DNA of 31,243 nucleotides from a virus, in the IMG/VR virus record IMGVR_UViG_3300035703_000315, positions 1-31,243 of that record; one strand, 5' to 3'. Made by a program: the position numbers and the translations under genes. Positions 1 through 31,243 of the stretch are shown in pieces. The notes below the pieces were generated by a model. That model made no database searches. It was not told where the DNA came from and saw only the letters and a list, made by a program, of their open reading frames with translations. Positions within the stretch are counted from its first letter, which is position 1, and every line of letters begins with the position of its first letter.

Positions 1-355
1 GAGTGTCGTGAGGTGCAGTCAGCGCGACGGATATTAAGCCTGTCAACTGAGCAGCCGCTGAATCGGCAGCATGGTTAAAACTGAGTGTACTGATTCCGGC
101 TCTGACTGCAACCTAAACCAGCTTAAGTGTCGCGCGCGGTTTGAATTTGGATTTATTTACGTTTGTTTTTGGATTTGAGTGAATTCAATTATTTACTTGC
201 TTTTTGCTCGTCAATTTTAAGTAATTTATGCTTTTCGCTATTTATGGGGTTTAAACAACTTTTAAGGCTTTTAAACATTACTAGCTTGCGAGTTTAACTT
301 CACTTGTAGCTTATTATCAGGATGAAAATTCGGTCATTAACTCAAACCTAAACCG
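1..355. other. Gene-free left margin
   Basis: I see no convincing coding sequence on either strand. The first 150 bases are GC-balanced and the rest is AT-rich. The stretch contains ACCTAAACC twice (111-119 and 346-354), an 8-bp inverted pair GCAGTCAG/CTGACTGC (15-22 and 102-109), and three TTTAA(A/G) copies at 250, 261 and 270 that match the phased motif seen elsewhere. It lies beyond the terminator of the late operon, so the phage end or the host junction could be here, but no clear Mu-type terminus could be recognised. Confidence 0.4.
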
Positions 356-411
356 AAAAAAGATGGGGAATTACCAATTGAAGTTAGATGAACCAAATTC
401 AATTGGTAATT
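356..411 (-). terminator. Intrinsic terminator of the late leftward operon
   Basis: Reading leftward, a perfect 14-bp inverted repeat (AATTACCAATTGAA at 369-382 with its complement at 398-411, 15-nt loop) is followed by CCCCATC and a run of six T. It starts nine bases after the last leftward stop codon. The stem is AT-rich, so its strength is uncertain, but position, orientation and T-run fit a Rho-independent terminator. Confidence 0.65.
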
Positions 412-419
412 AATTTGAT

Positions 420-605
420 TTAAAGATAAGCATCAAGCTTTGGGAGCTCAGCTTTTTCCTTGACGTACTCTCGCTTGATTAGCTCTTCCCATAACATTTC
501 AGCATGATCAACTGCCTTAGATACGTCTCTCATTCGATCCGCACAAGAAAATTGACCTTGTAAGATTCTCATTGAACACTCAACTACAAAATCTTTTTTA
601 TTCAT
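420..605 (-). CDS. Small unknown protein at the end of the late operon
   Basis: A 61-residue, charged, probably helical protein with no signal peptide or membrane segment. I do not recognise the family. AAGG lies a usable distance before the ATG, and the gene starts 29 bases after the membrane-protein gene, so the two are probably cotranscribed. The terminator hairpin follows directly. Being AT-rich and placed after the tail genes, the pair looks like an accessory (moron-like) unit rather than a virion part. A role as partner of the membrane protein is only an inference from adjacency. Confidence 0.6.
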   Translation of the reverse strand: MNKKDFVVECSMRILQGQFSCADRMRDVSKAVDHAEMLWEELIKREYVKEKAELPKLDAYL

Positions 606-634
606 GAATTTAGCCTTGTTTTGCTGGTTTTAAG

Positions 635-1201
635 CTACTTTTTTTGGTTACTTGGAGTAGGTTGTGTATTTTCGTTTGCAACGGGTTGCTGCTCAGCAGG
701 TCGCTGAGGGCGCAGAGCAGCCGCTCCATCTAAGCTTTTCTTCATATCCTGATAATTCTCGACTACTTTTTTTTCTGTTTCGGACATTTTCTCTTCCTCA
801 TAGTGAAATTTGTTAATTCCAGAAAATACGCCAACTAATAATGTAAAAATAATGCCTAAGATGAATAAGCTATTTGCAGCTCTATCCAAAGGCTTCAAAA
901 GAGGGTCTGAATCGTCTTTACCAGTGATTACAGACTCCAGGTAAGAAGCATTTCGACCTAAAATACCGAGCAAACACAATATTGAGCCTAGAAAGGATAA
1001 GACTGCCATCCCATAAACAATTGCGCTATAAACATTGGCAACTCCAGTGGTTGTAGCAAGCGTTACAAGCAATCCTATTCCTGCTGATGAAATGCTGAGC
1101 AAATGTTTGTCTTTTTCAAATTTAGTTGAGTACCAAGCATTAAGAGTTACTTCGTAAAAGCTAATTTCTTTTCCTCTTTGCACTTCATCATCATGTACCA
1201 T
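635..1201 (-). CDS. Three-helix membrane protein, accessory
   Basis: A 188-residue protein. A soluble N-terminus of about 38 residues is followed by three hydrophobic helices (about 40-60, 62-82 and 110-130), a charged amphipathic stretch and a Pro/Gln-rich tail. There is no signal peptide or catalytic motif. The shape (short cytosolic head, clustered helices, disordered tail) recalls small membrane effectors such as the SLATT class and phage superinfection-exclusion proteins, but I cannot assign a family. A good ribosome site (AAGGGCG) precedes the ATG. It follows the tail-tip gene and is more AT-rich than the tail genes, as expected of an acquired accessory gene. It might instead be a holin-like protein, but three helices plus the long tail argue against that. 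Confidence 0.7.
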   Translation of the reverse strand: MVHDDEVQRGKEISFYEVTLNAWYSTKFEKDKHLLSISSAGIGLLVTLATTTGVANVYSAIVYGMAVLSFLGSILCLLGILGRNASYLESVITGKDDSDPLLKPLDRAANSLFILGIIFTLLVGVFSGINKFHYEEEKMSETEKKVVENYQDMKKSLDGAAALRPQRPAEQQPVANENTQPTPSNQKK

Positions 1202-1212
1202 TTTTCGCCCTT

Positions 1213-1300
1213 TTTAAAGGTAACTGAATCATCCTAAACTAGTTAAATCAAATTTAAAACCCATTTAAACCCTCACCCCGGCAAGTTTAAATCGTTTAAA
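1213..1300. repeat. Phased TTTAAA cluster
   Basis: TTTAAA occurs at 1213, 1253, 1264, 1286 and 1295, with a near copy at about 1242. Most spacings are close to multiples of 10-11 bp. The cluster spans the gap between the tail-tip gene and the membrane-protein gene and runs into the 3' end of the tip gene. See the finding on phased motifs. Confidence 0.5.
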
Positions 1301-3930
1301 AACACCCGCGCATCATAGCTTTCGGCTTCGACTTTGAGCTTGTCGGAGCCGCTTGGGGTGACGTTTTTCACGACCATGTTGTGCGCCCAACGGTTAGTGG
1401 TGCCGAAAATATAAAAGGGTGGCTCCATCCGGCCGTTGGTGGTGGCGCTAAAGTCCAGGCTCCTTTCCAGAATCACTTCATCATCACTGCTGCCTTTGCT
1501 GCAATTGACCGGCCCGAACAGGCTGCCATTTGGCCGTCTGATGGCGATAACGTGCTGGGTGCTGGCTGTCCAGGTCAGTGGCTGGTTTAGTTTTAGTCTA
1601 TTGCCAGCGGTCACTGCAGTGACGCGGCCGGATTGGTTGCGGATGTTGTCTGCCACGGCAATTAAGCTTGCGAACTGGGCGTTATGGGCGTCCAGCTCGG
1701 TGGAGAAGTTGATAAACTTGCGCACGTACTTCATCCGTGCGCGCACTCGCATGCCAATGCGCCAGGCTTGGGTTTTGTTGGTCACCCCAAAGGCGCGGAT
1801 TTTCTCGGGCTTAATCCCGGCATCGCCTGGTAGCAGGCATTTGATGGTGGCGGTTTTCCAGGTGTCCGGATCCATATATTCCACTTCCACGCCATCGGGT
1901 TCGTCTGGTTTAAAGTTACTAAACTCAATCTTTAAACTGTCGGTGAGCATATTGTCCGGGCTAAAAAATTGACGGTGAATGGTCTGCGGGTCTTCGCGCA
2001 CCGGGTAGAGCTGGCCAAATTCCAGCACTGGCTCGGCGTAACCGGTATACAGAATGCGCTGCAGTACATCCAGCAGCGTGCTGTCGTTATCAAAGACGGC
2101 GTTAAAGCTTTGGTTTTGCGCGGTACATTTGTCTTTAAAGGTCTGCAAATCTGGCAGCGATAGACTGCTATCACTGTGGCCTGCGTCTTTGACCGCATAA
2201 CCAAAAAAGTCCGCAATGGCATTCGTCGGGCCAGCCTCAATCCAGCTGTTGTTACTGAGCCTTGGTAAAATGCGGGTTGGCTTGCACAGAATGCGGCTTT
2301 CGGCGCTATCGGCTAGCGCGTTGTTGCCGATGATACTCATGGCCATGGTGGTGATGCCGCTGTAGCGAATGACTGTGTTTAACCGGCTTTTAACCCTTTT
2401 ACAAATCACTTTATCTTTAACCTGGATATCATCAAAAGCCGCAGTGGTGCGGATAATGGCCACTTCATAAGTGGCTTTGGCCACGCTGATAATCACAGTC
2501 TGGCCATATTCATCCATCGAGCGGCGACTGAATTTCACGGTCTGAATGGTCCAGTCGATGGTGCCAAGTACCCGGTACATGATGTTCACATACACATCAA
2601 TGGTGCTGATGGTGCCATCATCGTTAATCCGGCCCATGCCTGGGATGAAAAAATCCACTTCAATTTTGTCGGTGGTTTCGTTCTGCGGGCAAATCAGATA
2701 GGGGCCGAGCTGCCAGTTCTTTAAGTCGGTGATAGGTTCGATATAAGTGTTGTAATAAAAGCGGTAATCGGTCGGAAAGGCCGTCCAGCCGGGCTGGTCG
2801 ACCTTGGTTACTGTGAATTCCTTTTTATCGCTACTGACCACTGTCACCTTATATAAGCCGAGAATGCCGCTGGTGCGGGTTTTGGCGATGCGGATGTATT
2901 GGGATACTGCAGCTGGGAGACTGATAGCTTCACCGGCCATGCTGGTCAGGGTTATTTGGTTGGTGCTGACGGTTTCCACCAGATAGCCACCATTAATGCC
3001 TTTGCCCATCAACCCAATGATTTGACCAGCCACCTGGTGGCGGCCAATGCCTGGCGCTGAAATGATGTTGCCGCTGACTGCTGCAATGCCTTCAAAGGTG
3101 GTCAGGTTATTGGAGCGGCCATTGATATATAAATAGTCATCCAGTTTAAACTGTAGTTCAACCGCTGGGCCATATTGACCGGTCTTGCTGACCGTGATAC
3201 GATTGGAGTTGGTCACGATATAAGCGTTATTATTACCATCCATCAGCCCCGGTGGCGTGGTGAGTTCAAAACCCGATTCGCTCACTTCAGCGCTTTGGAA
3301 CCAGTTCTGATATGCCGGATGGCTGCTGATATTGGCGCCAGGCTCAAACAGCGCATAGCTGATGTTATCCAAATACCGGCTAATCGGCGTCTGGGCAATT
3401 TTAATATCATCCGCCCCGAGCTGGTACTGACCAACCCCAATCGAAAACAGTAAATCCACACAAGGCACGCCGTTTTTATAAAAGCGGTGCGGCTGGTTTA
3501 AATAGTCCGGGAATACGCCATGGGTGCCAGCAATTTCAGGAATAATGCCGTTTAAACGCGCGCGGTTGCCCTGCAGGTTGACATCATAAATCGATGAACC
3601 GGCAGGCGTCGTGCGGTTATAAGTATCAGGCATTTTCTTGGCCATGGCTTTGGCGGCCACAGCACCACCAACCACCGCCATAATCGCAATCACCGCTGTT
3701 GCCGCATCTTTGGGTTCAAGCATTAAATCAATGGTGCCATCGACCGGTAAAAGCTCATTAAAGCGCGATTCTGGCCAATGCTCACCATTCACAGTACAGC
3801 TAAAAGGTGCTGTCCGGTCATCATAATTTTTGACGTTATCCTGCAGCCACGCTTTAAGGCTGACTGGGGCGGTGAGTGGATACACTTCATCCGGGGCAGT
3901 GCTGAATTTATTGCTGAAAATGCGGATCAT
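1273..3930 (-). CDS. Tail tip / host-specificity protein (lambda gpJ-like)
   Basis: An 886-residue protein for the distal tail tip, which contacts the host receptor. The family match rests on overall size, its place right after the NlpC/P60 gene, and the C-terminal half, which has the Phage-tail_3-like layout of J proteins. A hydrophobic helix at about residues 76-96, after a roughly 75-residue soluble head, looks like the lambda gpI arrangement, so this may be an I-J fusion. The ATG at 3930 is chosen although the frame stays open for another 44 codons. It overlaps the end of the NlpC gene by 23 bases, a typical tail-operon overlap, and the upstream extension looks non-native (Cys/Ala-rich shadow of the NlpC frame). 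It is the last recognisable virion gene of the operon. Confidence 0.85.
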   Translation of the reverse strand: MIRIFSNKFSTAPDEVYPLTAPVSLKAWLQDNVKNYDDRTAPFSCTVNGEHWPESRFNELLPVDGTIDLMLEPKDAATAVIAIMAVVGGAVAAKAMAKKMPDTYNRTTPAGSSIYDVNLQGNRARLNGIIPEIAGTHGVFPDYLNQPHRFYKNGVPCVDLLFSIGVGQYQLGADDIKIAQTPISRYLDNISYALFEPGANISSHPAYQNWFQSAEVSESGFELTTPPGLMDGNNNAYIVTNSNRITVSKTGQYGPAVELQFKLDDYLYINGRSNNLTTFEGIAAVSGNIISAPGIGRHQVAGQIIGLMGKGINGGYLVETVSTNQITLTSMAGEAISLPAAVSQYIRIAKTRTSGILGLYKVTVVSSDKKEFTVTKVDQPGWTAFPTDYRFYYNTYIEPITDLKNWQLGPYLICPQNETTDKIEVDFFIPGMGRINDDGTISTIDVYVNIMYRVLGTIDWTIQTVKFSRRSMDEYGQTVIISVAKATYEVAIIRTTAAFDDIQVKDKVICKRVKSRLNTVIRYSGITTMAMSIIGNNALADSAESRILCKPTRILPRLSNNSWIEAGPTNAIADFFGYAVKDAGHSDSSLSLPDLQTFKDKCTAQNQSFNAVFDNDSTLLDVLQRILYTGYAEPVLEFGQLYPVREDPQTIHRQFFSPDNMLTDSLKIEFSNFKPDEPDGVEVEYMDPDTWKTATIKCLLPGDAGIKPEKIRAFGVTNKTQAWRIGMRVRARMKYVRKFINFSTELDAHNAQFASLIAVADNIRNQSGRVTAVTAGNRLKLNQPLTWTASTQHVIAIRRPNGSLFGPVNCSKGSSDDEVILERSLDFSATTNGRMEPPFYIFGTTNRWAHNMVVKNVTPSGSDKLKVEAESYDARVFLNDLNLPG

Positions 3931-4315
3931 ATCGGTAAAACTCTGTGTGAAGGCCCAGGCGTTTAAACTGGCGGTGGCTAATAAGTGCAGTGCCGCTGCT
4001 TTGGGTGGTGTGCAAAATGTCGGTGCTGTCGATACAGACCCCAACATGCACCAGCACGCCAAATCTAAACAGGCACGCCACTGCGCCAGGCTCGGCGTTT
4101 GTGGGTTTAAACTGGTTTAAACTCTGTTTAAAGGCGATGTTTAAATTGTTTAAATCATGCGGATGGATGGTGCCAAAGGCAGCAAAGAGCGGCTGGCCAA
4201 AGTCATGGTGCAGCACATGCCGCACCAGACCCCAGCAATCCCAGCCGGTTAAGTCCCGCCCAAAGTCGACATACGGCACCTGCAGATAACGCTCTATGCT
4301 TGTGCTATTAGCCAT
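3908..4315 (-). CDS. NlpC/P60-family tail peptidase (lambda gpK-like)
   Basis: A 135-residue cysteine peptidase domain of the type found near phage tail tips, thought to cut or remodel peptidoglycan peptides during DNA entry or to act in tip assembly. The catalytic cysteine lies in the motif DLTGWDCWGLV near the N-terminus, and the conserved histidine in LVHVGVC about 60 residues later. The ATG at 4315 overlaps the stop of the preceding gene by 8 bases. The ribosome site is weak, and an earlier in-frame ATG at 4366 is possible. The gene carries five phased GTTTAAA copies in its middle, giving the odd Asn/Leu/Phe/Lys-rich stretch between the Cys and His motifs. Confidence 0.85.
   Translation of the reverse strand: MANSTSIERYLQVPYVDFGRDLTGWDCWGLVRHVLHHDFGQPLFAAFGTIHPHDLNNLNIAFKQSLNQFKPTNAEPGAVACLFRFGVLVHVGVCIDSTDILHTTQSSGTALISHRQFKRLGLHTEFYRYDPHFQQ
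4105..4154. repeat. Five phased GTTTAAA copies inside the NlpC gene
   Basis: GTTTAAA starts at 4105, 4115, 4126, 4139 and 4148, a mean spacing of 10.75 bp, so all copies face nearly the same side of the helix. Two of the five are full GTTTAAAC palindromes. They lie in coding sequence yet keep the spacing, which suggests selection for the DNA rather than the protein. Confidence 0.6.
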
Positions 4316-4793
4316 AAATGAGTCCAGGCGCAAAAGCAGCGGTATAACGGCGCTTTGGCCAGGGCGCATTAACCAAATCATGAAATGTTGCCCGCAAGGA
4401 TGCGCTTTTCAAGTCGACCGAGCTTGCGGTGACGGTTAAGCGCATCGGGTTTTCTGAGGGCGCAGATAAGTTGCTGCCCAAATAAGCCCGATAGACTACT
4501 GTCACCCGGCTGCCAGCCTCCATGGCCGCTTCAATAAAGGCCATTGCATCGCCTGAAACGTTATCAATCTGGAACTGCAGCTCTTGTGCGCCTTTAATGG
4601 ACTTTTGCGGCAAACTCACCGCAAAGAACGAGCGCGCAAAAGTGACTTGGCTTCCGGTTTCTAACGTCGCCACCAAGTCTTCATAGCCTTGCACCAGTCG
4701 CCTGGTGCCTTTGCTGCTAATCAGTTCAATGGTGTGGTGGATGATTTCATCCACCGGCGCGCTGGCGTACACCACTTCAAGCAATTGGCTCAT
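4308..4793 (-). CDS. Tail assembly protein, DUF1833-like
   Basis: A 161-residue, beta-rich protein resembling the DUF1833 family of phage minor tail proteins, usually encoded just before the NlpC/P60 gene as here. Its position corresponds to lambda gpL/gpM, which build the tail tip. Typical features are the N-terminal stretch with an ASAP sequence and the central FARSFFAVSLP segment. It starts 3 bases after the preceding gene's stop and overlaps the NlpC start by 8 bases. There is no signal or membrane segment. The exact role in the tip is not known for this family. Confidence 0.7.
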   Translation of the reverse strand: MSQLLEVVYASAPVDEIIHHTIELISSKGTRRLVQGYEDLVATLETGSQVTFARSFFAVSLPQKSIKGAQELQFQIDNVSGDAMAFIEAAMEAGSRVTVVYRAYLGSNLSAPSENPMRLTVTASSVDLKSASLRATFHDLVNAPWPKRRYTAAFAPGLIYG

Positions 4794-4796
4794 GGC

Positions 4797-5132
4797 TTAA
4801 AGCTTCGGCACATTAAACACATAATCCACGCCCGCCTGCGCGGTGATTGTGGCGATGGCTTGCTCCTGCTGGTCAACCCAGTTACGCACCACATCATAGT
4901 GCGCCACGATATGGGCAGGCACCGGCGCGGGTGTGTTGGTATTGGCCATCCGGTACTCCCGGATATACATCCAGTCGAATTTAGCCAGTTCATTGGCACT
5001 GGCGACTTTGACCTGCTTGATTAGTTCTTGGCGTACCATATTGGCGGCTTCTGTGTCGCCAACCAGACTTAACATAGTTTCTAAATCAATGCTTTGGTAA
5101 AGAAGCCCATTGTGATGAATATCAAAAATCAT
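4797..5132 (-). CDS. Small tail protein, possible fibre assembly chaperone
   Basis: A 111-residue acidic protein. The segment FDWMYIREYRM and the following helix with YDVVRNWVDQQEQAI resemble the C-terminal part of tail-fibre assembly proteins, but the similarity is loose. Its start overlaps the stop of the fibre-like gene in an ATGA arrangement, so it is probably translated with that gene, which fits a chaperone for it. It could equally be an unrelated minor tail protein. Confidence 0.5.
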   Translation of the reverse strand: MIFDIHHNGLLYQSIDLETMLSLVGDTEAANMVRQELIKQVKVASANELAKFDWMYIREYRMANTNTPAPVPAHIVAHYDVVRNWVDQQEQAIATITAQAGVDYVFNVPKL

Positions 5133-5905
5133 TCTACAAACCTCGCATGTTTGATTTCGGTGACAGCGGATGTGAAGTTACTCAAAATGGTATTGGCCGT
5201 TTTATAGAGCAGCAGCATGCCTCGGCTCTGTGCTATCGAAACTGCTGTGGCGCTTGTGTTTTCTGCGTACATAAATTCGGCCGACGCAAAGCCACCTGCG
5301 GCCTCAGTGGCAAATAAAGCGCATCCATCTGAAATAAAATGAAACGAGCGATTTGTTGCAGAAACAACCCCAGGAATATAAGCACCTATCATGGCTCCGG
5401 CGCTGGTCAGCTTCATCACTGCTTTGATGTGTGCCGAGCCTTCCATACCGACGCGGTTGATCGTACAGAAACGACAGGAAAATAAACCGTTATAAAAGTC
5501 ATGTGCTGGGGAGCGCCAGTTGATGACGACATCATTGACGTTGGTGATGTTGGTGCCGCCAATAAATAAACGGATCCCCATAAACGCTCTGTAGTTATTA
5601 ACGTCGTAAACGCCTGGGCGAAGATAAATTTCAAAAGACCCTGCATAGGTTTGCGCAGCTAAATTGAGTGCTTTTTCCAAAGTTGCAAATGGCTTAGCGC
5701 TTGTTCCTTCATTGGCATCATTTCCATTGACTGCATCGACGTGAAATTGTTTGCGCATGTTGGGTGCGGCGGCAATTGCATTGGCAAGCAGCGCCGTCAA
5801 GTTGTTACGCTCAGTTTGCCATTTACCGACCTCTTGAGCGTAGGTTTGATTGAGCGCATTGATGGCCGAGACCGCCTGCGCGAGTTGTTCTGATGTGGTG
5901 GCCAT
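5129..5905 (-). CDS. Fibre-like protein with beta-helix start
   Basis: A 258-residue protein. A roughly 50-residue helical N-terminus, likely trimerising or virion-attaching, is followed by a segment containing VDAVNGNDANEG and a following YAGSFEIYLRPGVYDV. This is the typical opening of a right-handed parallel beta-helix (pectate-lyase-like fold) seen in tail fibres and spikes. No polysaccharide-cleaving residues can be assigned. The ATG at 5905 is preferred over one nine codons upstream because AAGGAG sits seven bases before it, and that start also clears most of the overlap with the preceding gene. Together with the 1086-residue protein before it, it probably forms a side or tip fibre. Confidence 0.7.
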   Translation of the reverse strand: MATTSEQLAQAVSAINALNQTYAQEVGKWQTERNNLTALLANAIAAAPNMRKQFHVDAVNGNDANEGTSAKPFATLEKALNLAAQTYAGSFEIYLRPGVYDVNNYRAFMGIRLFIGGTNITNVNDVVINWRSPAHDFYNGLFSCRFCTINRVGMEGSAHIKAVMKLTSAGAMIGAYIPGVVSATNRSFHFISDGCALFATEAAGGFASAEFMYAENTSATAVSIAQSRGMLLLYKTANTILSNFTSAVTEIKHARFVE

Positions 5906-5915
5906 GGGGCGCTCC

Positions 5916-8900
5916 TTACAGGTTGTTTTCAATATCTGCCGCAGTCAAAGTGCCTGCGACGGCTTTTTTCAGTAAATCAGTGAGGGTCTTGCGTAAAAAA
6001 TGTTGCTGCGTTTGGCTATAACCGTGATCGCTAAACAGCGGATAAATCGGAAAACGCTGGCGCATGCCATCAACGTCATGCACCCGAATGCCATTGCCAA
6101 GCACCTGGCGTGGTGTGCCGTTTGCATCTTTCACCCAAGCGGTATTGGCGGTGTCGGCAGGATCGACTTGCCCTGGTACTTCAGGCACCACGCCCACCGG
6201 CGTGCCGTAGTAAAAGTGCAGCGGATTGGTGCCGCTAAAGGGTTTGGCCTGGGTGCCATGGCCTGCGGCTTCTTCGGCTTTGAGTAACGCATAATCGCCG
6301 GTGGGTAGGTTGTAGGGGTTCCAGTTCTCGCGCGGGGTGCGCAAAATCAGCTCTAAAGGGATCATCCAGCTAAAGCCGCCCACAACACGCGGGTGACTGG
6401 TTTTGGCGACAAATAAAGTCGGATCGTTAAAGCCCCGGTTCGCCGCAACTCGGCCCGACGCATCATCCCGGTTGAACTTATAGCGACGGTTATACCGCGC
6501 AGCGTTTAAGCGCCCGGAGCCGTTGTGACTATCCAGCACATCATTGAGGCCATACTGGGTGTAGCTTTCTTCCAGAACCGAGCCATCGCCTTCAAGGCCG
6601 GGCAGCTTTTCGCACAGGGTCAAAAGGTCGGCGCATTCAAAGCGGGCCATCCGGCTTTTGGCTAAATTAGCCCAACTGCTTTGATGGGCGCGGCTTCTTA
6701 AATCCCGAACCAGTTTAAAGCGGTTGGTGTTATCAATGGTGCCAGCGACGGCTTTGGCTTCGTTATAGGGTAAACGGCCGTTGCTATCGGCAATCACGGC
6801 CACCGGGTGCTGATGGCCGGCGTGTAAATCCAGTGCCTGGTACTGCGTACCATCCCAGGTGACGCGAACCTGATGGGTGTGACCAAAGTCCGAACTGGTG
6901 GTCAGCTCCACTGCTGTGCCGGATTTAATCGACGCCATCTGGCTGCTTGTCAGTACCACCTCCAGGCTGTGGTAATGGCTATTGCTATTGCCGACTACAA
7001 AACGCGGCGATTGCTCAGCGCCACCCAGGGCGCGTAAATCACCGACCGGATAACTGTTGATGCGGTATTGCAAAGTGCCAAAGCGTGGCACGCCCTGGGC
7101 GTCGACATAACGCACCGTGAAGGGCTGATAGCTTAAGTTTTCCAGCCGGTTTTTATGGCCGCTGGCGTTGAGGTAACGGCCCTTGTCAAACATCTCCCGA
7201 TAGCCTTTGGCGTCATTGGCATGGCGGAATGAATCAGCGGGGTCATCCAGCGCATCATCTTCGGACTGCTCCAGCCAGCATTCCAGGTACGCTAAATGCC
7301 ACTGACAGTCCTGCGGGTTGGCGGTTTTAACATCCCGCATATACCCGGCTTGGGTATTGGCAAAATTGATACTGCCATCGGGGTTGATACCGGTTGGCAG
7401 TGCAGCAATGGCGCTCGGAAGTTCAGGGGCATGTAATGCCACGCGCTCTAAGTATTTGCCCTGGATGGGATACGCCATGGCGTAATCCATATGGCGCGTT
7501 CTGAAGTAATAACCATTGATACAGGCCGCGATTTCCGCCATGCCGGGCTGACTTTTGTAGTTCGGGTGGTTGTGGATGTTCAGTGCCGCGTAACTGACAT
7601 CATGTACGCGATACCCTAATTCAAAGGTGCGGTCGGCCTGATATTGCCGGGTATTGACGATGCCAGACGCGCCCTGAGAACGTAAAAACTCGGCGTAGCC
7701 TTCTTCCTGGGCAGCTTCGGCCAAAAAGTCCCGTTCCATCATGTTAAAAACCGGCAGCCGGTGGGCTTTACCGGCTTCGTGATAGCCCTGAAAATACTCT
7801 TCCGGCAGTGCATTGCTGGTGCGGACTTTTTCTAAATGCCGGTCCATCTGGGCAATGGCGCGGTCAGTGCGATAGACAAAATCCGCCAATGCCTGGCTCT
7901 GCGCTTCATCTGTGGTTTTAAGCTGCAGTTGCTCACTCATGAGATTGGCAAAGCCCACCACAAAGGCGCTATAGGCGGTTTCGCAGTTCAGCCACTGCTC
8001 CGCGATTTGGCTATCGCCACCGGCCAGCGGTGCTTTGCCTGGAGCGGGCGATTCTTGCAGTGGTGAGGTATCAAAAGCCACATGCACCGCCAGTGCCGCA
8101 GCGTTTTGGGCCTGCAGCAATAAATCAGACATCGCCGTCATATCGTGCTGGGCTTGCGCTGTAAACTCACTTGAAAGGGTGTTTAAACTGGATTTAATCA
8201 GCGCCATTTCATCCGCAATGGCATTGACCGCATCGCGGTGATGCAAAATGGATTGGCGGTACTGGTCCGCGATATTGGCGTGATGCGCCGCTGCACCGAC
8301 GGCATTTTGCGCATCGGTGGCGGTATCTTTGATTTCGTTATGCAACAGCGCGTTTAATACAGACAGGGTTTCAACCGCTTTGGCTTTGAGGTTCAAAAGC
8401 CGTGCTGAGGTATCCGCAGCTGCATCCCGTTGCTGCAGCGATTGATTGAGCATGGTGACGTTCAAGTGAGTCACCGCCACCTGCGTCTGGCCAATCCGCA
8501 CCTGCGCACCGGTCGCCAACACATCCCGCGCGGCTTGCTGTACGCCTTGTGCAATCTCAGCTGCTTCGTTCAAAATTAAGGTGCTGAGCGCCGCATTGGC
8601 TTTGACCGTGGCCGCGTTCGCGGTGCTTTGCTGTGCATCCCGTTTGGCTTGTGCTGCTGCATCCGTGGTTACGGCTTTATCTGCCGTCACCCGTGCCAGC
8701 GTGTTTGCCGCAGCGGCTTCAGCAGCAACCGCCGTGGCGGTTTTAGCGTTGACATTGCGCTCAGCAAAAAGCACCTGCGCGGCTTTTTCAGTCACATCGG
8801 CATGCTTGGTGTCGACGCCGGAAACTGCTGCAGTTGCAATGGCCGAAAGTGCGCTGACAGTCGCGGCATGGGTGGCTGTTTGACGGCTTTTTCCCGTGAT

Positions 8901-9176
8901 ATCAGCAACCGCTGCATCAATCAGCGCTTTATCGCGTGTCATTTGTACTGCGGCAATAGTGGCGCTTTGGGCATAGGCGGCAGCCAGGCGGCTGGATGAA
9001 TGGATTTCAGCAGTTTTGGCAAACAAAAAGGTGCCGGTCTCGGTAGCGATTTGCTTGCGAAGTGACGGCACCAGCACGCCTTCAATATTGACATCGGCGC
9101 TACTGGAGGCGGTCATCATCGACCGGATGGCATCGGTGATGGCATTAAACCGGGTGGCGGCTGCGGCTAAACTCAT
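5916..9176 (-). CDS. Large fibre or baseplate-associated structural protein
   Basis: A 1086-residue protein. About the first 370 residues are extremely Ala/Thr/Gln-rich and predicted helical, as in long coiled-coil stalks. The rest is mixed, aromatic-rich and globular, with three histidine pairs (SHYHS, GHTHQ, GHQHP) in one short region of the C-terminal half. It is not similar to a family I can name. Its place between the minor tail gene and the beta-helix fibre gene, its length and its stalk support a tail fibre or a central tip fibre. Start and end overlap neighbours (ATGA at the start), so it belongs to the tail operon. Functional assignment is by context only. Confidence 0.65.
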   Translation of the reverse strand: MSLAAAATRFNAITDAIRSMMTASSSADVNIEGVLVPSLRKQIATETGTFLFAKTAEIHSSSRLAAAYAQSATIAAVQMTRDKALIDAAVADITGKSRQTATHAATVSALSAIATAAVSGVDTKHADVTEKAAQVLFAERNVNAKTATAVAAEAAAANTLARVTADKAVTTDAAAQAKRDAQQSTANAATVKANAALSTLILNEAAEIAQGVQQAARDVLATGAQVRIGQTQVAVTHLNVTMLNQSLQQRDAAADTSARLLNLKAKAVETLSVLNALLHNEIKDTATDAQNAVGAAAHHANIADQYRQSILHHRDAVNAIADEMALIKSSLNTLSSEFTAQAQHDMTAMSDLLLQAQNAAALAVHVAFDTSPLQESPAPGKAPLAGGDSQIAEQWLNCETAYSAFVVGFANLMSEQLQLKTTDEAQSQALADFVYRTDRAIAQMDRHLEKVRTSNALPEEYFQGYHEAGKAHRLPVFNMMERDFLAEAAQEEGYAEFLRSQGASGIVNTRQYQADRTFELGYRVHDVSYAALNIHNHPNYKSQPGMAEIAACINGYYFRTRHMDYAMAYPIQGKYLERVALHAPELPSAIAALPTGINPDGSINFANTQAGYMRDVKTANPQDCQWHLAYLECWLEQSEDDALDDPADSFRHANDAKGYREMFDKGRYLNASGHKNRLENLSYQPFTVRYVDAQGVPRFGTLQYRINSYPVGDLRALGGAEQSPRFVVGNSNSHYHSLEVVLTSSQMASIKSGTAVELTTSSDFGHTHQVRVTWDGTQYQALDLHAGHQHPVAVIADSNGRLPYNEAKAVAGTIDNTNRFKLVRDLRSRAHQSSWANLAKSRMARFECADLLTLCEKLPGLEGDGSVLEESYTQYGLNDVLDSHNGSGRLNAARYNRRYKFNRDDASGRVAANRGFNDPTLFVAKTSHPRVVGGFSWMIPLELILRTPRENWNPYNLPTGDYALLKAEEAAGHGTQAKPFSGTNPLHFYYGTPVGVVPEVPGQVDPADTANTAWVKDANGTPRQVLGNGIRVHDVDGMRQRFPIYPLFSDHGYSQTQQHFLRKTLTDLLKKAVAGTLTAADIENNL

Positions 9177-9625
9177 TTGGTGATGGCCCCTTTAATTTTA
9201 TCAATCACGCCGTTCAGTGACGCGATATCGTTGTCGAGTAAAAACTGGGTGTCTTCCGGGCTGAGGACCGGACGGTCGATTTCGAGCGTGGCGCGGTATT
9301 CCCACCACTGACCACCTGCTAAAAGCTTGGCTTGCTCTAATGGGTTACTGAGGAACCTGGCATTGACCCGCTGCATGCCGCTTGGAAACAGCAGTGGCGT
9401 GGTGAAGGTCAGCGTTGCGCCTTTGAGCGTGTGGGTGACAAAACCCTCAAATAAGGCAGCGCGGCTGGCTTCACAGCGATAAATCACCGGCACATGGGTC
9501 GGCACCGAGCGAAACTTGGCGCGGGTGCGGGTATAGCCGCTATCCATCGGCGTCACGGCTAAATTCGGCCGTTGCTGCAGGGCAAATTCGTCGCGTTGTG
9601 GGGTGGGTAATTCACTGGGCCACAT
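9173..9625 (-). CDS. Minor tail protein after the tape measure
   Basis: A 150-residue beta-rich protein whose ATG shares its A with the tape-measure stop (TAATG). By position it corresponds to lambda gpM or a distal tail protein, joining the tube to the tip. The C-terminal third is helical (SPEDTQFLLDNDIASLNGVI). No specific catalytic or binding motif is visible. Confidence that it is a real tail gene is high, while the exact role is inferred from gene order. Confidence 0.65.
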   Translation of the reverse strand: MWPSELPTPQRDEFALQQRPNLAVTPMDSGYTRTRAKFRSVPTHVPVIYRCEASRAALFEGFVTHTLKGATLTFTTPLLFPSGMQRVNARFLSNPLEQAKLLAGGQWWEYRATLEIDRPVLSPEDTQFLLDNDIASLNGVIDKIKGAITK

Positions 9626-12600
9626 TAGCCAGCCCTCTTGAGTTGATAGGTCTGTTCCATTGTGCGGGCCATCTCACCGCCGTTTTGCACATCGGATAAA
9701 AACAGGTTCACGATGTAATCCCGATCACCTTTTTGCTCCATCTGCGCATTGGCTTTGACGCCGCCCTGACTGTGGACCGCCACGGTCAGATTGACGTTGC
9801 CGCCAGAGCCTTGAGATTGTGACCGTTCATCAATACGGCGGACTTGCTCACTGATTTCGACGTTCTGCCGTGGGGATAACACGCGCTCACCACGCTGGAG
9901 GACATAGGTGGATTCTGACGGGACATAGTCCAAACCACCGTGCGCGATACCGGCAGGCTGTTGTTGCTGGATCATCCTTACCTGGCCCATCCCCATAGCA
10001 ACTGCTGCTGCAGCTGCGGCAGCACCCAAGGCGGGGCCGATAACTGGAATGGGGGCCAAAGCCGCAAAAGCGCCAGTGGCCGACTCATAAGTCTTAATCA
10101 GTGCCTGGCCAATCGAAAATGCTTTATAAGCTTTAAAGGCGGTCTTGCTTTGGCTCGCCATGGCCTTAAAGCCTTGCTCACCCAATTCCAGAATGGCACC
10201 GGTTTTTTCGGCGGTGGTCTTGCGCTCAAAGTTGGCAAATTGCACCACAGTGCCGCGTAGCTGACCGGTTTTCTCCGCACGGATTTGGAATAAACGCTCT
10301 TCGTGTGCCGCTGCATCGGCTTCACGCTGGCTCTGAAAACCTTGCTCCAGTAGCAGTTGCTGTTCGCGCGCCATCCGCAGTTTTTCGGTTTCAACGTTGT
10401 ATTTCAGTTCACCAATCGCATCTTGCGGTGACAGCCCGATGTTACCGCGCCGCTGGGCATCGAGCGTGCCCTGAATCTTGGCCTGTTCAACAGCAATGGC
10501 CTGGCTATAGGATTCTGCGGCTTCTTTGCTTTTAAAACCTTGAATGGCCAAAAGGCGCTTTTCGTGGGCACGGCGCTCATTTTCAATGGCTGCATCAAAG
10601 CGCAGTTCGCCCAACTGGTCATTGCCTTCTAAACCTTTATCAACGCGCCGGTTCGCATCCTGGCGCGCCTGAATTTTGGCTTGCTCGACGGCCAGGGTAT
10701 TGGCATAAGACTCAGCAGCTTCGCGGGTGGCAAAACCGCGTGCCTGGGCGATGGATAGCTCCTGGGCATCTTTTTTGTCTTGTTCGACTTTGCGCCGGGC
10801 TTCGTTTTCAGCACGGATTTTTTCATCGCGCGCCTTTTGGCCTTGCTCAGCCAGGGCTTTGTGCTCGGCAGCATCGATGTCTTTGAGGATTTGGGTATAT
10901 TTTTGCTTGTTGGCCGCGTCGCTCGCCATCGACATGCTGACCATATCGCGGCGGCGCTGATAACTGTCGCGGATTTTGGCTTCTTCGCCCAGCAATTCAA
11001 CCTGCAGTTGCTGGATATTGTTGGGCAGCGGCGCAGGTTTGAGAGCGTTAGAGCTTTGGGTTGGTGCATTTAACTGCTTTTTAGCATCCTGCAGTCGCTT
11101 GATGTGGGTTTCGTGCGCTTCTGCATCGCGCTCCAGTAGCGCTAAACGGTCCTGATGGCTTTGGCGTTCGTCATCGGTTAATGGCAGCACGATAGGGCCA
11201 ACAATCGACGCATTACCACCTGCTTTTAATCTGCCTTTGACCAGCTCCTGCTGCAGCTTGCTGATTTCAGCACGGGTCTGTTCAGCCGCTTTTCCGACAG
11301 ACAGCATTTCACCTTTGATTTCAACCAGGCGCGCTTCTTTTTGTTTGTTGCTTAAATTCTGCAGATTTTCTGACAGCTGTTGCACTTTGCTATCAAAGTC
11401 TTTGACCTCAACCGCCGCATCAGCGTTGGCGCTGGCAAAACTTACCAGCGCAATTGCGGCGATAGTTAAAAGCCCAGGCAAACCACCGATAAGGCTCATG
11501 GCTGAGGTAAGCGCCCGGCTTACGAGGGTGGCTTGCGTGGCTACGGCGGTATAATTAGCCGTTGCGGCTGTTAAAGCGCGCTCTGTAACAATGGCACGTC
11601 CATTGGCTGCGGCCAGATTGGTGATCGCCACGCCTCTAAAATGGTCAGACTGGGCCGCTTTAAGGTTGTGCGTGTAGTATTCACGCATTTGCACAGCGCG
11701 GGCATGCTCGACCGTTGCGGTTTGCATTACGCCTGCCAGGCGCTCTTTTTCCGCCAGTGCCTGGGCTTTGGTGGCCTGAATATCTTTGAATTTAGCAACG
11801 GTCGCCATGGTTAGGCTGCCAACCATACGGCCTGCCAACACCAACGCCAGCGCAGTGGCGGACACGGTTAACCCTTCGACCAGGGTTTGGTTTTCCCGCA
11901 GAGCATTCATGCTACTGGTGATTGCTCCTGCTACGGCCACCACGCCAAAATTCACCTCTTTTTCGTACTCACGAATGAGTTTTGCATAGGCATTTCCCAT
12001 CTCCGCAAAAGAGGCTGTAATTTTGCCTTCGGTGCGTTCGGCTGCGCCTTCATAGCTTTTTAAAGCTTCGATTAAATACTGTTTAAACATGGCCGATGTA
12101 ACCTGGCCAGTGCCGGTCAGTTGCCGGAACGTCATGCCAGTTTTAGCGACTTGTTTATCCAGTTCGCCTAACAGGCCAGGCAAAGGATCCATCACCTGGT
12201 TAAGTTCATCGGTCTGCAGCACGCCGCTGGATAACGCCTGGTTCAAACCATAAAGACTGTTGGCCAACTGGTCATTGCTGGCTCCCAAGGCCGCACCGGC
12301 ATTGACCAGTCCCTCTGTGATAGCTTTACCTTCGGTCATGGTGACTGTGCCGGAGCGCTGCAGATTGAGCATGCTGGTAAAAGAGCCAGCTAAGGCTTCA
12401 TAACTGACATTCAGCTTGTCAGCGGTGGCGAACAGATATTCCTGGTTGGCCGCATAATCTGCCGTAGTACCGGATAAGCTTTGCAGACGTGATTCCAGAA
12501 GCTGGGCGCTCGCGGTATCGTTGACAATCTTCTGTGCGGTGCCGATACCCACCACAGTGCCCATAGCAGCGGCCATGGCGTGATAACCACCCGTGATGGT

Positions 12601-12750
12601 GTTGACTGAGCTGGCTGCTTGCTGATTCGTGGCAATTTGGGTGCGGGTTTGCTGCTCAATACGCCGCAAATCAGCCACGCTCTGGTTCGCACCAGAGCTG
12701 ACTTCTTTACCGTCGTAGCGTAATTTCAGCAGTAAATTCAGGTTGCTCAT
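9625..12750 (-). CDS. Tape measure protein
   Basis: A 1041-residue protein that sets tail length and is ejected with the DNA. Residues about 60-260 are the classical tape-measure domain, with segments such as LLESRLQSLSG and LQTDELNQVMDPLPGL. Hydrophobic segments follow at about 298-315 and 415-437, then long helical coiled coil (450-830) with a tandem duplication. The C-terminus contains a Pro/Ala/Gly-rich hydrophobic stretch and the HGGLDYVPSESTYVLQRGERV motif common in these proteins. With the usual rule of about 0.15 nm per residue, the tail should be near 155 nm. The start overlaps the chaperone frame by 44 bases. Confidence 0.95.
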   Translation of the reverse strand: MSNLNLLLKLRYDGKEVSSGANQSVADLRRIEQQTRTQIATNQQAASSVNTITGGYHAMAAAMGTVVGIGTAQKIVNDTASAQLLESRLQSLSGTTADYAANQEYLFATADKLNVSYEALAGSFTSMLNLQRSGTVTMTEGKAITEGLVNAGAALGASNDQLANSLYGLNQALSSGVLQTDELNQVMDPLPGLLGELDKQVAKTGMTFRQLTGTGQVTSAMFKQYLIEALKSYEGAAERTEGKITASFAEMGNAYAKLIREYEKEVNFGVVAVAGAITSSMNALRENQTLVEGLTVSATALALVLAGRMVGSLTMATVAKFKDIQATKAQALAEKERLAGVMQTATVEHARAVQMREYYTHNLKAAQSDHFRGVAITNLAAANGRAIVTERALTAATANYTAVATQATLVSRALTSAMSLIGGLPGLLTIAAIALVSFASANADAAVEVKDFDSKVQQLSENLQNLSNKQKEARLVEIKGEMLSVGKAAEQTRAEISKLQQELVKGRLKAGGNASIVGPIVLPLTDDERQSHQDRLALLERDAEAHETHIKRLQDAKKQLNAPTQSSNALKPAPLPNNIQQLQVELLGEEAKIRDSYQRRRDMVSMSMASDAANKQKYTQILKDIDAAEHKALAEQGQKARDEKIRAENEARRKVEQDKKDAQELSIAQARGFATREAAESYANTLAVEQAKIQARQDANRRVDKGLEGNDQLGELRFDAAIENERRAHEKRLLAIQGFKSKEAAESYSQAIAVEQAKIQGTLDAQRRGNIGLSPQDAIGELKYNVETEKLRMAREQQLLLEQGFQSQREADAAAHEERLFQIRAEKTGQLRGTVVQFANFERKTTAEKTGAILELGEQGFKAMASQSKTAFKAYKAFSIGQALIKTYESATGAFAALAPIPVIGPALGAAAAAAAVAMGMGQVRMIQQQQPAGIAHGGLDYVPSESTYVLQRGERVLSPRQNVEISEQVRRIDERSQSQGSGGNVNLTVAVHSQGGVKANAQMEQKGDRDYIVNLFLSDVQNGGEMARTMEQTYQLKRAG
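10342..10740 (-). repeat. Tandem 66-residue repeat in the tape measure
   Basis: Residues 671-736 and 737-803 align well. Both begin with GF followed by three residues and EAAESY, then (T/A)(L/I)AVEQAKIQ, an Arg-rich turn, a GEL(R/K) motif and a helical end. A third, partial copy begins at residue 804 with QGFQSQREADAA. The DNA copies have diverged, so the duplication is not recent. Confidence 0.7.
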
Positions 12751-13075
12751 CTTGCTGATTTTGGTCCCGGATCAGACTGAGTACATAGCGCTCTATGCGC
12801 TGGATGTTGTCAAAATCGCGGGGCAGCAATGTCAGCCCTAAGTACCGCCAGGCAACATCGGCCGCCTGATAATTCAGTGCGATTTCGATGTTGTCTTTAT
12901 CTCTTAAAAACTGTGTGGTCACGGCAGTAAATGACTTTACAGTGGTCTGTAGCTCCGGCAGTAACAGGGCTACTTTTTCAACTGGTGGCGGGGGTGGCAG
13001 CCCGGCCTCTTTCATAAACTGGGCACGGTCGCTGTCGGCTTCGCTCGGGGCTTCACCGACATACCATGCTGCCAC
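12707..13075 (-). CDS. Tail assembly chaperone, T-part (made by -1 frameshift)
   Basis: A 122-residue frame resembling DUF1799-type tail proteins, with a helical C-terminal part around DVAWRYLGLTLLPRDFDNIQ. It lies in the -1 frame relative to the preceding chaperone gene, has only a GTG near its open end and no good ribosome site. It is therefore probably made mainly as a G-T fusion of about 232 residues through the slippery site at 13084-13090. In lambda the GT protein binds the tape measure (T part) and the tube subunit during assembly. The frame overlaps the start of the tape-measure gene, as in most siphophages. Confidence 0.75.
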   Translation of the reverse strand: MAAWYVGEAPSEADSDRAQFMKEAGLPPPPPVEKVALLLPELQTTVKSFTAVTTQFLRDKDNIEIALNYQAADVAWRYLGLTLLPRDFDNIQRIERYVLSLIRDQNQQDEQPEFTAEITLRR

Positions 13076-13080
13076 CTGGG

Positions 13081-13404
13081 CTAGTTTTTTTCGCGCACCT
13101 CGAACTGGGCGTTGACAACCTCCACCGCCAGGCGTCCGGCGATGCCGCCGTATTCCAAAAGCTCGTTTAAGGTGTCAGCATCAAAAGTGACTTCCTGGCC
13201 ATCATCCTGAAAACCTTCCCAACCCAATAACAGCTCCCGCACCGTCTGTGCATCGCTGGCACCGGTGCTGGTGAGCTGTTGCAGTTCGTCCGTTTTCACC
13301 AGGCGGATGTGGGCCGTGAATTTAATCAGCGTGCCGTGATAGGTGAATTCAATCGGTTTTTTAATCTGGTAATTTTCCAGCTTTTCTAAGAATTTCAGTT
13401 TCAT
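13081..13404 (-). CDS. Tail assembly chaperone, G-part
   Basis: A 107-residue acidic protein in the invariant slot between tail tube and tape measure, like lambda gpG. It recruits tube subunits and coats the tape measure. The last codons are GAA AAA AAC TAG, so the stop directly follows the A AAA AAC slippery heptamer that should yield the longer G-T product. The gene starts six bases after the tail-tube stop, with only a weak GAG as ribosome site, so it may depend on translational coupling. Confidence 0.8.
   Translation of the reverse strand: MKLKFLEKLENYQIKKPIEFTYHGTLIKFTAHIRLVKTDELQQLTSTGASDAQTVRELLLGWEGFQDDGQEVTFDADTLNELLEYGGIAGRLAVEVVNAQFEVREKN
13084..13090 (-). promoter_or_regulatory. 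Programmed -1 ribosomal frameshift site A AAA AAC
   Basis: In the reading frame of the G chaperone the last sense codons form the heptamer A AAA AAC, which obeys the X XXY YYZ rule for -1 slippage. The zero-frame stop TAG follows immediately. After slippage, reading continues as CTA GCC CAG GTG and stays open for about 125 codons to 12707. A downstream stimulatory structure was not sought by folding. Confidence 0.8.
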
Positions 13405-13410
13405 CTGTTA

Positions 13411-14301
13411 TTACTCAAGGGTGATTTTCAGTTCATCGTTACCAACAAGCGGGATTAAATTCCCTTCCAGCTCATAGCCTGTTAATTCGCTGCTGAGGTT
13501 GGCGTATTTGGGCACCGGCAGCTGCAGGCGGCCGCTAATCGTGATTTTTTTGCCCGCTGCCATGCCGTGCTTAAACTCAAACGGCACCACTTCACCCGCC
13601 ATGGTAAACGGGTTAAAGGTTGCCAGTTCGGTGGCGGTTACGGTCAACTGGCCTTTACTTTCGTGGCCGGTGATTTCGATTGCAGAGCTTGTGATAGTCC
13701 GGTCATAAATGACCTTGTTACCGGCGTCGACACTCAATTTATGCAGCGTCATGGCGATGTTATTGAGCTTAAAGCTGCTGCCATATTCCGGTCCCAGGAC
13801 ATCGGGTTTTTTCCAGCTATCCCAGTTGGGCTGCAGTGCAGCGCCGCTTGCTGTGGGCGCTGAGAACACGCCTTTAAACTGCCACTGGATCATCGGACGG
13901 CCTTTTTCAAATGCCAGGCTAAAGTTGCCTTTGAGTCCTGTGATGGCGTGGGTGTGCTTGCCGAAGATAAAGCTGGCCACCGCAGGAGTCGCTGCGCCCC
14001 GGCTATAGACCACCTTGGTGGCGTCTGACACCTGGGCAAAGCCGCAAGCCAGCCACAGCGGGCTTGTGACCGGCGCTGTGCCTGCCACGCCGCTGACAGC
14101 CAGCGGGGTTTTAAAGTTCAGGCTGACATGATGGCCATAAAAGGTTTGCAGCTCCGCACCACTGTAATTACTGGCCGGGCGCTCGTTTTCAGATTCATGT
14201 TCAATGCTGAATTCCACGTCCAGCGCATAGATGGCATGGGCCACACCCAGCGTTGCGCCCTGGGAGGCGAACAACACTAATTTGTCTTTAAATCGCCACA
14301 T
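13411..14301 (-). CDS. Major tail tube protein
   Basis: A 296-residue beta-rich protein in the slot before the tail chaperones, the standard place of the tube subunit in long-tailed phages. It has the Gly/Ser/Thr-rich composition of tube proteins with large insertions, including a segment ending in a GHESKGQLTVT strand. The ATG at 14301 is chosen because AAGGAG lies nine bases upstream. The frame continues 15 codons further, but those codons fall inside the preceding small gene. Start and preceding stop overlap by 14 bases. Confidence 0.8.
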   Translation of the reverse strand: MWRFKDKLVLFASQGATLGVAHAIYALDVEFSIEHESENERPASNYSGAELQTFYGHHVSLNFKTPLAVSGVAGTAPVTSPLWLACGFAQVSDATKVVYSRGAATPAVASFIFGKHTHAITGLKGNFSLAFEKGRPMIQWQFKGVFSAPTASGAALQPNWDSWKKPDVLGPEYGSSFKLNNIAMTLHKLSVDAGNKVIYDRTITSSAIEITGHESKGQLTVTATELATFNPFTMAGEVVPFEFKHGMAAGKKITISGRLQLPVPKYANLSSELTGYELEGNLIPLVGNDELKITLE

Positions 14302-14449
14302 CGTCGGGTTCTCCTTTACGTTGATAGCTTTGGGCGTCAATGGCACCCTGTAAAATTTCGCCGTGTTGCTGCGCCAGGGCGATCACTTCATCTGCAGTCA
14401 GCGCTGCAGGCACCGGCACAGCATCGGCTTTGTTCGGTTTTTGCGTCAT
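14288..14449 (-). CDS. 53-residue small protein between tail terminator and tube
   Basis: A short frame beginning MTQKPNKADAVPV and ending GEPDDVAI. Its ATG overlaps the preceding stop as ATGA, and its 3' end overlaps the tube start, with the tube's AAGGAG site embedded in its last codons. A Pro/Ala-rich head is followed by one amphipathic helix. Small proteins in this slot occur in other Mu-like siphophages, but the function is unknown. Coupled overlaps at both ends make it a likely real gene. Confidence 0.65.
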   Translation of the reverse strand: MTQKPNKADAVPVPAALTADEVIALAQQHGEILQGAIDAQSYQRKGEPDDVAI

Positions 14450-14904
14450 AGCGGCCTCGTGGTCACTTCAATCAAGCGCTCGGTCATAAACTGCGCCTGG
14501 TAAATCAGGTTATTGGTGTCGCGGTTAAGCTCCACCAGGCGGCCCCGGTGCGGCAAAATAGGCGACCAGCCTGCAGGCACTAAGCCGGTCAGACTCTGGC
14601 GCACCAGACCGCGCAGGGTTTTGATTTGCAAATCAGAATTGGCATTGCCGACCATCACCGGCAGCACAATCATCACGGCAAACAGCTCGTTAAGGTTGAG
14701 GGTAATTTCGCAGGTGACTTCATCAGCGGCCTTGTAGTCTTCATCCAGCGCCAGCACAAACAGCGTCGGCATTTGCACGCCCTGGCTTCTGACAGCGTTA
14801 AAGTCCGAAGCAAAGCCGACATGCGCCTGGCCGTTTAAATCCTGTTTTAACCGCTGTTCAATGGCGTTTAAATCGAGGTTAAAACTTGCGTGTTGGGCAT
14901 TCAT
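14446..14904 (-). CDS. Tail terminator-like protein (gp37-type)
   Basis: A 152-residue protein resembling the gp37 family of Mu-like phages, which has the fold and position of tail terminators that cap the tube and join it to the head. It has an N-terminal helix with DLNAIEQRLKQDL, a central beta-sheet (PTLFVLALDEDYKAA and the following strands) and a C-terminal strand pair. An ATG at 14904 overlapping the preceding stop as ATGA is preferred to the TTG three codons upstream. Confidence 0.75.
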   Translation of the reverse strand: MNAQHASFNLDLNAIEQRLKQDLNGQAHVGFASDFNAVRSQGVQMPTLFVLALDEDYKAADEVTCEITLNLNELFAVMIVLPVMVGNANSDLQIKTLRGLVRQSLTGLVPAGWSPILPHRGRLVELNRDTNNLIYQAQFMTERLIEVTTRPL

Positions 14905-15323
14905 ACCAGCCAATCCTTCACAATGTTGTCGATTTCTTCCCGCTGCATCAGCGCAATGCCAATCATGGGCCGGGCAGGGAGCGTCACAGATTTATTGCGC
15001 CCAGCCTTGCCACCAAAGTGGTGGATGGCAGCGTATTTCTCGCCCATACCATGGATAAGTTCGTCATCCGTGGCGCTGTGCGTCACACTGCCCGCCAGTT
15101 GCCGGGTGTCTGTGAGTGTCAAGCCGCCGCGCTCTTCAGCTGCGGCAGATTGTTCCCAGCGGGTGCCATCCGGTGCTTGCTCCTGGATAAATCTCAGCTG
15201 GACATCACTGTCCAAAAACGCACCGATGTCATCCAGCACATCGCGGGCGCTTCCGGTGCGCGCCGCCAGGGCTTTTAAGCCATCAATGGCATCACCGCTA
15301 ATGCCGACAAACACCCAGGCCAT
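14901..15323 (-). CDS. Virion morphogenesis protein (Mu gpG / phage tail S family)
   Basis: A 140-residue protein of the tail-completion / virion-morphogenesis family. Typical features are the helix containing LDDIGAFLDSDVQLRF, the stretch APDGTRWEQS followed by L(T)LTDTRQLAGS, and the C-terminal HHFGGKAGRNKSVTLPARP with the conserved PARP-type loop. It acts at the head-tail junction. It overlaps its neighbours by one base at the start and four at the end, in the order usual for Mu-like phages (gp36, G, gp37). Confidence 0.85.
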   Translation of the reverse strand: MAWVFVGISGDAIDGLKALAARTGSARDVLDDIGAFLDSDVQLRFIQEQAPDGTRWEQSAAAEERGGLTLTDTRQLAGSVTHSATDDELIHGMGEKYAAIHHFGGKAGRNKSVTLPARPMIGIALMQREEIDNIVKDWLV

Positions 15324-15787
15324 TAATAACCGTTCCAGTCAAAGCGACTGCCGGCACGCACCGTTTTAAGGCCCGTGGTTGGCACTCTGGCTGGATCATG
15401 CTCGGTCAGCTTAATCACGCCTTTTTCAATATCCTTCAGACGTGCCGTGGCGTAATCACGCCGCCGGATCAGCTCCTCTGACGGATTGGGGCACAACTCA
15501 TACTGCAGTAAATCAATCGCCAGGCCCGGCACCAGGCTTTGTGCCAGCTCATCGCTGGTCACGCTAAACCGGCTGATGTAGCCAGTCACCACCGACTGCA
15601 CATGCAGTAGCGACACCTGATACCAGTTCGCAATCGACTCCTGCAATTCCGTCTGCGCCTGGTCAATCAGCGCCAGCTGCACATCCTGCACCGTGATGTA
15701 TTGCCCTGGCGTGGCCAGACGCCCGGAGGCGTACTGAACCAGCAGGTTAATGCCCACTTTGTCGATAAATCGCTGGGCCGTCAGCAT
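15323..15787 (-). CDS. Head-tail connector, DUF1320 (Mu gp36-like)
   Basis: A 154-residue protein matching the DUF1320 pattern: a helix-rich N-terminus, a dense helical core with YELCPNPSEELIRRRDYATARLKDIEKG cut by turns, and a basic C-terminus ending RAGSRFDWNGY. In related phages it forms the adaptor ring under the portal. Its ATG overlaps the capsid stop in TAATG form, and it is followed by the gpG-like gene, exactly the Mu-like order. Confidence 0.85.
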   Translation of the reverse strand: MLTAQRFIDKVGINLLVQYASGRLATPGQYITVQDVQLALIDQAQTELQESIANWYQVSLLHVQSVVTGYISRFSVTSDELAQSLVPGLAIDLLQYELCPNPSEELIRRRDYATARLKDIEKGVIKLTEHDPARVPTTGLKTVRAGSRFDWNGY

Positions 15788-16713
15788 TACACAACGTCCG
15801 TCAGCAGGATGGCCGCTTGTTTAGCGATGATCAGCTCTTTGACCGATTCACCCACCATCACTTCAACGCCACCACGCAGACCCGCTGCCACATCACGGTT
15901 GCCTGAAATACGGTCGCCATATTGTGCGGTCAAAGCAAAGGTCATCCGGTTGTTGTTGGTGTTTGCCAGCGGATCGATGTAAGGCAGACTGATGAAGTTG
16001 CCCCAAGTGCTGGCCAGCTGCATTTCTTCGCCTTTCTTTTTGGTGTTTACCCGCGCCTGACCCACATAAATATTCTGCAATTCGAAGGTGTCTTTGATGT
16101 ATTCCCACGGCACCATGCCTGTATCTGCCACAGAGCCGTTAAAGCCTTTGAGCAAGGATTTATTCATGCGGATTTTGGTGGCGACGAATGAGTTCAACAC
16201 CATTGAATTCGGACGCATCAATGGGCGCTCTAACATTTCGTTTAGCAACTCAAAAATGTTGCAGTCAGGATCGGTGATTTTTTTCAGACCATTTGCAGCC
16301 AGCGATTGCGTATAACCATAATTCCCTGGAGTGCTGAACAGTTGGGCGACCCGAACTTCACGACCCAATTCAATTAAGTCTGTGATGGATTCCACTGCGT
16401 GGTTCAGCGGATTGTAGTTAGCAGGCGCATTGGCAACGTCATCATTAGGCACTACATCACTTAAACCTTCATCAGAGACAGAGTCGGTCTTCTCTTTGGC
16501 GCTGAATTCAACTTGGTTAGGTGATGATTTACGACCCACCTTGGTGTCAACTTTGGTCATGGTTTCAGATGGGTCAAACTCCATGTACTTAAATTGCATT
16601 AAGCCAACCGGTGCCCGAGGGCACACCTGGTCTGCAATCATGGCTCGATTGCGATAGGCAATGGCAATCGCCGTTTGCTCAGTATTTGGGGTAAATGGTA
16701 CGCCGTTAGACAT
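15787..16713 (-). CDS. Major capsid protein
   Basis: A 308-residue protein of the Mu-like / capsid-E-type major capsid group. The N-terminus begins VPFTPNTEQTAIAIAYRN and is followed by a conserved FKYMEFDPSE region, an extended loop, a long helix with LIELGREVRVAQLFS, and the C-terminal A-domain. Length and position after the decoration protein fit. AAGGA lies about eight bases before the ATG. It assembles the head around the scaffold encoded two genes upstream. Confidence 0.9.
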   Translation of the reverse strand: MSNGVPFTPNTEQTAIAIAYRNRAMIADQVCPRAPVGLMQFKYMEFDPSETMTKVDTKVGRKSSPNQVEFSAKEKTDSVSDEGLSDVVPNDDVANAPANYNPLNHAVESITDLIELGREVRVAQLFSTPGNYGYTQSLAANGLKKITDPDCNIFELLNEMLERPLMRPNSMVLNSFVATKIRMNKSLLKGFNGSVADTGMVPWEYIKDTFELQNIYVGQARVNTKKKGEEMQLASTWGNFISLPYIDPLANTNNNRMTFALTAQYGDRISGNRDVAAGLRGGVEVMVGESVKELIIAKQAAILLTDVV

Positions 16714-16724
16714 CTGTTAAATCC

Positions 16725-17096
16725 TTATTTGACAATGATATGCGGGTTGACGTACACGATGCCGAATGAGCCGAGCACGCCGGTTTCTTCTGCCACGCCG
16801 AGGATCCAACAGGTTGCATCCTCCGTCAGTGGCGCTTTGTTAAATTCAACGGCGCGTCCTTCGGCGTCGGCCACCAGGATGTCACCGACATCAATCGGTC
16901 CACCGAACTCAACCAGCGCCGGGCCACACTTGATCACATCAAGGCGTCCGTTAGTGGTTGAGTCCTGATCCGTCACACCACAGATGGACTTAGTAGTGGT
17001 ATTGGCTTTTTCGACCCGACGTTCTACCGCCGTGTAAGCCACAATCCGGCCCTTGGTGATGGGCGCGCCAATTTCATAATTGCGAATAGGGTTCAT
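16725..17096 (-). CDS. Capsid decoration / cement protein (DUF2190-like)
   Basis: A 123-residue, beta-rich protein resembling DUF2190 capsid stabilisers. Supporting segments are ITKGRIVAYTA near the N-terminus, ICGVTDQDS and VDVGDILVADAEGRAV-type strands with Gly turns. It sits between protease/scaffold and capsid genes, 11 bases before the capsid start and two after the protease stop. It is expected on the outer head surface. Confidence 0.8.
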   Translation of the reverse strand: MNPIRNYEIGAPITKGRIVAYTAVERRVEKANTTTKSICGVTDQDSTTNGRLDVIKCGPALVEFGGPIDVGDILVADAEGRAVEFNKAPLTEDATCWILGVAEETGVLGSFGIVYVNPHIIVK

Positions 17097-17098
17097 GC

Positions 17099-18211
17099 TT
17101 AAACCTTTTGTTGCTGCTTGATATGTTCCATGGCTGAGCTAATCGTGATGCTCACGCCTTGGGCCTTTTGGGACTGCTGGTAATCGCTGGCAAGCTTCGC
17201 CAGGGCAGGAGCGTCCAGCTCTACCGGCGTTTTCTTGTCAAAGGGTTGGGTCAGGGTGGTTTGCTCAGGTAATGACTTTAAAAAGTCTTTAAACCAAGCG
17301 GCTTGATTGCTTTGCTGCGTGGTGCCATCTGCAGCGGCAAAATCAAAGGTGGCATCCTGGCTGCTCAGGTGCGCCAGAAAATCGGCAACGCCGTCTGTTT
17401 TGGTTAAACGTGGCGCGGTGCCGCTATTGAGTTCAGTTACAAACTGTTGCGCTTCAGTCAGGGCCGCCGCAAAAGACAGTGTTTTGCTGGCTTGGCGTAG
17501 CTGCTCCAGCTCTGTCCGGGCGGCTTGTAATTCGACATCCTTGGCACTAAGGGCTGCATTAAATTCGGTCTGGCTGGCCGCTGAGCGCTCTTTCCACATT
17601 TCTTCTGCAGCAACAGCCGCCTGACCCGCTAGCCCGTCAATCTGCCAATCTGGCAGCATGTTGTCGGCAGCTTCGGCACCATGGCGCTCAATAAAAAACG
17701 ACTTCAGCTTGCGAAACAGTGTCACCACAGCGTTGCTGGTATCCACGGTCAGCGATTTGATTTGGTCATCCAGGGCAAACTCAAAGCTGACGGCTTCTGC
17801 ATCAGCTGCATTGAATTGCCACTGCATACCGCCCACAGCAGGCGGTTTGGCACCTAAAAAGCCAATGTGGCCAAGCTCATAGCCGTTGGCAGTCTTCACC
17901 AGTCGCACAGAGCGGTTAGGAAAGCGTTTTGATTCGACGGCATCGGCAAAATCAACTGCCACATCATCAGCGCGGGCAAATAGCTTGTCGCCTTCGATTT
18001 TAAGCTCAGCAGCCCAACCCCAGGCTGGATCGTTTTGGTCAGGATGGCCAATCACCAGCGGGGCGGTTTTGGGTTTAAAGTTGCTAACGACAGATTGCAA
18101 ATCAGCCGCGCTAAACTCAGCATCTTTGCCTTTGCTGTCCGTGTGTTTACCAGCACGGAAAATTTCGAACCAGTCGAATTTGGTATTTTTGGGTTTGGTT
18201 TTGGAAGACAT
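17099..18211 (-). CDS. Head maturation protease with scaffold tail (Mu gpI-like)
   Basis: A 370-residue protein. The N-terminal half is a Mu gpI-type protease with PLVIGHPDQNDPAWGW (His56), RFPNRSVRL (Ser101) and LGHIGFLGAKPPAVGG (His115), the conserved motifs likely to form the active site. From about residue 150 on it is helical and Gln/Ala/Glu-rich, as in scaffolds (gpZ), and in Mu the scaffold can start internally. It is the first gene of the visible late operon. No usual ribosome site is seen. Instead a strong hairpin ends just before the ATG. The portal, terminase and gpF genes expected upstream are missing. Confidence 0.85.
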   Translation of the reverse strand: MSSKTKPKNTKFDWFEIFRAGKHTDSKGKDAEFSAADLQSVVSNFKPKTAPLVIGHPDQNDPAWGWAAELKIEGDKLFARADDVAVDFADAVESKRFPNRSVRLVKTANGYELGHIGFLGAKPPAVGGMQWQFNAADAEAVSFEFALDDQIKSLTVDTSNAVVTLFRKLKSFFIERHGAEAADNMLPDWQIDGLAGQAAVAAEEMWKERSAASQTEFNAALSAKDVELQAARTELEQLRQASKTLSFAAALTEAQQFVTELNSGTAPRLTKTDGVADFLAHLSSQDATFDFAAADGTTQQSNQAAWFKDFLKSLPEQTTLTQPFDKKTPVELDAPALAKLASDYQQSQKAQGVSITISSAMEHIKQQQKV

Positions 18212-18212
18212 T

Positions 18213-18242
18213 GCTAGCCCCAGTTAGTTGACTGGGGTTAGC
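18213..18242 (-). promoter_or_regulatory. Hairpin abutting the start codon of the protease gene
   Basis: In the leftward transcript GCTAACCCCAGT pairs with ACTGGGGCTAGC (12 positions, one non-Watson-Crick) around a six-base loop. The hairpin ends one base before the ATG and covers the place of the ribosome site. There is no T-run after it, so it is not a normal terminator. Control of translation of the head genes, or a protein-binding site, is possible. Confidence 0.5.
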
Positions 18243-18296
18243 ATGCTTTGCTTTGCGGATATCGTTAGACGGAAATTACTTTACAGCGTTGTGTTA

Positions 18297-18602
18297 TTAC
18301 GGAGCTTTATACTTTGGGCGACGGTCCGGAGAAATATAAGCTAGCTCTCCACTATCACCGTCGATTGGTGCTTCTAATCGACGGAATGTGATTGCACCTG
18401 TTGTAAGGCTTTCGGTGTAACTATATTCATAAGATGAACCAATGATGTTTTCCATAACTGTGTCAGCTGGGCTAAAAAAGACTCCGTTGTGCCAGTATCC
18501 GCCTACTTTATCTATCAGTTCAATAGCCGAAAACTGAATAGTCTGGCCTGGCTTTAACGATGCAACCATTCTGATCACTTCGTCTTTCCTGTAATCTCTC
18601 AT
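18297..18602 (-). CDS. Unknown 101-residue protein
   Basis: A soluble protein with mixed helix and strand, beginning with a basic helix (RDYRKDEVIRMVASLKPGQ) and containing an aromatic-rich centre (GGYWHNGVFF, SSYEYSYTES). There is no signal peptide or known motif. AAGGAAAG stands seven bases before the ATG. A 34-codon frame lies directly upstream and may be coupled. It is the last gene of the accessory island before the head operon, and I do not recognise the family. Confidence 0.6.
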   Translation of the reverse strand: MRDYRKDEVIRMVASLKPGQTIQFSAIELIDKVGGYWHNGVFFSPADTVMENIIGSSYEYSYTESLTTGAITFRRLEAPIDGDSGELAYISPDRRPKYKAP

Positions 18603-18614
18603 ATTCTTTCCTTA

Positions 18615-18719
18615 TTAAAGTACATACGGTAATTTTGGCTGAATAAACCTATCAACCCATTCCCAAGCGTCTGGATACATATCTTCAGGTCTAACTAATA
18701 TTTCATCTGGCCGCAACAT
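18615..18719 (-). CDS. Possible 34-residue peptide
   Basis: A short frame starting MLRPDEILVRPEDMYPDAW and ending KLPYVL, Trp/Pro/Asp-rich. The composition looks protein-like, and the stop lies 12 bases before the next start. The ribosome site is weak (AAGAA). It could be a leader or a small accessory protein, and real translation is uncertain. Confidence 0.35.
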   Translation of the reverse strand: MLRPDEILVRPEDMYPDAWEWVDRFIQPKLPYVL

Positions 18720-18782
18720 TGTAAGTTCTTATTGAACATCAATTTATGAAGCTATTTAATCGTCACACACTTTTCCACAGTT

Positions 18783-19199
18783 TTAACCCATAAACCCATA
18801 GACCTGAATTATTTCCTGTGGCGCTCTGCCAGTCATCACTAAGAACTTGCGCCAAACGCCATAAGGCACAGTTTTAGAGCCATCCTTAAACGCCCGTACC
18901 CGCCTATCGCCAGACAGGCCAAGTAATTTGGCCAACTTACCATCCGTGCCGTACTCAGGAAATGCCTTTTGAAAATGCCGGAAATAAGCACCTACAACAT
19001 CCTGGTGCGGTGGTTCATAGCCCTGCTCTTCGGTTAGCAGATGTTTATTGCTGTATGCCCGTTCATCTATTTCCGTCTGCCCTGGTAATGTTGGGGCCAG
19101 TAAATTCTGCTGCAGTTGGGCAATAGCCGCTTCAGTGCTTTGGATATAAACAAAGCGCTGTTGGTCAGCAATGCCAGGTAAATCTATTTTAATGTCCAT
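18783..19199 (-). CDS. HTH-type regulator-like protein
   Basis: A 138-residue protein. The C-terminal 60 residues contain a helix-turn-helix-like segment (DGKLAKLLGLSGDRRVRAFKDG) followed by a helix with YGVWRKFLVMTGRAP, of the form seen in regulators carried by mobile elements. The N-terminal half is Gln/Leu-rich and may mediate contacts. GAGG lies six bases before the ATG. The gene follows the HsdS-like gene, separated by a perfect GC-rich hairpin. The palindromes at the upstream promoter make this protein a candidate autoregulator, but that is inference. Confidence 0.6.
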   Translation of the reverse strand: MDIKIDLPGIADQQRFVYIQSTEAAIAQLQQNLLAPTLPGQTEIDERAYSNKHLLTEEQGYEPPHQDVVGAYFRHFQKAFPEYGTDGKLAKLLGLSGDRRVRAFKDGSKTVPYGVWRKFLVMTGRAPQEIIQVYGFMG

Positions 19200-19220
19200 T
19201 TAAACCTCGTTGAGTTAAAG

Positions 19221-19244
19221 AGGTTGGGGCTTTCGCCCCAACCT
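19221..19244 (-). terminator. Perfect GC-rich hairpin with GAAA loop, likely terminator or attenuator
   Basis: The leftward RNA reads AGGTTGGGGC-GAAA-GCCCCAACCT, a perfect 10-bp stem with a stable GNRA tetraloop. The first base of the stem overlaps the last base of the HsdS-like gene's stop codon. Only CTCTTT follows, so the T-run is imperfect. It may end most transcripts after the HsdS-like gene or stabilise their 3' end, reducing expression of the HTH gene. Confidence 0.6.
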
Positions 19245-19531
19245 TACCTCGGTGACAGTCGGATGTTCCGAACGTCTGACACCTTGATGTTCACCAGACT
19301 CAGTGTACCGTTGGCCAGAGGCTCCCAGACTTTCTGACTATGCACATGCATCATGCAGTAGTAGAGGTAATCCGGCAGCAGGATATCAGTTCGAAGAACC
19401 TTCACCCCAATGTGCTCAGGGTTGTATTCCCTGGACACCATGCCAACAGTTTTTAAAGAGCCTCGGCGTACTATCCAAAAATCCGCATCTTTAAACTGCG
19501 TTTTAATGGAACAAACATCAGAAAGTATCAT
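19244..19531 (-). CDS. Orphan HsdS-like target-recognition domain
   Basis: A 95-residue protein resembling the C-terminal part of one target-recognition domain of type I restriction specificity subunits. VGMVSREYNPEHIGVKVLR is followed by the typical LLPDYLYYCM and a closing GTLSLVNIKVSDVRNIRLSP. A full HsdS has two such domains of about 150-180 residues each with long spacer helices. Here the spacer is missing, and no HsdM or HsdR gene is nearby. ATG at 19531 with GGAG six bases upstream is preferred to TTG at 19543. It might act as a decoy or modulator of host restriction, or be a small DNA-binding protein. Similarity is by pattern only. Confidence 0.6.
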   Translation of the reverse strand: MILSDVCSIKTQFKDADFWIVRRGSLKTVGMVSREYNPEHIGVKVLRTDILLPDYLYYCMMHVHSQKVWEPLANGTLSLVNIKVSDVRNIRLSPR

Positions 19532-19599
19532 CTCGTTCTCCAAGTGGCAGCTATGGCCCCCTCAGGACGAGTGGCCTTCTGTGTGCCACCGTGGATATC

Positions 19600-19627
19600 A
19601 TTATAGGCTCTTTGATCCTAGTGTCAA
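19600..19627 (-). promoter_or_regulatory. Consensus sigma70 promoter for the HsdS-like / HTH unit
   Basis: Leftward, TTGACA (19622-19627) and TATAAT (19600-19605) are both perfect consensus boxes with a 16-bp spacer. The ATG of the HsdS-like gene lies about 70 bases downstream. It is the best promoter in the window. Palindromes in the spacer and just upstream suggest it is normally repressed. Confidence 0.8.
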
Positions 19628-19649
19628 TTCATTTTAGGCTCAATGAGCC
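19604..19649. promoter_or_regulatory. Paired palindromic operators at the consensus promoter
   Basis: Two related sites share the arm TAGGCTC. The one at 19636-19650 contains the perfect palindrome GGCTCAATGAGCC just upstream of the -35 box. The one at 19604-19620, TAGGCTCTTTGATCCTA, lies across the spacer. Their centres are about 31 bp apart, three helical turns, as for a cooperatively binding dimeric repressor. Confidence 0.6.
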
Positions 19650-19691
19650 GATTTATTTAAACTTTGCAAAGTTGGATTAATTTGGTGGGGG

Positions 19692-19781
19692 TGGTAGCGG
19701 GTTGGACCTAGTTTAAATGCCGTTTAAACATAGTTTAAATTTGTTTAAACGGGTTTGAGTCAAGGCATGGTAGCGGGTTGG
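19692..19781. repeat. Four phased GTTTAAA boxes flanked by 14-bp direct repeats
   Basis: GTTTAAA starts at 19711, 19722, 19733 and 19743 (spacings 11, 11, 10). The block is flanked by identical copies of TGGTAGCGGGTTGG at 19692-19705 and 19768-19781. The stretch lies in the gene-free gap 19544-19880, upstream of the consensus promoter. The design resembles an iteron or protein-wrapping site. Confidence 0.65.
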
Positions 19782-19852
19782 TTGTTGAAGCGCTTAAAAT
19801 CGATTCTGAAGCGTTTTTTAAAAAGCGTTAATTTGATGTGCTTGGAGAGGTA

Positions 19853-19873
19853 AGAGCGCCGTAATGGCGCTCT
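19853..19873 (-). terminator. Weak hairpin after the lipoprotein gene
   Basis: AGAGCGCC and GGCGCTCT form an 8-bp stem around GTAAT, seven bases after the lipoprotein stop. There is no T-run directly behind it, so function as an intrinsic terminator is doubtful. Confidence 0.35.
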
Positions 19874-19880
19874 GACGGCA

Positions 19881-20549
19881 TTATGGGAAGTTGCGAATCA
19901 ATTTGTAGGTAATGCTGCTATTGTCAGCTTTTATAACTTCAATCAACGCACCTTTGTAGCCAATTACTTTTGATGTCGATAAATCATATTCGACATCATT
20001 GTTGAATGCGGGCCTGGCAATGTCTTTGCTGAATTCACGGTAGCCGATATTAATTTTATCGCCAACCCGACCACTGTAAATCAAAGTCTGTTGGAAGCTT
20101 TTTGCAGATTCAGCTAGTTGCCGCTTTCTTGCATACTGACCTTTGAAGCAAGAACTCACACCGTACAGGGTGATTACACAAACATCCTGGCCAAGACCTT
20201 TTTTGACTGATATCGCTTTAGCAGGATCAGCCAGCAGTGCTGGTTTCACACTGTAATTACCCCCTATAGTAACTGTCGAATAAAAGTTTTGTATTTTGTC
20301 AGCGCCTATCTGCAGATATGTGCCTGCAGGAATATCGTAGGTCGAGCCATCAATAGTATTTGCTATAACGAGCACGCTTTGTTCAGCAATCAGCCCCTTT
20401 TCGACCATGTGATCACCAACATATGCGGTCATCTCTGTTCCGACTTTTGGATAATCAATACCTCTAGTCACAGTATCAGCTCCGTTGTAACTAACAGTTG
20501 TACACCCCGATATGGCGATAGCTAATGCCAGGCAAAGAATTTTCTTCAT
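19881..20549 (-). CDS. Outer- or inner-membrane lipoprotein
   Basis: A 222-residue protein with a lipoprotein signal: MKKILCLALAIAISGC, with the lipobox ISGC and the acylated Cys at residue 16. TTVS follows, so retention at the inner membrane by an Asp+2 rule is not indicated. The mature part is beta-rich, with two further Cys pairs at best (VCVITLYGVSSCFKG), and no enzyme motif. GGAG sits six bases before the ATG. It is the last gene of the accessory run behind the repressor. Phage lipoproteins of lysogens often block superinfection at the cell surface. That role here is an inference. Confidence 0.7.
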   Translation of the reverse strand: MKKILCLALAIAISGCTTVSYNGADTVTRGIDYPKVGTEMTAYVGDHMVEKGLIAEQSVLVIANTIDGSTYDIPAGTYLQIGADKIQNFYSTVTIGGNYSVKPALLADPAKAISVKKGLGQDVCVITLYGVSSCFKGQYARKRQLAESAKSFQQTLIYSGRVGDKINIGYREFSKDIARPAFNNDVEYDLSTSKVIGYKGALIEVIKADNSSITYKLIRNFP

Positions 20550-20678
20550 ATTGTCTCCATGTTTGTGCTTGGACTTCCGGTGTAATCGCTTGTCTTAAAA
20601 CGAATATATGGATATTGCCACACGCAGCGGCTGCTCGGCAATCAGAGGTAATTCAAAGAGGGGTAACAAAGTACTGAA

Positions 20679-20694
20679 ATGCCATCCATGGCAT
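20679..20694. promoter_or_regulatory. 16-bp inverted repeat in the gap before the lipoprotein gene
   Basis: ATGCCAT-CC-ATGGCAT, two perfect 7-bp arms with a 2-bp centre, lies 14 bases after the stop of the large sensor gene and about 130 bases before the lipoprotein ATG. The two-base centre is too short for an RNA loop, so a protein-binding site is more likely. No convincing promoter boxes are next to it. Confidence 0.35.
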
Positions 20695-20707
20695 AAGTGC
20701 TTGAATT

Positions 20708-23272
20708 CTATTTTTGAATCTTCAAACCAAACTTTGATGCAGACGCCAAAAAGTAAGCTTGCTGCGGTGTCGCTTTGATTTGTGGGTTGTGGGAGAGCAT
20801 TACATTTATTTCATTGCTGAAAAATTTCAGTGCTTGACCATACTCCCTGGCAATAGCTTTCATGATCATGTGATCCGTCGAACGGCTGATGAAACGATTG
20901 AGTTTCGTTTCAGTTTTGCCGTCATGCTCTACACACAAAAGACAATCGTTTTCTGATTCACGTAATACATGAATCACTGCTTTGCTTGCTCCCAACTGGT
21001 CAATTGCGTACCGCAACATATGGATCAAAAGATGAAATGCATCAGCATTCAACTTGCTGTTAATTTTATCGCACTCCCCGATACTAACATCTAGTTCTGG
21101 ATGGATACTGAAGATACTGGCGACATGGCTGTTTATCGCAAAAGTTAAGTTGTCAGTATCACGTAGGCGAGCATTCATAGCTATTGGCGCCAATATTTCT
21201 TGAAGTTCTTGAGCCTTGTAAATGGCATCTGATAACGCAAGCTCATTGTTCATATTAAGTTTGTGGGATATATCAAGAGACATATCACATGCTTTGCGAA
21301 TTTCATCGGCGTGAAGTTGATATCGCGACAGGCGAACAAACTCAGCATTAGCAACAGATTTTGCCTTTACTAAAGACCAGAGCGCCCACCAAGCAATGCC
21401 CATAACTGGCACAAGTAGCAGCCACAACCAACTTATGCGCTGCCTTACATCGATATACCACCCGTTTATCTGAACGGACTTTTCAGGGGTAAGTACAACT
21501 TGATGGTTATAGATTGAATACTCTTTTCCATCGAGAAAAACCGTACCATCTTTCCTATCGAAATGCAGAACGATAGCTTGGCCTGAATCGAGCTTAATAT
21601 TTTTATCTATTACCGCTCGCTGATTTAACACGACATACTGCAAAATTGGATTCGAAACCAATGCGCGTTCATCCAGTAACCAAACGCCATGTGGGTTACT
21701 ATAATAAATCCCGTTGTTCGTAACAGCGCTAGAACGTCCTGTAACACTAGCTGATATTTGCTTACAATAAGCAATGTTAACATCTAATCTGCAAACCCCT
21801 TCTCGGCCAATTACATACACTGATTGATTATGAACAAAAAAACGGTTCGGCAATGACTGCAGCGAATCTATTTTGTTGAGGCTTCCGTCCGAACCAACTT
21901 CAAAAATTCCATGGTTATAGCTAAGTGCGTAAAGTTTGTTTTTGATGATTGCAACATCTTCCCAAACAGCTTGTTTAAGACTTGCAATTTTTTTTAGCTC
22001 ATTGTCGTAAGTAAAAATATGGCTATCAGTCAAAACAAACAATTTACCTTGCTCGCTTTTGAGATTAAGTATTTCTTGACCCTTTAACTCATCTGTAGGT
22101 ATTTGAACCAGCGCGCCTTGATTTAATCTATAAATGCTGTGCTCAAAAGCTATCATTGTGTCTTCTTGGTATCTCTCAATGTCAGATACAAACCCGTTAT
22201 TAATTAACTGGCCATCGGGTAAAATAACGCCTTTATTAGTACCGATTGTAAAATTGGTCCCATCTCTAGTTTCGAATGCAGTAATGTGCTCATCCGTTTT
22301 TAAAACTATTTCTCCAGTTGTAACTGAATAAATTCCACCCACACCGCTTGCAAACACTCCGGCAGAACTTTGATAAATAAAAGGTTCTATAACAGCCGAA
22401 GCCACCAAGGATTTTGATTGAATATCGAATATTGAGATTTTTTTATTAAGCGTTAATGTAGTCCCATCAAAAAGTACGGGACCAGATGGACTGTCATAAA
22501 AAAATGCTGCTGGTTTATCAATGCTGTCAAGCAGTTGGAAATTGATTAGGCTGAATTTTTTCCAAATGCCATTACTTCGGACCCACACGGCATCTTCTTG
22601 TGAACTCATTTCTATTTTGGAAACGTTTTTTGGTAGTGTGAATTTATGCCATTGATTTGTTGTTCTGCTAAAAACGTGCATGAACTCAGAATCAGTCATG
22701 ACCATGTAAAGCGGGTTGGAAAGCAAACTCTTAAATTGGCCTTGCTTAACAAGACGTGACACCGTATTCATCAATGCATATAGACCGCCTTGGGTGAGAG
22801 CAAAAACTTCGCGGTCAACTTGAGTAATAGCAACAATTGGGAACTCAAATATTTTTGTTTTCGTTCCAGTTTCATCTTTTGGCAGTGCCCATAAATCACT
22901 ACCAGTATCAACATAGTAATATTTGTCCGATATTGCGAACCTGCTTACCCAGCCTGGAAATACTTTTATCACACTGTAATCAGTTAGATTTAGCTGAAAT
23001 AAACCAAACCCACCTGCATACAAGTGATTTTGGTCCTGGCTAATTTCGACCTGGCGTAAACGGCCTAAATCAATTCCGGAATCTTTCAACTTGAATAAAT
23101 TACCATCTGATAATTTTAAAAGACCCACATGGCTTGCAAAATACAGGTCCTGTTGGTGCTGAACTGCATCAGCTATAGGAATACTGATTGGTATTTCAAC
23201 ATTTTGTCGCGTTGCCGCATTTAAGAATGCAGATGCAAACAACATACAAACAATTAATAAGAGCTTTTCCAT
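20708..23272 (-). CDS. Membrane sensor with beta-propeller and degenerate kinase-like domain
   Basis: An 854-residue protein. It has a signal peptide (residues 1-20, cleavage near LNAA), then about 540 residues of repeated short strands with GVGGIYSV-, NGIYYSNPHGVWLL- and LYAGGFGLFQL-type blades, as in the periplasmic propellers of hybrid two-component sensors. A small Y_Y_Y-like beta domain (about 565-610) follows, then one membrane helix (613-635, Trp-rich), a helical stretch with DISHKLN (His670) where the dimerisation helix would be, and an ATPase-like region (about 735-830). The N-box is replaced by IHMLRYAID and no GxG glycine motifs are visible, so it is probably a pseudokinase. GAAGGG precedes the ATG. 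The gene is clearly AT-richer than the virion genes. No response regulator is nearby. Confidence 0.75.
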   Translation of the reverse strand: MEKLLLIVCMLFASAFLNAATRQNVEIPISIPIADAVQHQQDLYFASHVGLLKLSDGNLFKLKDSGIDLGRLRQVEISQDQNHLYAGGFGLFQLNLTDYSVIKVFPGWVSRFAISDKYYYVDTGSDLWALPKDETGTKTKIFEFPIVAITQVDREVFALTQGGLYALMNTVSRLVKQGQFKSLLSNPLYMVMTDSEFMHVFSRTTNQWHKFTLPKNVSKIEMSSQEDAVWVRSNGIWKKFSLINFQLLDSIDKPAAFFYDSPSGPVLFDGTTLTLNKKISIFDIQSKSLVASAVIEPFIYQSSAGVFASGVGGIYSVTTGEIVLKTDEHITAFETRDGTNFTIGTNKGVILPDGQLINNGFVSDIERYQEDTMIAFEHSIYRLNQGALVQIPTDELKGQEILNLKSEQGKLFVLTDSHIFTYDNELKKIASLKQAVWEDVAIIKNKLYALSYNHGIFEVGSDGSLNKIDSLQSLPNRFFVHNQSVYVIGREGVCRLDVNIAYCKQISASVTGRSSAVTNNGIYYSNPHGVWLLDERALVSNPILQYVVLNQRAVIDKNIKLDSGQAIVLHFDRKDGTVFLDGKEYSIYNHQVVLTPEKSVQINGWYIDVRQRISWLWLLLVPVMGIAWWALWSLVKAKSVANAEFVRLSRYQLHADEIRKACDMSLDISHKLNMNNELALSDAIYKAQELQEILAPIAMNARLRDTDNLTFAINSHVASIFSIHPELDVSIGECDKINSKLNADAFHLLIHMLRYAIDQLGASKAVIHVLRESENDCLLCVEHDGKTETKLNRFISRSTDHMIMKAIAREYGQALKFFSNEINVMLSHNPQIKATPQQAYFLASASKFGLKIQK

Positions 23273-23287
23273 ACATTCCCTTCAACC

Positions 23288-23306
23288 AGGGCACTTGAAG
23301 TGCCCT
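23288..23306 (-). other. Intergenic hairpin between secreted protein and sensor genes
   Basis: AGGGCACTT and its complement form a 9-bp palindrome around one base (7-bp stem with a 5-base loop in RNA). GGTTGAAGGG, the ribosome site of the next gene, follows rather than a T-run. A processing or attenuation element within one transcript is more likely than a terminator. Confidence 0.45.
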
Positions 23307-23319
23307 TTATTCCTATACT

Positions 23320-23808
23320 CTAATAATTATTCGGATGCTCAATAGCACCACATGTGCCACTAACTTCTGTTAAATCAAAAGCTGGAGCCTTTAACTCAAT
23401 TTTATTTTCGTTTAAAGAATCAACCTTTAAATCGCTCCGCTTAGCTTTTACATCGTTGGCTTTAACTAGATATGATTTACCCACAGGAGGACGTACCAGG
23501 ATGAAGGTGGGTAAACGAGGATCTGTCGATTTCGCTTTATTATTCCATTTATCCATAACAGCTTTACCAGCTGCTGGGCCATATAGTGCTTCATAAGCTG
23601 TTGCTAAAATTTCAGCACCTTGGCGACTTGTGACAATCATTGCGGTTTTGTCGTAATAGCTCCCACAGTCAAAGCTCATATCAACAGTTAAATTAGAATT
23701 ATCCGGCAACTTAAGATTGACCGTCATGTGTTCTATTTTTGCTCTGTTTTCGGCCATTACCGAAGTTGTACAAAATAAAGTTAAAGCTAAAAGCAATCCA
23801 TTTTTCAT
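23320..23808 (-). CDS. Secreted (periplasmic) unknown protein
   Basis: A 162-residue protein with a Sec signal peptide, MKNGLLLALTLFCTTSVMA, cut before ENRAK. The mature part is about 143 residues, Lys-rich, with two cysteines (in FDCGSYY and SGTCGAI) that could form a disulfide. There is no lipobox and no enzyme motif that I recognise. It starts 24 bases after the repressor stop and is followed by the sensor gene, so all three are probably on one transcript. It could be a ligand or partner of the sensor's periplasmic propeller, but this is inference. Confidence 0.7.
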   Translation of the reverse strand: MKNGLLLALTLFCTTSVMAENRAKIEHMTVNLKLPDNSNLTVDMSFDCGSYYDKTAMIVTSRQGAEILATAYEALYGPAAGKAVMDKWNNKAKSTDPRLPTFILVRPPVGKSYLVKANDVKAKRSDLKVDSLNENKIELKAPAFDLTEVSGTCGAIEHPNNY

Positions 23809-23832
23809 TATAAACCCTTTCTATTTGTGCAT

Positions 23833-24312
23833 TTAAACACTGTTAATAGTTAGGATTGAGCGACATGCCAAATCTATGGCAGCTTCATTGCCTTGGGTTG
23901 TAATCGCTAATTCCATAAGGATTTTTGCTAATTCAATCCTTAGACTGGCAATTTTTTTATCGCCCAAATCCCTCTTTTTGATTTCAACACTATTTAGATA
24001 TTTCTCAGATACCCGAACCACCATGGCTACATATCGGGTCATCAGCTCAATAGACGAATGATCCGCTGACTGAGATTTTCCAGACTCTTTCAGACATAAC
24101 AATTCATCCATTGACCAGCCATTCATCTCTGCCAATTCAATTAATTGACGATATGGCAGTTCGCCGTTTGTCTCTTGTCTGAGCAAAGTACTTGGAGCTA
24201 AGCCAAGCGATCGCGCCAGTTCAGATTTGCTTTTTACGCCTAAACGTTTTTGCAGTTCTTCCAGGACACGAGATGACCTAACGCTATCAACTTTATCTTT
24301 TTGCAAAATCAT
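23833..24312 (-). CDS. Phage repressor, CI-like, without peptidase domain
   Basis: A 159-residue protein. Residues about 10-70 are a CI-type helix-turn-helix domain (KSKSELARSLGLAPSTLLRQE). The C-terminal part is helical, without the Ser/Lys dyad of S24-type repressors, so RecA-induced self-cleavage is not expected. It is placed divergently from the Ner-like gene across the operator region, as in Mu (c and ner). ATG at 24312 is preferred over TTG at 24318. It should bind the three TTGC-N6-GCAA sites and hold the early promoter off. No strong leftward promoter is evident. Confidence 0.8.
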   Translation of the reverse strand: MILQKDKVDSVRSSRVLEELQKRLGVKSKSELARSLGLAPSTLLRQETNGELPYRQLIELAEMNGWSMDELLCLKESGKSQSADHSSIELMTRYVAMVVRVSEKYLNSVEIKKRDLGDKKIASLRIELAKILMELAITTQGNEAAIDLACRSILTINSV

Positions 24313-24337
24313 TGGCAATGCCTATACGCAAATATAA

Positions 24338-24403
24338 TTGCTAATATGCAACTCTTTGGTGTTGACATTTGCAAATATGCAAATGTATATTGCAGTCACG
24401 CAA
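24338..24403. promoter_or_regulatory. Three phage operators TTGC-N6-GCAA
   Basis: O1 TTGCTAATATGCAA (24338-24351), O2 TTGCAAATATGCAA (24369-24382) and O3 TTGCAGTCACGCAA (24390-24403) have the same architecture. Centre-to-centre distances are 31 and 21 bp, three and two helical turns. O2 lies in the spacer of the early promoter and O3 overlaps its -10 box. O2 is extended to CATTTGC/GCAAATG arms. They are binding sites for the repressor, the Ner-like protein, or both. Confidence 0.75.
24362..24391 (+). promoter_or_regulatory. Early promoter
   Basis: TTGACA (24362-24367) and TATATT (24386-24391) with an 18-bp spacer, about 70 bases before the Ner-like start. Operators O2 and O3 cover it, so a repressor at these sites would block polymerase. 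Confidence 0.7.
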
Positions 24404-24459
24404 CAAAGCAAAGCGTTGCAAGTTTTTTATAAAACCATATTTCAAAAGGATGTTACCAC

Positions 24460-24750
24460 ATGACGAAGCCCAATTTAACTGGCGCGCAAATCAAACTGAA
24501 ATTACAAGAGTCGGATACGACTATCAGTGATATTGCGTCTGTGCTTGGTTGCACTCACAGCCACATAAGTAATGTGATGCACCGCAGAAGCTACTCAATC
24601 AAAGTCGCCAAAGCGATATGCACGCTCATCAAACTTCCACTCGAACAAGTGTTTGGGGATGTCGAATCTTACTTCAGTACAAAACCGACGCGTGATAAGC
24701 GCCGGGCAGAAATAGAGCACAAGTTAAGAGAATATCAAGTGTTGCAATAA
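24460..24750 (+). CDS. ner: Ner-like early DNA-binding protein
   Basis: A 96-residue protein with a helix-turn-helix (ISDIASVLGCTHSHISNVMHRRSYS) and a following GHE-free helix with AKAICTLIKLPLEQVFGD typical of the Ner/Nlp type. It is the first gene of the early operon, with AAGGAT as ribosome site. In Mu, Ner shuts down both the repressor and, later, the early promoter. The C-terminal 25 residues, basic and charged, are longer than in Mu Ner (75 residues). A Cro-like role with the same operators is expected. Confidence 0.75.
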   Translation: MTKPNLTGAQIKLKLQESDTTISDIASVLGCTHSHISNVMHRRSYSIKVAKAICTLIKLPLEQVFGDVESYFSTKPTRDKRRAEIEHKLREYQVLQ

Positions 24751-24825
24751 CACTAATTGCTTTTGCGTTTTTGCAACAGGGTTTTTGTTTAGTAATTTTT
24801 ACCAGCACTTTGGCGGGATTTCCAA

Positions 24826-25260
24826 ATGGATGAATTAATTAAAAGTTTACAAGCAAGCGTTTTCAACTCCGAAACTCCACAACAGATGGATGTTTATCAT
24901 GTTTTTTTAGCTGAATGCAGCAAGCTAATGCGGACTTCAGGCATGAGCCGTCCACTGCTTGCAGATCGCATGAATGACGCTATTGGCGGTGAAAACGTGG
25001 TGTCCGCCAACAAGTTAAATAAATGGTTCAGTCCAGGTACTGATCAATTTATGCCAGTCCATTTGTTACCTGCTTTTTGTTGGGCCGTACGAAGCATTGA
25101 GCCAGTTAATTTGCTACTTCAACCACTTGCATTCAAGGCCGTGGATCAACGTGGTCAGCTTTTTCAACAATATGCCGAACTTCAAATTGATGCAGCTGAT
25201 AAATCAAAAGCAGCTGAAAAAATGGCCGCCGAACTTATCCGTCTAATTCGGCCGGAGTAA
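24826..25260 (+). CDS. Early protein, possible DNA-binding
   Basis: A 144-residue protein with a central segment (GMSRPLLADRMNDAIGGENVVSANKLNKWFSP) that reads like a helix-turn-helix, and a helical, charged C-terminus. Similar proteins of this size occur between ner and the transposase in Mu-like siphophages, with no defined role. The ribosome site is poor (GGGA). The gap before it (75 bases) is T-rich and has further TTGC/GCAA half sites, so expression may be modulated there. Confidence 0.65.
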   Translation: MDELIKSLQASVFNSETPQQMDVYHVFLAECSKLMRTSGMSRPLLADRMNDAIGGENVVSANKLNKWFSPGTDQFMPVHLLPAFCWAVRSIEPVNLLLQPLAFKAVDQRGQLFQQYAELQIDAADKSKAAEKMAAELIRLIRPE

Positions 25261-25266
25261 GTGAGT

Positions 25267-26157
25267 ATGGCTAAGCCCCCAGTAATCCTTGATAACGATA
25301 CCTCTATGCCAATTGAGCGGCTGGAAGCTCTAGCGACTCAAGTTCAGCTGATTTTTCCTGATTCTGCCGACGAAGCTATGGAAGAGGTCGTGCGCCTGGA
25401 AGAAAAAAAGCAACTTGCTTCAGTCAAGCAAGGCTTACTCCTGCTGCAAGTTAAGAGTCAGTGCTCTTTTGGTGAGTTTCAAACTCGTGTAGCTAACTCT
25501 GGCATTTCATATCGTGTCGCAGCTCAATGTATTTCGATTGCCAAGATGTTTTTGAATTTACCCGATTCAAAAGTGAACGCGCGTTCACTTTTGAACATGA
25601 ACCACACCCAGCTGCGCGAAATGGCCAAACTGCCAATCCAAGTGTTGGATCAGTTGGATGAAGAAGCCATCGAAGGTCTGTCCGATTTATCCAGCCGCGA
25701 ACTCGCCAAAGAAGTAAAGCGCCTGCGCGTAGAAAAGGCCGAGGCCGAAGAGCGTGCCGCGTCTGCAATCAATCAGATGAACCTGGCGCAGTTAACTAAA
25801 AGCACTGATGTTCAGGGCTGGCCAAAGCTCATTGGCACCATTCGCCAAAACGCACTTGGCCAAAGCTCTGTTGCCAGTGAGTTTGTCGAAAAAGCGTTTG
25901 TCGATGTGAACGAGCTGATTAATGCCCGCCAGTTTACCCCTGAGCAACGTTTAGCCGCCGCGCAAACGGTGTGGCATAGCTGGATGGCTGTTGAAATGCG
26001 GTTAAACCAGATGCTGCAAAATCTGTTTGGTGAGTTCAATAGCAACCTGGCTGGTGCCGAGCATTTACCGGCGTTTAGCCATCAGGAATGGCAAAACGCC
26101 ATCGCTAACCGTGAATACATGCTGGCCATGTATGAAATGCAGCGGGGGTTCAAATAA
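25267..26157 (+). CDS. Early protein, DUF3102-like
   Basis: A 296-residue protein resembling DUF3102-type proteins. The segment SVKQGLLLLQVKSQCSFGEFQTRV, with ISYRVAAQCISIAKMF after it, looks like the growth/partition-associated helical module of that family. A charged coiled-coil (residues about 140-175) and a C-terminal helical domain follow. ATG at 25267 is preferred over GTG at 25261 because GGAG lies nine bases upstream. The stop overlaps the transposase start (TAATG), so it is coupled to transposase synthesis. A 30-bp perfect palindrome lies in its codons. Function is unknown. Confidence 0.7.
   Translation: MAKPPVILDNDTSMPIERLEALATQVQLIFPDSADEAMEEVVRLEEKKQLASVKQGLLLLQVKSQCSFGEFQTRVANSGISYRVAAQCISIAKMFLNLPDSKVNARSLLNMNHTQLREMAKLPIQVLDQLDEEAIEGLSDLSSRELAKEVKRLRVEKAEAEERAASAINQMNLAQLTKSTDVQGWPKLIGTIRQNALGQSSVASEFVEKAFVDVNELINARQFTPEQRLAAAQTVWHSWMAVEMRLNQMLQNLFGEFNSNLAGAEHLPAFSHQEWQNAIANREYMLAMYEMQRGFK
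25566..25595. promoter_or_regulatory. 30-bp perfect palindrome in the early operon
   Basis: The half site TTCAAAAGTGAACGC is followed immediately by its exact complement. Chance occurrence of such a palindrome in a window this size is very small. It encodes DSKVNARSLLN, and the opposite strand encodes the same SKVNARSLLN peptide. The site could bind a dimeric protein or extrude or fold as a hairpin. It lies about 560 bases before the transposase gene. Confidence 0.7.
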
Positions 26158-27827
26158 TGCACCCAGCTGTTGCCCGTTTCGCTCAATTACCTGCGCTGTC
26201 AAATCCGGCTGCAGATACCGGTTTTGCCAAGGCGTCAGACAAAGCCCGCCGCACTGCCCAGGCGCGTTATGCCATCGTCAGTGATATCAATCAGCGTGGT
26301 GGCAAAGTGGATATCGCCATCTCTGCACTGCAAGCTGAAATTGCTGCCGGTTCTGCCAGTCTGGCCGTCGTACAGGCACTGGCCCACCTGGGGAAATTGC
26401 CGGGCCGTTCCACGCTTTATAACTGGTTTAACCAATACAAATCAGATGGCATGGATGGACTGGTGCCAGGCTACAAAGGTAAAGCACGCACAGTGCATCT
26501 ATGGGAAGCCAAGGCGCTTGAGCTGTATCACAGCCCCAACAAACCATCTATTGAAATGGTGGCAGATCACCTGGTGAGGCTTGGCTTTTCAACTGCTACA
26601 GCTGCCCGTGTCCGCGCCTTTATTAACTCAATGCCGCATGAGCTTGGTCCAGACAGCATGTATCGCATGAGTGCAAAGCTGTATCGCGAAAAGCACAAGG
26701 ACCATCGGATCCGCCACACCGACCAAATACCGGCTGGCTTTATGTACAACGCCGACGGCCATTCACTGGATGTGTACCTGGCACACCCTAACACCGGCAA
26801 GCCGTGGCGCGCTGAACTCACCGCATTTATGGATGTTCGCAGCCGCGTCATTGTGGGTTGGGAAATCTCTGAAGCCGAAAGTGCGATCAGCACGCTGACT
26901 GCGCTCAGCCGCGCCATGGCAACGCATGACCATGTGCCAGCCATGTTGTATCTGGATAACGGATCTGGCTACAAGTCGGCCATGATGAACGATGACACGG
27001 CAGGCTTTTACGCTCAGTTCAACATCGAGCCATTGTTTGCCATTCCAGGCAACGCACGAGCTAAGTGGATTGAACGGTTTTTCTTAACCATGGAAGACCG
27101 CCTGGGCAAAACATTTATCAGCTACTGCGGCCGTGACCATGACGAACGCCATAAAGCTGAAGTGCTCCGCCGTGCTAAATCCGGCGAAATCCAGCTGCCA
27201 AGTCTGGACGAATGGATCGCTGGCTTTAAAGAGTTCCTGGACTGGTATCACCACCAGCCGCACCCGGAAGTGCCAGGCAAAACGCGCTGGGACGTCTGGC
27301 AAGAGCTGGAGCGGGTGCCGGTTGGGATGGCCGATTATCAAATCAGACCACGCGCCAAGGTCAACGTGCTGCGCGGCCGTGTACGCCTGCACAAACGTGA
27401 TTACAGCGCGAACTATCTGCACCAGTTCAACGGTGAAGAGCTGCTGGCTGAATACGACCTGCACAACGACAGTCACATTGCGCTGCTGCGCCTGGACGGC
27501 AGTTTTTTAATGCTGGCCGAGCTGAAAGCCAAGGTGTCTGCCATACCAACCAGCCGCATTGAAGAAGCGCAGCAAAATCGCCTAGTGGGTCAGGAAAAAC
27601 GCCTGCAACGCAAAATTTCGGAAGTGCGCCACCGCGCGGCCTTGGGCCAAACCATTGATATGCAGCAGCTGACAGAACTCAGCGCAGACATACCAGCGCT
27701 GGACAACGTAGCACCGCTGCCATTAGCGCTTGATGATCATGCACCGCTGATGGCAGACCTGCTGCAGCTGCATCCAAGCAAATCAGAGAATTTATTAGAC
27801 CAGTTACTGGAGCAACGTTATGTATAA
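26157..27827 (+). CDS. A: Transposase A (MuA-like DDE recombinase)
   Basis: A 556-residue transposase for integration and replicative transposition of the phage genome. N-terminal DNA-binding region: a Mu-type helix-turn-helix around residues 25-110 (GRSTLYNWFNQYKSDGMDGLV). Catalytic core of the RNase H fold: Asp200 (NADGHSLDVYL), Asp267 (LYLDNGSGYKS) and Glu306 (KWIERFFLTMED). The first spacing is 67 residues, as in MuA. A Mu-type C-terminal beta-barrel follows (about 370-450), then a helical tail that would contact the B protein. It is about 100 residues shorter than MuA, mainly at the N-terminus, so the enhancer-binding domain may be missing. The stop overlaps the B start. Confidence 0.95.
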   Translation: MHPAVARFAQLPALSNPAADTGFAKASDKARRTAQARYAIVSDINQRGGKVDIAISALQAEIAAGSASLAVVQALAHLGKLPGRSTLYNWFNQYKSDGMDGLVPGYKGKARTVHLWEAKALELYHSPNKPSIEMVADHLVRLGFSTATAARVRAFINSMPHELGPDSMYRMSAKLYREKHKDHRIRHTDQIPAGFMYNADGHSLDVYLAHPNTGKPWRAELTAFMDVRSRVIVGWEISEAESAISTLTALSRAMATHDHVPAMLYLDNGSGYKSAMMNDDTAGFYAQFNIEPLFAIPGNARAKWIERFFLTMEDRLGKTFISYCGRDHDERHKAEVLRRAKSGEIQLPSLDEWIAGFKEFLDWYHHQPHPEVPGKTRWDVWQELERVPVGMADYQIRPRAKVNVLRGRVRLHKRDYSANYLHQFNGEELLAEYDLHNDSHIALLRLDGSFLMLAELKAKVSAIPTSRIEEAQQNRLVGQEKRLQRKISEVRHRAALGQTIDMQQLTELSADIPALDNVAPLPLALDDHAPLMADLLQLHPSKSENLLDQLLEQRYV

Positions 27828-29100
27828 ACCAAAAAAAATGCCATTTAGATACAACGCTACTCAACGCAAGATGGCTCTAAAGCTGCGCGAAGCGATCGAA
27901 GCGCGTGAACTGCAACCGTTAGATTATTGCAAAACGGTCAGCATGGAATTAGTTGATTTAGTGCTCAATGAAAAAAGTGCTGACAACCCAACGGAAGTGC
28001 TGGATGAATTGTGGAAGATCATATTCGGCGATTTGAAAATGTCAGAGCTGGAAGAGGCCGACAAATTTACTGACAAATATTCAGCCGAAGACATTGAGCT
28101 TTCACGCAAAATCCTGCAGCGCTTAGATGCGCCAGAGCTGAGATTAAGCGGCGTCACAGCCGGTTACGTGGCAAAGCGGCTGGGCAAAACCGCTGGTTGG
28201 TTCAGCCAGATTGTGAATGGCAAATACAACGCGGATCCATCTGCACATCTGCGTGCAATTTGGGCCGCAATTGAGCCAGCACAGATTGCTGAGCAAACCT
28301 CAACCACCCAAGCTGCTGAAGAAACAGCAACATCTGCACGGCAAAAAGTGCTGTCGCAGCTGAACCTGCGCTATGGCGATGTGCCGTTTGTGCAAACCAG
28401 TATGTCTGAATTGATTGATTACACCTGTGCTCATGCCAGACGTGCACGCCGCTTTTCGGTATTTGCCGGTGCACCTGGTCTTGGCAAAACCTACGGCTTG
28501 CAGGAATACATCCGGCAGAACCCGCAAACTTTGCTGATTGTTGGCCATGAGCAAATGACTGCCAACATCCTGCTGGCAGAGCTGTCGATGATGCTGGGGT
28601 TGCCCAAGCTGACAACAGCCAGCCGCACCATGGACGCGATTATTCGAACCCTGCACGGCGCTGATCGCATCATCATTTTAGATGAAACGGATAAATGTAA
28701 GCCCAACGCGCTGGACCCACTGCGCACGATCAGCGACCGCGCCCAAATCGGTGTGGTGCTGATTGGTAACACCAAATTGACTGACCGCCTGCAAGCCGAG
28801 GAGCGCTACGAACTGATCGCCAGCCGCGTGTGCTTTTGGCCAACGCCGAAGGGTCAGCTTGATAGCGAAGATATCAAGCACTTATTTCAGAGCCTGACCC
28901 AGATGTCACTGCCATTGGTCGATGCGGATCCAACGTGGTGGACGTGGCTGCATAAGCGCGTCGAAGGCAATGCCCGCCTGCTTTGTGAAAACTTGCTGCC
29001 GCACCTGGTGAGCGTTTGCAGCAGAGACGAAACCAAGCGGGTGGACCGGATGTTAGTCAACTCGATTTTCAAACAAGTGCTGAATAAGCCAGCCATTTAA
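27820..29100 (+). CDS. B: Transposition ATPase B (MuB-like), N-terminally extended
   Basis: A 426-residue AAA+ ATPase that coats target DNA, delivers it to the transposase and gives target immunity. It has a Walker A GAPGLGKT (217-224), Walker B IIILDE (284-289), and a sensor region with VVLIGNTKL. A MuB-like helix-turn-helix (VAKRLGKTAGWFSQIVNGKY) precedes the ATPase at about 116-136. MuB is 312 residues, so about 110 extra N-terminal residues, acidic and helical, are present. The start overlaps the transposase stop by eight bases, so the two are coupled. Three phased TTTAAAC boxes follow its end. Confidence 0.92.
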   Translation: MYKPKKMPFRYNATQRKMALKLREAIEARELQPLDYCKTVSMELVDLVLNEKSADNPTEVLDELWKIIFGDLKMSELEEADKFTDKYSAEDIELSRKILQRLDAPELRLSGVTAGYVAKRLGKTAGWFSQIVNGKYNADPSAHLRAIWAAIEPAQIAEQTSTTQAAEETATSARQKVLSQLNLRYGDVPFVQTSMSELIDYTCAHARRARRFSVFAGAPGLGKTYGLQEYIRQNPQTLLIVGHEQMTANILLAELSMMLGLPKLTTASRTMDAIIRTLHGADRIIILDETDKCKPNALDPLRTISDRAQIGVVLIGNTKLTDRLQAEERYELIASRVCFWPTPKGQLDSEDIKHLFQSLTQMSLPLVDADPTWWTWLHKRVEGNARLLCENLLPHLVSVCSRDETKRVDRMLVNSIFKQVLNKPAI

Positions 29101-29123
29101 ACAACTTTAAACGTCATTTAAAC
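29096..29123. repeat. Three phased TTTAAAC boxes after B
   Basis: TTTAAAC starts at 29096, 29106 and 29117 (spacings 10 and 11 bp). The first overlaps the stop codon of B, the last abuts the AAGGA ribosome site of the next gene. It is the only cluster in the early arm, where the motif is otherwise almost absent. Confidence 0.6.
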
Positions 29124-29135
29124 AAGGAAAAAACA

Positions 29136-29801
29136 ATGAATATTCAAAGCTACATCACCCCAGCAGCAGCCCCTGAAGGCTACATGTTTGATGCGACCGG
29201 CAACCTCATCCGCATTGAGAACGTGCCTGCTGACAAGCGCCAGGCCGATGAAATTGTGCGCCGGTTTATTCCACAGGCAGTGGCCATTAATCGCCAGCTG
29301 GCCGAGCTGAAAACCGAACTGTCGAACGTGATCCCGGAGTTTATTGCCGCCCTTGCTAAAGAGCACGGCATTAAGAAAATGAGCCGCATCAAAGGCAATA
29401 TCGAGCTGACCAGCTTTGACGGCACGTTAAAACTGGCCCGCACCATGCGCGACAAAGTTCAGGTCAATGCCAACATCGAAGCGGCACGCCAGCTGTTTTT
29501 CCAATACCTGAGTGTGGCCACCTCTGGCGTTGATGAAGCGCTGAAAAAGCTGGTTGGCCGTGCCTTTGGTGGCGGTAAAGAAAACCAAATCAGCGTCAGC
29601 CGTTTAATCGACATCAAAAACACCGACATCAACCACCCGCTGTGGACTCAGGCCGTCAAAGCCCTGGAAGACGCGCTGGAGGTGCACGACACCGCCAGTT
29701 ACTACCTGTTTTATTACCGGAGCGAAAACGGCGAATACCGCCCAATCACGTTGCAGTTCTCTGCGGTTGAGCTGGACCCGTTTCTGTTCGGAGCGCAGTA
29801 G
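29136..29801 (+). CDS. Early protein DUF3164-like
   Basis: A 221-residue protein matching the DUF3164 pattern found after B in Mu-like phages: an N-terminal GYMFDATGNLIRIENVP segment, a helical centre, a basic loop (KKMSRIKGNIELTSFDG), and a C-terminal region ending YYLFYYRSENGEYRPITLQF. The family is of unknown function, and DNA replication or recombination support is often assumed. AAGGA lies eight bases before the ATG. It begins a run of tightly packed early genes. Confidence 0.8.
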   Translation: MNIQSYITPAAAPEGYMFDATGNLIRIENVPADKRQADEIVRRFIPQAVAINRQLAELKTELSNVIPEFIAALAKEHGIKKMSRIKGNIELTSFDGTLKLARTMRDKVQVNANIEAARQLFFQYLSVATSGVDEALKKLVGRAFGGGKENQISVSRLIDIKNTDINHPLWTQAVKALEDALEVHDTASYYLFYYRSENGEYRPITLQFSAVELDPFLFGAQ

Positions 29802-29803
29802 CC

Positions 29804-29983
29804 ATGGCAACACTCACCCCGGAACAAATCAAAGTGGAGCTGGCTGCAGCACAGCAGCTGAAAGCCACCTACGGCACCAACGCGCCGGATATGACGTTCG
29901 AAGACGGCGTGGCCGCTGCACTGCAGTGGATTTTAGGCGAAGGCACTGAGCCATTGACCGCGCCTTATGTGGGGCGGCAATGA
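29804..29983 (+). CDS. 59-residue early protein
   Basis: A short frame, MATLTPEQIKVELAAAQQL then PDMTFEDGVAAALQWILGEG, with two helices and a Pro/Gly end. It starts two bases after the preceding stop, and its stop overlaps the next start as ATGA, which supports translation. No known function. Confidence 0.7.
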   Translation: MATLTPEQIKVELAAAQQLKATYGTNAPDMTFEDGVAAALQWILGEGTEPLTAPYVGRQ

Positions 29984-30249
29984 CTGACTTTGACGAATAT
30001 TTCAAAGCAGCAGCACTGGACGACCCATTGCTGCACAGCGTGGTCGCCATGCAAAGCCATGCCAGAGCACTGGCTGAAATGTACAAGATGGAGTGGCAGC
30101 CGTTGCTGCCAGGGTATGACGAATTGCTGGCCGGTGTCGCACAGACCTATCAGCTGAATGTCGCGGAATTTGTGGATTTTGTGGAAACAGAGCAGCCGGA
30201 TTTTGAAGTGCTGAAGGCGTACGTTTCTATTGCTAAAGGTGCCAATTAA
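29980..30249 (+). CDS. 89-residue early protein
   Basis: An acidic, helical protein (MTDFDEYFKAAALDD, then HARALAEMYKMEWQPLLPGY) without recognised motif. It overlaps both neighbours (ATGA before, TAATG after), so it is coupled to the exonuclease gene downstream and probably belongs to the early replication or host-takeover set. Confidence 0.7.
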   Translation: MTDFDEYFKAAALDDPLLHSVVAMQSHARALAEMYKMEWQPLLPGYDELLAGVAQTYQLNVAEFVDFVETEQPDFEVLKAYVSIAKGAN

Positions 30250-30962
30250 TGAGTGCGTTTCTTATTTGGATTGATATTGAAACCGGTGGTCTGCCTGGCC
30301 TGTTGCAAGGTGGCCAGATGGGTTGCAGTTATTACCCCATTTTAGAGGTGGCGGTGATTATTACGGATAGTCAGCTCAACGAAGTTGGTCAGCCGCTGCA
30401 GATCACCATCCACCACGATGACGCTGTGATTGGCCACTGCCACGAGTGGGCGCTGGATACTCATGCGAAATCTGGTCTGTTAGACCGTTGCCGTGCAAGC
30501 GGCATCAGCCTGGCGCAAGCCGAAGAGCAAATCCTTTGCTACCTGAAAAACAATGGCGTGGCGGCTTATGACCGCAAAGCCAAAACCGGCGGCGTGATGG
30601 CGGGTAATAGCATCCTGCTGGACCGGATGTTTATCAGTGCGCAAATGCCGTCACTAAACGCCTATCTGCACTACCGCCAGTTGGATGCCTCTGCTGTTGC
30701 ATTGGCGGCACGCTACTGGGCACCGAAGCTTGCAACAGCTGCGCTGGAGCATAAAACCTACAGTCATGAAGCGCTTTCGGATATCCGCGAAAGCATTGCT
30801 GAAGCGCGCGTGTATATGAATTTTTTACAACTCAACTCAATTGAAAGTTGGGGAGCCGATCAGGCAGTACGCGGTGCCTTCCATGGTGCCAGTCGGCCAA
30901 AGTTGCTTCTCTTTGACGATATTGTTACTGACTCCGAAGCCAAATCAACAACCGAACGATAA
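30249..30962 (+). CDS. Oligoribonuclease-like DEDDh exonuclease
   Basis: A 237-residue 3'-5' exonuclease of the DnaQ/RNase T fold, closest in pattern to oligoribonuclease (Orn). Metal-binding and catalytic residues are Asp9 and Glu11 (WIDIETGGL), Asp125 (GNSILLDRMF), and His173 and Asp178 (SHEALSDIRES), giving a complete DEDDh set. Compared with cellular Orn (about 180 residues) it has a longer loop after the first motif and an extra C-terminal tail of about 45 residues, Ser/Asp-rich. It may degrade short RNA or DNA for nucleotide supply, or remove signalling oligonucleotides. Only the nuclease activity is well supported. Confidence 0.8.
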   Translation: MSAFLIWIDIETGGLPGLLQGGQMGCSYYPILEVAVIITDSQLNEVGQPLQITIHHDDAVIGHCHEWALDTHAKSGLLDRCRASGISLAQAEEQILCYLKNNGVAAYDRKAKTGGVMAGNSILLDRMFISAQMPSLNAYLHYRQLDASAVALAARYWAPKLATAALEHKTYSHEALSDIRESIAEARVYMNFLQLNSIESWGADQAVRGAFHGASRPKLLLFDDIVTDSEAKSTTER

Positions 30963-30984
30963 TCCAACTAAGAAGGAAAGAACC

Positions 30985-31243
30985 ATGAACAAACAACAAT
31001 TAATAGCCGCTGTGACAGAAAAAATGCAAATCACTCATGACCGAGCAGTCAGCAAAGCAGATGTGACGGCGCTCTTGGATAGCCTGACCAGTGTGGTTAC
31101 GGATGCCATTGCGCGTGGTGACGAACCGGCACTGACCGGCATTGGTAAGTTCAAATTCAAAATGAAAGCCAGCCGCGTTGGCCGTAACCCACGCACTGGT
31201 GAGTCCATTGTGATCCCAGCGAAAAAAGCCGTGACCTTTACGC
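30985..31243 (+). CDS. HU/IHF-family DNA-binding protein (cut at the window edge)
   Basis: The first 86 codons of an HU-like protein: MNKQQLIAAVTEKM, a helical dimer body, then LTGIGKFKFKMKASRVGRNPRTGESIVIPA with the conserved RNPRTGE arm that bends DNA. AAGGAAAG lies before the ATG. Mu transposition needs host HU and IHF, so a phage copy may make transposition or DNA packing less dependent on the host. About the last 5-10 residues are outside the window. Confidence 0.9.
   Translation, partial: MNKQQLIAAVTEKMQITHDRAVSKADVTALLDSLTSVVTDAIARGDEPALTGIGKFKFKMKASRVGRNPRTGESIVIPAKKAVTFT

Follow-up and report, generated by a model that had tools for sequence, protein, structure and literature searches.

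A candidate immunity cassette of Mu-like phages joins a peptidase-less repressor to a secreted protein and a propeller-bearing membrane sensor

Results

A repressor, a secreted protein and a membrane sensor encoded side by side in a Mu-like phage

The DNA analysed here, hereafter the window, is the 31,243-base virus contig IMGVR_UViG_3300035703_000315. It carries a phage repressor gene followed on the same strand by the genes of a secreted protein and of a membrane protein with a sensor-like architecture (together, the pair). On comparative grounds these three genes stand about an even chance of being an immunity cassette, in which an envelope sensor would control its repressor. Most well-understood prophages are induced when DNA damage leads to cleavage of their repressor, and a few use cytoplasmic receptors of small signals. 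Our comparison suggests that the cassette has displaced the self-cleaving, DNA-damage-sensing repressor in one group of marine Mu-like phages, so that the dormant phages would monitor the cell exterior and not DNA damage. The cassette would bear on how Mu-like prophages with a peptidase-less repressor come to exit.

Judged from its gene content, the window is a KS10-like transposable (Mu-like) phage, since it holds a Mu-type transposase, an AAA transposition protein, a divergent Ner-like gene and a repressor (Table 1). By transposase, its nearest annotated phages are Burkholderia phage KS10 (42%) and Curvibacter phage TJ1 (39%). In both, the repressor, a divergent small gene and the transposase are arranged as in the window, but the genes behind the repressor differ and are unrelated. 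In the window, the repressor, the secreted protein, the sensor and further long open reading frames run leftwards out to position 635.

Table 1. Positions of the features discussed in the text, in window coordinates.
Feature	Position	Strand	Remarks
Lipoprotein (phrog_1353)	19881-20549	-	next gene downstream of the sensor; variable neighbour
Membrane sensor	20708-23272	-	open reading frame; 854 aa, signal peptide
Degenerate HATPase-like domain	20711-21067	-	end of the sensor cytoplasmic part
Sensor cytoplasmic part	20711-21352	-	
Sensor transmembrane helix (one)	~21353-21436	-	
Sensor outside part	~21437-23200	-	two propellers and an Ig-like domain
Intergenic hairpin	23288-23306	-	AGGGCACTTCAAGTGCCCT; perfect 8-bp; between secreted gene and sensor
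Secreted (periplasmic) protein	23320-23808	-	162 aa; clear signal peptide MKNGLLLALTLFCTTSVMA
CI-like repressor	23833-24312	-	159 aa; Phage_CI_repr PF07022, E 7e-8
Repressor HTH	residues 16-73	-	
Repressor C-terminal domain	23833-24075	-	~residues 80-159; short, helical
Promoter-like site	24362-24391	+	11 of 12
Divergent Ner-like DNA-binding gene	24460-24750	+	varies in form along with the repressor HTH
Mu-type transposase	26157-27827	+	PF09299 and PF00665; clade marker for comparison
AAA transposition protein	27820-29100	rightwards	

A preliminary description of this DNA had placed a secreted protein and an 854-residue membrane protein directly behind the repressor on one strand, between positions 20708 and 24312, and this proved exact. 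The gaps are short (24 bases from repressor to secreted gene, 47 from secreted gene to sensor). A strong terminator or a separate promoter behind the repressor would speak against the shared expression proposed at that stage; between repressor and sensor, the - strand showed neither a terminator nor a good promoter. The hairpin in the second gap was rejected as a - strand terminator, as it has no U-tract on the coding strand. Hairpins of different sequence occupy the same gap in most relatives, and the structure could shield the upstream message and raise the repressor and the secreted protein above the level of the sensor. From this layout we infer that the three genes form an apparent operon that is cotranscribed and expressed in the lysogen. 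The lipoprotein that had been counted with the set does lie 158 bases behind the sensor, but an unrelated convergent gene is found there in L003 and L005. We rejected it as a member of the cassette because other genes take its place in these close relatives; genes directly behind the sensor vary freely among relatives in general.

The repressor lacks a peptidase domain and the secreted protein has conserved cysteines

The repressor combines a helix-turn-helix (HTH) domain with a short C-terminal domain, for which no PDB match was found. A Peptidase_S24 domain was absent from the window repressor and from all the pair-type repressors scanned (26/26, the window and L095, at a contig edge, counted in), which places the window repressor outside the RecA-cleavable S24 class. 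In Mu-like repressors, S24 domains have been linked to mitomycin inducibility (PMC8541194).

The secreted protein family has no database family match, and neither a weak fold model (pLDDT 56) nor the sequence gave a match in the PDB. Two cysteines, C48 and C153, are invariant across the phage family and conserved in the members that bear a signal peptide, while the chromosomal members found at the miaB site (see below) have no signal peptide and miss the first cysteine at that position. This pattern fits a disulfide in the periplasmic form of the protein.

The sensor resembles the input part of histidine kinases and has lost its ATP-binding boxes

A periplasmic propeller had been claimed for the membrane protein, and structure prediction gave two. 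The AlphaFold model (12 sequences, mean pLDDT 63) places the propeller regions at residues ~29-290 and ~299-560 and also shows an Ig-like stretch and a single transmembrane helix; its cytoplasmic part is of low confidence and unreliable. The best PDB fold matches were the ectodomains of BT4663 and BT4673 from Bacteroides (E down to 8e-22), and PorZ was also listed. Global TM-scores of these matches were low, presumably because the placement of the propellers relative to each other is not fixed in the model. In sensors of related phages, HATPase_c, Reg_prop and Y_Y_Y domains can be recognised. The periplasmic propeller, Y_Y_Y/Ig ectodomain and transmembrane helix seen in histidine kinases are thus present, by Pfam in the relatives and by fold in the window copy.

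The degenerate kinase-like domain proposed for the inner side was borne out by homologues of the same layout with an intact HATPase_c (PF02518, E 3e-9), whose N, G1, G2 and G3 boxes are missing from the window copy. These ATP-binding boxes are lost in the window, L002 and L003 and intact in the other full-length sensors of the phage clade; five aligned chromosomal sensors also have degenerate ATPase motifs. The profile of the cytoplasmic part of the relatives' sensors matches VraS, DesK and DevS. Because no phosphoacceptor histidine is conserved in the aligned helix region, and neither a receiver domain nor a cognate response regulator lies in the sensor or adjoins it, a classical two-component (His-Asp) phosphorelay is unlikely and was rejected.

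The sensor is under strong purifying selection, with a dN/dS of about 0.04 and synonymous sites near saturation. For the degenerate ATPase domain of the window and L002 we obtained a dN of 0.07 and a dS of 1.0. Since it is under purifying selection, this domain appears to be a pseudo-ATPase that is being maintained, as opposed to an enzyme in decay, and we take it as the likely output domain of the window clade. The ectodomain diverges faster than the output domain in this clade (dN 0.26 against 0.07, window against L002).

The cassette recurs in three types of phage

The order repressor, secreted protein, sensor is the same in the phage relatives found. Because this order is kept and the sensor is under strong purifying selection, the cassette is more than a chance arrangement. 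Mu-like phages of the window type with the pair include L002, L003, L005, L006, L008, L009, L026, L037-L042, L084 and others; L005 resides in Pseudoalteromonas gelatinilytica, and strain NH153 of this species (L013) carries a relative with the cassette. A second Mu-like group (L071, L073) has the same order, but its repressor is a different one; it has a divergent regulator, and its sensor is followed by an endolysin-like gene. No homology was detected between the repressor C-terminal domains of the two Mu-like groups. The order is found again in an integrase-type prophage, L031, which also carries integrase, DnaT-like and Q-like genes. A repressor-like gene stands directly upstream of the pair in all three types; that of L031 has no Pfam match and was named from its sequence and place. 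A search for further independent loci of the L031 or L073 type found none. The possibility that the pair is host DNA outside a prophage can be set aside, as it sits inside the phage.

Relatives are also found on chromosomes. The small protein occurs in 67 of 399 Alteromonadaceae genomes, prophage copies counted in, and most of the chromosomal pairs examined are flanked by an FAD monooxygenase gene and miaB and have no adjoining repressor. In the sensor tree, the sensors of window-type phages and those of chromosomes form separate groups. The pair was seen in a few solitary or odd contexts (L033, L072, L074, L075, L082, L083), and a motif search upstream of the pair in L082 and L083 found no repressor remnants.

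Comparison of the sensor and secreted protein of the window and L005 with annotated phages gave no match, and no deposited phage record with the system was therefore found. The window sensor had no match on plasmids either, and a search of the open-licence literature gave no published account of a cassette of this kind.

The pair and S24 repressors exclude each other among close relatives

Eighty phage loci were collected by their transposase, and those with at least 46% identity were taken as the close clade. It comprises 41 loci with a readable immunity region, once L095 (where the contig ends behind a pair-type repressor) and L107, L120 and L123 (too short) are left out. The short repressor, the secreted protein and the sensor occur together in 24 of the 41, the sensor being split into two open reading frames in two of them. 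Fourteen carry an S24 repressor (PF00717 in 14/14), and the pair is found in none of these (0/14), without a trace. The remaining three have a third repressor type, accompanied in two by another small partner gene. The exclusion between pair and S24 repressor gives a Fisher p of about 1e-10, uncorrected for kinship. On the transposase tree the repressor-type label needs 8 changes, at least 6 of them on supported branches, and the 6 independent contrasts all point in the same direction or are neutral (p 0.03-0.13). Where two phages are 97-99.6% identical in the rest of their sequence, the block containing the cassette shows no similarity between them; the exchange takes in repressor, pair and downstream accessory genes as a single unit.

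Part of this co-occurrence comes from linkage alone, because repressor and pair adjoin. Repressors that lack both the peptidase domain and the accompanying pair are common among more distant Mu-like phages and also occur in the close relatives L096, L097 and L108, so that a repressor of this kind can in general do without the pair. An extra solo repressor of the pair type lies away from the pair in L112 and L124. That the chromosomal pairs have no repressor beside them likewise counts against the tie. The tie between repressor and sensor is weakened by these pair-less short repressors, by the solo copies and by the number of independent contrasts, which is about six.

DNA-binding and sensing ends are exchanged around a constant core

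Linked genes tend to move as a unit, and breakpoints inside the cassette were therefore sought. The HTH of the repressor (with Ner) and the ectodomain of the sensor have been swapped independently of each other. Across these swaps the C-terminal domain of the repressor, the secreted protein and the HATPase end are nearly constant. Between L098/L141 and L100/L101/L103, for example, ectodomain DNA is 53-73% identical, against about 91-99% for the secreted gene, the repressor C-terminal domain and the HATPase end. Pairwise identity of the sensor covaried most closely with that of the repressor C-terminal domain (Spearman 0.89), followed by the HTH (0.68) and the transposase (0.52). The secreted protein does not follow the swapped ectodomain, which counts against the cassette model; its role as a specific ligand of that variable part is not favoured, since it stays constant when the ectodomain is exchanged.

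Discussion

Among the close relatives the pair is confined to phages whose repressor is peptidase-less, and the C-terminal domain of this repressor tracks the sensor; together these observations argue for an action on the prophage's own repressor. Since the cassette replaces the mitomycin-inducible S24 class, the most economical interpretation is that the repressor receives an alternative input from the sensor. The set had originally been proposed to sense the envelope or invading phages and to act on the host or the prophage. Comparative evidence points to the own repressor as target, an action on the host is a less likely alternative, and nothing was found in support of the sensing of invading phages.

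In its specific form, to which we give somewhat less than an even chance, the model holds that a transmembrane double-propeller sensor and its secreted partner control the repressor directly, that induction reads the periplasm or the outside and not DNA damage, that the DNA-binding and sensing ends are exchangeable, and that the output in the window clade is a pseudo-ATPase. In the lysogen the three proteins would be made from one transcript, the secreted protein acting as an accessory of the sensor in the periplasm. The double propeller would bind a periplasmic or glycan-like ligand, or monitor the envelope, and the signal would cross the transmembrane helix to the HATPase-type output domain. 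By binding or modifying the repressor's helical C-terminal domain, this output domain would set repressor activity, a route that would replace RecA-stimulated cleavage as the path to induction. The output domain of most relatives probably uses ATP, and the pseudo-ATPase of the window clade would act through protein contact alone. Specificity for DNA and for the signal would reside in the exchangeable ends, and coupling in the constant core.

The pair could instead serve lysogenic conversion or superinfection exclusion: expressed with the repressor, it would alter the envelope or detect injecting phages from the periplasm and protect the lysogen, without regulating the repressor. The slot behind the repressor is a usual one for accessory genes expressed in the lysogen, and KS10 and TJ1 carry unrelated genes there; the diversification of the ectodomain would also fit an arms race. 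We nevertheless hold this explanation to be rather unlikely, because the pair, unlike the accessory genes behind it, is constant with one repressor type and missing with the other, because a cytoplasmic output domain is retained with intact ATP motifs in most sensors, and because no known defence family is matched (the PADLOC anti-phage defence models gave chance-level matches only). That the pair is mere cargo of the repressor block, with no functional tie, appears very improbable. Repressor, pair and downstream accessory genes are indeed exchanged in one block, but breakpoints inside the cassette do not part the repressor C-terminal domain, the secreted gene and the output domain, the same order is kept in two further phage types, and what follows the sensor differs freely from phage to phage.

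A captured host signalling unit might also address host regulators, such as a response regulator of the NarL type, and change the behaviour of the lysogen. The wide occurrence of related pairs on Alteromonadaceae chromosomes, mostly at the one conserved site between the FAD monooxygenase gene and miaB, and the resemblance of the cytoplasmic domain to the NarL-type kinases VraS and DesK agree with such manipulation of the host. It is made distinctly unlikely by the missing phosphoacceptor histidine and by the separate grouping of chromosomal and phage sensors, and it leaves the exclusion with S24 repressors unexplained.

If the sensor is linked to the repressor, lysogeny control would gain an input of a new kind. 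Nature would then supply a series of exchanged ectodomains, and the S24 alleles of phages that are otherwise almost identical would offer the same phage with and without coupling to the SOS response. Control of the repressor by the sensor would also assign a role to secreted and propeller proteins that form an unannotated family, with relatives on the chromosomes of many marine bacteria.

Among known systems, the hybrid two-component systems of Bacteroides (BT4663, BT4673; Reg_prop, Y_Y_Y) have the same double-propeller and Ig-like ectodomain, single transmembrane helix and HATPase-type output as the sensor. The phage protein differs from them in having no phosphoacceptor histidine, receiver or AraC-type output, and in adjoining a phage repressor and a secreted partner. 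The ATPase domain of the sensor's relatives matches profiles and structures of NarL-type kinases (VraS/LiaS, DesK, NarX, UhpB), whereas the phage sensors lack the dimerisation/phosphoacceptor motif and the response regulator, and those of the window clade lack the ATP boxes. The sensor is HTCS- or NarX-like in its input yet falls outside the histidine kinases, with neither phosphoacceptor nor receiver and, in the window, no ATP site. Arbitrium and VqmA-type signalling of phage VP882 tie the prophage decision to a signal other than DNA damage, as proposed for the cassette, but rely on cytoplasmic receptors of small molecules or peptides and have no transmembrane sensor. In place of the short pro-peptide and cytoplasmic RRNPP/TPR receptor of the Arbitrium type, the cassette encodes a 162-aa secreted protein with conserved cysteines and a membrane propeller receptor. 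The nearest published parallel that we found to a phage sensor and partner without a response regulator is the agr3 locus of phage phiCDHM1, with a HATPase-type sensor and a small partner (PMC3901668). This locus has AgrB/AgrD peptide quorum-sensing genes and an unrelated sensor, and is not reported to be tied to the phage's repressor. S24 (CI/LexA-type) systems share with the cassette an HTH repressor at the same place in the same phages; there, the cassette repressor is without the peptidase domain and the sensor pair stands in its stead.

A hairpin in the gap between the secreted protein and sensor genes

A hairpin occupies the gap between the secreted protein and sensor genes, and one is found at the equivalent place in compared loci L094, L098, L099, L105, L114, L124, L127, L130, L131 and others. 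Its position is kept across these relatives but its sequence is not, and it possibly sets the ratio of the two products. In L127 and L144, the sensor gene is broken into two ORFs, as by frameshift or sequencing error. Beyond the lipoprotein gene, a perfect sigma-70 consensus match is a candidate promoter from which the genes further left would be transcribed separately; the 99-aa ORF found there had no Pfam match.

Features in the window and compared loci (locus-own coordinates)
Feature	Location	Strand	Remark
Intergenic hairpin, secreted protein/sensor	window 23288-23306		no U-tract in window
Sigma-70 match	window 19627-19600	-	12/12, spacer 16; downstream of lipoprotein
99-aa ORF	window 19244-19543	-	conserved in L002 and L003
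Additional solo pair-type repressor	L112 4399-4875	+	accessory region
Additional solo pair-type repressor	L124 3856-4332	+	accessory region
Third immunity type	L096, L097, L108, around 7080-8100		same phage clade
Small-protein homologue	L072 7508-7861		no sensor behind
Small-protein homologue	L074 7717-8262		no sensor behind

Other repressors and relatives of the pair

The solo repressors are accompanied by neither secreted protein nor sensor. The third immunity type carries an Xre repressor of 133-142 aa, followed in L096 and L108 by a cysteine-containing partner of 152-160 aa. One of the small-protein homologues follows the gene for a protein of 1482 aa that bears the motif KVFISSPNDVE at its N-terminus, and the other adjoins LytTR- and response-regulator-like genes. 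Alteromonadaceae chromosomes (loci L027-L030, L032, L076-L078, L080, L081 and L085-L090) harbour a widespread, unannotated pair, composed of a small protein without signal peptide and a degenerate propeller sensor, which mostly occupies one constant chromosomal position close to miaB and a gene for an FAD monooxygenase.
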